NCBI RefSeq assembly: GCF_021018745.1
Contig: NZ_CP063845.1
Coordinates: 3,906,001 to 3,970,000 of the forward strand
DNA length: 64,000 nt
Reading direction: 5' to 3'
Source of the DNA: Gloeobacter morelensis MG652769
Lineage (GTDB): Bacteria > Cyanobacteriota > Cyanobacteriia > Gloeobacterales > Gloeobacteraceae
Under the pieces are notes generated by a model. It was not told the DNA's origin and made no database searches. It saw only the letters and a program-made list of their open reading frames with translations. Positions 1 to 64,000 of the stretch are shown here, piece by piece (the first letter of the stretch is position 1; each line of letters begins with the position of its first letter). The translations under genes were made by a program, and so were the position numbers.

Positions 1-1604
<1,604 letters not shown>

Positions 1605-1643
1605 AGCACTCTCTCCTTGCAGACCAAATTTCCATTCATCACG

Positions 1644-1670
1644 TTAGCACTCTCTTGGTCCAAGTGCTAA
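1644..1670. promoter_or_regulatory. CIRCE operator (HrcA binding site) of groES-groEL
   Basis: Inverted repeat TTAGCACTC, nine-base spacer, AAGTGCTAA. The consensus CIRCE is TTAGCACTC-N9-GAGTGCTAA, so there is one mismatch (A for G at the first base of the second arm) and the spacing is exact. It lies 40 bases upstream of the groES start, between promoter and gene, where HrcA represses chaperonin genes in many bacteria including cyanobacteria. Confidence 0.95.
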
Positions 1671-1822
1671 CGGTCCTGGCTGGAGATCACTTGACTGCTG
1701 TGGGACGATGGCCGGGAAGCTGCCGGCCAGACCTTGCTTGTGTTTGCCATGTCCCCACATGAGTATGCCGGACTTACTCCGCTATGCCATGATGGAAAAA
1801 CGTAATAACATCCGTGATCACA

Positions 1823-2149
1823 ATGGTCGCAAAGCGCTACAAGGTTGGGTGGGCAAAGATCGGCAACAGTGCGGGCTTCCGGCTCAGTGCCAACTTTTTC
1901 AGGGACTTCCCCCAGTATGCAGGTGCTGAGGGTTCAGTGGAAGTGCTGGGCAACGGTAAGCTGCTTGTCTGCTTATTCTCCGCTGAAGACGAGCAATGCG
2001 AGGATGAAATCATCCTCAGCTTATACCTCGATTTTGTGATGAAGCGGGCGCTCGCTCATCCTGAGCATGAATTAGAAGCTTACACAGAAGCGATGGCCGC
2101 CGAGGACGATGAGTTGATGGCGGGGGTAGTCATTGACGCTGATTCGTAA
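1823..2149 (+). CDS. PrlF/AbrB-like antitoxin of a YhaV-type toxin-antitoxin pair
   Basis: A 108-residue protein starting MVAKRYKVGWAKIGNSAGFRL. The K-x-G-NS-GFRLS-x-FF pattern and the following short beta-rich stretch (GSVEVLGNGKLLV) look like a swapped-hairpin (AbrB/PrlF) DNA-binding antitoxin. The C-terminal half is acidic and helical (EAYTEAMAAEDDELMAGV), as expected for a toxin-neutralising tail. The ATG at 1823 is preferred over a GTG nine bases upstream because it gives the usual N terminus. Its end overlaps the start of the toxin gene by 17 bases, typical of a co-translated pair. It probably autoregulates the operon. The family call rests on the neighbour as much as on this sequence. 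Confidence 0.75.
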   Translation: MVAKRYKVGWAKIGNSAGFRLSANFFRDFPQYAGAEGSVEVLGNGKLLVCLFSAEDEQCEDEIILSLYLDFVMKRALAHPEHELEAYTEAMAAEDDELMAGVVIDADS

Positions 2150-2582
2150 CGGCTGGGCAATCTACTTTATTAGGCGTCAATTTGGCAAGCAACGCCGCGA
2201 CATGCAGGCAGCAGTTAAGCAACTGAAGCAATCGCTGCCTCCTGAACAGTACCGAATTCATGCAACAGTAAAGCTCTACACAGCGATGATGATCGCTATC
2301 AAGGAAAGGATTCCCGAAGATCCCTTCGCCGATTCTTTTGTGCTGCAAGGTCCGCTCAAGAAGTACGGCCGCGTGAAGAAGATGGGCTTGCCGAGCCGCT
2401 ACCGGTTGTTCTTTCGAGCGATCGAAACCGAACGAAGCAAAGCAATCTTTGTTCTCTGGCTTGGCTACCCCCGCAAAGAAGGCGATAAAAACGACTGCTA
2501 CCAGGCTTTCAGGCGCATGATTGAAAACGGCGAGTTTCCCGAATCCCTAGATGAGCTTTTGCTTGCTAGCGAAGAGAACTGA
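2133..2582 (+). CDS. yhaV: YhaV-family toxin (RelE-superfamily mRNA interferase)
   Basis: Type II toxin expected to cleave mRNA, probably ribosome-dependently. The 149 residues carry the YhaV hallmarks: NGWAIYF at the N terminus, a central LQGPLKKYGRVKKM followed by SRYRLFFRA, then a strand with KAIFVLWLGYPRKEGDKND and the C-terminal CYQAFRRMIENGEFP. Translation starts at a TTG inside the antitoxin gene with a GGGGG ribosome-binding site upstream, so it depends on antitoxin translation. The pair stands next to a WYL regulator and a STAND ATPase, which gives the area a defence-like character. Intact by length and motifs. Confidence 0.85.
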   Translation: MTLIRNGWAIYFIRRQFGKQRRDMQAAVKQLKQSLPPEQYRIHATVKLYTAMMIAIKERIPEDPFADSFVLQGPLKKYGRVKKMGLPSRYRLFFRAIETERSKAIFVLWLGYPRKEGDKNDCYQAFRRMIENGEFPESLDELLLASEEN

Positions 2583-2713
2583 CGGCTGTATAGAAAGAAT
2601 ATCAGACTGGAAATAGCCTGAGTATCGGCAAATGCTAAACCCGGTGTCGTCAATCGTCCGTGGCAGGGCACAAACCTTCCGAAGTCCTTCGCCGATAATC
2701 GCGAGATCTACAT

Positions 2714-3703
2714 CTACCTTGCCACCGGCGTGCCGTAAAGCGCTGCAAGTTTGCCCAGTTCGGCGCGGATCTGCTCGACGAGAGCGCGGGGTTCTTCGAC
2801 GACGGCCTCAGCCCCAAACCCGAGCACCCAGCGCTTGAGGGCTTCGAGTTCCGAGACGTGCATCTGCAGCCTGAGCGAGCCGTCCGCGAGGGTGGTGCTC
2901 ACCTGGGTCGGGTGGAGCAACCGGCCGCGCAAGGCCCGGGCCGCTCTGGGGGTGAGGCGCACGCTCACCCGGGTGACGGCGGTACCCAGTTGCAGTTGAT
3001 TAATCTTGTCGATAATCGGCCGCGGGTCAAAGGCCGGATCGCGGGTGAACTTGTCTCCCAGCGTCTGCACCACCTGGATGCGGTCGACTCGAAAGGCTTC
3101 GAATTGTTTGGTGCCAAGGTCGTAGCCAATCAGGTACGGCTCGTAGCCGCGCCAGACATAGAGCAAATAAGGGTTGACCTGGCGGGTGATGGGCACTTCT
3201 CCAGGGGCAGCGTAGCCAATCAAAGTCTGCAGGCCCGATTCGAAGGCGTCGCCCAGTTGTTGCCAGACTTCGAAATCGTTGAAAGTGGCGGGCAACTCGG
3301 CGCTGGTGTGCAGGTAGTCGCGCACCGTCTCCAGGTCCACCCAGGCGAGTTTGGGCAGATGGTGCACCAGTTGGGCGATGGCCGACTGGATTTGCTGTTC
3401 GTAGAGGGTGCCTTCGGCGGCGGCGAGTAGACGGTTGCCGGCCATCAGTACGAACAGTTCGCCCTGGGTAAGGGGCAAGGGCGGCAGTTGCCAGGTGGTT
3501 TCGCGGTAGACATAACCGCGCACCCGGTCGACTACCAGCGGCGCACCGTACTCGTCGCGCAAAGTCAGCAAGGCCCGCTGCACAGTGCCGGTGCTCACCC
3601 CGAGGGCGCGGGCGAGTTGGGCGGTGCTGCGCGCCTGCCCGAGGCGGACGAGCCGGTCAATTTTAAGTAGGCGGTCGAGTTGTTCAAGCGAGACGTCGGC
3701 CAT
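2714..3703 (-). CDS. WYL-domain transcriptional regulator with N-terminal winged helix
   Basis: A 329-residue cytosolic regulator. Residues about 5-60 form a DeoR-like helix-turn-helix (LDRLLKIDRLVRLGQARSTA, then ALGVSTGTVQRALLTLRDEYG). The middle holds a WYL domain with its ligand-binding core (GYEPYLIGYD, then FRVDRIQVV), and a C-terminal WCX-like extension follows. WYL proteins sense nucleic acid or nucleotide ligands and often control defence genes. The start ATG at 3703 was chosen because the open frame further upstream is only antisense to the neighbouring WD40 gene. It is divergent from that gene across a 126-base promoter region and so is a candidate regulator of it. WYL triad residues are only partly conserved (P-Y-L rather than W-Y-L). 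Confidence 0.87.
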   Translation of the reverse strand: MADVSLEQLDRLLKIDRLVRLGQARSTAQLARALGVSTGTVQRALLTLRDEYGAPLVVDRVRGYVYRETTWQLPPLPLTQGELFVLMAGNRLLAAAEGTLYEQQIQSAIAQLVHHLPKLAWVDLETVRDYLHTSAELPATFNDFEVWQQLGDAFESGLQTLIGYAAPGEVPITRQVNPYLLYVWRGYEPYLIGYDLGTKQFEAFRVDRIQVVQTLGDKFTRDPAFDPRPIIDKINQLQLGTAVTRVSVRLTPRAARALRGRLLHPTQVSTTLADGSLRLQMHVSELEALKRWVLGFGAEAVVEEPRALVEQIRAELGKLAALYGTPVAR

Positions 3704-3829
3704 GGGTAATGCTGTCCCCCGCGCGAGAGTACCGATGTTCCATAGGGAATTTTCGGCAGCCTTGAACGTTAGATAAAGAAATGGGAAGTTCAGATAGACT
3801 GAGGGCGTCGCAGCCGGCCTCCTGGCTTC

Positions 3830-6800
3830 ATGCATTTTGAAGATGCGCTCGAAGTGGCAGACGCGGCCGTTTTCTACGGTCGTACCGACGAGTTGGCGAC
3901 ACTGGAGCGGTGGCTGGCCCACGAACGCTGTCGCTTGATCGCCGTTGTCGGTATCGGCGGGGTCGGCAAGACAGCGCTTTCGATCCAGCTGGCCCGCCGG
4001 GTGCAGCCCCACTTTGAGCGCGTGCTGTGGCGCTCGCTGCGCAATGCGCCGCCTCTGCCGGATTTGCTGGCGGAACTGATCGAATTTGTCTCGGGCCGTC
4101 CGCAAACCGCTCTGTCGGCCACGGTCGAAGGCCGCCTCTCGCAGCTGTTGGAGCAACTGCGACACTCCCGTTGTCTGCTGGTGCTCGACAATGCCGAGTC
4201 GCTCCTGCGCGGCGGCGAGCGGCCGGGCACCTATCTGAAAGGTTACGAAGGGTACCGCGAACTGTTCAGGCGGGTGGGCGAATCGGAGCACCGCAGCTGT
4301 CTGCTCATCACCAGCCGCGAGAAGCCCGAGGAGGTGGCGGTGCTCGAAGGGGAGATGCTGCCGGTGCGCTCGATGCGGCTTGGGGGATTGCAGGAGGGCG
4401 AGGGGCAAAGGATCCTGGAAGCGAGGGGACTGGGGAGTACGGACGGGCAGCGGCGGCGATTGGTGGAGCTGTACCGCGGCAATCCCCTGGCACTCAAGAT
4501 CATGGCCACGGCGATCCAGGAATGGTTCGACGGCGACATCGGCGCCTTTTTGGCCCGGGAGGCGGTGGTCTTCGACGGACTGCGCGGCTTGCTCGATCAG
4601 CAGTTCGAACGGTTGACCGCCTTTGAAAAGCTGGTGATGTACTGGCTCGCCATCGACCGGGAGGGGGTCAGTGCAGCACAGCTGCAGGCGGACATCGTCC
4701 CTGCGGTCACGATGCCGCGCCTTTTGGAGACGCTCGAATCGCTGCTCAGGCGCTCGCTGATTGAACGCGGCGCCACCGGCTTTACCCAGCAACCGGTGGT
4801 GATGGAATATACGAGCGAACGGATTATCCAACAAGTCTGCCGGGAGATTGTGCAGCAGGAGGCGGTTTTGCTCAAAAGCCATGCCCTGCTCAAGGCCCAG
4901 AGCAAAGACTACATCAAAGAGACCCAAACCCGGCTCATTGTCAGACCGCTGATTGATCAGTTGCTGAATCATCTCAAAAGTAAACAGCACACCGAAACCC
5001 GGATCGGCTGCCTGCTTGCCGACCAGCGCGAGCAGGCGCCCCTGGAGCCGGGGTACGTGGGCGGCAATCTCATCAATTTGCTAGGCGCCCTGGGAACGGA
5101 TCTCAGCGATTGGGACTTTTCGGGCCTGTGCGTCTGGCAGGCGGACTTGCAACGCGCCCCGCTGCGGCGCACCAGTTTTGCCCGCGCCGATTTGCGCGCA
5201 AGCGTCTTCGCGCAAACGTTTGCAGGCATCTTGTTAGTCGCCTTCAATCCGGAAGGCACGGTGCTCGCCATTGGCGACGACAGCGGCGAGATTCGCCTGT
5301 TGCGCACCGCCGACGGCCAGCAGCAGGCCCGGTGCACCGGCCACACCGACGCGCTGTGCGCGATGGCCTTTCATCCGGAAGGTACTCTGCTCGCCAGCGG
5401 CAGCGAAGATCTGAGCGTCAAGCTGTGGGCGGCGGGCTCCGGTCAGTGCCTGGGCACCCTCACCGGGCACACTGGCTGGGTCTACGCGGTCGCCTTCGCT
5501 CCGGATGGCCGCACCCTTGCCAGCGGCAGCGTCGATGGCACCGTCAGGCTCTGGGACGTGGGCACGGGGCTCTGCCTGCAGATCCTGTACGACCCGGGGG
5601 GGCAGTTCTGGTCGGTGGCTTTTGCCCCGGACGGCCAGACCCTCGCCACCGCAGGCCACGGCCACGCGATCAAGCTCTGGCAGGTCAGCAGCGGCGCGTG
5701 CGCGCTGAGCCTTGAAGGCCACACCGCTCAGGTGCGCTCGGTGGCCTTCAGCCCCGACGGCCGGACCCTGGCAAGCACCGGTGTCGACGGCACCGTCAGG
5801 CTCTGGGATGTGCCGCTCGGCGCGTGCCTGATGGTGCTGGAGGGCCACACCAGCCGGGTACGCACGGTGGCCTTCAGCCCCGAGGGGCACCTGCTCGCGA
5901 GCGGCGGCCACGACCAGACAGTCAGGCTCTGGGAGGTACGTTCCGGGCGGTGCCTGCGGGTACTGCCGGGGCACACCGGCCAGGTCTGGTCGCTTGCGTT
6001 TCACCCGAACGGGCGCACGCTTGCCAGCGGCAGCATGGACCAGACCGTCCGGCTCTGGGAGGTCGATTCGGGCCGCTCGCTCAAGACTTTTCAGGGCAAT
6101 GCCGGCTGGATCTGGTCGGTGGCCTTTCACCCCGGCGGGCACCTGCTCGCGAGCGGCAGCATGGACCGGCTGGTACGACTCTGGAACACCCGCAGCGGTC
6201 AGTGCCTCAAGACCCTCGCCGGTCACGGCTGCTGGGTCTGGTCGCTGGCCTTTCATCCGGGCGGAACGGTGCTTGCCAGCGGCAGTTTCGATCAGACCGT
6301 CAAACTGTGGGAGGTGGATACCGGGCGCTGTATCCAATCGCTCGCAGGCCACACCAACTGGATTCGGGCCGTCGCCTTTGCCCCGGACGGCAGGCGACTT
6401 GCCAGCGCCGGCGTCGATCAGACCATCCGGCTGTGGGAATGGTCCACCGGGGAGTGCACCGCCACCCTCACCGGGCACACCGGCTGGGTGCGCTCGGTGG
6501 CGTTTGGCCCCGACGGGCGACGGCTCGCCAGCGGCAGCCTGGACCGGACCGCCAAAATCTGGGATGCCGTCACCGGCGAGTGCACAGCGACTTTAAACGG
6601 GCACAGCGGCCAGGTTTGCGCCGTCGCCTTCAGCCCCGGCGGCCGCCTTCTTGCCACTGCCGGCGAGGATCACCTCGTCAAAGTGTGGGACCTGGCCACC
6701 GGCGCGTGCGCAGCGACCCTCGCCGGGCACGGCGGTCCGGTCTGGTCGGTGGCTTTTTCCCCGGATGGGTTGCATCTGGCAAGCTGTAGTCACGACCGCA

Positions 6801-7075
6801 CCGTCCGCTTCTGGGCTGCCGGGAGCGGTGCGCTCACCGCCACCCTGCGCGGCCACAGCGATCAAGTCTGGTCTGTGGCCTACGGCCCGCGTGGCGAGAC
6901 CCTGGCAAGCGGCAGCCAGGATAAGACCATCCGATTGTGGAACCCGGCCACCGGCGAATGCCTGAAGATCCTGCAGGCCGAAAGGCTCTACGAAGGCATG
7001 AACATCGCGGGCGCCGTCGGCCTCACCGAGGCCCAGAGGGCCACCCTAAGCGCACTCGGAGCCGTTGGAACGTAG
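3830..7075 (+). CDS. STAND NTPase: NB-ARC domain, pentapeptide-like linker, 14 WD40 repeats
   Basis: A 1081-residue signal-transduction ATPase. Residues 41-50 form Walker A ([10 protein letters not shown]), 115-124 Walker B ([10 protein letters not shown]), about 158-164 the sensor strand LLITSRE, and 217-223 the GNPLALK motif of NB-ARC proteins. Residues about 430-465 are pentapeptide-like ([13 protein letters not shown], then [13 protein letters not shown]). From residue 465 to 1048 run 14 WD40 units of about 42 residues, enough for two seven-bladed propellers, as in Apaf-1-type receptors. Only about 20 residues precede the NB-ARC domain, so there is no effector or HTH domain such as many cyanobacterial relatives carry. 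It is divergent from the WYL regulator. Such proteins usually oligomerise when the propeller senses a ligand; the output here is unknown. Confidence 0.9.
5222..6973 (+). repeat. Array of 14 tandem WD40-coding units (about 126 bp each)
   Basis: Each unit encodes a pattern like [29 protein letters not shown]. Thirteen units are clearly related and the first is divergent (lacks the GH/WD ends). Units 3 to 11 are the most alike at DNA level. The count of 14 fits two complete propellers. Similar units make unequal recombination likely, so copy number may vary between strains. Confidence 0.9.
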
Positions 7076-7187
7076 AAAGACCCTCAAAGCTACAGGTCGG
7101 ATCATCAGAGCTGGTGCAGCCGCAAATCACAAAATGCCCTCCTGGAACGGCTCGACTTCCGATAGAGTCCATGGACAGTAGAGTCTA

Positions 7188-7260
7188 TGGGCAATGAGGG
7201 ACTCGAACCCCCGACAGCCTCGGTGTAAACGAGGTGCTCTACCAACTGAGCTAATTGCCC
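7188..7260 (-). tRNA. trnV: tRNA-Val (anticodon UAC)
   Basis: A 73-base cloverleaf on the minus strand: acceptor arms GGGCAAT and ATTGCCC pair perfectly, the D-arm has AGCTCAGTTGGTAGAGC, the anticodon stem-loop is CCTCG-TTTACAC-CGAGG, and the T-arm has GTTCGAGTCCC. The discriminator is A and no CCA is encoded. It closes the defence-like block 1.8-7.3 kb, so it could be a past integration point, but no attachment-site repeat was seen. Confidence 0.97.
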
Positions 7261-7577
7261 TGCTTGTCGATAGTATCATCGCCAGTCCGCTGCCGGACGG
7301 TGACACCTTGAAAACCAGCTGTAGTAATTTTCCCTAGGAGAATCTACACGGGCTGGCAAATAAAAGAAGTAAGACCCTATTTCTTTATCCCGTTCAGGAT
7401 TGCAGCACATTTTGGATGGATGGAAGCATACAGTCTCTAAGGCCGTACAGCGATTTCGCGGCAAAACTACAGTAGAATCGCGGCTATTCTCCGGCAAGGC
7501 CGAATGATAATCTTCTGACAACCATGGACGATAAAAAGTCCGTTTTCTGCAACGCATTGGTAGTTGAGGAAGTCAGA
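7261..7577. other. Non-coding stretch between tRNA-Val and the glycosyltransferases
   Basis: No convincing gene is seen. The stretch is AT-richer than its surroundings and probably holds the promoter of the tRNA on one strand and of the glycosyltransferase pair on the other. The next gene could in principle start at the ATG at 7524, inside this stretch. Confidence 0.5.
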
Positions 7578-8573
7578 ATGACTGAGTTATTGGTCACGAT
7601 TGTGGTTGTACCCCGAGAGCGCTTCAGTGCCGCTCGCCAATCGCTCGACAGTATCTACGAGCACACAGAACGGCCCTTCGCCCTGGTTTACGTGGATGGC
7701 GGGTCGCCCCCTGATGTCCGCCTCTATCTTGAAGAGCAGGCAAAAAATAGATCCTTTGAACTCGTTCAATTCGAAGAATACCTGCCTCCCAATCGGGCAA
7801 GAAACGCTGGTCTTGCCCGGGTTCAAAGCAAGTATGTCGTCTTCATGGACAACGATGTCATCGTGGCGCCGGGTTGGCTGAACGCCCTGGTAGAGTGCGC
7901 CGAAAAAACCGGCGCAGCGGTGGTCAGTCCACTCACCTGCATTGGTCAACCTTTGCACCGGATCATCCACTGTGCCGGCGGGGAAGCGCATATTGCCACG
8001 ACCGGCAGCCAGGGTTCGGCTCAGCGCCGAGCCCACGAAAAAATCTATCTGGCCAACCGAGCGGTCGACGAGGTGCGCTCTCGTCTGCGCCGCGAGCCGA
8101 CCGAATTGGCCGAATTCCACTGCGTTCTGGTCCGCACCGAGATATTTGAGCGCATCGGTCCGCTGGACGAGGCCATGCTCAACACCAGAGAACATATCGA
8201 TTTTTCGATGACGGTCTCCCAATCCGGCGGGACGGTCTACTTCGAACCCGACTCGGTGGTGACTTACCTGCCGGGTCCACCCCTGCAGTGGCAGGACATC
8301 CATTTCTACATGCTCCGCTGGAGCGACGCGTGGGAACGGTCGAGCTTGCAGCACTTTCGTCAAAAATGGAACCTGACCGAGGACGAGTTCTTCAAAAATC
8401 GCTACAAGCGCCTGGGTTGGCGCAGACGCATGACGCTCATTCGGCCCTGGGCAAGAAAGTTTTCGCTGCTTGGCAAGCCATTTTCGATCGTGCTCGAGCA
8501 GGTGTTACTGCGCCTCGACCGGCCTTTGAACTGGTGGCTGACCCGCCGGTATGCCGCACGCTCTCAAGGGTGA
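7578..8573 (+). CDS. Family 2 glycosyltransferase
   Basis: A 331-residue GT-A fold enzyme that probably transfers a sugar from a nucleotide donor during polysaccharide or glycoconjugate synthesis. The N terminus has the family strand LLVTIVVVPRERFSAARQS followed by YVDGGSPPD. The metal/nucleotide-binding DND is at residues 91-93 in VVFMDNDVIV, and a later REHIDFSM resembles the acceptor-side ED motif. No membrane segment is evident, so it is likely cytosolic or peripheral. The ATG at 7578 was chosen over one at 7524 because GAGGA lies seven bases upstream. A second glycosyltransferase follows after 42 bases, so they probably act in one pathway. Substrates are unknown. Confidence 0.85.
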   Translation: MTELLVTIVVVPRERFSAARQSLDSIYEHTERPFALVYVDGGSPPDVRLYLEEQAKNRSFELVQFEEYLPPNRARNAGLARVQSKYVVFMDNDVIVAPGWLNALVECAEKTGAAVVSPLTCIGQPLHRIIHCAGGEAHIATTGSQGSAQRRAHEKIYLANRAVDEVRSRLRREPTELAEFHCVLVRTEIFERIGPLDEAMLNTREHIDFSMTVSQSGGTVYFEPDSVVTYLPGPPLQWQDIHFYMLRWSDAWERSSLQHFRQKWNLTEDEFFKNRYKRLGWRRRMTLIRPWARKFSLLGKPFSIVLEQVLLRLDRPLNWWLTRRYAARSQG

Positions 8574-8615
8574 ACAGAGTGACACGAATGCTCCCTCTTC
8601 GCGGGATATATTGAT

Positions 8616-9908
8616 ATGCGCATTGCCTTCTTAGTTAACGAGTTTCCATCCCTTTCGGAGACTTTTATCCTGAACCAGGTTTGCGGGCTTATCGATCTGG
8701 GACATTCGGTCGACATCTACGCCATGCGTCCGGGTCGCGTTGCCCTCAATCATCCGGACGTCCAGAAGTACCGGCTTCTCGAGCGCTGCCACTACGCCCT
8801 GCCCAAGAAGGGCCGTCTCCTGCGCGGGCTCCACGGCCTGGGCCTGTTGCTTGATGTCATCCGCGACCATCCGTCGCTGTTGCTGCGCTACCTGGGTGCG
8901 CTCCGACAATATGGGGCAGTGCCGCTATTGAATTTGTTGAGTGTACTCAGAGGGCTTCGAGGCCAGGGACACTACGATATTGTCCACGGACAGTTCGGAC
9001 CGCTGGGCTTGCTGGGAGCTTCGCTGCGGCACATGCTCGCCCTGGACGCCAAGCTTGTGACTTCCTTTCGCGGGTACGACATCAGCATGTACCTGCGCAA
9101 GCACGGTCACGCCGTTTATCGATCGCTTTTTGACAATGGGGATCTATTTTTACCCAACTGCGAGTGCTTCAAAAAGCGACTGATCGAGCTTGGGTGCGAC
9201 GAAAAAAAGATTCTCGTACACTCCTCAGGGATCGATTGTAATCGCTTTCGATTCGCTATGCGCACACTGCCATCGGACGGTTGCATTCGAATTGTCACTG
9301 TTGGTCGCCTGACGGACAAAAAAGGGCTCGAATATGCGATGAGTGCTGTTGCCAGGCTTGCGCAGAAATACGCCAATATCCGTTACGACATTGTCGGCGA
9401 CGGGCCACTGCATTCACATTTGCAGCGGCTGATCGAGCAGCTGCAGGCCGGGGGGTACATTCGCCTGCTGGGTGCTAAGAATCAGGCGGAGATTATCGAA
9501 ATCCTCGATGGTGCTCAGCTTTTCATCTCCACGAGTGTGACCAGCAGGCAGGGAGACGAGGACGGACCCGCCAACACGCTCAAAGAAGCAATGGCGATGG
9601 GATTGCCTGTAGTAAGCACCTGGCATGGAGGGATTCCCGAACTGGTAGAAGATGGTGCCGCAGGCTTTCTGGTACCCGAACGCGACGTCGAGGCGATCGT
9701 CGAAAAACTCGGCTACCTGGTGAGCAACCCGCAAATCTGGCCTGCGCTCGGCCGGGCCGGCCGGGAACGGGTGGAATCACAATACAATATTCATAAGCTC
9801 AACGGCGAACTGGTCGCTATCTACCAGCAACTGCTCCGAAGCGACAAATCGGTTCCTGCCGCCTTGCGCCCCAGCCAAGGGGAACATCGTACGGCAATCG
9901 GCACTTAG
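8616..9908 (+). CDS. Family 4 glycosyltransferase (WcaL/colanic-acid type)
   Basis: A 430-residue GT-B fold retaining glycosyltransferase. It starts MRIAFLVNEFPSLSETFI, a hallmark of the exopolysaccharide WcaL-like group. The C-terminal half has TVGRLTDKKGLEYAM, then IVGDGPLHSHL and the donor-binding E-x7-E region EAMAMGLPVVSTWHGGIPEL. Complete in length. It follows the GT2 gene by 42 bases on the same strand, suggesting a two-gene unit for cell-surface glycan assembly. No transporter or polymerase gene is nearby, so the product cannot be named. Its stop overlaps the stop of the convergent mcdB-like gene by 4 bases. Confidence 0.88.
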   Translation: MRIAFLVNEFPSLSETFILNQVCGLIDLGHSVDIYAMRPGRVALNHPDVQKYRLLERCHYALPKKGRLLRGLHGLGLLLDVIRDHPSLLLRYLGALRQYGAVPLLNLLSVLRGLRGQGHYDIVHGQFGPLGLLGASLRHMLALDAKLVTSFRGYDISMYLRKHGHAVYRSLFDNGDLFLPNCECFKKRLIELGCDEKKILVHSSGIDCNRFRFAMRTLPSDGCIRIVTVGRLTDKKGLEYAMSAVARLAQKYANIRYDIVGDGPLHSHLQRLIEQLQAGGYIRLLGAKNQAEIIEILDGAQLFISTSVTSRQGDEDGPANTLKEAMAMGLPVVSTWHGGIPELVEDGAAGFLVPERDVEAIVEKLGYLVSNPQIWPALGRAGRERVESQYNIHKLNGELVAIYQQLLRSDKSVPAALRPSQGEHRTAIGT

Positions 9909-10453
9909 AGCATCCAGTCGGGGATTTGAGCGTCCGTAGGTTCCGCAGTCGGGACAGATAATCTGGGACGGGAAGCTGGGAGCGGTTTGGGAACAACCGG
10001 CCGGATAGCTGCTGTCGGCTTGGTCGGACTGGGTTCTTGCTTGAGGCTTTTGATCTCTTCGAGCAGGCGGCTGTTAGCCTGGGCCAGTTGGAGGGCCTCT
10101 TGTTGCACGGCGTCAAGTTTGGCCTGCAACTGGTGCAGGGAGTCGGCGGGGGTCCTGTGGGCTGCGGCAAGCTGCCGCTCCAGCTCCTCAATGCGCACCC
10201 TGGCCTGGGCCGATGCTTGCTGATAAGCGGCACTGGCCTGTTGCGCTTCGCTCAGTTGCACCTTCAGTTCGGCGATGGTCACCTCCAGATCGGCCTTGGT
10301 CGCGCTGCGGCGGGTGGTCCGCTGCGGCTCCTGCGCCTTGGTGGGAGTGGTCGCTTCCTCTACTGCCGTCTCCTCGCAGAGGGGTTCATCGGCGTGGGTG
10401 TGATTTTTTTGCTGTTCGGTGCGCAGCAAGTCTGAAAGGCGTTTTCTGGTCAT
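9905..10453 (-). CDS. mcdB: McdB-like carboxysome-positioning adaptor
   Basis: A 182-residue, highly polar protein with a charged N terminus ([18 protein letters not shown]), a long Gln/Ala-rich coiled coil from about 55 to 150, a Pro-rich segment, and the C terminus QIPDWML. A tryptophan within the last few residues is a described hallmark of cyanobacterial McdB, the carboxysome-bound partner that stimulates the McdA ATPase and spaces carboxysomes on the nucleoid. It starts inside the stop codon of the ParA-like gene (ATGA overlap), so it is translationally coupled, as expected for McdAB. McdB sequences diverge fast, so the call rests on gene order, architecture and the terminal Trp. A ParB-like role for another cargo is the alternative. 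Confidence 0.72.
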
Positions 10454-11067
10454 CGTTTCTCCCAGTCACGGTGCAGTTCGTCGACGACCCGCCGGTAGTC
10501 GGCTTCGGCCTCGCGGGCGTTTTTGCCCCGCCAGCGGGTAATGGGTAACCCTTCGAGGGCGGCGCGCTCGTGGGCTTTGTAGGCGCGGATAAAGGTGTGA
10601 AAAGCAGGAATACCTACCTCCGTCAGGGTGTTCTGCGCTTCGAGAGCCTCCCCGACGCTGCGCGGATCGACGCGGGTGAGCAGCACCCGGTGGGCGACGC
10701 CGGTGGGCACCACCGCCAGGCGCACCGTCTCCACCAGCACCGCCAGATCCATCGGAGCGGGCGGTGTGGGCAACACCAGATAGTCGGCCACCGGCACCAC
10801 CGCCGCGAGGGCCTCCGAAGCCAGCGCCGGGGGAGTGTCCACCACGATCACAGCATAATCTTCCAGCGAGCGCAGGTTGCTCAAAAGCTGCGGTGCGGTC
10901 TCCTGGGCCACATCGAAGCCGAGTCCTGCCGGATTGCGCTCCACCCACCAGGAGGCGGATCCCTGGGGATCGGCGTCGACCAGCAGCACGCGCCTGTTTT
11001 CGGCCAGCGCCGCCGCCAGATTGACGGCCGTCGTCGTCTTGCCGACGCCGCCCTTGCCGTTGAGCAC
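10450..11067 (-). CDS. mcdA: McdA-like ParA-family ATPase
   Basis: A 205-residue Walker-type ATPase that binds nucleoid DNA non-specifically and positions cargo. The deviant Walker A is [11 protein letters not shown], with signature lysine at residue 5 and P-loop lysine at residue 10, so it belongs with the classical lysine-bearing (type 2) McdA rather than the type lacking it. [15 protein letters not shown] gives switch I and VIVVDTPP the Walker B. The GTG at 11067, eight bases after AGGA, is the only usual start after an upstream stop. It begins inside the first beta strand, so the true start may be a rarer codon a few bases upstream. Chromosomal Soj/ParA is the alternative, but no parB lies here. 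Confidence 0.8.
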
Positions 11068-11177
11068 TACGAGTATCCTGGCCAGAGGTCGAAGCCACCG
11101 CGACTACGGACACTACTTTGACACATGCGGCAGGCTGCCAACCGAAAGCCTTCAAAAAGCTTCGCTCCCACCGAGTT

Positions 11178-11393
11178 TCAGGTGACGCAACGGACGCTGT
11201 GCCACAGCCCGTCTTCGTCTTTGCAGTAATAACAACCGTCCCACCAGGTGCAGGTGCACACATCGGTGGGCATTGACTCGTCCTGCTGCACCAGATCGAA
11301 TACTTCGTCCTTGCGATTGGCCGCCAGACCGGCAACGCGATCCAGGATTCTCTGCAATTCTTTCGAAACCGGTGGAGTGGTGGCGAGTGTCAT
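11178..11393 (-). CDS. Small Cys/Trp-rich C-terminal protein, unknown
   Basis: A 71-residue protein that I do not recognise. The first 45 residues are an ordinary helix-forming segment (VSKELQRILDRVAGLAANRK, then DEVFDLVQQ). The last 26 are dense in Cys and aromatics: CTCTWWDGCYYC, then LWHSVRCVT, giving five Cys, three Trp and two Tyr. This could be a small metal-binding knuckle or a ribosomally made peptide with leader and core. No double-Gly cleavage motif or modifying enzyme is obvious nearby; the divergent neighbour is a membrane methyltransferase-like gene. The ATG at 11393 was preferred to an upstream start because a GGGGG tract lies about eight bases before it. Confidence 0.6.
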   Translation of the reverse strand: MTLATTPPVSKELQRILDRVAGLAANRKDEVFDLVQQDESMPTDVCTCTWWDGCYYCKDEDGLWHSVRCVT

Positions 11394-11485
11394 AGGATAG
11401 ACCCCCAGTTTATGGTTGCTATAATCCAATGGATTATGCGGCCGCCCAGCGCCATGGCATTAGCGCTGTCATAATTTTAAACATA

Positions 11486-11950
11486 ATGTCGAACCATCAG
11501 CCGACCGCGGGTGTGCTTGCCCCGCCACCTTTGATTTTTGGGGCGGGTTTTGCCGTTGGGATGCTGCTGCAGTGGCTGGTGCCGCTGAGGGTCGAAATCG
11601 GGGCGGCACCCCCACTGGGGGGAGCGGGGGTGGTGCTGGGCGCGGGGCTTGCGTTGTGGAGTTTTCGGGAGCTGGCCCGGCGCAACACGCCGCTCAGCCC
11701 CTACGAGGCAACTACCAGTCTGGTCGAGGAGGGACCCTACCGCTTCAGCCGCAATCCGATCTATCTCGCTCTGGTGCTGGTGTACGCGGGTCTGGCGCTG
11801 TGGCTCGGTGCCCTCTGGCTGCTATTGGTACTGCCGGTGGTGCTGTGGATTATGGTCCGAGGCGTTATCGAACGCGAGGAAATCTATCTGGAGCGCCGCT
11901 TCGGGGAGGCTTACCGCCGCTACAAAGCGCGGGTGCGCCGCTGGATTTAG
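11486..11950 (+). CDS. Isoprenylcysteine/phospholipid methyltransferase-like membrane protein
   Basis: A 154-residue integral membrane protein with four likely helices and the conserved C-terminal motif of the ICMT/PEMT-like family: GPYRFSRNPIYLALVLVYAG, then VIEREEIYLERRFGEAYRRY. The R-x-P-x-Y and E-E..F-G-x-x-Y elements form the SAM-binding site in this family. The bacterial substrate is usually unknown (lipids, quinones or thiols). The start MSNHQPTAG at 11486 is chosen because the reading frame upstream is not protein-like. The gene is divergent from the Cys-rich small protein and 59 bases before the GH116 gene, whose transcription it may share. Confidence 0.8.
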   Translation: MSNHQPTAGVLAPPPLIFGAGFAVGMLLQWLVPLRVEIGAAPPLGGAGVVLGAGLALWSFRELARRNTPLSPYEATTSLVEEGPYRFSRNPIYLALVLVYAGLALWLGALWLLLVLPVVLWIMVRGVIEREEIYLERRFGEAYRRYKARVRRWI

Positions 11951-12009
11951 TCGAGCTGTCCCCGGATTGGGTTACTCTCTTGAGAGACAAAATCGGGTTG
12001 GTGTTGTCC

Positions 12010-14604
12010 ATGGGTGCTTACTCCCGCCGAAATTTTTTGCGCTCCGCCTTGCTTGCCGCCTCGCTGCCCCTGGCGCTTTCCCGGTCCGGCCGGGCGGCTC
12101 CGGCCGGTACGACCGCCACCCTCGCTGCTTTGCGCGCCGAGGTGCCCAAAACCAGCTGGACCTATCCCATCGGTCAGCCGATCGCGGATGCTTTCAAGGT
12201 GCGCTACCCGAGCAACATCGACGACGGTTACTGGCACGGCATGCCCCTGGGGGGCTTCGGTGCGGGCTGCATCGGCCGATCGCACCGCGGGGACTTTACC
12301 CTCTGGCACCTCGATAGCGGCGATCACTACTTTCGCTCCCAGCCGGTCTGTCAGTTTGCCCTTTTTGAGCAGAGCGCAGGGGCCAAACCGCGCGCGAAGG
12401 TGCTTTGTACCGAAAAACCCGCAGACGGCAGCCTGGGTGCCTGGGACTGGACCTATCCCAAAGGGGCCGGCACCTACGCAGCTCTCTATCCGCGCTCGTG
12501 GTTCACCTACGAGGGCTTTTTCAACAGCCACGTGCAGCTGAAGCAGTTCTCGCCCATCATCCCCAATAACTACCAGCAAACCAGTTACCCGGTGGCCGTC
12601 TTCGAGTGGACCGCCTTCAATCCGACCGACCAATCCATCACTCTGAGCATTCTGGTCAGCTGGGAAAACATGGTGGGCTGGTTCACCAACCAATTCAAAT
12701 CCAGAGCAGTGAAAGTGCGCGACGACGACACGCCCGTCTACGATTACGAACCGTACTGGGGCGAGAGCACCGGCAACTTTAATTCGGCGCGCGAGGAGGA
12801 CGCCTACCGGGGGCTGACGATGAGCCGCGCCTCGGGCTACACCGAACAGCAAAAGCCCGCCCCGGCCACCGCCGCCGTCAGCGAGCGTCCCTTTGTCAGC
12901 GCCGAAGGGGATGGCCAGTTCGTGATCGCGACCACCCGCGATCCCGGCGTCGAAGTCACTTACCACACCCGCTTCGATCCGACCGGCAACGGCCTGGAGG
13001 TCTGGCAGCCCTTCGCTACTACCGGCCGCCTCAGCGATCTGGTCTCGGTCCGGCCGGCGGCCAAGGGCGAGCGGCTCGCGGCGGCGATGGCGGTGCGCTT
13101 CACCCTCAAACCTGGCGAGCGCAAGGTGGTGCCGATGGCCCTCGCCTGGGATTTGCCGATCATGGAATTCGCCCAGGGGGTGCGCCGCTACCGCTACTAC
13201 ACCAAGCACTTCGACAAGAGCGGCCGCAACGCCTGGAAGATCGCCACCGAGGCTCTGGATAATTACGCCGACTGGGACCGGCAGATCCAGGAGTGGCAAA
13301 ACCCGGTCCTTGCCGATCCGAGCCTGCCGGACTGGTACAAGCAGGCGCTCTTTAACGAGCTGTACTATCTCACCAGCGGCGGCACCCTCTGGGAGAACGG
13401 CCCGGTGCCTGAAAAAATCACTTCCCTCGCCGATATCGCCAAAGCGCCCCCTGGCCAGGGCCGCTTCGCAGTCCTCGAATCGATCGACTACCGCTGGTAC
13501 GACTCGCTCGATGTCAGACTTTACGGGTCGTTTGCGCTGCTGATGAACTGGCCTGAGATCGACAAAGCGGTGCTCAGGTCCTACGCCGACGCCGTGCCCG
13601 ACGAGGACGATTCGACGCGCATTATCGGCTACACCAAAACCGTCGCCAAGCGCAAATCCCGCGACGCGCTGCCCCACGACCTGGGGGCTCCCAACGAAGA
13701 TCCGTGGATCAAGAACAACTACACCACCTACCAGGACTGCAACCTCTGGAAGGACCTGCCCTGCGACTTCGTACTGCAGGTCTACCGCGACTACGTCGAT
13801 ACCGGCAAACGCGATCTGGGTTTTGTGCGCTACTGCTGGCCCGCGTCCAAGGCGGCCCTGGTGCGCCTCAAGAGGACTTTTGACCAGGATGGGGACGGGT
13901 TTCCCGAAAACGGCGGCCCACCGGACTGCACCTATGACGCCTGGCCCCTCAAGGGGATCAGCGCCTACTGCGGCGGGCTGTGGCTTGCCGCATTGCTTGC
14001 CGCCGTCGAGATGGGCAAGCTCGTGGGCGACGCGGCGGCGGTTCAGCAGTTCGGCGCCTGGTATGCCCAGGCTCAGCCTCTGTACGAAAAGACCCTCTGG
14101 AACGGCCGCTACTACCGCATCGACAGCCAGAGCAAAAATTCCGAAGCGATCATGGCCGATCAGTTGTGCGGCGAATATTATGCCCAGGTGTGCAATCTCG
14201 CGGACATCGTGCCGGTGGCCCAGGCGCGCTCGGCGCTCGAAACGGTTTACCAAACCTGTTTTGTAAAATTTTATGGCGGGCGCTTCGGCTGCGCCAACGG
14301 CACCAACGCCGACGGATCTTTTATCGGCGACACCGAGCACCCCTCGGAAGTCTGGACCGGCATCAACTTTGGCCTCGCCGCCTTTATGATCCGCAACGGT
14401 ATGCGGCGCGAAGGGATGGCCATCGCCGAGGCGGTTGTCGCCAATGTCTACGGGGGCGGGTTGCAGTTTCGCACCCCCGAAGCGCTCACTCCGGCGCGCA
14501 CCTTTCGCGCCTGTATGTACCTGAGGCCGATGGCCATCTGGGCGATGCAACACAGCTTGAGCGCCCTCAAAAGCAGCAAATCCCCCACGGCGGGCAAGGT
14601 CTGA
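12010..14604 (+). CDS. Tat-exported GH116 beta-glucosidase (GBA2-like glucosylceramidase family)
   Basis: An 864-residue glycoside hydrolase. The N terminus has a twin-arginine signal peptide (SRRNFLRSALLAASLPLALS), so it is exported folded. Then follow the GH116 N-terminal beta domain (GYWHGMPLGGFGAGCIGRS) and the (alpha/alpha)6 catalytic domain. By position relative to human GBA2, the likely nucleophile is E462 in GGTLWENG and the acid/base D643 in TYDAW, followed by GISAYCGGLWLAA. GH116 enzymes cleave beta-glucosides, including glucosylceramides. The natural substrate in a cyanobacterium is unknown; an exopolysaccharide or plant/algal glycoside is possible. The ATG at 12010 is fixed by the Tat motif. 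Confidence 0.9.
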   Translation: MGAYSRRNFLRSALLAASLPLALSRSGRAAPAGTTATLAALRAEVPKTSWTYPIGQPIADAFKVRYPSNIDDGYWHGMPLGGFGAGCIGRSHRGDFTLWHLDSGDHYFRSQPVCQFALFEQSAGAKPRAKVLCTEKPADGSLGAWDWTYPKGAGTYAALYPRSWFTYEGFFNSHVQLKQFSPIIPNNYQQTSYPVAVFEWTAFNPTDQSITLSILVSWENMVGWFTNQFKSRAVKVRDDDTPVYDYEPYWGESTGNFNSAREEDAYRGLTMSRASGYTEQQKPAPATAAVSERPFVSAEGDGQFVIATTRDPGVEVTYHTRFDPTGNGLEVWQPFATTGRLSDLVSVRPAAKGERLAAAMAVRFTLKPGERKVVPMALAWDLPIMEFAQGVRRYRYYTKHFDKSGRNAWKIATEALDNYADWDRQIQEWQNPVLADPSLPDWYKQALFNELYYLTSGGTLWENGPVPEKITSLADIAKAPPGQGRFAVLESIDYRWYDSLDVRLYGSFALLMNWPEIDKAVLRSYADAVPDEDDSTRIIGYTKTVAKRKSRDALPHDLGAPNEDPWIKNNYTTYQDCNLWKDLPCDFVLQVYRDYVDTGKRDLGFVRYCWPASKAALVRLKRTFDQDGDGFPENGGPPDCTYDAWPLKGISAYCGGLWLAALLAAVEMGKLVGDAAAVQQFGAWYAQAQPLYEKTLWNGRYYRIDSQSKNSEAIMADQLCGEYYAQVCNLADIVPVAQARSALETVYQTCFVKFYGGRFGCANGTNADGSFIGDTEHPSEVWTGINFGLAAFMIRNGMRREGMAIAEAVVANVYGGGLQFRTPEALTPARTFRACMYLRPMAIWAMQHSLSALKSSKSPTAGKV

Positions 14605-14679
14605 CGCGCCGCGGGCGCAGTGCGCTAACCTGTGGCTAATGGCGCGCCGGGCACTTCCGCGCGGGGGAGTGGACAGCCT

Positions 14680-15663
14680 GTGGTCAAAAAGCGAATCGAC
14701 GAGCAGCTGTGGTTTCGAGCAGGCACCGGGCTGACGGCTACGGTGGGCCTGGGTCTATTGCTCAACTGGGCCGGGCCGTCGCTGGTCAAACTGCCGGTGG
14801 CGGGCCAGGTGTTTTTGCAACTGTGCCGGGTGGTCAATGCCACCTGCGAAGACGCCGACGGCGGTCTGCAGGCGAGTTCTCGGCCCGACCCAAAGCCGAC
14901 GGATCGCCTGGGGATTGTTCCGCCACCGCCGCCACCGCCCGAAGAGCACGAAGCGGATCTGGCCGCCCTGCAGTCCGACAGCCAGGGCAACAGCCTGGCG
15001 ACGGCCATCGCCATCGACAATCTTGACGGCAAACAGCCCCTGCGCGGCGAGACCAACCCCATCGATCGTCAGGATTTCTACCGCTTCACCCTGAACGGCC
15101 CCAGCACAGTGCAGGTGCTCGCGGACGGCACCGCCGCCGCCGCCGCCATCCTGGATGCGAGCGGCAAAGAGATCCTCACCGCCGAGCGCGGCCCCGCCGG
15201 TGTAGCCATCGACCGCAGTTTGAAGGCGGGCACCTACTATGCCTGGGTGCGCGGCAGCCGCAGGCGCGTGGGCACCTACAACCTGATGCTCACAGCAAGC
15301 GCGATCGACTCGCGGCCCAGCGACGATACGCTCAGCACCGCCACGCACGTCAGCATCTTGGGTGAGGCGCAAAACTTCAAAGACTGGGTGGGCAGCGCCG
15401 ACGAAGAAGATTTTTTTCGCTTCGAACTGGCTTCTGAGAGCCGCCTCAACCTGATGCTCGAAGGACGGGTAGCCCACGCTTCGCTGCTCGACCGCAATGG
15501 TGAACGCCTGGAGCGCAGCGACCGCACCGATTTTAGCGACACCCTGGGCCGCACCCTCGAAGCTGGGGTTTACTATCTGCACATCGAGCGCGATCCCCGC
15601 AAGGAAGGCGCTTATACTCTCAATCTTTCTGCCACTCAGGACGAAGCGGACGCCGAAAGCTGA
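14680..15663 (+). CDS. Exported or membrane-anchored protein with two PPC (pre-peptidase C-terminal) domains
   Basis: A 327-residue protein with an N-terminal hydrophobic segment (about residues 12-35, TGLTATVGLGLLLNWAGPSL), a Pro-rich linker with seven consecutive prolines, then two tandem beta-sandwich domains. Each has the PPC pattern: a phrase such as PIDRQDFYRFTLNGPSTVQV or SADEEDFFRFELASESRLNL, then LDASGKEIL or LDRNGERLE, then LKAGTYYAWV or LEAGVYYLHI. PPC domains are secreted beta domains often attached to proteases, but no catalytic domain is present, so a binding or scaffold role is likely. The GTG at 14680 is chosen for its GGGGGAG ribosome-binding site; an in-frame GTG at 14632 is the alternative. 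Confidence 0.78.
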   Translation: MVKKRIDEQLWFRAGTGLTATVGLGLLLNWAGPSLVKLPVAGQVFLQLCRVVNATCEDADGGLQASSRPDPKPTDRLGIVPPPPPPPEEHEADLAALQSDSQGNSLATAIAIDNLDGKQPLRGETNPIDRQDFYRFTLNGPSTVQVLADGTAAAAAILDASGKEILTAERGPAGVAIDRSLKAGTYYAWVRGSRRRVGTYNLMLTASAIDSRPSDDTLSTATHVSILGEAQNFKDWVGSADEEDFFRFELASESRLNLMLEGRVAHASLLDRNGERLERSDRTDFSDTLGRTLEAGVYYLHIERDPRKEGAYTLNLSATQDEADAES

Positions 15664-15888
15664 CGCAACCGGATCAGCCGCTTTCGGCGAAGCTGCACAG
15701 GGAAATTGACTGGTATTTTCGTCTCGGTCGATGCTGCCCTGATTTTGCTTGAGAAAGTAGCATTTCATACAGAACAGTTGTTTTACAGACATTTGGGCGG
15801 CAAACATACTTTATTGTAAAAAATTTATGTGCCGAACAAACAGCGAATGCGGTATGCTTTCCCAAGCCAAAATTTAGCAGGAGCGGGT

Positions 15889-17463
15889 ATGCAAAAAATA
15901 CACGGACCGTTCAGGGCAGCCCTGGGCGCGGTGAGCTGTGCATTGGTACTGACGCTGGCCGCCGGTATGGCCCGCGCCCAAGGGGTGAGCGACGTGTCGA
16001 CCGCCACGGTCGAACCTTTGGGTATGGTCGATGTGCGCTCCATTCCCGAACCCGAGGCGCGCGAAACGATCCGGATTATCCGCAGACCCCTTTCTAAACT
16101 TTCAGGCCAGAAACGTCCTGCCCCCCTCGCCACCGCCGACGTACCGTTTGCCAGCCAAGGTGAGGCGGCCGATCCGATTTCCGAGGCGGCGGCCAATTTG
16201 CTGTTCAACTTCGAAGGCATCGAAGCGTCCAACCTCGAACCGCCCGATCCGCACGTCGCAGTCGGCCCCAGCGAGGTATTGCTGGCCACCAACGCGGGCC
16301 TGCGGGTCTACAACAAAAGCGGCTCGCCCATCACCGGCCTGCTCAGCCCGAGCAGTTTCTTCGGGGTGCCGTCGCAATTTGAAATCCAGTCGGATCCGAA
16401 GGTACTCTACGACGCCGCCTCGGGGCGATTTTTTGCCGTCTGGATTGCCTTTGATCAGCAGGCCAACCTGGGCGCCTGGTTCGTGGCGGTCTCCACTTCT
16501 TCGAGCGCCTCGGGCACCTTCTTTCGCTACCAAATTAACGAGACGGGCAACCTGCCCGACTACCCGGGCCTGGGCATCTGCAGCGACAAACTGGTGATCA
16601 CCGCCAACGACTTTCGACCGGCGGGCTTCGGCGGTTTCAGCTTCACCGGGGCGGTGGCCGTGGCGCTCAACAAATCCCAACTGACCTCAGGCAGCAGCGT
16701 CTCGCTCAACCGCTTCGGCAATATTCAACTGAGCGGCGGTGCCGGTCAGGCCTTTACTATCCAGCCCGCCCAATCGCTGACCAGCACCAGCAGCTGCAAT
16801 ATGGTCAGCCTGCGCGGCACCAACGGCATCCAGCTCTACAAAATCAACGGCCTGCCCCCGAGCGCCACCCTCAGCACCTCCACCACCGTGCCGTCGCTGA
16901 CCACGGCCGTCACCACCCCGGTGGATGCGACCCAACCCGGCACCACCCGCCGGGTCGATACCGGCGACACCCGCCTGCTCGATGCCACCTACCGGGGAGT
17001 CAACGGCGGCAGCATCTGGACTTCATCGAACACCGGCTGCCGCTTCTCGGGCAGCTCGACTACCTTTACCTGCATCAACGTCGTCGAACTGTCGAATGTG
17101 GATGGGGGCTCCCCTTCGCGCCGCCAGCAGATCGTCTTCGGCGCCTCGGGGCTCTACTACTACTTCCCGGCCCTGCGCACCGACAGCGCCAACAACATGA
17201 CCGTCGTCTTTTCGCGCTCGGGCAGCTCCGAGTTTCCGGGCGTGCGCTACACCAGCCACCTCAATGCAGCCGCCCTCAATACGCTCGAATCGAGCGTCTC
17301 GCTCATCGGCGGCAGCGCCGCCTACACCGGCACCCGCTGGGGCGATTACTTCGGGGCCGCCCTCGACCCGACCGACAACCGCTCGATCTGGATCTACGGC
17401 GAGTACAAGCGCACCGGCTCCAGCCTCTGGCACACCCGCGTCGGTCAGACCCAGGTTCCCTAG
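15889..17463 (+). CDS. Exported protein, tandem paralogue 1, probable beta-propeller; carries the VDV-RPL motif
   Basis: A 524-residue protein with a clear signal peptide ending MARAQ (residue 31). Residues 40-68 form a motif shared with the next two exported proteins (VEPLGMVDVRSIPEP then RIIRRPL). The main body is mostly beta and homologous over its full length to the next gene, with PPDPHVAVGPSEVLLATNAG, then SDPKVLYDAASGRFFAVW, and near the end TGTRWGDYFGAALDPTDNRS. The repeated 'VGP', 'YD..SGRFFAVW' and 'WGDYFG' phrases suggest blades of a sialidase-like propeller, but no catalytic residues could be assigned. The ATG at 15889 has AGGAGCGGG just upstream. Function unknown. Confidence 0.8.
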   Translation: MQKIHGPFRAALGAVSCALVLTLAAGMARAQGVSDVSTATVEPLGMVDVRSIPEPEARETIRIIRRPLSKLSGQKRPAPLATADVPFASQGEAADPISEAAANLLFNFEGIEASNLEPPDPHVAVGPSEVLLATNAGLRVYNKSGSPITGLLSPSSFFGVPSQFEIQSDPKVLYDAASGRFFAVWIAFDQQANLGAWFVAVSTSSSASGTFFRYQINETGNLPDYPGLGICSDKLVITANDFRPAGFGGFSFTGAVAVALNKSQLTSGSSVSLNRFGNIQLSGGAGQAFTIQPAQSLTSTSSCNMVSLRGTNGIQLYKINGLPPSATLSTSTTVPSLTTAVTTPVDATQPGTTRRVDTGDTRLLDATYRGVNGGSIWTSSNTGCRFSGSSTTFTCINVVELSNVDGGSPSRRQQIVFGASGLYYYFPALRTDSANNMTVVFSRSGSSEFPGVRYTSHLNAAALNTLESSVSLIGGSAAYTGTRWGDYFGAALDPTDNRSIWIYGEYKRTGSSLWHTRVGQTQVP

Positions 17464-17669
17464 CCGGCGGTTCATCACCCGCAGCGGAACTTCAGGGTCG
17501 GCCGTGGGTGATGTACAGCAATAATTATTCACAAAGGTTCCTCCAGGCCCGGAGCCTCTATTTGTGTGTCACTATTGGACCTGCTGAATTGCGGCAGGAG
17601 CATGCACCGTTATTTTGGGGATCGAGATACTGTATGCTCACCCACGTAAATCTCTGGTCAGGTATGGGT

Positions 17670-19232
17670 ATGCAAAAATACATGCGAAGGTGTGCGACAT
17701 CACTGACAGCTGCAGCAGCGGCAGCCGTCATGACGTTCGCCGGTGCTTCGGCTGAGGCGCAGACCGCTGCTGAGGGGACCACCGCCAGCGTGGAGCCCCT
17801 GGGTCTGGTCGATGTGCGCGATCTGCCGACGCCGCGGGAGCGCACCCAGGTGCGGGTCATCCGCAGGCCGCTCGCGCGTTTTCCTGAGCCCGCCGTCAAG
17901 CCCCTGGCTGCCAGCGATGCCGTCCTGGGTGCCGCCGATGCGGTCGAGCCGGCAAGCGAAGCCGCCGCCAACTTAATCGAGAGCTTCGAGGGAATCTCCG
18001 CTTCAGGTATCGAACCGCCCGATCCCCATATCGCCGTGGGGCCGAGCGACGTGCTGCTGGCCACCAACGCGGCCTTGCGGGTCTACAGCAAAAGCGGCTC
18101 GCCTTTGAGCGGCCTCATCGACCCGAGCAGTTTCTTTCTAGTGCCACCGCAGTTCGAGATCCAATCGGATCCGAAGGTGCTCTACGACGCCCGTTCGGGG
18201 CGATTTTTTGCCGTCTGGATTGCCTTCGACCAGCAGGCGAATGTCGGAGCCTGGTTTGTGGCGGTCTCCACCTCCTCGAGCGCCAACGGCACCTACTTTG
18301 TCTATCAGGTCACCGAAAACGGCAATTTGCCCGACTACCCGGGCCTGGGCGTCTGCAACGACAAGCTGGTGATTACCGCCAACGACTTTCGCTTGCTGGG
18401 CGGGTTCACCTTTGTCTACAACGGCGCAGTCGCCGTTGCCCTCAATAAATCCCAACTGACCGCCGGAGCGACGACCTCCTTCAACCGCTTCGGCAACATT
18501 CAGCTGAGCGGCGGCGCCGGTCAGGCCTTCACCATCCAGCCGGTGCATTCGCTCACCGGCACCAACACCTGCAACATGGTCACCTTGCGGGGCAACAACG
18601 GCATCCAGCTCTACAAAATCGGCGGTCTGCCCCCGAGCGCCACTTTGACGACGGTGAGCACCGTTCCGGCTTTGCCCGCGCCGGTTTCCACTCCGCCTGA
18701 CGCTGTGCAGCAGGGCACTTCCGTCCGCATCGACACCCTCGACACGCGGCTGCTCGATGCCACCTTGCGCGGGGCAAACGGCGGCAGTATCTGGACCGCC
18801 TCGACCACCGGCTGCCGCTTCTCGGGCAGTTCGACCACCTTCGCCTGCATCAACGTCGTCGAAATCGCCAACGTCAGCACCACCCCGACGTTGCGCCAGC
18901 AAATCGTCTTCGGAGCGCCGGGTTCGTACTATTACATTCCGGCTCTACGCACCGACAGCACCAACAACATGACCGTTGTCTTCGGCCGTTCGAGCAGTTC
19001 CGAGTTTCCGAGCGCGCGCTACACCAGCCGCCTCAACTCGGCACCCCTGGGGGTGCTTGAATCGAGCAAACTGCTCGTCTCAGGCAGCGCCCCCTACACC
19101 GGTACGCGCTGGGGCGACTACTTCGGGGCCGCCCTCGGTCCCGACAACCGCTCGATCTGGATCTATGGCGAGTACAAGCGCACCGGCTCCGGTTTCTGGC
19201 AGACCTTCGTCGGCCAGACCCAGGTTCCCTAG
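17670..19232 (+). CDS. Exported protein, tandem paralogue 2, probable beta-propeller; carries the VDV-RPL motif
   Basis: A 520-residue paralogue of the preceding gene, alike along the whole length and ending in the same phrase (VGQTQVP), so the two arose by tandem duplication. The signal peptide ends ASAEAQ at residue 31. The shared motif again occupies residues 40-68 (VEPLGLVDVRDLPTP then RVIRRPL). The body has PPDPHIAVGPSDVLLATNAA and TGTRWGDYFGAALGPDNRS. The start ATG at 17670 is chosen by alignment with the paralogue (both begin MQK). A strong terminator follows the gene at 19257-19296. The role is unknown; secreted adhesin, scaffold or carbohydrate-binding functions are possible. Confidence 0.8.
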   Translation: MQKYMRRCATSLTAAAAAAVMTFAGASAEAQTAAEGTTASVEPLGLVDVRDLPTPRERTQVRVIRRPLARFPEPAVKPLAASDAVLGAADAVEPASEAAANLIESFEGISASGIEPPDPHIAVGPSDVLLATNAALRVYSKSGSPLSGLIDPSSFFLVPPQFEIQSDPKVLYDARSGRFFAVWIAFDQQANVGAWFVAVSTSSSANGTYFVYQVTENGNLPDYPGLGVCNDKLVITANDFRLLGGFTFVYNGAVAVALNKSQLTAGATTSFNRFGNIQLSGGAGQAFTIQPVHSLTGTNTCNMVTLRGNNGIQLYKIGGLPPSATLTTVSTVPALPAPVSTPPDAVQQGTSVRIDTLDTRLLDATLRGANGGSIWTASTTGCRFSGSSTTFACINVVEIANVSTTPTLRQQIVFGAPGSYYYIPALRTDSTNNMTVVFGRSSSSEFPSARYTSRLNSAPLGVLESSKLLVSGSAPYTGTRWGDYFGAALGPDNRSIWIYGEYKRTGSGFWQTFVGQTQVP

Positions 19233-19256
19233 CCCAAAGAGCAACTGGGAATCGCT

Positions 19257-19296
19257 GCGGCGGACGAACGGCTGTTCGTCCGCCGCTTGTTTTTTT
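19257..19296 (+). terminator. Rho-independent terminator after the paralogue pair
   Basis: Perfect 13-bp stem (arms 19257-19269 and 19274-19286, sequence GCGGCGGACGAAC and its complement), four-base loop GGCT, followed by TTGTTTTTTT. It ends transcription of the 17670 gene and separates it from the small lipoprotein gene. Confidence 0.93.
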
Positions 19297-19334
19297 GCAC
19301 GACAATGGGGATCGTCACCAGAAAGCAGCTATCT

Positions 19335-19616
19335 ATGGGTCGAATCTCCTTTTCTCTGGCCGGTTGGACCGCCGTTGCCGCCGTTGTTGGCGCTCAACTG
19401 GCCGCCTGTGCCCAGACGCCCACGCCGGGCGAGGCCGGCAGCGTCGCACCGGCAGGCACCGTCGATGTGCAACAGCTGCCCCCCCCGCCAAAGCCGGACG
19501 GCGTCAAAGTCATCCACAGGCCGCTGCCGCAGCCCGGCACTCCGAGCCAACCGCAAACGCCGCCCCCCGGCAGCGAAGACAAAGCGGCAGCCCCGGAGCA
19601 ACCGCCGAGGCCATGA
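19335..19616 (+). CDS. Small Pro-rich lipoprotein carrying the same VDV-RPL motif (third tandem member)
   Basis: A 93-residue protein. The N terminus is a signal peptide with a lipobox-like LAAC (Cys25), so it is probably lipid-anchored, and the rest is Pro-rich and likely disordered. Residues 36-64 align without gaps to residues 40-68 of the two upstream exported proteins: VAPAGTVDVQQLPPP then KVIHRPL. It lacks the large beta domain, so it is either a minimal form of the family or a partner that uses the same segment. The ATG at 19335 is fixed by the signal peptide. It lies beyond a terminator, so it has its own promoter. Unknown function. Confidence 0.7.
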   Translation: MGRISFSLAGWTAVAAVVGAQLAACAQTPTPGEAGSVAPAGTVDVQQLPPPPKPDGVKVIHRPLPQPGTPSQPQTPPPGSEDKAAAPEQPPRP

Positions 19617-19695
19617 ACAAAAGTGCTCAAATGTAAAGTCTTGTAAAACAAACAGGACAACTGTACATTGATCAATAGACTTGCGCTCAATTGAA

Positions 19696-20997
19696 ATGAT
19701 CCAGAGTTTGGTTAGCCGCCGGTACCGCCGGTTGGGTGAAGTATTGATGGCCCTGTGCGTGGCAGGCGGTTATCTATCGACGGCGGCGCTGGCCCAGGGG
19801 GTTCCCGAGCCGCCGGTGCTCTCCGGTCGCGCGACGCTTACCATCGAGGAGGCGGTGGATCGCGCCTCCAGCGTCTCGCCGGAGTTGCGCTCGTTTCGCT
19901 CGGGCGTTGACATCGCCCAGGGCGATGTGATCACTTCGCGTCTGCCCAGCCGCTTCAACCCGGGGGTGTCCCTGGAGGCCGGTCCGCGCCTTAACACCCT
20001 TGCCGATTCGTCTGCCTTGCAGTTTGGCGTCACCGTCGCCCAAGAACTCGACCGCCCCGAAAAGCGCGCCGCCCGCGAGCAGGTGGCGCTATTGGGCTTT
20101 CAGGTGGAGCAGGCCCAGTTGCAGGCCGCCCGCCTGCGCCTCGAGCTGCGCGTTCGCACCCTCTATTCGCAATTCTGGCTCAGCGAGCAACTGCTCAAGC
20201 TCGCCGTCGAGCGCGAGCAGTTGGCGACCCGCTCGCTCACCGCGCTGCAGGAGCGCTACAAAGTCGGCGATATCAGCTTGATCCCCGTCAATCTGGCCCA
20301 GGTAGAACTTTCCGTCTCGCGCGCCCAACGCGAAAGGCAAGAAGGAGAAGCGGCGGCGAGCCGTGCCGCTTTGCTGGTCGCCGTCGGCGAGCCGCCCGAG
20401 CGTCCCGTACAGCCCCAGGCGGCGTTGCCCGCCGCTCCGCTCGAACTACCGGAACTGCCGCGCATTTTCCAGTTGGTCATCGAAGCCAACCCGGTGCTGC
20501 TGGCCTCCGAGACCGAGCGCCGCCGCAGCGAGGCGCAGGTGCAGCTTGCCCAGGCGGAGGCCCTGCCGAACCTCTCGCCGCTGGTGAGCTACCGTCGGGA
20601 AGGACCGGAGAATATCGTCGTGGCGGGCTTGAGCGTACCTATCAATCTGTTCAACCGCAACCAGGGCACTATTTTTAGCGCCGAGGCCCGTCGCACCCAG
20701 ACAGTAGCGCTGCGCGAGCAGCGCGCCCTGGAGCTGCGCATCCAGGTCGAGGAGGCCTACGCCCGCTACAACGCCGCCCGCCGGGTGCTCCAGACTTACA
20801 CAAGTGATACGATCGCGGCTATCGAGCGCAACCAGGGACTGGTCGAAGAAGGTTTTCGCGCCGGCAAGACGGGGGTGACCGAAGTGCTCCTTGCCCGCCG
20901 CGACGGCCTCAATGCCCGCTCGGCCTTCCTGCAGGCGCAAGCAGATCTGTACACCAGCTATGTCCAGCTGCAAAATGCTACCGGAGGACGTCTTTGA
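19696..20997 (+). CDS. TolC/CzcC-family outer-membrane efflux protein
   Basis: A 433-residue outer-membrane channel component with signal peptide (AGGYLSTAALAQ). Two repeats of the OEP domain are present, with long coiled coils. Typical phrases are LTIEEAVDRASSVSPELR near the N terminus and RYKVGDISLIPVNLAQVELS in the first repeat, with the equivalent FRAGKTGVTEVLLARRDGLN in the second. It would form the exit duct of a tripartite exporter. It is translationally coupled to the adaptor gene (TTGA overlap of 4 bases). The group resembles the metal-efflux CzcC branch, but substrate cannot be read from the sequence. A TTG 15 bases upstream of the chosen ATG is an alternative start. Confidence 0.88.
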   Translation: MIQSLVSRRYRRLGEVLMALCVAGGYLSTAALAQGVPEPPVLSGRATLTIEEAVDRASSVSPELRSFRSGVDIAQGDVITSRLPSRFNPGVSLEAGPRLNTLADSSALQFGVTVAQELDRPEKRAAREQVALLGFQVEQAQLQAARLRLELRVRTLYSQFWLSEQLLKLAVEREQLATRSLTALQERYKVGDISLIPVNLAQVELSVSRAQRERQEGEAAASRAALLVAVGEPPERPVQPQAALPAAPLELPELPRIFQLVIEANPVLLASETERRRSEAQVQLAQAEALPNLSPLVSYRREGPENIVVAGLSVPINLFNRNQGTIFSAEARRTQTVALREQRALELRIQVEEAYARYNAARRVLQTYTSDTIAAIERNQGLVEEGFRAGKTGVTEVLLARRDGLNARSAFLQAQADLYTSYVQLQNATGGRL

Positions 20998-22229
20998 GAA
21001 GCTATCGGATTTCCCTTGCCGCCGCCCTGGCCGCGGTTGTGCTCACCGCCTGCGGTACCGCGGAGGCGGATAAGCAGACCAAGGAGGCTGCGGCTGCCGC
21101 CGATACCGCCCAGGCAGACAAGACAGCCCTTCAAAGCTCGGGCGAGAAAACCATCGAGCTGTCGCCCGAGGCGGTGCGCAACCAGGCGATTCAGGTGGCC
21201 ACCGTCAGCCGCAGGCGCGTCTCCGAGCGCAAAGTCTTTCCAGCCTCCGTCGAGGAGGCGGCTACCCGCTCCGGTACCGTCTCGATGCCGGTCGGTTCGC
21301 GCGTGCAGCAAATCAACGTCGACATCGGCGATTCGGTGCGCAGGGGACAGGTGCTCGCAGTGCTCACCAGCAGCGAACTGGGCGGTGCCAAGGCCGACTT
21401 GCTCTCGGCAAAAGCCAGTCTGCTCGCTTCCCAGGCGCGGCTGATCGCCGCCAAGCGCCAGAGTGACCGCGAGACCTACCTGGCCGGACGGGGCATCAGC
21501 TCCCAAAGGGAACAGCAGGAAGCCCAGGCCCAACTGGCCAGCGCCCAATCGGAGTTTGCGGGCGCCCAATCGGCAATCGAGGCTGCGAAGGCGCGGCTTC
21601 TCGCTTTTGGCCTCACCGAAGAAGAAATCAACCGCCTGCAGCGCGGCAACGACATCACCCCGCGCCTTTCGGCCAGAAGTTCGGTCAACGGCCAGGTCAT
21701 CCTGCGCAAGGCCCGCGTCGGCCAGGTGGTCCAACCGGGCGAAGCGCTTTTCACCATTTCCGATCTTTCGGAAGTCTGGGTGGTGCTCAAGGTCTTCCAG
21801 TCGGAACTCGGCCGCCTGCACGTGGGCGACAGCGTCCGCTTCACCGTGCGCGGACTCGGCAATACCGAGGTGCAGGGGCGGGTGGTGCGCATCGGCGAGG
21901 CGCTCGACCCCCAGACCCGCGCCGCCGATGTGCGCGTGGTCATCCCCAACCGCGATCGCAAGCTCAAGCCCGGTATGCTCGTGCAGGCCGAAGTCGACCT
22001 GGGCGGCTCCAGCCGCGAGGTACTGGCCGTCCCGGATAAGGCCCTCTACGACGTGGGCGGCAAGCAAGTGGTTTTCCTGCGCGAATCGACGACGCGCTTT
22101 ATGCCCCGCGAGGTGCAGCTGGGCACGCGCGTCGGCGAATACGTCGAGGTGACCGGCGGCCTCAAGCCCGGCGATGCGGTCGTCGTCGAAGGCGGCTTTG
22201 TCCTCAAATCCGAAATGCTCAAATCCTGA
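20994..22229 (+). CDS. RND efflux periplasmic adaptor (CzcB-like membrane-fusion lipoprotein)
   Basis: A 411-residue membrane-fusion protein with a lipobox (VVLTAC, Cys20), so it is anchored in the inner membrane and spans the periplasm. It has a barrel-sandwich half-motif (GSRVQQINVDIGDSVRRGQV), a coiled-coil hairpin (about residues 125-215), the second lipoyl half (VGQVVQPGEALFTISDLSEV) and a beta-barrel/MP domain (TRAADVRVVIPNRDRKLKPG). It starts at TTG with GGAGGA five bases upstream and overlaps the TolC stop by 4 bases. The RND pump itself is not next to it in this window; only a 47-residue membrane peptide follows. Probably metal or xenobiotic efflux. Confidence 0.9.
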   Translation: MRSYRISLAAALAAVVLTACGTAEADKQTKEAAAAADTAQADKTALQSSGEKTIELSPEAVRNQAIQVATVSRRRVSERKVFPASVEEAATRSGTVSMPVGSRVQQINVDIGDSVRRGQVLAVLTSSELGGAKADLLSAKASLLASQARLIAAKRQSDRETYLAGRGISSQREQQEAQAQLASAQSEFAGAQSAIEAAKARLLAFGLTEEEINRLQRGNDITPRLSARSSVNGQVILRKARVGQVVQPGEALFTISDLSEVWVVLKVFQSELGRLHVGDSVRFTVRGLGNTEVQGRVVRIGEALDPQTRAADVRVVIPNRDRKLKPGMLVQAEVDLGGSSREVLAVPDKALYDVGGKQVVFLRESTTRFMPREVQLGTRVGEYVEVTGGLKPGDAVVVEGGFVLKSEMLKS

Positions 22230-22247
22230 TTCGGGAGAAGATCCACC

Positions 22248-22391
22248 ATGAGCAAACCGGCCCACGAACACCAAAAACCGGCCAACTTCGGCGAAGCCGT
22301 GCGCCTGCACTTCGCCGAACTGCTCGGTTTCGTCCTGCTCATCGCCCTGGCGGCCTTTACTGTTCTCAACAAAATGTACTATCTGATCTAA
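22248..22391 (+). CDS. 47-residue single-pass membrane protein at the end of the efflux operon
   Basis: A short gene with GGGAGAAG seven bases before its ATG, 18 bases after the adaptor stop. The protein MSKPAHEHQKPANFGEAVRL has a polar, His-containing N terminus followed by one membrane helix (FAELLGFVLLIALAAFTVLN) and ends MYYLI. Placement and size recall small accessory subunits of RND pumps such as AcrZ, although no sequence relation is claimed. It may help recruit a pump encoded elsewhere. The strong ribosome-binding site and tight spacing argue that it is translated. Confidence 0.65.
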   Translation: MSKPAHEHQKPANFGEAVRLHFAELLGFVLLIALAAFTVLNKMYYLI

Positions 22392-22443
22392 GGCGGGTTC
22401 GCACCCGCTTGCGACTACAATCGGGTGTCCTTCGGACTTGGCC

Positions 22444-23193
22444 ATGGGCATCACCAGTAGGGTTTTATCGCCACTTCAGCGAGTGGCAGCGCTGTTGCTA
22501 GCGCTCTGCTTAGGTTCGGCGCCGTCTGTTGCGGCAGGGGAGCGCAACGGCTTACCGTTGCGGGTGTACATCGAACCACAGGCACGCCACGCGGCCTTTG
22601 CCGACCATCCGGGCGAGGCGCTTGCTGAATCGACGCTGGCGATGCTGCGGCAGGGATTTCTCGACTGGGTGAGCGTGGTGCTGGCAGCCCCCAGTAAAGG
22701 TTCTGCCGAACAGGTACTGGTGATTTTGCGCAAGCAGGTGGCGGAGCCGCAGGCCGGGTTGTTGCTGGGGGCGGGGCTGTTTACTTTTGTAACAGACCGG
22801 GCGCAGGCGCAACTGGTGGTCGAGGTCGTCCACCAACCACCCCTTGCCACCAGTGCGGGGCAGGTCGAGACGGTCATCGGCCGCTACCGGCGCTCGGGGC
22901 TCATCGAACTGGTACTCGCGCGCTCGGGTGCTTCGTCCGACGAGTTTGCCCTGCGCACGGCCTTGATGCACGCCGTCGGCCATGTCCTCGGCTTTGCCCA
23001 CACCGATGCAGCCCAGTGCAATCTCATGTCGAGCGAGCGGCACCTCTGCCACGTTCCGTTTCCGGCCGAATGCCGCGAGGAAGCCGTCGACACCCGCTGT
23101 GTCGCGGTTGCCGTGGCACCGTTGCGGGCGCTCGATCGGGCCATGCGCACCGGCAGAACCCTGGCGGAATTTCCGGGTGAGTTAGAGCGCTGA
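22444..23193 (+). CDS. Exported metzincin-like protein with Ala in place of the catalytic Glu
   Basis: A 249-residue protein with a signal peptide (LALCLGSAPSVAAG). The fold signature of matrixin-type zinc proteases is visible at residues 176-186: HAVGHVLGFAH, giving the three zinc-binding His (176, 180, 186) and the Gly of HExxHxxGxxH. The general-base Glu is Ala177 (codon GCC at 22972-22974). A Met-turn candidate follows (CNLMSS, residues 192-197). Four Cys near the C terminus may form disulfides. It is therefore probably a zinc-binding pseudoprotease, unless another acid substitutes. The start MGITSR at 22444 is used; a TTG two codons earlier is possible. Convergent with mnmE. Confidence 0.72.
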   Translation: MGITSRVLSPLQRVAALLLALCLGSAPSVAAGERNGLPLRVYIEPQARHAAFADHPGEALAESTLAMLRQGFLDWVSVVLAAPSKGSAEQVLVILRKQVAEPQAGLLLGAGLFTFVTDRAQAQLVVEVVHQPPLATSAGQVETVIGRYRRSGLIELVLARSGASSDEFALRTALMHAVGHVLGFAHTDAAQCNLMSSERHLCHVPFPAECREEAVDTRCVAVAVAPLRALDRAMRTGRTLAEFPGELER

Positions 23194-23208
23194 GTGCTGC
23201 CTGGAAAT

Positions 23209-24570
23209 TTATTTTCCGATGCAGAATTTGCTGAAGATGCGCTCAAGCACCGCCTCGGTGACCGATTCGCCGGTCACTTCGCCGAGGGCATGGGCGGCGG
23301 CGCGCAGATCGATGGTCCAAAAGTCAATGGGCAGATCCTCTTGCATCGTCTCGACCACCCGCACCAGGGCCGCTTCGGCGCGCACGAGCGCCTCGTACTG
23401 CCGCTCGTTGACGGCAAAATCGCCGTTGGCCACAGAAAACGCTTCCTGGCCCAAAGCAGCCAGGATCGCTCCTTCGAGCGCGTCGATTCCTTCGCCCGCG
23501 GGGGCGACGGTGGGCACTGTCGCCAGCACCCCCCGCAACGGCGTGTAGACCGGCGGGCCGTCCAGATCCGACTTGTTGACGACGACGATCACCGGTCGCT
23601 CGCGCACCTGGGCAAAAATGTCGCTGTCGGCACAGGTCCATCCTGCGGTGCGGTCGATGACCAGCAGCACCAGATCCGCCCCCCGGGCGGCGGCGCGGGA
23701 GCGCTCGATACCGATGCGCTCGACAGTGTCGATGGCCTCACGGATACCGGCCGTGTCGAGCACCTGCACCGGAATACCCTGGACATTCAGCATCGATTCG
23801 ACCACATCGCGGGTGGTGCCTGGTAAATCGGTCACGATCGCCCGGTCGGTGCGGCTCCAGGCGTTGAGCAGGCTCGATTTGCCGACGTTGGGCCTCCCGA
23901 CGATGGCCACTTTGAGGCCCGTGCGCAGCAGTTCGCCCCGGGTACTGGTGGCCATCAGTTTGCGGGTACGCTCCAGGGTCTGTTCGATACCAGCGCGCAC
24001 CGCCCCGGTATCGAGCGGCGGCAGGTCGTCTTCAAAATCCAGCCGAGCTTCCAGTTCGGCCAGCAAGTCAAGGCAAACGGATCGCAGTTGGCGCACTTCA
24101 CCCGCCAGTTTGCCCGCCAGCCCCCCAACCGCGAGCCGGGCCGCCTCCGACGAGCGGGCCGAGATCAGTTCCGCCACCGCCTCCGCTTCGGTAAGGTCGA
24201 TGCGGCCGTTTAAAAAGGCGCGCAGGGTAAATTCGCCGGGTCGGGCCAGACGCGCTCCCAGTTCGACGCAGCGGCGCAAAATCTGCTGGATGACGGCGAT
24301 CCCGCCGTGGCAGTGAAATTCGACCACATCCTCGCGGGTGAAGGAGCGGGGCGACTGCATAAACAGCATCAGACACTCGTCGAGAATGGCGCCATCGGCG
24401 TCCAGAAAGTGGCCGTAGTGGATGCGGTGGCTCTCGAAAGCTTGTTTGCCGCGCAATCGAAAGACCCGTTTGGCGAGGGCGAGCGCCTCACTGCCCGACA
24501 AACGCACGATCCCGACGCTGCCTTGTTGGGGGACGATGGCGGTGGCGATGGCGCAGATGGTGTCGGACAA
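23209..24570 (-). CDS. mnmE: tRNA uridine-5-carboxymethylaminomethyl modification GTPase MnmE
   Basis: A 453-residue GTPase that with MnmG installs the cmnm5 group on wobble U34 of certain tRNAs in the cytosol. It has the N-terminal tetrahydrofolate-binding domain ([20 protein letters not shown]), a helical domain interrupted by the G domain with [12 protein letters not shown] (G1), DLPGTTRD (G3 region) and NKSD (G4), and the essential C-terminal motif FCIGK. Complete by family length. The start is TTG; no ATG or GTG is found in frame just upstream. The Xer-like gene lies 26 bases upstream on the same strand. Confidence 0.97.
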
Positions 24571-24596
24571 GGGTTTTGTGGGTCGTTGTGCTTCGA

Positions 24597-25466
24597 TTAT
24601 CCGGGATGGTTTGGCGTACTGTCGGCTCGCGGACGGCCGGCTGCGTAATTGCGGGCGAGGCGGGTGTAGATTCCGGTGGTTGCAAGGCTCGCGTGGCCCA
24701 GAAGTTCACGGACGGTGGCCAGATCCGCGCCGCCTTCCAGCAGATGGACAGCAAAGCTGTGGCGCAGGGTGTCGGGGGTGACGGGCCAGTCGATCGCCGA
24801 GCGCACCGCCGCCTCCCGCACGATCCGGTAGATGTGGAAGCGGTTGAGGGGGCGATTCTGGCGGCCCACGAACAACCAGCGCTCGGGCAGGACAGGTTCG
24901 CTCCCCAGATAGGCTTCGACAGCAGCCAGGGCCGGTTCTCCCATCGGTACCACCCGCGGCGGGGCAGCGGCCGGTTGGACGCTTAGATAGGCTTCGGCAA
25001 AAGCCACATCCCGCACCCGCAATTCGCACAGCTCCCCCGCTTTGATCCCGGTGGCGTAGAGCAATTCGAGCACGGCCAATTCCAGCGGCGAAGCCGTGCT
25101 CTCGATGAGCTTTGCGGTTTGAGCGACGCTCAGGATGCGCGGCAGGCCGCGATCGGCGGACGGGAGGGTGCGGGTGCGGGCGGGAGGTACACCCCCTGCC
25201 CAGCCCTGCACCAGGGCGTGGCGATAAAAAGTGCGCAGGGCCGAAAGCTTGCGTGCCGCCGAGCGTGGAGTATGCGTTTTTTGCAGAACCTGGGCGAAGT
25301 GGTGGGTGCCTGTAGCTCCGAAGGTCTGCCAGTCGAGATGCTCGCTCTCTATGAAGCGGGCGAACTCTTCGAGATCGCGCTGGTAGGCCTTGAGGGTGTT
25401 GCCCGCCAGGGAACGCGCGGCAATCAGATGATCGAGCCAGTGCTCGACAGCATCGCGCAGATTCAT
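24597..25466 (-). CDS. XerC/D-like tyrosine recombinase with several catalytic residues replaced
   Basis: A 289-residue protein with the full Xer architecture: N-terminal SAM-like core-binding domain ([20 protein letters not shown]) and C-terminal catalytic domain. Compared with XerC/XerD, catalytic Arg I is Lys142 (ATGIKAGEL for ATGLRxSEL), the beta-hairpin Lys of GKGxKxR is lost (AAAPPRVVP), and the first His of HxLRH is Asp232 (PDTLRHSF). Arg235, His258 ([10 protein letters not shown]) and the nucleophile Tyr267 remain. Strand cleavage may be impaired or modified. It overlaps the upstream epimerase by 4 bases (ATGA). It could act in chromosome resolution through a partner, or be a DNA-binding relic. 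Confidence 0.82.
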
Positions 25467-26431
25467 CCGGCCGGGTGCTCCTGGTACCAGCGGATGGTTT
25501 CGGCCATCGCCGGACGCAAAGGTCGCGGTTGCCAGCCCAGTTCTTTTGTGGCCCTGGCTCCTGAAGCGGTCATGTCGCCCTGCAGATAATCGAGCACCTC
25601 GCGCGAGACGATCGAAGGGCGGCCGCCCAGTTTGCCCAGCCACTCCGAGACCGCCGCCACCGGGTAGAGCAGCCAGGGCGGCAGTTCCAGACTCGGGACC
25701 GGCGTGCCGCTCACCTCGGCCACCAGGCGGTACCATTCGCGAAAGCTCATCGCCTCACCCGCCAGGATATACGTCTGCCCGAGCGCACCGTGTCGTTCGG
25801 CAAGCAACAGCCCTTCGATCACATCGTCGACGTGGACGTAGCTGGAGCGCTGCTCGGCCCCCACCAGAGCCGGGATCTGACCGGCCAAAAGTTGCCGGAG
25901 GCTGCTGCCGAAGGGACCGTCGCTGTCGGGTCCGTAGACATAACCCGGTAGGGCAACCACCACCGGGCAACCCTGGGAATATAACGCGACCGCCGCAGCG
26001 TGGGCCGCCACCTTGGTGCGGGTGTAATGGGTGACGGGTGCGGCGCTCACAGGCGAGCACTCATCGACGACCCCCTGGGTCGGATGGTAGATACCCGTGG
26101 TGCTTGAATACACCACCCGCTCCACGCCTTGCTCCAGGGCGGATACCAGCACGTTGCGCGTACCCCCGACGTTGATGCGCTCCATCTTCTCAGGGTCGTC
26201 GATGCCGAATTCGAACCAGGCCGCCAGGTGAAACCCCCGTTGCACCCCGCTCATTGCCCTGTCGACGGCAGCTTTGTCGGCGATGTCGCCCTGCACAAAC
26301 CTGGCACCCTGCCGTTCGAGTTCAGCGACGGGACGGCGGCCCAGGTAGATCACCTCACGTCCTTCGCCCAGCAGGCGAAGCGCAAGCCGTTTGCCGATAA
26401 ATCCCGAAGCACCGGTTATCAAGGTCCTCAT
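25463..26431 (-). CDS. NAD-dependent epimerase/dehydratase (extended SDR, HpnA-like)
   Basis: A 322-residue extended short-chain dehydrogenase. The Rossmann motif is TGASGFIG near residue 7, with a later DIADKAAVDRA strand-helix. The active site has SST (VVYSSTTGIYHP) and the catalytic YxxxK in HYTRTKVAAHAAA. It looks like the group often labelled hopanoid-associated sugar epimerase or dihydroflavonol reductase-like, so the substrate is probably a nucleotide sugar or a sterol/hopanoid-related ketone. It is translationally coupled to the recombinase-like gene downstream. There is no hopanoid gene in the window to support a specific pathway. Confidence 0.83.
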   Translation of the reverse strand: MRTLITGASGFIGKRLALRLLGEGREVIYLGRRPVAELERQGARFVQGDIADKAAVDRAMSGVQRGFHLAAWFEFGIDDPEKMERINVGGTRNVLVSALEQGVERVVYSSTTGIYHPTQGVVDECSPVSAAPVTHYTRTKVAAHAAAVALYSQGCPVVVALPGYVYGPDSDGPFGSSLRQLLAGQIPALVGAEQRSSYVHVDDVIEGLLLAERHGALGQTYILAGEAMSFREWYRLVAEVSGTPVPSLELPPWLLYPVAAVSEWLGKLGGRPSIVSREVLDYLQGDMTASGARATKELGWQPRPLRPAMAETIRWYQEHPAG

Positions 26432-27328
26432 AGCTGTGTAGAGTACCTAAATTTTCTTAGGAAAATTACCCTTACCGACCGCAGAACAATTAGCAAAGAT
26501 TCAGCTGTACCGTAGTCTATCACAGCATTCCGGTCTACATAATACTATTGCTTGCTTCAAGTGCCTTGAATGGCTCAACAGCAGACCATCCAGGCGCGCT
26601 CACCGCGCAAGACAATAAATACATAGCCGCAACTAGTTGGGCGTAGTCCAAATTTCTTCTCGGCATAAACAGCCTTCCTTGAGAAATTTCCATTGCCTAC
26701 GGAAGGATAGCACTTCCCCCTTTTGTTATACATTTGTGCTGATTGACACAAATTTTTGAGGTCACATTTCCGGCCATCCAAATCAGTCTCCAAAAATCAA
26801 TATAGTATTACTTTTGTTGCAATTTGCCAGCGCCCGATTTTGCTTATGTCCTTATCAGATAGAGTTTACAGGTAATTTTGCGGCTGAGCAAGCCGCAAAA
26901 ACGGCTTACAATTTGCTTAAGAAAAGTTGGGATAAAATTGATAGGAATTTGGCCGCAGCGGCCGTGTCGGCGGCAACCAACTGTAACTACGGCAGCCACG
27001 GCCTTGTTAAGGCGTGCCAGACATCGCTGAGCAGATCGCATCCGGTCAAATCGTCCGGCTAGGCGAAACTACCAGATGTCCTATCGCATCCGGTTGATTA
27101 GACAAGGCCGGGCTGGAACCGCGGCCACCCGAGGTTTGGCCCTGAGGTGTTTGACCACTGGGATGCAGAGGCATGACGGTTGACCACGATGGCTTACCCA
27201 GGATTATCCAACCGGAGGTGATAGGGCACTCGCCCCAGGATCCGGACAACATCAATTTTTCTTGCCGGTTCGGCTTGGCTGCGAGCTTCCAGGGTGACAG
27301 TAGAAGTAGATATCCTCGGAGGTTTGCC
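26432..27328. other. AT-rich intergenic region of about 0.9 kb without a convincing gene
   Basis: This is the longest gene-free stretch. Its first 600 bases are clearly poorer in GC than the neighbours. Short open frames exist (for example 26575-26793 minus, 72 codons, Cys-containing), but none has a good ribosome-binding site, recognisable domain or local codon usage. It may hold a decayed mobile element, an unrecognised RNA or a long promoter region for the gene at 27329. Confidence 0.5.
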
Positions 27329-27538
27329 ATGCACCCGGACGAAGAGAAGCGGGAAATCGTCACCGAAAAACGCCACCAGCAGGAAAATCTTGAGCACAAC
27401 ATGCTCGTGCGCGCCGAGGAAGCCGAATCTGAGCCCATCACCGAGGAGGCGCGAGAATTGCTGACCGAGCAGCGCCGCCACGAGGAGAATCTTCAGCACA
27501 ACATGCTCCACCGCGCCGAGGAGCAGCTTAAATCGTAG
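27329..27538 (+). CDS. 69-residue protein made of two near-identical 29-residue helical repeats
   Basis: Unrecognised small, highly charged protein. Two tandem units share one pattern: EKREIVTEKRHQQENLEHNM then LVRAEEAE, and EARELLTEQRRHEENLQHNM then LHRAEEQL, joined by SEPIT. Both contain RE-(I/L)-(V/L)-TE-(K/Q)-R and EN-L-x-HNML-x-RAEE, so the gene arose by internal duplication. The pattern predicts a helical hairpin or coiled coil with His/Asn/Met at the same position of each unit. The ATG at 27329 has GGAGG six bases upstream. Its end overlaps the decayed ferredoxin on the other strand by 11 bases. Function unknown. Confidence 0.68.
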   Translation: MHPDEEKREIVTEKRHQQENLEHNMLVRAEEAESEPITEEARELLTEQRRHEENLQHNMLHRAEEQLKS

Positions 27539-27833
27539 GTCTCCAGGGATTGCGATAAAGCTCCCACTGGCTTTCCGGGCCGACTTGCAGCCGGCAGTCC
27601 GAGAGGGGGTGGGCAATACACAGCAGGACAAAGCCCGCGGCGAGCTGCTCCGGTTTGAGGGCAACGGTGCGCGAGTGCTCTACCTCACCTGCGATCAGTC
27701 GGGCTGCACAGGTGATGCAAGCGCAACCATCACCCACCCTGAGGCAACTGCCGACAAAGCGCGAAAGGAAGCCTGTCCATGGGGATCAAAACGAAATTAC
27801 TGTAATCCTACCAGCAAACCGTATTTGCGGCAT
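27528..27833 (-). pseudogene. Decayed [2Fe-2S] ferredoxin-like gene with in-frame TGA
   Basis: Reading from an ATG at 27833, the frame gives MPQIRFAGRITVISF, then TGA (27788-27786), then continues open to the stop at 27528. The second part has the C-terminal half of a plant-type ferredoxin: DGCACITCAARLIAGEVEHS, then KPEQLAAGFVLLCIAHPLSD, matching C-x2-C...C of cluster ligands, but the first ligand region is not in proper register (Cys at an unusual distance). In the adjacent frame LPFALCRQ resembles the lost ligand segment, which hints at a frameshift as well. A short GTG-started protein of 69 residues from 27737 remains possible. It follows directly after the TonB receptor on the same strand. 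Confidence 0.55.
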
Positions 27834-27840
27834 GGTCTAG

Positions 27841-29898
27841 CTAGAAACTTGTCTGCAGACCGATTCGGTAGAGCAATCCGGGGGTGTAGGTGCGGTTGAC
27901 CCGCTCGTAGGGGATGTCGAGCAGGTTCTCGACGTAGGCAGTAATCGCCAGGTTCGGGTTGATCGGGATACGGGCTTTGAGATCGAGCGAGGCCCAGGGG
28001 GGCGAGAAATCGGTGCTGGTGCTGTCGAAGTTAAAGAATGCCCGGCGCGAGCCGCTGCCGTAGGTGATCTGCGCGTTGGCCTGCCAGCCGCCGTTGTCGT
28101 AGCCTACCCCGGCCTGGCCTACCGAGTAGGGCACAAAGCCCAATTGCAATCCCGATTCCGGCCCGGTCAGGATGCGCGCATCGGTGTAGGTGTAGTTGAG
28201 AAAACTCGACCACTGCGGGGCCATCTGCCAGCGCACCGCCGCCTCCAGGCCGTTGGTGGCCACCGCCCCGACGTTCTGCCATTGGCCGGTCACGACGGCA
28301 AGGCGATTATTCAGGCCGCTGCCGAAGTAGGTGAATTTGCCTTCGAGCGCGTCGCTGAAACGCACGTCGAAGCCGGCGGTGTAGGCCGAACCGGTCTCAG
28401 GCACCAATTGATCGTTGGGCAGCCAGCCGTGCACGGTGTCGTAGACGTAGAGCTGATCGAGGCCGGGGTTGCGCTGGGCGAGCACCCAGCTTGCGCGCAG
28501 GGCGACACCGGGGCTGAGCGCCCAGCGAAAACCGGCGCTCGGGTTGGTGTAACTGTTGAAGCGGCTGTTGACGGTCTGGCGCACCCCCAGTTCCAGCGCC
28601 GCCGAGGGGGCTACGCTCCAGCTTGCCAGGGCGAACAGGGCACCGTTGAAGACGGCCCGATTTTCTACTTCGTTGAAGGGCGCCCGATTGGGCAGCGTGC
28701 TGAGCGTGTCGCTATTGAGTTGGTTGTTGGTGGCATCGAGACCGTAGCGCAACTGCAGATTGGGGGCGCTCTTCCAGTCGTGTTCGACGCGGGCGCTCAG
28801 CAAGCTGGTGTCGAGGGTGCCGGTGCGGTTGAAGCGCACGCCGGTGGGGCCGTAGGTGTTGAAGTAATCCTGGTTGTAGCCGAGGTTGACCGTGAGCACC
28901 GAATCCTCGCCCGCCCCAAGCTGATGGCGCGATCCCAGGCCAAGGTTGAGGCCGTCGTGGTCGAGGCGGTCGCACTGCAGCGCCAGGGTCGGACTGCAGC
29001 TGCCGGGAAAACCGAAGTACAACAATCCTCGCCGCGAGAGGATCTTGGTGACATCGAGGCTGATGGCATTGCGAGGGTCGATGTCAAAAGTAAAGTTGCC
29101 CGAGTAGCTGTTGCGGTAGGTGTCGCCGTTGAAAAGCAACCCGTCCGCGCCGCGATTGATCGATGCTTCCGGCACGTAGTAGCGGTTGTCGGTCAAAAAA
29201 CTCTGATAGCCCACCCGGTAGCTCAACTGCTCGGTGGACCCGGAGAAACTCGCCTGGTAGTTTGCCTGGGAGTAATTGCCCCACTCGGCCCCGGCTTTGA
29301 ATTGGGGCGGGCCTTTGCCCTTTTTGGTGATCACGTTCACCACGCCGCCGAAGCCCTCGGTGCCGTAGAGTGTCGAACTGGCGCCGCTGGAAAGCTCTAC
29401 TTTTTCGATCGATTCGACCGGCAGGGTGTTTAAGTCGGTGGCGCCGTGGTAGGTGCTGATGTTGGAGCCGTAAGGGCGGCCGTTGAGCAAAAACGTCGAC
29501 TGGTTGATCGAAGATCCCCGGTAGTAGGTGCCGGTGTGAATATCCGCCGCCGGTCCGACGTCGTTGACGGCAAAGCCCGGCATGCCGCGCAACACATCTG
29601 CCAGGCTCTGGGAGCCCTGCTTTTCGATTTGGGCGGCGGGAACTGTGTAGATCGGTGCCATCGGCGGCAGCGGCTGCAAAGTCTCCACCTGGGGTGAAAG
29701 CACCGGTGGCACTTCTACCGGTGGGGAATCAGCTTGTCTGGGTGGCGCTTGGGCAAGGGCGGGAGCTACCAGGTCGCGGGCCGAGTACAAGGGGATGTTC
29801 AGATCGGCGCGGGTGATCACTGTCTCCGCCAGGCAGGACACGGGCAGGCACAGCGCCAGGGTCCAGGCGAAGGCGCAATGGAGGGTGTGGGATCTCAT
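27841..29898 (-). CDS. TonB-dependent outer-membrane receptor 1
   Basis: A 685-residue receptor with signal peptide (LALCLPVSCLAE), a Pro-rich linker, a plug domain (SLADVLRGMPGFAVNDVG, then YGTEGFGGVVNVITKKGKGP) and a 22-strand barrel ending in Phe (LLYRIGLQTSF), the usual last residue of outer-membrane barrels. It imports a siderophore, vitamin B12 or similar scarce ligand using TonB energy. It is less like the two receptors at 54-61 kb than they are to each other. No Fur box or cobalamin riboswitch was seen in the 130 bases upstream, so the ligand is open. The ATG at 29898 is fixed by the signal peptide. Confidence 0.9.
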   Translation of the reverse strand: MRSHTLHCAFAWTLALCLPVSCLAETVITRADLNIPLYSARDLVAPALAQAPPRQADSPPVEVPPVLSPQVETLQPLPPMAPIYTVPAAQIEKQGSQSLADVLRGMPGFAVNDVGPAADIHTGTYYRGSSINQSTFLLNGRPYGSNISTYHGATDLNTLPVESIEKVELSSGASSTLYGTEGFGGVVNVITKKGKGPPQFKAGAEWGNYSQANYQASFSGSTEQLSYRVGYQSFLTDNRYYVPEASINRGADGLLFNGDTYRNSYSGNFTFDIDPRNAISLDVTKILSRRGLLYFGFPGSCSPTLALQCDRLDHDGLNLGLGSRHQLGAGEDSVLTVNLGYNQDYFNTYGPTGVRFNRTGTLDTSLLSARVEHDWKSAPNLQLRYGLDATNNQLNSDTLSTLPNRAPFNEVENRAVFNGALFALASWSVAPSAALELGVRQTVNSRFNSYTNPSAGFRWALSPGVALRASWVLAQRNPGLDQLYVYDTVHGWLPNDQLVPETGSAYTAGFDVRFSDALEGKFTYFGSGLNNRLAVVTGQWQNVGAVATNGLEAAVRWQMAPQWSSFLNYTYTDARILTGPESGLQLGFVPYSVGQAGVGYDNGGWQANAQITYGSGSRRAFFNFDSTSTDFSPPWASLDLKARIPINPNLAITAYVENLLDIPYERVNRTYTPGLLYRIGLQTSF

Positions 29899-30029
29899 CA
29901 AAAGGTTTGGCGATAACGCCTGCTCATGCTCCGGCAACGCGCGGGGGTCTGTCAAAAGACAGCCCGTCAGACTTACGCCCAAAGCAGCTGGGGTGATAGC
30001 CTGAATGCCAGGATCGCGCTCTACGTCCC

Positions 30030-30662
30030 ATGTCTATCTACTCCGTCCGCTACAACGACGCGCTCATTCTTGCCGCCAGAGCCCACCGCGACCAATTGCG
30101 CAAGGGCACCGACATTCCCTACGTCATGCATCCTTTTCACGTCTCGCTGCTGCTCATCCGCTGCGGTTACAGCGAAGATGTGGCGATTGCCGCCCTGCTG
30201 CACGATGTGGTCGAAGACTGCAATGTCAGCCTGGAAGCGATCGAGACGGCCTTCGGCCCGCAAGTCGCCCGGTTGGTGGAGGCAGTGTCCGAGATCAAAT
30301 TGCGCAATGGTGAGAAGATTGCCTGGGAAGAGCGCAAGCGACTCGCCATCGGGCACCTTTGCATCGCCGGGCCGGAGGTGGCCGCCTTAAAAGCGGCCGA
30401 CACCCTGCACAATGTCCAGTCGATGATCCACGAACTGCGCACCCATGGTCCTGGAGTCTGGGCTCACTTTGGGCGCGGTCCGCAACCGACTTTTCGGTAC
30501 TACCGTGAGGTGCTCTCTGCCGTACGTCTGTGGCTGGACAGCGACCATCCGCTTTTTGTCGCACTGGAGCAGGCCGTCCAAGCGGTCGAAAATCTCTCCC
30601 GTGAAGGCGGCGAGGGATTTTTGTCCGTGAAGGTTGACGCTCTATCGGATCTGCCCCCATAA
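30030..30662 (+). CDS. HD-domain phosphohydrolase (SpoT/MESH1-like hydrolase fold)
   Basis: A 210-residue soluble metal-dependent hydrolase. The HD ligands are visible: His in YVMHPFHVSLLL, the HD pair in AALLHDVVEDCNVSLEAI, and a later Asp in LKAADTLHNVQSM. This arrangement is that of small (p)ppGpp hydrolases and the SpoT HD domain; it lacks synthetase and regulatory domains. Likely substrates are alarmones or nucleotides. It stands alone between TonB receptor 1 (divergent) and tRNA-Glu, 16 bases downstream. The specific substrate cannot be decided from the sequence. Confidence 0.82.
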   Translation: MSIYSVRYNDALILAARAHRDQLRKGTDIPYVMHPFHVSLLLIRCGYSEDVAIAALLHDVVEDCNVSLEAIETAFGPQVARLVEAVSEIKLRNGEKIAWEERKRLAIGHLCIAGPEVAALKAADTLHNVQSMIHELRTHGPGVWAHFGRGPQPTFRYYREVLSAVRLWLDSDHPLFVALEQAVQAVENLSREGGEGFLSVKVDALSDLPP

Positions 30663-30678
30663 TAAGAGACTGTGCCTC

Positions 30679-30751
30679 GCCCCCATCGTCTAGAGGCCCA
30701 GGACACCTCCCTTTCACGGAGGCGACACCGGTTCGAATCCGGTTGGGGGTA
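30679..30751 (+). tRNA. trnE: tRNA-Glu (anticodon UUC)
   Basis: A 73-base cloverleaf with acceptor arms GCCCCCA and TGGGGGT, anticodon stem-loop CCTCC-CTTTCAC-GGAGG and T-arm CCGGTTCGAATCCGG, discriminator A, no encoded CCA. In cyanobacteria tRNA-Glu also feeds tetrapyrrole synthesis through glutamyl-tRNA reductase. Confidence 0.97.
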
Positions 30752-30876
30752 TCAGTTCAAACCATGCGGCTTCTGGGAGTGAGTATTAGGGAGCGGCTCA
30801 CACCGAATAGAGGTCTCGGATTGTCGGGTAACTGCATCGATGGAATCCCCTGGACTTCGGGTCTGGATGAAGGCAA

Positions 30877-31443
30877 TCAGTTGCCCGACAAACCGGCCCG
30901 GCTAAACACCTGGGCTGCGGTCAAATCCAATTGTGCGAACAGGTTGTCTTGTATGGGTGTGTCTTCTTGGTAGGTAACCGGCGGCCGGTCGGGAAAAAAT
31001 ACGGTGATGCTTCGCGCCAAATTGTCTACCACCCAAACCCGGAGCACACCCGCCGCCAAATAGTCCGATGCTTTGGCCGCTAAAAGTCCGAAGGTTTGTC
31101 CCGGCGAGATAATCTCAACCACCAACTCTGGTGGTAGGGGGCACGCCTCATCGTGCATCCACTCCCGAGGCAGCAAGGCATACGAAATATAGATCAAATC
31201 CGGGATCGGTACCCAACCTTCTCCACTACGTTCGAGCATAACAGCCCATTCAGGCTCGATGCGTCCTCTTCCCTGGCACCAGTTATCCATCAAGAACAGC
31301 AGGGCTCTCTGGATCGCAGAGTGATGAAGTTTCGGCGACATCTTTGGGATTGCTTCTCCGTTGACCAATTCATAGGTCACATCGGTTTCCGGAAGGGCCA
31401 GAAACTCTTGAACTGAGAGCAGCTTCCTTTTTACCTCGACCAC
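30877..31443 (-). CDS. Uma2-family (DUF820) PD-(D/E)xK nuclease-like protein
   Basis: A 188-residue member of the family hugely expanded in cyanobacteria. The restriction-endonuclease-like core is intact: YELVNGEAI, then IPDLIYIS with the first Asp, VVEIISPGQ with the Glu, and the catalytic Lys in LLAAKASDYLAAGVLRVWVV. The biological role of Uma2 proteins is unsettled (DNA nuclease, perhaps linked to mobile elements). The GTG at 31443 with an upstream GAGAG was preferred; an in-frame GTG at 31488 would add 15 residues. Monocistronic, with no partner gene nearby. Confidence 0.85.
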   Translation of the reverse strand: MVEVKRKLLSVQEFLALPETDVTYELVNGEAIPKMSPKLHHSAIQRALLFLMDNWCQGRGRIEPEWAVMLERSGEGWVPIPDLIYISYALLPREWMHDEACPLPPELVVEIISPGQTFGLLAAKASDYLAAGVLRVWVVDNLARSITVFFPDRPPVTYQEDTPIQDNLFAQLDLTAAQVFSRAGLSGN

Positions 31444-31650
31444 GGCCTTTCTCTCGATCGATAGAATCCAGGCTACCCCAGGACCCACTGCTTAAACTGC
31501 CTGGGGGTCACTTTAGAAATAAAGGCGGGCGACTTTTTTGCTGGGTGCGTCAAGTTATGCTCGCTCCAGCGCTCCAGTGCGCGCAAGTAGGTCCGCAAGC
31601 ACCCGCTTGCAGTGCCAGAATGTTACTCAGCCGAAGCTCTGGAATCCGGA

Positions 31651-33087
31651 TCAGCTAGCTGCGGTTTTTTCGAGCACCAGTTTGGTGCGGCGGATCTCAT
31701 CGGGAATCGGAATCGGGTAATCGCCGGTGAAGCAGGCGGTGCAAAAGCCCTGGTCGTCGGTGCGGGTCGCCTTGAGCATCCCTTCGACACTCAAGTAGGC
31801 GAGGCTGTCCACCTCGATGTGCCGGGCAATTTCATCCACGCTCTTGGTGGCGGCAATCAACTGGTCCTGCGAGTCGGTGTCGATGCCGTAGAAACAGGGA
31901 TGGGTGACCGGGGGTGAGGAGATGCGCATGTGCACCTCGCGCGCACCGCTGTCGCGCAGGGCCTGGACGATCTTGCGGCTGGTGGTGCCGCGCACGATCG
32001 AATCGTCGACGATTACGATCCGCTTGCCTTCGATGACGTCGGGCAACGGATTGAGCTTCATCTTGATGCCCGCCTCGCGCATGGTCTGGGTGGGTTGGAT
32101 GAACGTGCGGCCTACGTAGTGATTCTTGATGAGACCTTGCTGGAAAAGAATGCCGGAGGCGCGGGCGTAGCCGATGGCGGCGGGGGTACCTGAGTCGGGG
32201 ACCGGGATGACGACGTCCGCCTGCACAGGGGCCTCCTGAGCGAGAATCTCGCCCAGGCGCTCGCGGTAGGTGTAGAGGCTCTCGGCGTTCACGCGCGAAT
32301 CGGGACGGGCAAAATAAATCATCTCAAAGATGCACATCCGCGGTTCGGGCTTCGCCCAGTGGTAGGACTCCAGGCCCGATTCGGTGATAAACACCAGTTC
32401 GCCGGGCTCGACGTCGCGCAGGTATTTCGCACCGATGATGCTGAGGGCGCAGGTCTCGCTCGCGAGCACGTAGCGGCCCTTGAGGGTGCCAATCACCAGC
32501 GGACGCACGCCGTTGGCGTCGCGGGTGCCCATCAGCCCCGCCGGGGTGCCGATCACCAGGCTGAAGGCACCGCGGCAGCGCTTAAGGGCGTGAACGGTCC
32601 CCTCGACCCAGCCCTTGCCGTCGTCGACCGCCTCGCCGATAGCGTGGACAATCTCTTCAGAATCGGTGGTGGCCAGCAGGGTGTGCTCGCGGGCGAGCAA
32701 CTCTTCGCGCAGCTGGGCGGCGTTGACCAGGTTGCCGTTGTGGGCGAGGACGACCGGACCGAGGCGCGTGCGGGAGACGACCGGCTGGGCGTTTACCTTG
32801 CGGCTGGAGCCGGTGGTCGAGTAGCGGGTGTGGCCCACGGCCAATTGTCCCTGCAGCTCGTTCAGAAGTGCCTCGTCAAAGACCTGGGAGACCAGACCCA
32901 TGTCCTTGTGCATCGTTAGCCGGTCGCCGTCGAGCACAGCAATACCCGCCGACTCCTGGCCGCGATGCTGGAGCGCGAACAGACCGAAGTAGGTCAATTT
33001 GGCGACGGCTTCGCCCGGCGCCAGGATGCCGAAGACCCCGCAAGCCTCCTCAGGCTTGTCGGGAGCAGAGGGTGCAGCGTAGGTCAT
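31651..33087 (-). CDS. purF: Amidophosphoribosyltransferase PurF
   Basis: First committed enzyme of purine synthesis: PRPP plus glutamine to phosphoribosylamine. The 478-residue protein has a short propeptide ahead of the catalytic Cys16 in EEACGVFGI, which becomes the N-terminal nucleophile after cleavage. The Ntn glutaminase domain follows ([14 protein letters not shown]), then the phosphoribosyltransferase domain with the PRPP loop [14 protein letters not shown]. The long frame upstream of the ATG at 33087 is within purL and not used. It overlaps the purL stop by 4 bases (ATGA), so the pair is translationally coupled. Confidence 0.98.
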
Positions 33088-35408
33088 CGTTGGGGTGCCT
33101 CGGTGACAGGTATGTGCTCCATCCGGCGGGGGATGGCTTGTTCGAAGGTGACCTTGAGCCGCTCGCAGGAAGTGGAGATGCGGCAATCGCGATTTTCGAC
33201 ACGCAGATCGAAACTTTGCGCGGCGACTGTGCCCAGGAGTTTCCAGCGCTCAGCTAGGGAGCATTCGAGCCAGAGTTCGCAGGCGACCCGGTCGCCAGGA
33301 TCGATGGTGACAATGATGGCGGCAGCCATCTCCCCAAAGCACACCACATCGGCGCGCGGGTGATTCGCCCCCAGCACAGCGTCGAGCCCCAGGTTGCCTG
33401 TGATGCAGCACTCGGCCAAAGCAACGGCAAGACCACCTTCGGCAACGTCGTGGGCCGATTTGAACAACCCCCGCTCGATACCCAGGCGGCAGACCGACTG
33501 CACCTGAATTTCAAGGGCCATATCCAGAACCGGAGGCTCGCCCGCCACCGCGCCGTGCAGACAAGTCAGGTACTCGGATCCGCCCAGGGTCGGTTCGCCG
33601 CCCCCCAGCAGATACACCAAATCGCCGGGGGACTTGAAATTCTGGCTGCAGGTGCGGTGGATATCTTCCACCAGCCCGACCATACCGATTGTGGGGGTCG
33701 GGTAGATGGCTGTTGTCCCGCCGTCGCTTTGGGTCTCGTTGTAGAGCGAGACGTTGCCGCCGGTGACCGGGGTCATCAGCTCAAGGCAGGCATCTGCGAT
33801 CCCCCGGCAGGCCATCGCCAGCTGCCAGTAGCCCTCGGGCTTTTCGGGGGAACCGAAATTGAGGTTGTCGGTGACCGCGAGCGGAGTAGCCCCCACACAG
33901 CTCAAGTTGCGGGCCGCCTCGGCCACGGCGAGCATCGCCCCCCGGTACGGGTCGAGATAGACGTAGCGGCTGTTGCAATCGACCGTGGCGGCGATGCCCC
34001 GCTCGGTAAACGGCACCGCTTCGACTTCGCCGGGACCAAAACTCTGCAGACGCACCCGGATGACAGCGGCGTCGGCTGCCCCCGGCACGATCACCGTGTT
34101 GTTCTGCACCTGGTGGTCGTACTGGCGGTAAACCCAACTTTTGGAACCAATCGTCGGACTGTCGAGCAGCGTAAGCAGCGCTTCGGTGTAGTCGGCGGGT
34201 TCAGCGAGCGAATGCCAGTCGAAGGCCCTGAGCTTAAGGATCGCAGCCGGGGGCTCGGGGAGCACCGCTCGGGGATAGACCGGGGCCTCGTCGGTGAGGG
34301 CGCGGGCAGGAAGTTCGGCCACGACCGTGCCGCTATGGAAAATGCGCACCAGGGGTTCGCCGATCACCCGGCCCACCACCACCGCGTGCAGCCCCCAGCG
34401 CTCAAACAGGGCGATCAGTTCGCCTTCGCGGCCCTTCTCGGCTACGAAGAGCATACGCTCCTGCGACTCAGAAAGCAGAAATTCGTAGGGCACCATGCCC
34501 GTCTCGCGCACGGGCACCAGGTCGAGGTCCATCTCGATACCGACCCCACCCTTGGCGGCCATCTCCGAAGACGAGCAGGTGAGCCCCGCCGCCCCCATGT
34601 CCTGAGCCGCCACCACCGCCCCGGTGCGAAAAGCCTCCAGACACGCCTCGATGAGCGATTTTTCGGTGAACGGGTCGCCCACCTGCACCGCGGGGCGGTC
34701 CTTTTGCGATTCCTCAGAAAGTTCCGCCGAGGCGAAGCTCGCCCCACCCATGCCGTCGCGGCCGGTGGTAGAACCGACATAGAGCACCGGGTTGCCGATG
34801 CCCGCCGCCCCGGAGCGGACGATCTCGGGGGTTTCGAGCACGCCGATGGCCATGGCATTCACCAGCGGATTGCCGGAGTAGGTCGGATCAAAGTACACCT
34901 CGCCCCCAACCGTGGGCACTCCGACACAATTGCCGTAGTGGCCGATGCCGTGAACGACGCCCCGAAAAAGCGCCCGGTTGCGGGCGTCTTCGAGCGGTCC
35001 GAAGCGCAGCGAATTGAGCGAGGCGATGGGCCGCGCCCCCATCGTAAAAATGTCGCGCAGAATGCCCCCAACGCCGGTGGCTGCCCCCTGAAACGGCTCC
35101 ACCGCACTCGGGTGATTGTGCGATTCGATTTTGAAGGCGACGCGCAGGCCGTCGCCGATATCGATCACCCCGGCGTTTTCGCCCGGTCCGACCAGCACCC
35201 GCGGGCCGGTGGTTGGAAAGCCTTTGAGCAGCGGCCGGGAATTTTTGTAGCAGCAGTGCTCCGACCACATGACGCTGAACATGCCCAACTCGTTAAGGTT
35301 GGGGTGGCGTCCGATAAGTTCGGTGATGCGCCGGTACTCCTGGGGGCTCAGGCGGTGGCGGGCCAGATCGGCGGGGCTAAATGGGGAGGACTCGGTCGGC
35401 GCGGTCAT
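33084..35408 (-). CDS. purL: Phosphoribosylformylglycinamidine synthase subunit PurL
   Basis: ATP-dependent amidation of FGAR to FGAM in purine synthesis, working with PurS and PurQ (not in the window). The 774-residue length is that of the small, three-subunit type PurL. Typical motifs are [20 protein letters not shown] at the N terminus, [13 protein letters not shown] and [20 protein letters not shown] in the ATP-binding region. The ATG at 35408 is chosen over a TTG three codons upstream. It precedes purF with a 4-base overlap. Long open frames on the opposite strand (33360-35438) are composition artefacts of GC-rich coding DNA. Confidence 0.98.
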
Positions 35409-35458
35409 CTCGGCCAAGTATTCACCCGCCGATTATAACGTTTGCCTTCACTTTCCCG

Positions 35459-36322
35459 TCAGGGCTTCTTGGCTTCCCCGGCAGTGGCAGCCGGGTTGAA
35501 GCCCGACAGACGGGCCAGATCCTTGAGCGGATAGCCGCCCTCGTAGCGCTTGCCGCCGATTTCCCAGGTGGGATAGCCGTCGATCCCAGCCTCGGTGCAG
35601 ACTTTGGCCGGGGGCGCACCCCGCCCGCCGGGCGAACATTCGATATAAGGTACAAAGCGCTCGGCCTCCTCGCCGAAGGCTTTTTTCTGATCCTGGCAGT
35701 GCGGGCACCAGGAAGCGCCGTAGAACTTGGCGCCGGTGGTGCGCAGATGCTTGGCGAGGGCCACCGAGTAATCGAGCGGGCCGGCGCTGACACTCTGGAC
35801 GTTGTAAATGCCCCAGATGCCGGCCATACCCGCGAGCACCACACCCAGGCCCCCCAGGACCAGATTGTCGGGCTTCTCCCAACGGTGACCCACCAGCGTC
35901 AGCGCAAAGATGGCGGCGATCAAGGCGGCCGAGGCTACGCAGTAAAGACACAAAGCCACGATCTCAAACATCAGCAGATAGATCAAATACGCACTAAAGG
36001 TGACCCCGACCAACGACAGGCCGAACAATGCTCCCCAGCGCCAGCGGTCGACCCGCGGCAGCAGCGCCACCAGCAACAGCGTCAAATACAGCCCCAGGCC
36101 CAACGCCGAAACGGGTATCCCGAAAAGTGAAGCATAAGGGCTCTGCAGTACCAGATCGCACCCGGCACCCTCGGTGCAGAACGCCGCCTGGGAAGCAGAC
36201 ACCTTTGTCCAGGTGAGATAGGCAGTGAGTGCACTGCCGCAGGCGGCCAGACCGGCGATGGCCCAGCGCGGCCAGGCGGCCTCTTGCTGCGAAACGGTCT
36301 TCATGGGTGGCAGTGGGGACAT
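35459..36322 (-). CDS. VKOR-thioredoxin fusion (oxidative folding enzyme)
   Basis: A 287-residue membrane enzyme that reoxidises the disulfide machinery with quinone. The N-terminal VKOR domain has four to five membrane helices with the loop cysteines Cys49 and Cys55 (CTEGAGCD) and the active CLYC at 125-128. A C-terminal thioredoxin-like domain follows with CPHC at 206-209 (YGASWCPHCQDQKKAF) facing the periplasm or lumen. This fusion is the standard cyanobacterial form (LTO1-like in plastids), needed for disulfide formation and photosystem assembly. The ATG at 36322 has GAGAGAG four bases upstream; a second ATG six codons later is possible. Confidence 0.95.
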   Translation of the reverse strand: MSPLPPMKTVSQQEAAWPRWAIAGLAACGSALTAYLTWTKVSASQAAFCTEGAGCDLVLQSPYASLFGIPVSALGLGLYLTLLLVALLPRVDRWRWGALFGLSLVGVTFSAYLIYLLMFEIVALCLYCVASAALIAAIFALTLVGHRWEKPDNLVLGGLGVVLAGMAGIWGIYNVQSVSAGPLDYSVALAKHLRTTGAKFYGASWCPHCQDQKKAFGEEAERFVPYIECSPGGRGAPPAKVCTEAGIDGYPTWEIGGKRYEGGYPLKDLARLSGFNPAATAGEAKKP

Positions 36323-36514
36323 CGGCTCTCTCGTTGTATCACATCGGCCGGCTTGCTCCGAAGGACGCTTCGAGCGCGGGACAACATTTTTATTATTTCG
36401 TGTATCTAAAGATACATAACAAAAGAAGAATCCGTAGCTTATGCTACAAGTGTGGGATACGATAGTCGAGAGCGCAAATCGTCCGACGAACAGTCCAGAT
36501 TTGGGAGGCGCATG

Positions 36515-36652
36515 ATGATAAAGAGCACCGTCGATACGAAGACCCGCAACCTGATGCTGCGTCTTCGCCACAACAAGCGAAATCGCCAGCAGAGTCTGCT
36601 TGAAAGAGGCGTCGAGCGCGTTGTGGGTCAGCGTTCCGAAGCGGTTCGCTAG
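36515..36652 (+). CDS. 45-residue basic protein or leader, unknown
   Basis: A short frame with GGGAGG six bases before the ATG (an adjacent ATG one codon earlier also exists), ending 17 bases before a perfect terminator. The product MIKSTVDTKTRNLMLRLRHN, then KRNRQQSLLERGVERVVGQR, is very basic and amphipathic, like a small nucleic-acid-binding peptide. The AT-rich stretch 36360-36440 ahead of it could hold its promoter. Whether it is translated or the transcript acts as a small RNA is open. Confidence 0.45.
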   Translation: MIKSTVDTKTRNLMLRLRHNKRNRQQSLLERGVERVVGQRSEAVR

Positions 36653-36669
36653 CTTGGGTCACTTCTACT

Positions 36670-36722
36670 AAAAGCAAAGCGGGGTGCGGTCGGTTTCCCG
36701 AAGCGCACCCCGCTTTGCTTTT
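36670..36722. terminator. Perfect 19-bp bidirectional terminator hairpin
   Basis: Arms 36670-36688 and 36704-36722 are exactly complementary (AAAAGCAAAGCGGGGTGCG and its complement) around a 15-base loop. The ends are A-rich on one side and T-rich on the other, so the structure can terminate both the small plus-strand gene and the minus-strand cupin gene (stop at 36738). Confidence 0.92.
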
Positions 36723-36737
36723 AACAGATGGTGAGCT

Positions 36738-37073
36738 TTAAAGAGCCACCCCAAAGGCCAGAAAAACCAGAGGGCTTGTGCCGGTGTTGCAGCAGCTGTG
36801 GGCTGTTCCCGCCGACACCAACACACAATCGCCTGCCGAAACCGTCAAGTGCTGATCGCCCAGGCAAAATTTCCCTTGGCCTTCCAGGAAGTAAAATACT
36901 TCCTCCATCGAAGCATGGCTGTGGGCGCGGAACGACTCGCCCGGCTCCATGCGCGCGTGATTGAGCATTTTGAGGTTGGAGCGCGTGTCGGCGTCTTTGA
37001 TGAGCACGCGTTTATTGAGCTGCGGGTCGTGGGTGACCGGCACCGGTACAACCTGATCCAGGCTGATTTTCAT
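36738..37073 (-). CDS. Small cupin-domain protein
   Basis: A 111-residue single-domain cupin. Motif 1 is GESFRAHSHASMEEVFYFLE followed by GQG, with two His and a Glu as metal ligands, and motif 2 is GDCVLVSAGTAHSC with the last His. The C-terminal strand LVFLAFGVAL completes the barrel. Such proteins bind metal and small molecules; roles range from isomerase to dioxygenase or sugar sensing. Gene context gives no clue. The ATG at 37073 fits the family's start. It shares the terminator at 36670-36722 with the convergent small gene. Confidence 0.85.
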   Translation of the reverse strand: MKISLDQVVPVPVTHDPQLNKRVLIKDADTRSNLKMLNHARMEPGESFRAHSHASMEEVFYFLEGQGKFCLGDQHLTVSAGDCVLVSAGTAHSCCNTGTSPLVFLAFGVAL

Positions 37074-37198
37074 CGCTGCGGGCTGTTGTTTGTCGGTTGG
37101 TAACGCCAATGTGCCACAGCGCCGCTGCACAGGCGCAACGGCCCGCGCACAAAAAGACGGCGACAGGTATCAGTAGTCTTTGCTACGGCATGAGCGTT

Positions 37199-37381
37199 TT
37201 AATTGCCAGTCGAGCTGTCTAGTTTTGGTGCGGACGGAAGATTGAAGATGCGCTCCAAACGGTCGACATTGCTGCGCAACAGGAATTCATCGCCTCTCAT
37301 GAAGACGAAATCACTCTGCGATTTGTCGGTGCTGTTGCCTTGGAAAGCGTAATCGTCGTTGCTCGGATTCGGGTGGCTCAT
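37199..37381 (-). CDS. Possible 60-residue hypothetical protein
   Basis: Open frame beginning MSHPNPSNDDYAFQGNSTDK and ending LERIFNLPSAPKLDSSTGN. Polar, no membrane segment, no family recognised. A weak AAGAG lies about ten bases before the ATG. It is the only candidate in the 383-base gap between the cupin and the RarA-fusion gene. Codon use is reasonable for the genome, which is why it is listed, but it may be chance. Confidence 0.35.
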   Translation of the reverse strand: MSHPNPSNDDYAFQGNSTDKSQSDFVFMRGDEFLLRSNVDRLERIFNLPSAPKLDSSTGN

Positions 37382-37456
37382 TTTTTACGGTCTCTTAACT
37401 TAGCTTTAAGACAAGCACACCGAGCAGCCAAGTTCAAGGGCCGGTGCGAAATTCGC

Positions 37457-39661
37457 TCAAACTGGTCGCCCGACGGCATAGGCCACGGCACTGGACCAGG
37501 GTGCCACCCGGTCAAGTAACTGCCGCCTGAAAATTGCTTCGAGGCTTTCTACCTCTTCGGACGACAGCAGCCGAGCCAGCTGTGCCGCATAAGTGCCGCT
37601 TGGGTGGGAGCTGGCGAACCAGCGCTCCAACAGTGGCCCACTGACGCGCAATTCACTTTCCACACTTTCACTGGTGATCGCACAGGCCAGGCCCGCCTGC
37701 TCGAAGGCCGATTGCAGGTCGTCCAGTTCCCAGCCCAACTGCGGGTCGTCGCGAAAGGCAAGCTCCTCGGCTTCGACAACCCGCCGGTAGAGATCAGCCG
37801 CCAGCCATGCGGGGTCGAGCAGTTGCCAGAGGCGACTGCCCCGGCTCGGCATGTTTTCAGCAAGGACCAGCGCGCCGCGTGGAGCCAGGAGATGTTGCAG
37901 CGCGGCAAGGACAGCAATTTTGTGGGGGGTGCCTTTGAGCAGGTTTCGTCCGACGATCCGCTCAAAGCGCAAATCAGGACTGTGCTGTCCTACCGCTGCG
38001 GCCAGGTCTTCGAGTGTCGCCGTCAGAATCACCGGGCGGCGCAGGGGGCTCAAGGCCGCAGTCTGCTCGGCAAGGGCGTCGGCGTCGGCAGCGTTGGCCG
38101 CACGGGCGTAGACACCGCCTTCTGGGGTGCGGCGGATGGCTTCCCAGGTGAGCAGGCCGCTGCCTGCCGCCGCGTCGAGGATGACGTGGTGGCGCTCCGG
38201 GGCCGCCAGTTCGAAGATCCGTTCGCGCAGGCGGGCGAGCTGTTCGCCCTGGCGGCCCATAGCCCGCGCCAACCAGCGCTCGCCCGGCCCGTCGGCCGGA
38301 CCGAAACTGAGCTGCTCGGGGCTGTCGGTTTCGCACAGGGCGGCCAGTTGCGCTTCACGTCTGCGGGCAACCGTCACTTGAATACCCGCCTCGTAACCCT
38401 GGTCACTGGGCTGATAGAACAATTGCCCCTGCAGGTTGGTGGGCAGATACTGCTGGGCGACCCAGTGCTCGCGGTAGGCATGCGGGTAGAGGTAGCCCGC
38501 TCCGTGGCCGAAGCCCTCTTTGTCGCGGTTTGCGTCCTTGAGGGGGTTGGGAATGTCCGAAGCCCGCTCGCGCTCGACCGCCGCCAGGGCGTCGAAGAAG
38601 GCCATGGCGCTGTTGGATTTGGGCGCAGTGGCCAGGTACAGCGTCGCCTGGGCGAGGTGGTAGCGCCCCTCGGGCATCCCCACCCGGTCAAACGCCTCCG
38701 CACAGGCCACGACGACCGCCAACGCCTGCGGGTCGGCGAGACCCACATCCTCGCTCGCCTGGATGAGCAACCGCCGGAAGATAAAGCGCGGCTCTTCCCC
38801 GGCGTAGATCATCCGAGCCAGCCAGTACAAGGCGGCATCGGGGTCCGAGCCTCGGAGGCTCTTGATATAGGCGCTGATCGTATCGAAGTGGACATCGCCT
38901 TCTTTGTCGTAGAGCACTGCCCGCCGCTGGATCGATTCTTCCGCGACCGGGAGGGTGATGCGGATGACGCCTTCGCTATCTGCCGGAGTAGTTTCAACGG
39001 CCAGTTCCAGGGCGTTGAGCAGCGTGCGCGCGTCCCCCCCGGCCACATTCACCAGGTGCGCAAGCGCCTCGGGATCGAGCCGCACATTGCGCTTGCCGTA
39101 GCCGCGCTCGGTATCGGCGAGGGCCTGCAGGGCCACTACCCGCAGATCCTCACTCTCCAGCAGCTTGAGCTGAAATAAACGTGAGCGGCTCACCAGGGCC
39201 TTGTTGACTTCAAAAAACGGGTTCTCGGTGGTGGCGCCCACCAGCACGATCGTGCCGTTTTCGACCCAGGGCAACAGCGCGTCCTGCTGGGACTTGTTGA
39301 AGCGGTGCACTTCGTCCACGAACAAGATGGTCCGCTGGCCGAACTGGCCGCGGCGGCTTTTGGCCTCGTCGATCGCCTCGCGGATGTCCTTGACCCCGGC
39401 GAGCACGGCGTTGAGGGCGATGAAGTGGGCGCGGGTCGTGCCCGCGATGATCCGTGCCAGCGTTGTTTTGCCGGTGCCCGGGGGACCGTAGAAAACCAGC
39501 GAAGAGAGCTGATCGGCCTGGATCGCCCGCCTTAAGAGTCGGCCGGGGCCGACGATGTGACCCTGGCCCACAAATTCATCGAGCGAACGCGGGCGCATCC
39601 GGTCGGCGAGCGGTGCCGCCGCCTGCTGCTGCTGCTCGCGGTGCCGCTCGAAGAGATCCAC
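37457..39661 (-). CDS. rarA: RarA/MgsA AAA+ ATPase fused to a methyltransferase-like domain
   Basis: A 734-residue protein. Residues 1-430 are RarA, a clamp-loader-like AAA+ ATPase acting at stalled replication forks: Walker A GPPGTGKTT (59-67), Walker B ILFVDEVHRF, sensor ATTENPFFE, and the tetramer-forming C-terminal region (GAGYLYPHAYREHWVAQQYL). The second half resembles a Rossmann-type SAM-dependent methyltransferase, with motif I ILDAAAGSGLLTWEA. The same fusion is known from other cyanobacteria, but the role of the second domain is not. The GTG start at 39661 lies two bases after the redoxin stop; an earlier GTG inside that gene is possible. Probably co-transcribed with the redoxin. 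Confidence 0.92.
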   Translation of the reverse strand: MDLFERHREQQQQAAAPLADRMRPRSLDEFVGQGHIVGPGRLLRRAIQADQLSSLVFYGPPGTGKTTLARIIAGTTRAHFIALNAVLAGVKDIREAIDEAKSRRGQFGQRTILFVDEVHRFNKSQQDALLPWVENGTIVLVGATTENPFFEVNKALVSRSRLFQLKLLESEDLRVVALQALADTERGYGKRNVRLDPEALAHLVNVAGGDARTLLNALELAVETTPADSEGVIRITLPVAEESIQRRAVLYDKEGDVHFDTISAYIKSLRGSDPDAALYWLARMIYAGEEPRFIFRRLLIQASEDVGLADPQALAVVVACAEAFDRVGMPEGRYHLAQATLYLATAPKSNSAMAFFDALAAVERERASDIPNPLKDANRDKEGFGHGAGYLYPHAYREHWVAQQYLPTNLQGQLFYQPSDQGYEAGIQVTVARRREAQLAALCETDSPEQLSFGPADGPGERWLARAMGRQGEQLARLRERIFELAAPERHHVILDAAAGSGLLTWEAIRRTPEGGVYARAANAADADALAEQTAALSPLRRPVILTATLEDLAAAVGQHSPDLRFERIVGRNLLKGTPHKIAVLAALQHLLAPRGALVLAENMPSRGSRLWQLLDPAWLAADLYRRVVEAEELAFRDDPQLGWELDDLQSAFEQAGLACAITSESVESELRVSGPLLERWFASSHPSGTYAAQLARLLSSEEVESLEAIFRRQLLDRVAPWSSAVAYAVGRPV

Positions 39662-39663
39662 GT

Positions 39664-40245
39664 TTAGCCGTAGTAAGGAGGGGTGTTTCCTTCCTTCCAC
39701 TTGATGTTGCAGCCGATGCTGGGCTTTTGGTCGATGGCGGGCGCTTTGCCCCCGAGCACCGCGTCGATGGCGATGCGCAGATCTTTGCCGGTCACCGGCA
39801 GGTCGTTGCCGGGGCGGCTGTCGTCGAGCTGCCCGCGGTAGACCAGCCGCCGAGCGGCATCAAACAGGAAAAAATCGGGGGTACAGGCCGCCTGGTAGGC
39901 CATGGCGGTCTGCTGGCTCTCGTCATAGAGCACCGGGAAGCTGAAGCCCAATTCGTCCACCATCTCCTTGAGGCTCTCGGGGGAGTCGGCTGGGTACTTG
40001 ACGGCGTCGTTGGCGCTGATTGCCACAATCGCCAGGCCCGAATCGGCGTAGTCCTTGCCCAGTCGGGCCAGTTCGCCCTGGATGTGCTTCACGAAGGGGC
40101 AGTGGCGGCAGATAAACATCACCAGCAGCGCCGGTTGACCTGCGAAGCTTGCCAGAGTGACCAGCTGGCCGGTGCTCACATCCGGTAGAACAAAGGCCGG
40201 TGCCAGCGTCTCAAGCTCCATCATCGTCGAAGCGGTACGGGCCAT
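39664..40245 (-). CDS. Thioredoxin-fold redoxin (AhpC/TSA-like)
   Basis: A 193-residue redoxin of the peroxiredoxin/thioredoxin-like group. It begins with the usual APAFVLPDVSTGQLVTLASF, then the active-site strand LLVMFICRHCPFVKHIQGEL, with a CxxC where peroxiredoxins have a single Cys. The family typically continues with the AIVAISANDAVKYPADSPES segment and the substrate loop ACTPDFFLFDA, both present. Likely a cytosolic thiol oxidoreductase or peroxidase against organic peroxides. It is directly upstream of the RarA fusion gene, a frequent neighbour only by chance as far as can be seen. Confidence 0.88.
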   Translation of the reverse strand: MARTASTMMELETLAPAFVLPDVSTGQLVTLASFAGQPALLVMFICRHCPFVKHIQGELARLGKDYADSGLAIVAISANDAVKYPADSPESLKEMVDELGFSFPVLYDESQQTAMAYQAACTPDFFLFDAARRLVYRGQLDDSRPGNDLPVTGKDLRIAIDAVLGGKAPAIDQKPSIGCNIKWKEGNTPPYYG

Positions 40246-40388
40246 AGTGCGTCTCCAAATTCATTCCCACGCCTTATTTTAGGGCGACTCACAATGACAG
40301 GCCTTCTCAAGTCTTTGTTGACACCTCTACGAATCTCGACATAGCATCGTTTTCGCAGAATATCGATTTTGCAAATGCCGGAGGTGGC

Positions 40389-40739
40389 ATGGTGCCCAAA
40401 AATAAGGAGAAAGCCAAGGAATTTCATCTGGCTCGCGTAGAGGAACATATTTTGTTGGTGCTGAACAGGGATGGGAGAAAAGATAAGTACGGCTATCAAA
40501 TCATGCAGGAGATTGAGGTGCTTAGCGACGGCAGATATAAGCTTGGCTATGGTTCACTTTATCCAGCGCTCACTCGACTTGAAGACAAGGGATTTGTTAA
40601 TTCGAAGTGGGGAGAAGAAAAACTTGAAGAGCTTGGAGGCGCTCGCAGGAGATACTACAAAATTACCCCCGACGGTGTTCAAGCACTAGAGAATTTGGAA
40701 CTTTTGCGTACCTGGTTAGGAGGAGGACAGCTTGCATGA
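40389..40739 (+). CDS. PadR-family transcriptional regulator
   Basis: A 116-residue winged-helix regulator. Motifs: EEHILLVLNRDGRKDKYGYQ, then YKLGYGSLYPALTRLEDKGF, which is the PadR recognition helix, and RRYYKITPDGVQALENLE in the wing. The ATG has GAGGTGG five bases upstream. The coding sequence is much AT-richer than its neighbours, suggesting recent acquisition. Its stop overlaps the start of a 22-codon frame (ATGA), which looks like the remnant of the usual membrane partner gene. PadR proteins repress detoxification or membrane-protein genes; the target here appears lost. Confidence 0.9.
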   Translation: MVPKNKEKAKEFHLARVEEHILLVLNRDGRKDKYGYQIMQEIEVLSDGRYKLGYGSLYPALTRLEDKGFVNSKWGEEKLEELGGARRRYYKITPDGVQALENLELLRTWLGGGQLA

Positions 40740-40804
40740 AAATCATTCCTCCGTTCAAATCACTTCTTGATGGTTTGACATATATTTTGGGGCGAATCGT
40801 CTGA
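40736..40804 (+). pseudogene. 22-codon remnant coupled to padR (probable truncated membrane partner)
   Basis: The frame MKIIPPFKSLLDGLTYILGR ends IV-stop. It begins inside the padR stop codon (ATGA) exactly as PadR partner genes do, and the preceding TTAGGAGGAGGA is a strong ribosome-binding site. After the TGA the sequence changes to GC-rich DNA with no continuing frame, so the gene was probably cut off by deletion or insertion. A translated short peptide is the alternative. Confidence 0.5.
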
Positions 40805-40914
40805 GTGACGAACAGATCGCCAAGTAGCGAGCAGGGTAGCGTCCTCCCTCCAGGACGCGCTTGCCGTCCTGCTCCTCACCCAGGTAACCCATCAGCTTCA
40901 CGGCAGCGCGCGGG

Positions 40915-42306
40915 TCAGTCGCCATCGCTGCGAGGCGCAGCAGTGGCGTACTGGAGCATCACAAACGAGATGTTGTCGTGCCCCAGCTCCAAAAGGGCCA
41001 TTTCAACGAGCGCAGCGCCCGCAGCTTCGAGATTACCCCCATCGAGTAGCGGCAAAAGGGTCTCGCGCCAGTGGCGTTCCACAAAGTCGCCGTCCGAGAG
41101 TCCGTCGCTGCACAGCAGCACCAGACAATCTTCAGGGAGCACAAAGCTCTGGGTGGTGGGCTTGAGGTTGTTCGGAGGAATCACCCCGAGCGCCTGGGTC
41201 AGCTGGCCGCTACCGAACTCCCGGTGCAGCACTTGGCGGGTGGTGCGCGCTAGACTCACCTCCAGATTGAGCACATCGTCATCGACGCTCAACTGCTGGC
41301 AGTGCCGCCGGTCGATGAGATAGACGCGACTGTCGCCCACGTGCACCGTGTGCAGCAACGGTCCCCTCAAGAAGCAGGCTGCCACGGTCGTACCCAACTG
41401 CCGCCGCCCACTGCGCCCCTGCCGCTGGTTGAGCCGCCACAGCCGCTGGTGGGCCCGCTGCGCCGCGTTGGCCAGTTGAGCGCGCAACTCGGAGGGTGGG
41501 AGAGCCTGATCGCTCAAGCAGGCAAAGTCCTGCTGAAGCGAAGAGATGGCCAGAAGACTGGCCAGTTTGCCCCCTTCGTGTCCGCCCATGCCGTCGCAGA
41601 CCACGGCGAAGCGGCCCTGGGGATCATAGGCCAGACAATCTTCATTCAGCTCCCGGCGCCCCGGGTGGGTGGCGCTGGTTACCGCCTGCACCCGACAACC
41701 GGTGTTCGTCTGTGCCGCCAGGGCTTCCAGCGCCGCCACCAGCGCGTCTAGTCGATCGAATTTTCCGGTTGTGAGTGCTTGGACCACGGCGCACAGCTCG
41801 TCCGCCATCGGTGTAAGCGCGAGCCAGCTTGCCCCCAATGCTTGCAAAGATACCGGTGCCCGGTCGTGCGTGAGATAAAACAGGCGCACCTGCCAGCCCT
41901 GCACGCCGATATTGGCCGACGCGAGCAGCGAAGATGCGACCTTCTGCCGACAACACGGCTCCCAAAGTTTCGCCAGCTGCAACAGCCAGCCCAACTGCCG
42001 CAGCGTCTGCGCCATGGGCCAGCTGTGCCCCAAGGTGGGCCAGGGAGCGCCGTCTTCCTCCAGCGGCGCGTTGTCGAGCAAAAGGCACCGGCCGGGGGTG
42101 ATCTGGGCATGCACCTCCGGGATCGCCCAGCGCCATGGGTTGAGGCGCTGGTAAGGCTGAGCCGTGTCCAGCGTGACATCGGGGGGCGGACTTTCGCGCT
42201 CCGGGTAAAGGTCGCGTACCACCAGCGGAGAGCGGTTGACGACGGTGTAGCGCCCAGCCAGCGGGGCAGGCAGGCGTTGGCACGCTTCGGTGGCAAGGTA
42301 ATACAT
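40915..42306 (-). CDS. PP2C-type protein phosphatase with N-terminal extension
   Basis: A 463-residue protein. The C-terminal half is a PPM/PP2C Ser/Thr phosphatase: RRELNEDCLAYD, FAVVCDGMGGHEGGKLASLL, LHTVHVGDSRVYLI, LVLLCSDGLSDGDF and LGHDNISFVM give the metal-binding Asp residues. The first 200 residues look like a degenerate kinase-like or cyanobacteria-specific sensor segment and are not assigned. It probably counters Ser/Thr kinases in stress signalling. The ATG at 42306 gives the cyanobacterial-type start MYYLATEACQR; the open frame runs further upstream without protein character. A 196-base gap separates it from acs. Confidence 0.9.
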   Translation of the reverse strand: MYYLATEACQRLPAPLAGRYTVVNRSPLVVRDLYPERESPPPDVTLDTAQPYQRLNPWRWAIPEVHAQITPGRCLLLDNAPLEEDGAPWPTLGHSWPMAQTLRQLGWLLQLAKLWEPCCRQKVASSLLASANIGVQGWQVRLFYLTHDRAPVSLQALGASWLALTPMADELCAVVQALTTGKFDRLDALVAALEALAAQTNTGCRVQAVTSATHPGRRELNEDCLAYDPQGRFAVVCDGMGGHEGGKLASLLAISSLQQDFACLSDQALPPSELRAQLANAAQRAHQRLWRLNQRQGRSGRRQLGTTVAACFLRGPLLHTVHVGDSRVYLIDRRHCQQLSVDDDVLNLEVSLARTTRQVLHREFGSGQLTQALGVIPPNNLKPTTQSFVLPEDCLVLLCSDGLSDGDFVERHWRETLLPLLDGGNLEAAGAALVEMALLELGHDNISFVMLQYATAAPRSDGD

Positions 42307-42502
42307 CTTGGGCTGATGGGTGGGATAAGGCGGCTTCGTCTGTGTCCGGCAACCCGACTCCACGGCGCCACCCGCCGCGGGCACCCCAGACGGCAGGCAG
42401 TTCGAGGGTCTAATTAGTAAGCGAGATTTTGGGCTCGAAAGGCTCACTACACGGTTAATTTTTCACCGGGCCGCCGCAGAAGCTCGTACAACCGCGCAGA
42501 TT

Positions 42503-44446
<1,944 letters not shown>

Positions 44447-44450
44447 GGCG

Positions 44451-44759
44451 CTAGCTGGCCTTAGCTTGCGCTTTGGCGAGGGCGGTGCGCAGCGCGGCGT
44501 CGAGGCGGGATTTTTTGCGCGCGCCGGTGTTGGTGTGGATGACGCCCGCCTTGATCGCCTTGTCGATGCGGCTGAAGGTCTGGTTCAAAAGCGCCTGCAC
44601 CTCGGTAAGCACCGCTTCGGAGGGCGATTGGGCATACTCGCCCAGGCGGGTCATGAACTTTTTGGTGAAGGTTTTGATCATCGATTTGTAGGCGATGTTG
44701 CGCTGGCGGTTGCGCTCGGCCACATCGACCCGCTTGATGGCAGATTTGATATTCGGCAC
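44451..44759 (-). CDS. rpsT: 30S ribosomal protein S20
   Basis: A 102-residue primary 16S rRNA binding protein: [20 protein letters not shown] at the start, [11 protein letters not shown] in the middle, and [20 protein letters not shown], the family C-terminal signature. It starts at GTG with AGGAAAAG upstream; a GTG start for a ribosomal protein can limit expression. The upstream frame is not protein-like. Followed at 4 bases by acs. Confidence 0.97.
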
Positions 44760-44901
44760 GGTGTTCTTTTCCTGGCAAATACTTCGGCAGCACACAATTT
44801 TAAACCAAAGCGTCGAGCTTTGTGACAAGTTCTTGCACGCGCAAAGCAGCTTCCGATGCAGCGGATATACTGACCGGTGCCGAACACAGAGACGGTTCTC
44901 G

Positions 44902-45171
44902 ATGGATCTAGAGGCTCTACACAGCAAGCGCGACCTCCTCTACCGCGAAGCCAGAGAAATTCACCAGCAGCGACTTGTGCTCGACCGCAACCTGCGCCGG
45001 GTGACCGGCACCGACCCGATGGCTTGCCAGCGCCGGGCGTTATTGCAGGCAGAATTTGACGAACTGACCATCAATTTGCGGACCCTCTCCACTAAGATCC
45101 GCGCCCTCAGCCAACAGATCGACGCCCGCCTGACCACCGTCGAAGTTTGGCGCAACGAACACACCGGCTAA
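44902..45171 (+). CDS. 89-residue coiled-coil protein, unknown
   Basis: A polar, Arg- and Leu-rich protein: MDLEALHSKRDLLYREAREI, then LRTLSTKIRALSQQIDARLT, predicting a long helical hairpin. No membrane segment or known domain. It is divergent from rpsT and 116 bases before the PBP1A gene on the same strand. Codon usage and GC are as in the neighbours, so it is likely a real gene; the function is not known. Confidence 0.6.
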   Translation: MDLEALHSKRDLLYREAREIHQQRLVLDRNLRRVTGTDPMACQRRALLQAEFDELTINLRTLSTKIRALSQQIDARLTTVEVWRNEHTG

Positions 45172-45287
45172 GCCTGCTTTGGAACGCAGCGCGGGCGCCT
45201 GGCGTCTTCGACACAGTGGAGGCGGCCACCGCTTCGGATCGCTAGACTGATCCTACGTATCGCCCGCCTGCCCGCCCGCTGGAGCCG

Positions 45288-47408
45288 ATGACCGCCAAGT
45301 TTTTTGCGTCTATGGCCGATACCTGGCGCCGCCATCGCCGAGCGTGGTTTATCGGCATTATCGTCACGATCGCCGGGGCGCTGCTGGGCCTGTGGTTCGC
45401 CCTGCTGTGGGATCTGCCCACCGCCCAGCAGGTGCGCCGCTTTACCCCCGAAAACCGGCTCATCGTCAAGGCGATGGACGGGTCGCGCCTCTACAGCGCC
45501 GCCCGGGGTCCAGCCAGGCAGGTCAAGTACCGGCAAATACCCGAATATCTGGTCCAGGCGGTCGTCGCCACCGAGGACCGGCGCTTCTACGACCATCCGG
45601 GCATCGATCTCATCGGCATCGGCCGGGCGCTGTGGCGCGACGCGGAGGCGGGGGAGGTGCGCGAGGGCGGCTCGACCATCACCCAGCAATTGGCGCGCAA
45701 CTTATTCTTGACCCAGGAGCGCACCCTCTGGCGCAAGTTCAAAGAGATCTTGATCGCCGCGCGCATCGAGCAGGAGCTGTCCAAAGCAGAAATTCTCACC
45801 CTCTACCTCAACCAGATCTACTTCGGCTCCGGCGCCTACGGTGTCGCGGACGCGGCGCGTCTATATTTCAGCAAGAACGTCGAGAAGCTCACCCTCACCG
45901 AAGCGGCGCTGCTGGCCGGTTTGCCCCAGGCCCCCAGCCGCTACTCGCCGCTGATCGACAAGACCCTGGCGCGCAAGCGCCGCGACGTGGTGCTCAAGAA
46001 CATGGTCGAGGTGGGATATCTAAATGAACAGCAGTACGCCTCGGCCCGCAAAAGGCCGGTGGTGCTCAGACCCGGCCCCCGCTCCGAAAAAACCCAGGCC
46101 GCCTACTTCGTCGATTATGTGCGCTCGCAGCTGGCGAGCCTGCTGGGGATCGAGAGCGTTCCGGGGGGGCTGACCATCGAGACGACCCTCGACCCGCAGA
46201 TGCAGGCGCAGGCCCAAAAAGCCCTCGGCGGTGCGCTGGCCGATTATCGCTCCCGGCGCGTCGGCCAGGGGGCGATCGTCACCCTCGACCCGGCCACGGG
46301 CGAAATTCGGGCGATGGCAGGCGGCGGCGACTATCAAAAAAGCCAGTTCAACCGCACCGTGCAGGCCCTGCGTCAACCGGGTTCGACGTTCAAAACCTTT
46401 GTCTACACCGCCGCCATCGAGTCCGGCAGCCGCCCGGAGGACGTGCTGAGCGACCGGCCGGTCCGCTTCGGCGCCTATCAGGTCAAAAACGCCGACCGGC
46501 GCTACTACGGCGAGATGACGCTGGTGAACGCCCTTAAAGAATCGCGCAATACTGTCGCGGTGCAACTGTTTACGCGCGTGGGCGAGGACAAAGTTGTCGA
46601 TGTCGCCCGCCGCATGGGGGTGCGCAGCCGCCTGCGCACGGGGGCGGCGATGGCCCTGGGGGCCTCGGAGCTGACCCTGCTCGAACTCACCGGCGCCTAC
46701 GGCACCCTCGCCAACGGCGGAGTCCATGTGGCACCCACCGCCGTGCGCCGCATCGTCGATGCGGAGGGCAAAGTCCTCTACGCGGCGGTGCCGCGCACCC
46801 GCGTGGCTCTTTCTTCGGCGGTCGCCGCCACCGTCACCCGCATGCTGGAGCAGGTCATCGCCAACGGCACCGGCCGCAAAGCGGCCATCGACCGCCCGGC
46901 GGCGGGCAAAACCGGCACCAGCGAAAACTACCGCGACTTGCTTTTTGTAGGTTACACGCCCCAACTGGTGACGGGCGTCTGGCTGGGCAACGACGACAAT
47001 CGCCCGACGCGCGGCAGCAGCGCCCTGGCAGCCGCTCTCTGGGGCCGGTACATGGGCCGGGTGATGGCAACTTTTCCGCTCAAAGATTTTCCTGCCCTGG
47101 AACAAACTGAACCGCTCCAAGCCTCGCCGCCGATGGGTGAGGAGTACCCGGCCGTATTGCCGGAGGGCCTGGAGGAGCCTTCCCCCGAGCCCGAGCCGAC
47201 CGGCGAATGCTACCAGAGCGATCAAGGCCAACTCGTCTGCCCGGGCGTAACCGACGGCGCAGCCTCTGCCGGACCGCCCGAACCAGCACCCGAGGTACCG
47301 GATATTCCCGAGCCGCCCGAAGCGCCACAAAACCCGGAAGAGCCCGCCGAAACGAACCCTTCGCGACCCTCGGCCGAACTGGATCGTCCATTGGCACCGA
47401 CGCCTTAG
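45288..47408 (+). CDS. Bifunctional penicillin-binding protein 1A
   Basis: A 706-residue class A PBP that polymerises and cross-links peptidoglycan in the periplasm. One N-terminal membrane helix (about 20-43); a GT51 glycosyltransferase domain with catalytic Glu96 in VATEDRRFYDHPG and GGSTITQQLARNLFL; a transpeptidase domain with SxxK at 366-369 (GSTFK), SRN at 419-421 and KTG at 541-543. The tail beyond about 610 is Pro/Glu-rich and disordered with two Cys. The ATG has GGAG four bases upstream. Start of a same-strand run of four genes to 48.6 kb. Confidence 0.96.
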   Translation: MTAKFFASMADTWRRHRRAWFIGIIVTIAGALLGLWFALLWDLPTAQQVRRFTPENRLIVKAMDGSRLYSAARGPARQVKYRQIPEYLVQAVVATEDRRFYDHPGIDLIGIGRALWRDAEAGEVREGGSTITQQLARNLFLTQERTLWRKFKEILIAARIEQELSKAEILTLYLNQIYFGSGAYGVADAARLYFSKNVEKLTLTEAALLAGLPQAPSRYSPLIDKTLARKRRDVVLKNMVEVGYLNEQQYASARKRPVVLRPGPRSEKTQAAYFVDYVRSQLASLLGIESVPGGLTIETTLDPQMQAQAQKALGGALADYRSRRVGQGAIVTLDPATGEIRAMAGGGDYQKSQFNRTVQALRQPGSTFKTFVYTAAIESGSRPEDVLSDRPVRFGAYQVKNADRRYYGEMTLVNALKESRNTVAVQLFTRVGEDKVVDVARRMGVRSRLRTGAAMALGASELTLLELTGAYGTLANGGVHVAPTAVRRIVDAEGKVLYAAVPRTRVALSSAVAATVTRMLEQVIANGTGRKAAIDRPAAGKTGTSENYRDLLFVGYTPQLVTGVWLGNDDNRPTRGSSALAAALWGRYMGRVMATFPLKDFPALEQTEPLQASPPMGEEYPAVLPEGLEEPSPEPEPTGECYQSDQGQLVCPGVTDGAASAGPPEPAPEVPDIPEPPEAPQNPEEPAETNPSRPSAELDRPLAPTP

Positions 47409-47434
47409 ACTGCGCTTCGCCTTATTCTGGAAGG

Positions 47435-47788
47435 ATGAGCCCCGATCGCACCGTCTATTCCACCCACCCGCGCCCCCAGCCGCGCTGCGAGACCTGTGGC
47501 GAACTGGCAAGCGTCTGTGGGTGTGAGCCGCAATCCATCGCGCCCAACAAGCAAACCGCCCGCCTCGCCCACGACCGCAAGCGCCGCCGCGGCAAGGTGG
47601 TAACCGTGGTGAGCGGTCTCGTCCTATCCGAAGCCCAACTCGACGAACTGGCCAAACTGCTCAAAAGCCAGTGCGGTGCAGGCGGCACGATCAAAGACAG
47701 CGAAATCGAGATCCAGGGCGAACACCGGGAGAAAGTGGCGGGCATTCTCCAAAAGTTGGGCTTCAAGATTAAACTAGTTGGCGGCTGA
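47435..47788 (+). CDS. SUI1/YciH-type translation factor
   Basis: A 117-residue eIF1-like protein. The SUI1 domain covers the second half: KVVTVVSGLVLSEAQLDELA, then CGAGGTIKDSEIEIQGEH and the final KVAGILQKLGFKIKLVGG, the classic ending of bacterial SUI1 proteins. The N-terminal part has CETCGELASVCGC, a Cys cluster that may bind zinc. It binds the 30S subunit and influences start-codon choice. The ATG at 47435 is used. Lies 26 bases after PBP1A and 5 bases before the next gene. Confidence 0.9.
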   Translation: MSPDRTVYSTHPRPQPRCETCGELASVCGCEPQSIAPNKQTARLAHDRKRRRGKVVTVVSGLVLSEAQLDELAKLLKSQCGAGGTIKDSEIEIQGEHREKVAGILQKLGFKIKLVGG

Positions 47789-47793
47789 GCAAG

Positions 47794-48084
47794 GTGAAAT
47801 TCTTGGATAATCCATACCAGTCCAGCGAGAGAAATCCAGTCGGCCGCACGGCCCCCAGTGCTGTAGACCCAGATCAAAGACCGATCGACACCATCACCTT
47901 TCGCGGTGAAATCGAAAAAGGCCGCGACTGGGTCGTCTTTGTCCGGCAGATGGTCAGTCGCCTCGACAGTCCGGCAGCCTGGCTGCGCGCCATCGCCATG
48001 GGAGTCGGAGCCCTGCTGATGATTTTCCCGAAGGCGGCCTGGTGCGCCCTGGTCAAACTCGGGATCGCCAAGGACAAGGACTGA
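47794..48084 (+). CDS. 96-residue protein with one membrane helix, unknown
   Basis: Starts at GTG five bases after the SUI1 gene. A polar N-terminal half (SSERNPVGRTAPSAVDPDQR) is followed by RQMVSRLDSPAAWLRAIAMG and a hydrophobic segment (VGALLMIFPKAAWCALVKLG). It is also 8 bases from the next gene, so it is embedded in the run. No family recognised. Could be a small inner-membrane anchor protein. Confidence 0.6.
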   Translation: MKFLDNPYQSSERNPVGRTAPSAVDPDQRPIDTITFRGEIEKGRDWVVFVRQMVSRLDSPAAWLRAIAMGVGALLMIFPKAAWCALVKLGIAKDKD

Positions 48085-48092
48085 ACGCATTT

Positions 48093-48635
48093 ATGTTTCT
48101 CGATACCAAAGATTACCCTTTTGCAGCGCACCTGGAAGCCAACTGGTGGGTTATCCTTGCCGAACTGCAGCAACTGGACAATCAAAACTTTTTTGCCTGG
48201 CCAGAAAAGCAGTACTACGGCGAGGGGTGGGACATCTTCGCGCTCTACACCTACGGGGTGCCGCTTGGCAAAAATTGCAAGCTCTGTCCGCAAACGGCCG
48301 CACTGGTCAAGCAAATCCCGGGCATGATGACGGCAGTCTTCTCCCGGATGGCCCCCGGTTTGCACATCGCCCCGCACCGGGGCGAACCGGCGGGGCTCTT
48401 GCGCTACCACCTGGGGCTGATCATCCCGCCCGGCTGTGGTTTGCGCGTCGGCCCCGAGACGCGCAGCGTCCAAGAAGGCGGCAGCATTGTCTTCGACGAC
48501 ACCACCGAGCACGAAGCCTGGAACCGCAGCGACCGCGAACGCATCGTGCTACTGGTGGATTTTAAATCCCCCAACGCCAAACAGGGCTTCACCCTCGCCA
48601 GCATGTTCCAACGCCTCAGGGGCGGCAAAAGTTAA
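48093..48635 (+). CDS. Aspartyl/asparaginyl beta-hydroxylase-like dioxygenase
   Basis: A 180-residue 2-oxoglutarate/Fe(II) oxygenase of the AspH/LpxO-like cupin fold. Key segments are APGLHIAPHRGEPAGLLRYH with the first iron-binding His, LGLIIPPGCGLRVG, and FDDTTEHEAWNRSDRERIVL with the second His and the 2OG-binding Arg. Members hydroxylate peptide Asp/Asn or lipid A acyl chains. Here the substrate is unknown. The TAA stop lies within the 8-bp direct repeat flanking the MITE-like element that follows, so the element inserted exactly at the end of the gene without changing the protein. Confidence 0.85.
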   Translation: MFLDTKDYPFAAHLEANWWVILAELQQLDNQNFFAWPEKQYYGEGWDIFALYTYGVPLGKNCKLCPQTAALVKQIPGMMTAVFSRMAPGLHIAPHRGEPAGLLRYHLGLIIPPGCGLRVGPETRSVQEGGSIVFDDTTEHEAWNRSDRERIVLLVDFKSPNAKQGFTLASMFQRLRGGKS

Positions 48636-48640
48636 AGTTA

Positions 48641-48822
48641 ACGTCAGTTCGGGTTAAGCTCAGGCTGAAATCCTTGCCTGGTCAGCTTTCCTCCGATTGG
48701 GGGCAAGGAGTTACGCCCTGAAACCCTGGTACGCGGGTTACCCAGTAGTAGTTTTGGGAACTGCATTCAGCAGGTTCCTTGGCCAGTGAGGCTTTTGGCG
48801 CTTCCTTATCCCGAACTGACGT
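48641..48822. mobile_element. MITE-like element, 182 bp, with 13-bp terminal inverted repeats and an 8-bp target duplication
   Basis: The termini are perfect inverted repeats: ACGTCAGTTCGGG at 48641-48653 and its complement at 48810-48822, with a further 4 matching bases inside after one mismatch. They are flanked by the direct repeat TAAAGTTA (48633-48640 and 48823-48830; the wider GTTAAAGTTA is also repeated), as a transposase leaves behind. The interior is GC-rich, can form local hairpins and codes for nothing. No transposase lies near, so it would depend on one encoded elsewhere. The upstream copy of the duplication contains the stop codon of the hydroxylase gene. Confidence 0.75.
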
Positions 48823-49021
48823 TAAAGTTAGCAACTAGCTGCAATTTACTGGTTTGTCGCGCTCGAACTTCACAAAGAGCAGACGCCGTATTTTGTTGCA
48901 ATTTTGGACAAAAGCTCAGCTAGAGCGGTTTGCTGTTGCGCAAACGATAACCGGGCGACCGCAAACCCCAATGGACGTCGATTGCAATCCTGACACCTGC
49001 TCTAGATTGCACCACTGAAGA

Positions 49022-49930
49022 TCAATCGAGCGAGCGGTCGATAATCCGCTGAATCAGTTGCTCAAAGTTGATACCGGCGGCCTGGGCCGCCTCGGGGGCC
49101 AGGGACGTGGCGGTCATGCCGGGTAGGGTATTGACTTCGAGCACCCAGGGCTGCCCTTCAGGATCGACGCGCACGTCGGCGCGCACCAAGCCGGTGCTGC
49201 CCACCGCCCGGCAGGCGCGGTAGGCGGCATCGACGCTCGCCTTGAGCACATCGGCTGCGAGATTCGGGGGAATCAGATGGCGCGAGCCGCCCGGGGCGTA
49301 CTTCGCTTCGTAGTCATAAAATTCACGCCCCTGCGGGACGATCTCGATGGCGGGCAGTACCAGCCCGTCGAGTAGGGCAACGGTAATTTCCTGGCCAGGA
49401 ATGTACCGCTCGATGAGCACCTGGGACGAATACTGCAAAGCCAGGCGCACCGCCTCGGGGATCTGCGTGGCCTCCGCGGCGATCGTAACGCCCACCGTCG
49501 AGCCGCCGTCCGCCGGTTTGATCACCAAAGGCGAACCCAATACCCGCAGCCACTCTTTGCACTCGGTCAGTTCCGGTACTACCTCAGCCACCCGGTAGGC
49601 GGGGGTGGGGATGCCCTCGGCGATGAACAACCGCTTGGAGACGATTTTGTCCATGGCAATGGCACTCGCCGTCACCCCCGAACCGTTGTAAGGCAAGCCC
49701 AGCCAGTCGAGCAACCCCTGCAATTTGCCGTTTTCACCCTTGTCGCCGTGCAGAGCGATCCAGACAAAATCGGGGGGATTTTCCAACAGGCGCACCGGCA
49801 GATCCGGACCGGGATCGATCACCGTTACCTCGTGGCCCAGCTTTTCGAGGGCGACCTGCACCGCCCGGCCGCTCGCCAGCGACACTTCCCGCTCGGGCGA
49901 ATCGCTCCCCGACAGCACCGTAACGCGCAT
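49022..49930 (-). CDS. ddl: D-alanine-D-alanine ligase
   Basis: Makes the D-Ala-D-Ala dipeptide for peptidoglycan precursors. The 302-residue ATP-grasp enzyme shows VTVLSGSDSPEREVSLASG at the start, the signature WIALHGDKGENGKLQGLLD, the ATP-grasp lysine region LGSPLVIKPADGGSTVGVTI and the metal-binding GQPWVLEVNTLPGMTATSLA. Complete. Last gene of a same-strand run (PilP/GspC-like, ftsQ, ftsZ, ddl) and 77 bases after ftsZ. A GC hairpin at 49968-49983 in that gap may reduce read-through from ftsZ. Confidence 0.97.
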   Translation of the reverse strand: MRVTVLSGSDSPEREVSLASGRAVQVALEKLGHEVTVIDPGPDLPVRLLENPPDFVWIALHGDKGENGKLQGLLDWLGLPYNGSGVTASAIAMDKIVSKRLFIAEGIPTPAYRVAEVVPELTECKEWLRVLGSPLVIKPADGGSTVGVTIAAEATQIPEAVRLALQYSSQVLIERYIPGQEITVALLDGLVLPAIEIVPQGREFYDYEAKYAPGGSRHLIPPNLAADVLKASVDAAYRACRAVGSTGLVRADVRVDPEGQPWVLEVNTLPGMTATSLAPEAAQAAGINFEQLIQRIIDRSLD

Positions 49931-49967
49931 CTACACCCTTCCTCCCATTGCTTGCACATGAAAATTC

Positions 49968-49983
49968 CCGGCCCGGGGGCCGG
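49968..49983 (-). terminator. Possible weak terminator between ftsZ and ddl
   Basis: CCGGCC and GGCCGG pair around a four-base loop, and on the minus strand the stem is followed by GAATTTT. The stem is short and the T-run is imperfect, so partial attenuation between ftsZ and ddl is the most that can be inferred. Confidence 0.35.
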
Positions 49984-50007
49984 TCAGGTCGCACTAGAAG
50001 GGGCGCA

Positions 50008-51264
50008 CTAGACCAGCGGCCGACGGCGGCGCAAAAATTCGGGAATATCCAGCACATCTTCGCCCGCAGTGCCGCGGTTGGGGGCGGCCGGGTTGGGACC
50101 GTTGTTCGAAGCGGGCTTGACGGTCGAGCCTTCGGCCGGTTCGGATAGGCGCACTTTACCCGCCTTGACCGCCGGGGCAATGCCGTTGAAGCCGGTGGCA
50201 ATCACGGTGATGCGCAGTTCGCCCTGAAGCTTCTCGTCGATCACCGCACCGAAGATGATGTTGGCGTTCGGGTCGACCACTTCGTAAATGACCGCCGCCG
50301 CTTCGTTGACTTCGTGCAAGGTCAGGTCGTGACCGCCGGTGACGTTGAGCACCACACCGTTCGCCCCTTCGATGGACGATTCGAGCAAGGGCGAAGAAAT
50401 CGCCGTCATCGCCGCCTCGCGGGCGCGGGACTTGCCCGAACCCATGCCGATGCCCATCAAGGCGGAACCGGCGTCGGCCATGATCGCGCGCACGTCGGCA
50501 AAATCGACGTTGATAAGACCCGGAATAGTAATAATGTCGGAGATGCCCTGCACACCCTGGCGCAGGATGTCGTCGGCGATCCGAAACGCCTCCTGTACAG
50601 GCGTCTGCTCGGAGATCACCGTGAGCAATTTGTCGTTGGGGATCACAATCAGCGTGTCCACCCGACCCTGCAGCGCCTCGATGCCCGAGTCGGCCTGCTG
50701 CATGCGGCGGCGCCCTTCAAAGGTAAAGGGCCGGGTGACCACCGCCACGGTGAGCGCACCCACTTCTTTGGCCGCCTCAGCCACGATCGCCGCGGCCCCG
50801 GTGCCGGTGCCGCCGCCCATGCCCGCTGTGATGAACACCAGGTCAGCCCCTTCGAGGGCCGTCATGATCTCCTCGCGCGACTCCTCGGCCGCCTTCTGGC
50901 CAATCGACGGGTTGCCCCCGGCCCCAAGGCCGCGGGTGAGCTTCTGGCCGATTTGCAGCCGCTGGGGAGCGCTCGACTGGGTAAGCGACTGGGCATCGGT
51001 GTTGATCGCCCAGAATTCGACACCGACGACGTTGCTTGCGATCATGCGGTTGACCGCGTTGCCGCCGCCGCCACCGACACCGACGACTTTGATTAATGCG
51101 ACGCTGCTAGGAACGATCTCATCTATACGCATGCCCATGCCTGGTTGAGGAGCCATCGCCCGGTAAGAACCCGCGGAAGTTTCGTTTAATCTTACATGAC
51201 TTTTTGATTGGAAGTAGGCAGAGGCCTGAATTTTTTCGTCGGGATTGCTGTCGAATATACCCAT
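50008..51264 (-). CDS. ftsZ: Cell division tubulin FtsZ
   Basis: A 418-residue GTPase forming the division ring. It has [17 protein letters not shown], the tubulin signature [20 protein letters not shown], the T7-loop region [20 protein letters not shown], and a C-terminal peptide [14 protein letters not shown] that binds partners such as SepF and ZipN in cyanobacteria. The N-terminal extension of about 40 residues ahead of the core is typical for cyanobacteria. It lies downstream of ftsQ and upstream of ddl; ftsA is absent, as usual in cyanobacteria. AGGA precedes the ATG. Confidence 0.98.
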
Positions 51265-51346
51265 GCTTTGCTGTCCTGCAGGTAGTGGCGGACGAATGAA
51301 TTGGCCCTATACTAGACTGCCCGTAGCAAAAAGGGTAGTGCTTTCC

Positions 51347-52117
51347 TTAAGGTATTGGGTTGCGCAAACGCAACACCGGCAACTGCGAACTGCGCAGGTC
51401 GATAAAGGCAACTTCGCCGGGTGGGTAGCGCTTGAGTGCCTCGCGCATCTGATCGAGTCGGCGCAATTGTGTCGAAAATTGAGGGCCGAAGGCGCCAAGA
51501 TGTACTTCGCCCAACTCGCTTCGCAAGATCACATCCGCCAGGTTGCGCAGATCGATTACCCGAATGGCCAGGGGCGAACGAGCAACTTGTGGGTAGAGTT
51601 CTTTCCAAACAGGTGCCTTCTCGGCGGAATAGCCCCATACAGTCAATTGGGGGGGGCGAAAGTCACGGTACTGACGCGAGTCGATCCACACGCCGCTGCG
51701 GTCGATGAGTCCCGGTCGATTCGGCAGGGGTGCGAAGGCCACCGGTTCGCGCTCCTGCACTTCGATACTCAGTGAAGGGGGCAGCAGCTGGCGCTCGATG
51801 CGAACCGTCTCCAGGGGTAGAGCTGCCAGCAATCGTTGCTGAAGTTGTTCGGGGCGGACCGACAAAATCGGTTGGGGATAATCGAGTTTGAGAACCCGTT
51901 GGATTTGCTCGAGCTGCAGCCGCTCGTGACCGGCGATGCGTACCGCCTCGGCAGAACGAATCTGCCAGAAGGGCTCGCGGGCAAGCCACACCAGACCGGC
52001 GGCCAGACCCGCCGCAAGCAGCACCCGCCACAGCCCGAGCAAACGCCATAGCCAGCGGCGGCGGCGAAATTCCTGGCGGCGGGCAACCAGAACGGCTTTA
52101 GAAAGAACGGTGGTCAC
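51347..52117 (-). CDS. ftsQ: Cell division protein FtsQ/DivIB (POTRA)
   Basis: A 256-residue bitopic membrane protein of the divisome. A basic cytosolic N terminus (RRQEFRRRRWLWRLLGLWRV) runs into one membrane helix (LLAAGLAAGLVWL), then a POTRA domain (AVRIAGHERLQLEQIQRVLK) and an FtsQ beta domain (RQLLPPSLSIEVQEREPVAF, GLIDRSGVWID). It starts at GTG. It precedes ftsZ by 82 bases on the same strand, as in other cyanobacteria. Assignment rests on architecture, POTRA motif and position. Confidence 0.92.
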   Translation of the reverse strand: MTTVLSKAVLVARRQEFRRRRWLWRLLGLWRVLLAAGLAAGLVWLAREPFWQIRSAEAVRIAGHERLQLEQIQRVLKLDYPQPILSVRPEQLQQRLLAALPLETVRIERQLLPPSLSIEVQEREPVAFAPLPNRPGLIDRSGVWIDSRQYRDFRPPQLTVWGYSAEKAPVWKELYPQVARSPLAIRVIDLRNLADVILRSELGEVHLGAFGPQFSTQLRRLDQMREALKRYPPGEVAFIDLRSSQLPVLRLRNPIP

Positions 52118-52254
52118 AAAGGTTCCCTGCGGCGCACTTATGGATAATCTTAGAGCGGTTCATGCCCCAAAGCGTGCACCCATGCAAACAAAATCCATGC
52201 TTGGGGCGGATCGTGCAGGCGCACTCACCCAAAGTGTATCGGAGATGGAGAGCC

Positions 52255-53184
52255 TTAGCGGTTGCTGTCGGGCCGCACCGCGTCGGTTTCCTGTTCCTGC
52301 GGTTGCTGACCGGGTTGCTGGCCGGGTTGTTGCTGCGGCTGCTCGGGGTTGCTGGGTTCCGGAGCCGGTTGAGGCGGAATGACCTGCTGCTGCACTTCTT
52401 CTTCGGGAGGAGAAGGGGTCGGGGTGTTGGCGCCGGGGGGGAATGCCCCGGGGGTGAGCGGGCGGCGTCCGCTGGAGCCCGGTTCGGAGCCGGAGGCATT
52501 GGCCGGCGGCGGGGGTAGGTTGCCCGTGCGCGAGAAGGACAAAATCAGTTGCTTGCTGCCCTGTTGGAGAATCACCTGGTCGGGCCGGATCTGGCTTACC
52601 TGCCAGGGGCCGATGCGGTCGCTAGTAGCCACCGTTTGGGTGCGGTTGTCGTAGCGTATAACCGCAAAGCGCGACTCGCCACCGGTGGCGATGCTCACCA
52701 GTTGGGGCGGGGCCGGGGGGGGGGGCGGCGGCACTTCGGCGGGCGGGGCGATGGGCGGCGATGCTGCTGCCACTGGTGCCGCCGGAGCGCTCGGCGGCAT
52801 GGAAGCGGGTGCAAGCGGGGCGGAGGGCTCGGGGCGCTCGGCGCGCTCGCTGCCGTTGGTGCGCGGCGGGCTAGCGGCGGGAGTGCCCGCTTCTTCGGAG
52901 CCGTCGGCAATCTCGGGCTGCGACCGGCGCAGGCCCGCGTTCGGGCGCACGCCCGTGGACGGGGTGCGGGCCGGTTCGGCCTGGGGAGTGCTCGCCGTGG
53001 TGGAAGCGGGCGGCTGGATCACCCACAGCGTCAGCAGCGTCAGACCCGCGAAGACGAGCACCACCCGCCCGACGCCTCTGTACTGCGGGCCTGAAAACTG
53101 GCGCTGCAGTTTGCTCAAGGTCGGGCTGGTCAGCTGGCTTTGAATTTTCTTAAAGGTTTCGCTTTGCAGGAACGACTGATTCAT
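52255..53184 (-). CDS. Bitopic Pro-rich protein with a PilP/GspC-like periplasmic domain
   Basis: A 309-residue protein: cytosolic N terminus with KIQSQLTSPTLSKLQRQF, one membrane helix (VGRVVLVFAGLTLLTLWVI), a long Pro/Ala/Ser-rich linker, then a small beta domain (about 185-240) with TGGESRFAVIRYDNRTQTVA, then SDRIGPWQVSQIRPDQVILQ and QGSKQLILSF. This pattern (assembled in one short sheet, 'D-x-I-GPW-V..I-PD-V-LQ-G') is that of PilP/GspC connectors linking inner-membrane pilus or secretion platforms to the secretin. The C-terminal 70 residues are Pro/Gln-rich. No pilus gene is next to it; it heads the ftsQ-ftsZ-ddl run. Confidence 0.68.
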   Translation of the reverse strand: MNQSFLQSETFKKIQSQLTSPTLSKLQRQFSGPQYRGVGRVVLVFAGLTLLTLWVIQPPASTTASTPQAEPARTPSTGVRPNAGLRRSQPEIADGSEEAGTPAASPPRTNGSERAERPEPSAPLAPASMPPSAPAAPVAAASPPIAPPAEVPPPPPPAPPQLVSIATGGESRFAVIRYDNRTQTVATSDRIGPWQVSQIRPDQVILQQGSKQLILSFSRTGNLPPPPANASGSEPGSSGRRPLTPGAFPPGANTPTPSPPEEEVQQQVIPPQPAPEPSNPEQPQQQPGQQPGQQPQEQETDAVRPDSNR

Positions 53185-53263
53185 AGGATCCGGCCCGGGG
53201 ATATACCGCCGCTGTTGCGCCCAGACTATCCTGAACGGGAACGCGTCGCCATCCCATGCGCCT

Positions 53264-53755
53264 GTGAATCTGCCCAACTGGATTACCTTCAGCCGCCTTT
53301 TGGCCGTTCCGGCTTTGCTGGTACTTTTGGCACCCGCGCCGGGGCCGGGGCAGCGCATCGCCGCGGCAGTGATCTTTGCCGTGGCGGCTGCCACCGACTG
53401 GCTCGACGGCTATCTGGCCCGCCGGTTGGGTCAGGTAACTGAGCTGGGCAAATTTCTCGACCCGCTGGTGGACAAGCTGCTGGTGCTGGCTCCGATGCTG
53501 ATGCTGGTGGAATTGGGCCAACTGCCCGGTTGGGGAGTGTTTGTGATTCTGGCTCGGGAGCTGGCGGTGGCAGGCTGGCGGGTGGGCCAGCGCAAAATCA
53601 GCGGTGCCAACAATTGGGGCAAGGCCAAGACCGTCGTGCAGATCCTGGCGGTGATCTTTTTGATCATGCTGTGGCCGGGGGGCGAGGTGCTCTTTTGGGC
53701 AGCGGTGGCTCTGACGCTGATCTCCGGCGGGATCTACCTCTGGCCGCGCCGATAG
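53264..53755 (+). CDS. pgsA: CDP-diacylglycerol-glycerol-3-phosphate 3-phosphatidyltransferase
   Basis: Integral inner-membrane enzyme that makes phosphatidylglycerol phosphate, the precursor of PG, the only phospholipid of cyanobacterial photosynthetic membranes. The 163-residue protein has the CDP-alcohol phosphotransferase motif DG-x2-AR-x8-G-x3-D-x3-D in DWLDGYLARRLGQVTELGKF followed by LDPLVDK, and six short membrane helices. It starts at GTG. Divergent from the PilP/GspC-like gene and convergent with TonB receptor 2, 22 bases away. Confidence 0.95.
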   Translation: MNLPNWITFSRLLAVPALLVLLAPAPGPGQRIAAAVIFAVAAATDWLDGYLARRLGQVTELGKFLDPLVDKLLVLAPMLMLVELGQLPGWGVFVILARELAVAGWRVGQRKISGANNWGKAKTVVQILAVIFLIMLWPGGEVLFWAAVALTLISGGIYLWPRR

Positions 53756-53777
53756 AGCAGGTGTCGGGTGCCAGCAG

Positions 53778-56171
53778 CTACCACCCGAAGCTGTAGGCAA
53801 CGTTGAGCGTGGCACCTCGGGCGGCGAAATTGTTGCGGTCGTTAAATCCAGAGAGGTACTGGGAGTAGACCGGCGAGTACTGATTGTTGAGCAGGTTGCG
53901 CACACCCACCTCCAGCGACCCGGCCCCCATCTGAATGCTGCTCAGGTAATCGACCGTCGCGTAGCTGCCCACGGGCGCCTGCTCGACGCGAAACCCTGTG
54001 GGCAAAATTGCGTTATAGGCCGCGTCGCGGTGGCCTGAAAAGAGCACCTGCAGGCGGTTGCGCCAGCCGGGGGCCGTCTGGTTTTCGAGGTAGAAGGTCG
54101 CTTTGAGCGGGTTGACGCTGTAGGAATTGAGCGGGTAATACTCGCCGGTGTTGAATGGATCTTGCTCGCCTTGCACCCAGGCGGCAGTGGTACCCAGGGT
54201 CCAGCCGGGACCGGGCTGGGCGTAGAGAGTGGCCTCCAACCCATAGGTGCGCTGGGGCGAGCGCACGCTTTGAAACGCAGTGGGGCTTATCTGGACGAAG
54301 CCGACATCGAGGGAAGAAAACGTGTAATAAGCCGAAAGCGACGACTGGATCGATCGCCAGCGGCCGCGCACTCCGACCTCGTAGCTGTCGACCAGCTTCG
54401 GCTGCAGCGCGGTGAGCGAATTGGAAACCGCAAAACCCGACGAGGCGTTGGTAAGAGGATTGGCGAAGACGGGCAACGAAAAACCCTGGCCGAAGTTGGC
54501 AAACAAGCTGATCTCGTTGCTCGGTTTGTAGACAACTCCAAGGTTGAATACCGTGGAGTTGAAGTTCAAGCTTCCTCCTTGGACCGGTTGGCCCGTATTG
54601 GAGGCGATAAAGTCACCGACGCTGAAGCTGACGTTTTCATAGCGCAGGCCGCCATTCATGATCCATTGATCGCTGATGTTCCAGTTGGCCTGCAAAAAGC
54701 CCGCGATGTTGGTGAGGGTATAGGCCGGGTTGAAGAGAAAATTTCCCGACCGGCGCTGGATAAAGCCGCCGCTTTCGTCATAAATTTTGGGATCGAATGT
54801 CTCCAGCTGCCAGGCTTCGACCGGGTCGTTTTTAAAATCGCTGCCCCACAACAATTTGAAGTTGTCCGAAAATGGCGTCTCCACCTGCACCCGAGCGGTG
54901 GTGATGTACTCGCCCCACACACCGCGGCTGATCGAATCGAACGGGCCGCCGCTGCCGTCGGCGGTGAATCGGCCGTCGTTGACGGTCGTCAGCTCAAAAG
55001 AATTGCGATAGGACGCCTGGGCAAGCAACTTGCTTCCTCCTAAAAACTTGTTGTGGTTGTACTCCAGGGCCAATTGCAAATTGCGCTTGGTGGGCTGCGG
55101 ACCGTAGGGACTGTTTTGGATTTGGATTCGGCCATTTTTGGCGCGGGCAAACTGCAGGCCGCCGCTGGTGGTCACTGCCGGATCGCTGATGCTGTTGGGA
55201 TCGGTCAGATCGTTGGCGTAACCGGCCGTCAACTGCAGCCGCTGGTCAGCACCGAGATCCAGACCAAACTTGCCGTAAAGGTTGTAGGTGTTGGTGTTGC
55301 CCAGGGTGCCGAACCACTCGTTAGGGATTTGATCGCCGCGCGCGTCGTAGACGCTGCCAAGACCGGTATAGCTCGCCGTGATCGCATAATCAAAAGCCCC
55401 CGCCTTGCCCGAGGCGAATTGCTCAAACAGGTAACCGGGACCGCCGCTCAGGTTGCTGAGGCCCAGGTTGAAGCCGATGCGGGTCTTCGCCTGAGGTGTC
55501 TCGGTGCCCCTGCGCGTCAGGATGTTGATCGTGCCGCCGGTGGCCCCGTCACCGTACAGGGCCGAGGGACCGCCTACCGCTTCAACCTGTTCGATCGACA
55601 CCGGCACGATAAAACGAAGCTGGTTGCCGTAGGCGTAATTACCCGTCTGGGGAATACCGTCGATGAGCGTCTGCACCTCGCGGCCCCGGTAGGTGCCCCG
55701 AGCCGGGCCGTCGGAGGGCGCACTGTAGCCCGGCACGGTGAAGCCCAGGATGTCTCCAAGGTTGGTGGTGAGCAGCGACTGCTGCTCGACTTGTTGGCGG
55801 CTGACCACGGTCACCGTGCGCGGTACGTCCTGGACGCGCTCGCGGGTGCGGGTGGCGGTGACCACCGTTTCGTCGAGCAAATCGCTCTCCTCGCCGGCAC
55901 CCGCGGGGATCTGCCCGACCGTCGAGGCCGCATCCGGCGCGTCGCCTGGGCCAGCGGGATCGGCTGCCATCGCCGCGCTCGGAGCCTGCTGGGCCAGCCA
56001 GCGCACTTCGGTGTGCACCCCCGCCAGATCCGCTTTGTGGGCAACAGCCGCTCCAGTGCCAGCGCTGGTGTCAACAGGCATGGCCATTAGTTGAGAGCAA
56101 CAAGCAGAAAATAACGCCAAACTCACCAGAGCAAAACGCCCGCCACAAAACGGGCCGCCGGACTTATCCAT
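53778..56171 (-). CDS. TonB-dependent outer-membrane receptor 2 (siderophore type)
   Basis: A 797-residue receptor. Signal peptide (FALVSLALFSACCSQLMA), then a TonB-box-like ETVVTATRTRERVQDVPRTV, a plug domain (LGDILGFTVPGYSAP, ALYGDGATGGTINILTRRGT) and the barrel, ending in an aromatic (TLNVAYSFGW). It is a clear paralogue of the receptor at 58543-60738 (same plug wording, same ending). The mature N-terminal stretch before the TonB box is longer than usual. The ATG at 56171 has GGAG six bases upstream. The 5' leader contains two hairpins. Ligand likely a ferric siderophore, by kinship with the neighbouring system. Confidence 0.92.
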   Translation of the reverse strand: MDKSGGPFCGGRFALVSLALFSACCSQLMAMPVDTSAGTGAAVAHKADLAGVHTEVRWLAQQAPSAAMAADPAGPGDAPDAASTVGQIPAGAGEESDLLDETVVTATRTRERVQDVPRTVTVVSRQQVEQQSLLTTNLGDILGFTVPGYSAPSDGPARGTYRGREVQTLIDGIPQTGNYAYGNQLRFIVPVSIEQVEAVGGPSALYGDGATGGTINILTRRGTETPQAKTRIGFNLGLSNLSGGPGYLFEQFASGKAGAFDYAITASYTGLGSVYDARGDQIPNEWFGTLGNTNTYNLYGKFGLDLGADQRLQLTAGYANDLTDPNSISDPAVTTSGGLQFARAKNGRIQIQNSPYGPQPTKRNLQLALEYNHNKFLGGSKLLAQASYRNSFELTTVNDGRFTADGSGGPFDSISRGVWGEYITTARVQVETPFSDNFKLLWGSDFKNDPVEAWQLETFDPKIYDESGGFIQRRSGNFLFNPAYTLTNIAGFLQANWNISDQWIMNGGLRYENVSFSVGDFIASNTGQPVQGGSLNFNSTVFNLGVVYKPSNEISLFANFGQGFSLPVFANPLTNASSGFAVSNSLTALQPKLVDSYEVGVRGRWRSIQSSLSAYYTFSSLDVGFVQISPTAFQSVRSPQRTYGLEATLYAQPGPGWTLGTTAAWVQGEQDPFNTGEYYPLNSYSVNPLKATFYLENQTAPGWRNRLQVLFSGHRDAAYNAILPTGFRVEQAPVGSYATVDYLSSIQMGAGSLEVGVRNLLNNQYSPVYSQYLSGFNDRNNFAARGATLNVAYSFGW

Positions 56172-56211
56172 TGCGGGCTCCAAGACCTACTGCACAACTT
56201 AACAAGAAGAA

Positions 56212-56260
56212 CGAAGGGCGCGTGTCGCGGCCCTTCGCCAACCGCAGGTACCCCTACCTG
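56212..56260 (-). promoter_or_regulatory. Two hairpins in the leader of TonB receptor 2: possible attenuator or terminator
   Basis: On the minus strand a CAGGTA-GGGG-TACCTG hairpin (56245-56260) is followed by a stem of CGAAGGGC and GCCCTTCG (56212-56237, 10-base loop) and then the T-rich TTCTTCTTGTT. The second looks like a Rho-independent terminator 41 bases before the receptor start. It may either end transcripts coming from the PPTase gene or attenuate the receptor mRNA. The rest of 56261-56543 shows no gene. Confidence 0.45.
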
Positions 56261-56543
56261 ATGAGGCAACCTTACAGCTACTGCGAACCAGAGTCAATAG
56301 CTTCAATGTGCACAGCGAAATCCTCCCGGCCACCTGCTCTTTTTTCCTTCAGCAGGAGTGCGGACTCACACGCAAGACGCCGATGTGGACCGTCTTTCGT
56401 GTAAGTACTGGTCCACTACGATTTCATCTTCTATTGAAATTGCGGTCCACAATTTATCTGCCCCCTGGGGGCATAGCCACAAGCGGAAAACGAAACTAAG
56501 TTGGGTAAAGAAATGTGAACCACTGCAATTGGGAGCACAAGAA

Positions 56544-56726
56544 ATGAGCCGCGAAACCCGTACTGAGACCAATGGACAGGACCGCAACGCCTTTCTTTTC
56601 GGTTTTACTCCCCAGGCGGAAATCTGGAACGGTCGTCTGGCGATGATTGGGTTTGTCGCCTACTTGCTGTGGGACTTAGCAGGAGCTAGTGTCCTTCGCG
56701 ACATTCTGCAAATCCTGCCCAAGTAA
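56544..56726 (+). CDS. hli: High-light-inducible protein (one-helix CAB-like)
   Basis: A 60-residue thylakoid- or, in Gloeobacter, plasma-membrane chlorophyll-binding stress protein. The chlorophyll-binding helix is FGFTPQAEIWNGRLAMIGFV, with the E-x-x-N-G-R motif of CAB proteins. It helps dissipate energy and rebuild photosystem II. The ATG has GGGAGC seven bases upstream. The last 51 bases overlap the end of the PPTase gene on the other strand. No HLR1 light-response element was found upstream; two GGTCCAC repeats at about 56410 and 56449 are noted only. Confidence 0.9.
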   Translation: MSRETRTETNGQDRNAFLFGFTPQAEIWNGRLAMIGFVAYLLWDLAGASVLRDILQILPK

Positions 56727-57581
56727 CGGTACAGAACCTGCGTATGGGGAAGGGCCCATGCTGCTGTATTTGGGTTTGATGGCTGTAGGGTTCGTGGCCT
56801 GCGTCGCCCTTGGACCGCTCGCCCGGTAAGCATCCGACCAGGTCCAGCGCTGGATTTTGGTGAGTGCTCCCCGGTAGACCAGCGCCGCGGTGAACCCGGC
56901 TGCGGGGCGGATTTGCCGCAGCACCCAAGGGCTGTGCGTCGATGGGTCTGTCCCGGTCTTAAACAGGCGCGCCGCTTCTCCCCGCAGGCAGGAGGCTTCG
57001 ACGCCCTCCAGACCGGCCAAGCCTTCGCCGGTGGCTTTTAAGTAAGCTTCCGTGCGCGCCCAGGCGTTGAAGAAAACCGTCTGCCGCAGCTTTGGAGCCG
57101 CCGCCGCCATCCGGGTGTACTCGCGCTTCGAAAAATAATGTTTGGCAATGGCCTCCATGTCCAGCACGGGCCGCCGCCATTCGACATCGATGCCCACGGG
57201 GCTATTGGCGCACAAGGCGAACAAGGCCAGCCCGTGCGAATGGGACAGATTGAATTCGAGCGGTTGCCCGTACCGGCTAGGCGGTAGCGCGGGCTTGCCG
57301 TGCGGACCATAGCAAAAGACCAGCTCCTGCGGCTTGACTGCCAGATAGCTACCCAACAATTGCCGCAAAACGGCGCGGCGGACAATAAAGTGCTCCCGGT
57401 CGCGAGCGAAGGCGTAGTGCCGGGCGCGGGCGATTTCGTCAGTACTGAGCACCCGCGCCAGACACTCCAGTTGCCCGGCGCTCGAGGTGAGCCAGGCGCG
57501 CCAGACATGCACTTCCCCCGTCGGCACCACCAGGCCGTCAGGAGCAGCCGCCGGCCAGTTCTGGGCGATGGCGCACCTCAC
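56676..57581 (-). CDS. 4'-phosphopantetheinyl transferase (Sfp/HetI-like)
   Basis: Transfers the phosphopantetheine arm from CoA to carrier-protein Ser residues. The 301-residue protein has GIDVE at 130-134 and W174-x3-E178-x3-K182 (FFNAWARTEAYLKATGEGL), the magnesium and catalytic residues of Sfp-type enzymes. About 45 C-terminal residues after RAS are unusual, low in conservation and overlap hli antisense. It starts at GTG with a 4-base overlap (GTGA) with the sucrase/ferredoxin gene, so it belongs to the iron operon. The divergent NRPS is the obvious client. Confidence 0.92.
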   Translation of the reverse strand: MRCAIAQNWPAAAPDGLVVPTGEVHVWRAWLTSSAGQLECLARVLSTDEIARARHYAFARDREHFIVRRAVLRQLLGSYLAVKPQELVFCYGPHGKPALPPSRYGQPLEFNLSHSHGLALFALCANSPVGIDVEWRRPVLDMEAIAKHYFSKREYTRMAAAAPKLRQTVFFNAWARTEAYLKATGEGLAGLEGVEASCLRGEAARLFKTGTDPSTHSPWVLRQIRPAAGFTAALVYRGALTKIQRWTWSDAYRASGPRATQATNPTAIKPKYSSMGPSPYAGSVPLLGQDLQNVAKDTSSC

Positions 57582-58537
57582 AACAGGCGCTCCAGCTGCT
57601 CCACGCCGTACTTGGTGTAGGTAAAAGCTTGGGGATTGTTGCACGAGCCGCGCAGCTGTCGCGTCCGCTCGGGATCGGCGACCAGTTGCGCCCGGTAGCG
57701 GCCTGTGCCGCCATTTGGCCGTCGGTAAGCAAGCTCGATGCAGTATCGGCTGCGCTCCGGATTGCCCTCGATCCTTTCGCAGTGCACCTCGTTGTCAAGC
57801 CAATTCCAGCCGTGCAGCAGCAGCAGTTCCCGCTCCAGCACCTGGGCGACGCCAGGCAGGATACCCCAGCCCCGATAGACAGCCTTGAGATCCCCGATAT
57901 CGCCGCTGCGGGTCAGGATGGACGCCAAGGCGCGGCGATCGAGGTTGCCGTAGTAGCGCCCGCTCGGAAAATCGATGAGGGTCGGTGCAAAGCGGTGTCC
58001 GCCAAAATGGGTCGTCTGCCAGAGGCGCACATTGCGAAGCCCCAGCTCGCTCACCAGGGCCTGCGCCTCGCGAAAAAAAGGATAGCCGTACCGGGCGCAG
58101 CACTTGTCGTGGCTGCCGTGGGTGCACACTAGCAGATCGCGGGGACCGGCGGTGGTCCTCTCGCAGTCGCCGGGCGGTCGGCTTAGATATTCGCGCACCA
58201 GGGGCGCGACATCCTCAGCTTCCCGCAGCAGACATTCCCGCCGGTCGTAGCCTGTCGCCGGGCCTTTGGGCAGGTGCAGCAGGATCACCCGCGTCCGGCC
58301 CAGCTGCTGAAGTGCGCCGTTGTAGATGAGCAAAGGCCGCACAGCCACCAGCCGGGCGCGCCGACCTTCCTCGACGGCCGCTCGCCAGTTGGCCGGTACC
58401 GAGCGGGAGGCAAAGGCATCTTCCGTCCAGGGTGGAGCAAATTCGCTCAGCACATAAATCTGGTGGACCGATGCGGTACCGATCGGATCTTCTTGGGCCG
58501 CGCGCGCCTGTGCGGCGCAAAAAAAGTCGGTCGTCAT
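57578..58537 (-). CDS. Sucrase/ferredoxin-like [2Fe-2S] protein
   Basis: A 319-residue soluble protein of the Suc_Fer-like (thioredoxin-like ferredoxin) family. Conserved Cys/His segments are DLLVCTHGSHDKCCARYGYP and TTHFGGHRFAPTLIDFP, which bind the cluster; an N-terminal domain (HQIYVLSEFAPPWTEDAF) precedes them. In cyanobacteria these genes are often next to siderophore receptor genes, and a ferric-siderophore reductase role is plausible but inferred. It sits 5 bases after the TonB receptor and overlaps the PPTase start by 4 bases, so all three form one operon. Confidence 0.88.
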   Translation of the reverse strand: MTTDFFCAAQARAAQEDPIGTASVHQIYVLSEFAPPWTEDAFASRSVPANWRAAVEEGRRARLVAVRPLLIYNGALQQLGRTRVILLHLPKGPATGYDRRECLLREAEDVAPLVREYLSRPPGDCERTTAGPRDLLVCTHGSHDKCCARYGYPFFREAQALVSELGLRNVRLWQTTHFGGHRFAPTLIDFPSGRYYGNLDRRALASILTRSGDIGDLKAVYRGWGILPGVAQVLERELLLLHGWNWLDNEVHCERIEGNPERSRYCIELAYRRPNGGTGRYRAQLVADPERTRQLRGSCNNPQAFTYTKYGVEQLERLL

Positions 58538-58542
58538 GTCTG

Positions 58543-60738
58543 CTACCAGTTTTGGGTGTAGCCGACGCTGAAGGTGATGCCCCGGCCGGCGATATTAAAC
58601 GGTTCGCTGGAAGGAAAACCGGCCAGTTGCTGTGAATTGACCGGGAAGTACAGGCTGTTGAGCAAATTCTCGGCCCCGAAGCGCAGCGTGCCCGCGCCCA
58701 GCTGCACGCTGCCAATGTAATCGAGGGTGAAATAGCTGGTGATCTTCGTCGGATCAATTCCCTCGACGAACGCCCGATCGCGGCTGCCGACGTAGAGCCC
58801 CTGCAGGCGGTTGCGCCAGCCCGGGGTCGGCTGCAGCTCCAGGTAGCCGCTGATTTTGATGGGCTGAATTTCCAGGCTGCTGAGGGCCTGGTAGTTGCCG
58901 TCGCCGTCCGGGTCGTTTTCGCCCTCGCTGTAGCTGAAGGTGCCGCCGAAGCGCCACCCCCCGCCCGGCTGCACATCCAGGGTGCCTTCCAAACCATAAA
59001 TATTCTGCGGGGCGCGTTCGATGACGAAGGCGTCGCCGGTGCGCCGAAAGGCGATACCCAAAGCGGAGGTGGTGTAGAAGCCGGAGAAGGTAGCCTGCAG
59101 TGAGGACCAGCGCCCCCGCAGGCCGATTTCGTAATTGTCGACTTTTTGCGGTTCACTCACCTGCAGCGAATCGGTGATACTGACAAATCCCGTCGGCGGA
59201 AAACGCAGAATGCGGGCAAATTCGGGCACCGAAAAGCCCTGGGCAAAATCGGCGAACAGATTCAGCTGGGGGATAATATCGACGACCGTGCCGACGTTAA
59301 AGACCGTGGCGCTGAAGTTGCGGTTGCCCCCCTCAATGGGCTGGCCCAGGATGGTGCGATAATCGCCGAGGCTCAAATCGATGTTTTCGTAGCGCACGCC
59401 GCCGTTGAGCGACCAACCGCCGCTGATGTTCGCCTTCAGCTGGCCGAACAGACCCAGGCTGCTCAACGCGTAGGAGGGAACCAGCGTCAACTCGGCTATT
59501 TTCAGAAAATCTCGGCCACCGCTGGCACTGAAGGCGAGCGGATCGAAAAAAATGGCGGTCTGGGCGGTCTGCTCGTTGACGTAATCCACCCCCCAAAGCA
59601 AACTGGCTGCCCCGAACAGCGGCGTGTCGATCTGTACGCGCGTGCCGTACTTTCTGGAATTGAGCCGCGACTGCGGCACACTGGTGAAGCTTGGCGACGG
59701 GGCCGAGGGCACCGTCGTGTAGAGATTGTCCCGAAAATAACCCAACACCTGGACGCGGCTGCCCAGCACATTCTGGTGTGTGTAGTTGAGACTGATGAGG
59801 GTGTTGCGATCCGAGGGGGTGTCCCCGACGTTGAGCCTGCCTACTTGCAGGGCGCGGGCTTTTTGAATGCCGGGAGTCTCACTGACGCTCGGGTCGGTGA
59901 TAAAACCCGTATAGGAACGCGCGTCGTAATAATTGAACGTCAACTGCAGGCGCTGTTGCTCGTCCAAATCGCCGCCGAATTTGCCGAAAAGATTGACCGT
60001 ATCGGTATCCTGCAGACGCGTGGGGATGCGCTGGCCCTCTGCGTCGTAAAAGCCGGTCGCGCGCGCCAACAACACATCGAGGCTGTAATCGAGCTGCCCC
60101 GGTTTGGCCGCCGCCGACAATCCGAGGCTGCCGCCAAAGCCCCCGGCAAAGTTGGTGAGGGAGTTGTTGGCGATGCCCGTGGCCTGAAACCGCTCCTCCT
60201 GCTTACCTGGTGAGCGCGTGATGATGTTGATGATGCCGCCGGTCGCTTCGGCGCCGTAGATGGCGCTCGGGCCGCGGACCACCTCGATGCGCTCGATGGC
60301 GGACGGATCGATTGTCCGTAGATCCCGCTGGAAGTTGAGGTTGACCGACATCGGCACCCCGTCGATGAGCACCGTGCTGCGCCGTCCGCGCAGCGACTGC
60401 CCGGTGAGCGAATCGGTCTGCGTCGGCGGACCGAGGCCGGGTACCAGCTTGCCCAATATCTCTCCGAGATCCCGCGTGAGGATGGTCTGCTGCTCGATCT
60501 GTGCGCGGTCGATGACGGTGACCGAGCGTGACAGATCCGACAACGCTTCCGGTCTGCGCGTTGCCGTCACAACCACTTCATCGAGCGGCTCCTCCGGCCC
60601 GGCAACGGGCTGTTCGTCCTGCACGACCGGCGGCGCCGCAGGTACCTGGGCAACGGCACCGGCCTCCACTGGCTCTGAAGGGATCCATATACACATTAAC
60701 TCAATCAGAAGCGAGATACAGAGCAATAACTGCTTCAC
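58543..60738 (-). CDS. TonB-dependent outer-membrane receptor 3 (Fur-controlled siderophore receptor)
   Basis: A 731-residue receptor, first gene of the iron operon. Signal peptide (LLLCISLLIELMCIWIPSEP), a Pro-rich linker, TonB-box-like DEVVVTATRRPEALSDLSRS, plug (ILGKLVPGLGPPTQ, AIYGAEATGGIINIITRSPG), and a 22-strand barrel with aromatic end (FSVGYTQNW). Paralogue of receptor 2. Start at GTG 60738 (a TTG at 60819 is the alternative). A Fur-box match and a TTGACA -35 element lie 68-98 bases upstream. It probably takes up the siderophore made by the divergent NRPS. Confidence 0.93.
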   Translation of the reverse strand: MKQLLLCISLLIELMCIWIPSEPVEAGAVAQVPAAPPVVQDEQPVAGPEEPLDEVVVTATRRPEALSDLSRSVTVIDRAQIEQQTILTRDLGEILGKLVPGLGPPTQTDSLTGQSLRGRRSTVLIDGVPMSVNLNFQRDLRTIDPSAIERIEVVRGPSAIYGAEATGGIINIITRSPGKQEERFQATGIANNSLTNFAGGFGGSLGLSAAAKPGQLDYSLDVLLARATGFYDAEGQRIPTRLQDTDTVNLFGKFGGDLDEQQRLQLTFNYYDARSYTGFITDPSVSETPGIQKARALQVGRLNVGDTPSDRNTLISLNYTHQNVLGSRVQVLGYFRDNLYTTVPSAPSPSFTSVPQSRLNSRKYGTRVQIDTPLFGAASLLWGVDYVNEQTAQTAIFFDPLAFSASGGRDFLKIAELTLVPSYALSSLGLFGQLKANISGGWSLNGGVRYENIDLSLGDYRTILGQPIEGGNRNFSATVFNVGTVVDIIPQLNLFADFAQGFSVPEFARILRFPPTGFVSITDSLQVSEPQKVDNYEIGLRGRWSSLQATFSGFYTTSALGIAFRRTGDAFVIERAPQNIYGLEGTLDVQPGGGWRFGGTFSYSEGENDPDGDGNYQALSSLEIQPIKISGYLELQPTPGWRNRLQGLYVGSRDRAFVEGIDPTKITSYFTLDYIGSVQLGAGTLRFGAENLLNSLYFPVNSQQLAGFPSSEPFNIAGRGITFSVGYTQNW

Positions 60739-60805
60739 GGCTTTGTTCCGTCGAGTTGTTGGGATTGGCTCGGGTAAGCTTGCATGCGAGCTCGAAGCAC
60801 TAATT

Positions 60806-60824
60806 AGATTTATTCTCAATAGAT
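60806..60824. promoter_or_regulatory. Fur box over the promoter of the TonB/Suc-Fer/PPTase operon
   Basis: AGATTTATTCTCAATAGAT matches the cyanobacterial iron box AAATAAATTCTCAATAAAT at 15 of 19 positions, including the whole central ATTCTCAATA. It lies 68-86 bases upstream of the receptor start, just downstream of a perfect -35 (TTGACA read on the minus strand, 60835-60830), so bound Fur would cover the -10 region. It is 235 bases upstream of the divergent NRPS gene and might also control it. Confidence 0.75.
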
Positions 60825-60829
60825 TTTCT

Positions 60830-60846
60830 TGTCAAGGCTCTTGACT
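60830..60846. promoter_or_regulatory. Minus-strand -35 element within a short palindrome
   Basis: TTGACA on the minus strand (60835-60830) is part of GTCAAG-GCT-CTTGAC (60831-60845), a perfect inverted repeat whose other half gives TTGACT on the plus strand. The minus half serves the receptor operon; for the plus half no convincing -10 at normal spacing was found. Together with the Fur box it forms the core of the 320-base divergent region 60739-61058, which contains no gene. Confidence 0.5.
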
Positions 60847-61058
60847 TGGTGTACGTTTATACGAAAGAGTAGAGAAAGTTTGCACGGCTTTACGGAATAG
60901 GCTCTATTGTGAAGCCATTTAAGCAATTTTCCTGGCATAGCCATGCCAGGAAAATGTAATGAAGTAAAGTCTCTAAGATTCGGGATCGCGCTATGCAATT
61001 GATGTCATTAGACTGTATTAACTTTGAGCGTTTATTGGGATGAGTGGTGGGATATCGC

Positions 61059-64000
61059 ATGAACAACAATTGGCTGGGAGGCCCAGGAAAGCCCGATCTC
61101 CTCTCGACGTTTGTTGAATCTTTGCATTACAGAGCGCAGCATCAAGCAGAGCAATTGGCTGTTGCATTTCTGCCGGACGGTGAGACAGAGTCCAAACAAC
61201 TCAGTTACGGTGAGTTGGACAGGTTGGCCCGCGGTGTGGCTGCGCACTTGCAGTCACTCGGTTTGACGGGGCAACGGGCTTTGCTGCTGTATCCGCCGGG
61301 ACTGGATTTTCTGGCGGCCTTCGTGGGCTGTCTGTACAGCGGGGTGATTGCGGTACCGCTGGCGCTGCCGCGGCGGCGGCTGGAGCGCCTGCAGCCGCTG
61401 GCGGCGGCGGCCCGGGCGATGGTTGTGCTCACCACCGCGCGCACCCTCAGCGCCGCCGCGGGGTGGGAGGACGGCACCGCGCCGCTGCCTTGGTTGGCGA
61501 CGGACACCCTGTCTAGTGGGGAGGAACGGAGTTGGCAACCGCCGGTCATCGCCCCCGAGTCTGTGGCTTATCTGCAGTACACCTCCGGTTCCACCACGGT
61601 GCCGCGGGGGGTGATGATCACCCACGCCAACCTGCTGCACAACGTTGCCGACACCGTGCGCGCATATCGCGCTTCCGAGCGGGATGTGGCGCTCAGCTGG
61701 CTGCCGCACTTTCATGACATGGGTCTGGTGGGCGGTCTGTTAGAGCCGTTGTACGCGGGTGTTCCTTGCTACTGGATGCCGCCGGCGGCCTTTATCCAGC
61801 GGCCGTTGCGCTGGTTGGAAGCTATCGCCCGCTACCGGGCCACCCACAGCGGCGGTCCCAACTTTGCCTACGAGCTGTGTCTGCGCAAAATCCCCGAGCC
61901 GGAGCGACTGGACCTCGACTTGCGCAGTTGGTGCGTCGCGTACTGCGGAGCGGAGCCGGTGCGCGCGGAGGTATTGGCCCGGTTTGCCGAGGCGTTTGCC
62001 TGCTGCGGCTTTCGCCCGCGGGCCTTCTGCCCGACTTATGGGTTAGCCGAGGCGACGCTGCAGGTGACGAGCGTCGCCAGGACCGCAGTGCCGCGCGTCT
62101 TTTCGGCGCAGCCGGCGCTGTTGGAACAGGGCCGGGCGGTGGAGACATCCGAGCCGGGCGCGAAGGGGCGGTTGCTGGTCAGTTGTGGCCGTCCCGCCGC
62201 CGGTACGCAGGTGTTGATCGTGCATCGGCAACGGTGCACGCGCTGCGCCGAGGCCGAGATCGGCGAGATCTGGATTGCCGGTCCGGCGGTGGCCGGGGGC
62301 TACTGGCAGCAGCCGGAAGCGACGCAGCGCACGTTCGGTGCCTACCTGGCCGATACGGGCGAAGGACCATTTCTGCGCACCGGAGATCTTGGATTTTTGC
62401 ATTTGGGGGAACTTTTTGTGAGCGGCCGATGCAAGGATCTCGTCATCCTCTACGGCCGCAACCTCTACCCGCAGGATATCGAGCGGACCGTCCAGCAGAG
62501 TCATCCGTCGCTGCGGGCCGATGCCGGGGCCGCTTTTGCCGTCGAAATGGAGGGACAGGAGCGGTTGGTAGTCGCGCAGGAACTCGATTTTCGCCAGGCG
62601 GTCGATATCGAGGCGGTGGCCGCAGCCATTCGCCAGGCCGTCTACGCAGAACACGAAGTGCAGGTGCACACGGTGGTGCTGCTCAAAGCGGGCAGCATTC
62701 CCAGAACCTCCAGCGGCAAGATCCGGCGCCAGGCTTGCAGCAGCGATTTTCGAACCGGCAAGTTAGCGGCGGTGGGCAGCAGCACCCTCGAGCCCACCGG
62801 CGAGGCGATCGACCCACCCGGTCTCACCCGTACCGCACTGCTGACGGCGGCGGTCCCCGAGCGGCCGGCGCTATTGGCAGCCTACCTGCGCCAGCTGCTG
62901 GCGCAGCGGTTGCGCATCGAGCCGGCCCGGTTGGATCTGAGCGCTCCGCTCGGTGCCCTGGGGATCGATTCGCTGACGAGCGTTGAGCTCAAAAACCGGA
63001 TTGAAGCGGATCTGGGCATCTCCGTGTCGCTGGAGGATTTTTTGAGCGCCACCGGTGTCCAGGCGCTGACGCAGCGCTGGCTGAATCAACTGGTAGCGCC
63101 GGGAGCCGTCACCAAAGAGACACCGATGCTGTTGGTGCGGCCCGAGCGGTTGCCGCTGTCGTTTGCCCAGGAGCGGCTGTGGTTTCTCGAACAGCTCGAA
63201 CCCGGAAATCCCTTCTACCACATCGCCTTGAGTTGCTGTCTGGAAGGTGCACTGGATGTGCCGGCACTGGAGCGCAGCTTCAATGCGGTGGTCGAGCGCC
63301 ACGAAGGATTGCGGACCACGTTTAGCGTGGCGGACGATCGGCCCATTCAATGCATCGCTCCTTTTGCTTACTTTCAGCTACCCGCATGCAATCTGCAGCA
63401 CCTGGCAGCCGCCGAGCGCGCCGCCGAGGCTGCCAGATTAGCCCGCGCGCTGGCAGTGCAACCGTTTGCACTGGCAGTGGAGCCGCCGGTGCGCGTGCAG
63501 CTGCTGCGCTTGGACGAGCAAGACCACCGCCTGCTGCTGGTCTTCCACCACATCGCCTTCGACGAATGGTCCGCAAGAGTGCTCACCCAAGAACTCACCC
63601 ACCTCTACCGCGCCTTCCACACCGGCACCCCACCCCAACTGCCCGAGCTGAGTGTGCAGTACGCCGATTTCGCCCTCCAGCAACGCCACACCCTCCAAGA
63701 AACCACCCTCCAGACACTGCTCGATTTTTGGCAACAACTCCTGCCCACACCCCTGCCGGTGTTGCAGCTGCCCACCGACCACCCCAGACCACCCGTGCAA
63801 ACTTTCGGCGGCAGGCGACACACCCTGACACTTGAGCCTGCTTTGAGTGCACAACTGCACGCCCTGGCCCGCCGACATCAAGCGACGCTGTTTATGACCC
63901 TGCTGGCCGCTTTCGCCGGGCTGCTCAGCCGCCACAGCGCCCAGCACAGCGTGCTTGTCGGCATTCCAGCGGCCAACCGCGAACACCACCAGCTGCAGCA
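61059..64000 (+). CDS. NRPS starter protein: fatty acyl-AMP ligase, acyl carrier, condensation domain (partial, runs off the right edge)
   Basis: The first 980 residues of a large non-ribosomal peptide synthetase. Residues about 20-580 are a FAAL/adenylating domain (YTSGSTTVPRG at 174-184, then FCPTYGLAEATLQVTS and the C-terminal GSIPRTSSGKIRRQ), which activates a fatty acid as acyl-AMP. A carrier domain follows with Ser638 in LGIDSLTSVE as phosphopantetheine site. From about 690 a condensation domain starts (LSFAQERLWFLEQLEPGNPF), with HHIAFDEW at 830-837 as active site. This is a lipo-initiation module, so the product is a lipopeptide. ATG with a purine-rich GAGTGGTGG upstream. The next domains lie outside the window. 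Confidence 0.94.
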   Translation, partial: MNNNWLGGPGKPDLLSTFVESLHYRAQHQAEQLAVAFLPDGETESKQLSYGELDRLARGVAAHLQSLGLTGQRALLLYPPGLDFLAAFVGCLYSGVIAVPLALPRRRLERLQPLAAAARAMVVLTTARTLSAAAGWEDGTAPLPWLATDTLSSGEERSWQPPVIAPESVAYLQYTSGSTTVPRGVMITHANLLHNVADTVRAYRASERDVALSWLPHFHDMGLVGGLLEPLYAGVPCYWMPPAAFIQRPLRWLEAIARYRATHSGGPNFAYELCLRKIPEPERLDLDLRSWCVAYCGAEPVRAEVLARFAEAFACCGFRPRAFCPTYGLAEATLQVTSVARTAVPRVFSAQPALLEQGRAVETSEPGAKGRLLVSCGRPAAGTQVLIVHRQRCTRCAEAEIGEIWIAGPAVAGGYWQQPEATQRTFGAYLADTGEGPFLRTGDLGFLHLGELFVSGRCKDLVILYGRNLYPQDIERTVQQSHPSLRADAGAAFAVEMEGQERLVVAQELDFRQAVDIEAVAAAIRQAVYAEHEVQVHTVVLLKAGSIPRTSSGKIRRQACSSDFRTGKLAAVGSSTLEPTGEAIDPPGLTRTALLTAAVPERPALLAAYLRQLLAQRLRIEPARLDLSAPLGALGIDSLTSVELKNRIEADLGISVSLEDFLSATGVQALTQRWLNQLVAPGAVTKETPMLLVRPERLPLSFAQERLWFLEQLEPGNPFYHIALSCCLEGALDVPALERSFNAVVERHEGLRTTFSVADDRPIQCIAPFAYFQLPACNLQHLAAAERAAEAARLARALAVQPFALAVEPPVRVQLLRLDEQDHRLLLVFHHIAFDEWSARVLTQELTHLYRAFHTGTPPQLPELSVQYADFALQQRHTLQETTLQTLLDFWQQLLPTPLPVLQLPTDHPRPPVQTFGGRRHTLTLEPALSAQLHALARRHQATLFMTLLAAFAGLLSRHSAQHSVLVGIPAANREHHQLQ

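Follow-up and report, generated by a model that had tools for sequence, protein, structure and literature searches.

A short IS982-ended element, very probably a MITE, at the stop codon of a hydroxylase gene in Gloeobacter morelensis

Results

The hydroxylase locus and the element at its 3' end

The window considered here is the whole stretch of DNA that was analyzed, 64,000 nucleotides at positions 3,906,001-3,970,000 of the 4,921,229-bp chromosome of Gloeobacter morelensis MG652769. Within it, a gene for an aspartyl/asparaginyl beta-hydroxylase-domain protein faces a D-alanine--D-alanine ligase gene, and a 182-bp element flanked by direct repeats follows the first of these (Table 1). The hydroxylase open reading frame starts at 48042 or 48093, and its TAA stop codon (48633-48635) lies inside the left duplication, as the first-pass annotation of this DNA had noted.

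That annotation had described a MITE-like element with perfect 13-bp terminal inverted repeats, and these are present: ACGTCAGTTCGGG at 48641-48653 finds a perfect reverse-complement match at 48810-48822, and the similarity extends to 17 of 18 positions over 18 bp. An inverted-repeat search, which took in the duplications, returned 26-nt arms at 88%. The 182 bp that had been placed between the repeats is instead the length of the whole element with its ends, the repeats themselves enclosing 156 bp; likewise, the span given for it, 48633-48830, is right once the duplications are counted. The flanking direct repeat is indeed 8 bp, and the longer figure of 10 bp borrows GT from the element's right end. 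No open reading frame spans the element, in keeping with the earlier view that it is non-coding and lacks a transposase, and its size (below about 300 bp) is that of a MITE.

Table 1. Features of the locus, in window coordinates
Feature	Position	Strand	Remarks
Aspartyl/asparaginyl beta-hydroxylase-domain protein (host gene)	48093..48635	+	PF05118 (Asp_Arg_Hydrox), 2.5e-49; intact
Left target-site duplication	48633..48640	+	TAAAGTTA; opens with the three bases of the hydroxylase stop
IS982-ended element, very probably a MITE	48641..48822	+	182 bp, non-coding; one of six genomic copies (copy 1)
Left end	48641..48659	+	perfect 13-bp repeat plus 6 bases; 19 bp identical to the resident IS982 element at its 3' end
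Interior	48660..48801	+	unrelated to the IS interior; outer parts resemble other cyanobacterial MITEs
Right end	48802..48822	-	perfect 13-bp repeat plus 8 bases; 21 bp identical to the resident IS982 element at its 5' (transposase-start) end
Right target-site duplication	48823..48830	+	TAAAGTTA
D-alanine--D-alanine ligase (convergent neighbor)	49022..49930	-	PF07478, 1.1e-47

In the sister species, the hydroxylase ends at the same codon, with TAG as its stop; in the window, a second in-frame TAA (48639-48641) is formed where the TTA of the duplication meets the first A of the element. By this comparison, the insertion left the hydroxylase protein unchanged, which agrees with the earlier claim that the gene was kept intact. 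The accompanying claim that the 3' region was replaced is inexact, as the old downstream DNA is displaced and not replaced by the element. Both close relatives match the window locus only as far as 48637, beyond which they differ from the window and from each other. Synteny breaks across 48637-49021, the DNA 3' of the hydroxylase gene being different in each Gloeobacter species, and in relatives the ddl gene is found elsewhere. A 79-bp stretch of this region (48921-48999), 92% identical to a place in one Gloeobacter relative (G001) and with weaker copies in other Gloeobacter genomes, is possibly another small repeat.

Copies and empty sites

A genome-wide search with ACGTCAGTTCGGG, allowing at most one mismatch, returned 50 sites as against 3 for a reversed control pattern. 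Most form facing pairs 182 or 963 bp apart, a pairing that is far from chance. The pairs 182 bp apart include the five further copies of the MITE that the first-pass annotation had suggested looking for, and the chromosome thus carries six copies that are 99-100% identical over 182 bp: three, the window copy among them, are identical, and three differ at 2 of 182 positions. Target duplications measure 8 bp at the window copy and 7 bp at four of the five others. The remaining copy, L064 (C1:707968-708149), has no target duplication, and the sequences on its two sides correspond to separate places in a relative; it probably reflects recombination or deletion between copies.

Three other Gloeobacter species that were examined contain no copies of the 182-bp element, and the MITE has therefore spread recently. 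At L061, both close relatives have a single TAAGTTA in place of the element and its two duplications, in sequence 98-99% identical over 500 bp, and at L065 both have a single TAAGAAT; L062 and L063 also correspond to uninterrupted sites in relatives, in diverged form. The empty site sought in related strains was thus found at other loci, and the window locus offers no clean one in the relatives because synteny breaks there and the downstream DNA differs in each. Insertion at the window locus is instead suggested by its own duplication together with the other copies. At L061 (C1:1287948-1288129), the MITE copy has entered between AGGAG, the likely ribosome-binding site of a downstream gene, and the start codon ATG, which are 189 bp further apart as a result.

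A resident IS982 element with the same ends

The pairs 963 bp apart mark an insertion sequence with the ends of the MITE, such as the first-pass annotation had proposed searching for. It is present in 13 copies in the same chromosome that are base-for-base identical (e.g., C1:252290-253252), alongside one diverged copy and one 3' remnant. Its 291-aa transposase belongs to the IS982 family (NF033520 equivalog, 8.2e-73, 245 bits against a cutoff of 130). Members of this family are about 1 kb long, with ends that start with AC and target duplications of 3-9 bp, and the resident element, at 963 bp with ACGT... ends and 7-9 bp duplications, fits these features.

Immediately inward of the 13-bp repeat, the IS has different bases at its two ends: GGATAAGGAA at the transposase-start side and GGTTAAGC at the opposite side. 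The MITE carries one of each, identical over 21 bp and 19 bp on matching sides, with GGATAAG in IS and MITE alike at the transposase-start side and GGTTAAG at the other. Duplication length and a preference for TAA are also common to both; unlike the MITE, the IS encodes a transposase, and the interiors are unrelated.

Two of the identical IS copies, L076 (G000:C1:3267182) and L079 (4278168), lie in opposite orientation, and their target duplications are swapped, as TTGGTTTA/TAAACCAA and TTACTTA/TAAGTAA. This exchange is the signature of an inversion, about 1.01 Mb long, of the DNA that separates the two copies and includes the window. A TPR gene split between L076 and L079 is uninterrupted in one relative (G002; 89% over 504 bp), and the other junction is not contiguous in another (G001).

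Target sites and stop codons

Fourteen insertions in this one genome (5 MITE, 9 IS) have intact duplications of 7-9 bp. TAA starts 12 of these 14, and most end in TA, which a symmetrical target, TAA...TTA, would predict. Gene stops are touched by four of the 14, involving five genes in all: those of the hydroxylase (window copy), a Uma2 protein (L063), prephenate dehydrogenase (L078) and, at the IS copy L077, a TPR protein and a convergent CN-hydrolase-domain protein. At L077, the stops of the two genes are both cut, and the A with which the IS begins restores TAA for each of them.

In a 464-kb sample of the genome with simple gene calling, the share of sites that overlap a gene stop is 4.5-7.6% for TAA-type targets and 0.6% for 7-mers as a whole. 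Four of 14 exceeds even the motif expectation (P 0.003-0.02, depending on motif). Only three of the 14 insertions interrupt recognizable genes (an MFS transporter, HlyD and a PIN domain), as against about 50-70% of motif sites that fall within genes, and loss of gene-breaking insertions is the simplest reason for the excess at stops.

Related elements in other cyanobacteria

A pattern search for facing IS982-type ends 145-205 bp apart found matches in 31 of 390 cyanobacterial genomes, and a reversed control pattern found none. The matched elements that were read are about 168-215 bp long. The Gloeobacterales MAG ES-bin-141 (L110) has a full-length relative of the window MITE that is 71% identical throughout. 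Others (e.g., L149, L160-L162 and L178) resemble the window MITE in ends, length and target duplication; some have 30-40 bp of outer interior in common with it and others the ends only, and their centers are diverged or unrelated. Searches of a plasmid collection returned no match to the element, and among viral contigs a single one carried an IS982-ended MITE, which is in essence the same as the cyanobacterial MITE of L156.

We also considered a preference for stop codons as a general rule of these MITEs and rejected it: in the other cyanobacteria, only one of 14 IS982-ended MITEs lies at a stop, where the background rate is 2.8%, so that there is no strong general trend. For this reason, stop-codon placement is treated here as a by-product of target choice and not as a dedicated trick.

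Discussion

Taken together, the six near-identical copies, the 13 IS982 elements with the same ends, and the target duplications bear out the earlier MITE-like reading, and we consider it very probable that the stretch is a non-autonomous transposon moved in trans by a resident IS982 transposase. By its ends and polarity, the mover is almost certainly the 963-bp element. Its transposase would recognize the common ends, ACGTCAGTTCGGG and the adjoining TAAG, and either cut the element out or copy it; insertion would then use a staggered 7-9 bp cut, and the target, a roughly palindromic TAA...TTA, would be duplicated in the process. Placement on a stop codon follows from the preference of the IS for TAA targets. 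Within the genes of this GC-rich genome, TAA is necessarily out of frame, and because TAA is favored and in-gene TAA is of this kind, stop codons are struck far above chance. A stop that is itself cut (TA^A) is rebuilt by the A at the start of the element; at the window copy, the whole TAA is kept within the left duplication, which leaves the hydroxylase untouched, and the insertion is probably neutral for the host.

A more specialized version of this account, in which the cyanobacterial IS982 group evolved stop-sparing insertion through a TAA...TTA target combined with an end base, A, by which TAA is rebuilt on either side, seems unlikely. If true, it would let IS and MITE lodge at gene ends without damage, even between convergent genes as at L077.

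The first-pass annotation had also suggested that the element may serve as a transcription terminator or mRNA 3' stabilizer of the hydroxylase gene, in which case it might have been retained for that function. It does sit between convergent genes, and each of its strands is predicted to form a long hairpin (-80 and -75 kcal/mol, z -4.2 and -5.0). The interior alone, however, is ordinary (z -1.3 and -1.1), so that it is the terminal repeats that account for the extra stability, and the outer hairpin is not followed by a T-run; the element thus lacks the combination of a GC-rich hairpin with a T-run that marks an intrinsic terminator. A terminator scan gave one weak match inside the element against 1.0 expected by chance, an Rfam search of the locus had no match, and other copies lie within genes or upstream of a start codon. 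We regard such retention as very unlikely, and a role in hydroxylase expression is not supported. A conserved non-mobile intergenic feature, such as a structured RNA or regulatory site, could account for an identical sequence at three places, but absence from three congeneric genomes and the flanking duplications speak against it, and the empty sites refute it, leaving it practically no probability.

Another way to explain the identical ends and polarity is that the element is a degenerate IS982 copy, produced by internal deletion of the resident IS and not part of an established MITE lineage. Nothing of the IS interior is kept, however, the longest word common to the two interiors being 10 bases, which contradicts an origin of the MITE interior from the resident IS. 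The relative in ES-bin-141 is 71% identical and from another Gloeobacterales genus, so that the lineage predates the resident copies. We therefore hold a degenerate copy to be extremely unlikely, and favor an established MITE lineage.

Searches of one literature library found no paper treating Gloeobacter together with IS982 and none describing IS982-ended MITEs scattered through cyanobacteria; the combination of Gloeobacter with miniature inverted-repeat returned two papers that are, by title, about other organisms, with each term occurring once. MITEs as such are known in cyanobacteria (review PMC10969869, which cites Zhou et al. 2008 on Nezha). Nezha, a cyanobacterial MITE, reportedly has ends and a parental IS different from those of the window MITE. 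An IS982-derived example, MITECca01, comes from the Cardinium endosymbiont of Oedothorax gibbosus (Halter et al. 2022, PMC9769881). Like the window MITE, it is short and non-coding and has inverted repeats that match those of an IS982-family element resident in the genome (ISCca4); it retains almost nothing more of this parent IS, of which intact copies are present. It differs in its length of about 240 bp, its many more copies, its sequence, and its host, a Bacteroidota endosymbiont; no stop-codon or TAA target for MITECca01 was found in the passages of PMC9769881 consulted. With this precedent, the window MITE represents a new family within a type already known. Together with its IS, it forms a recently active IS982-MITE pair, here in a basal cyanobacterium, and it gives a simple reason for finding such elements on stop codons. 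Because the copies are identical, the target is known and sister species have been sequenced, recent transposition can be conveniently read here from a natural record.
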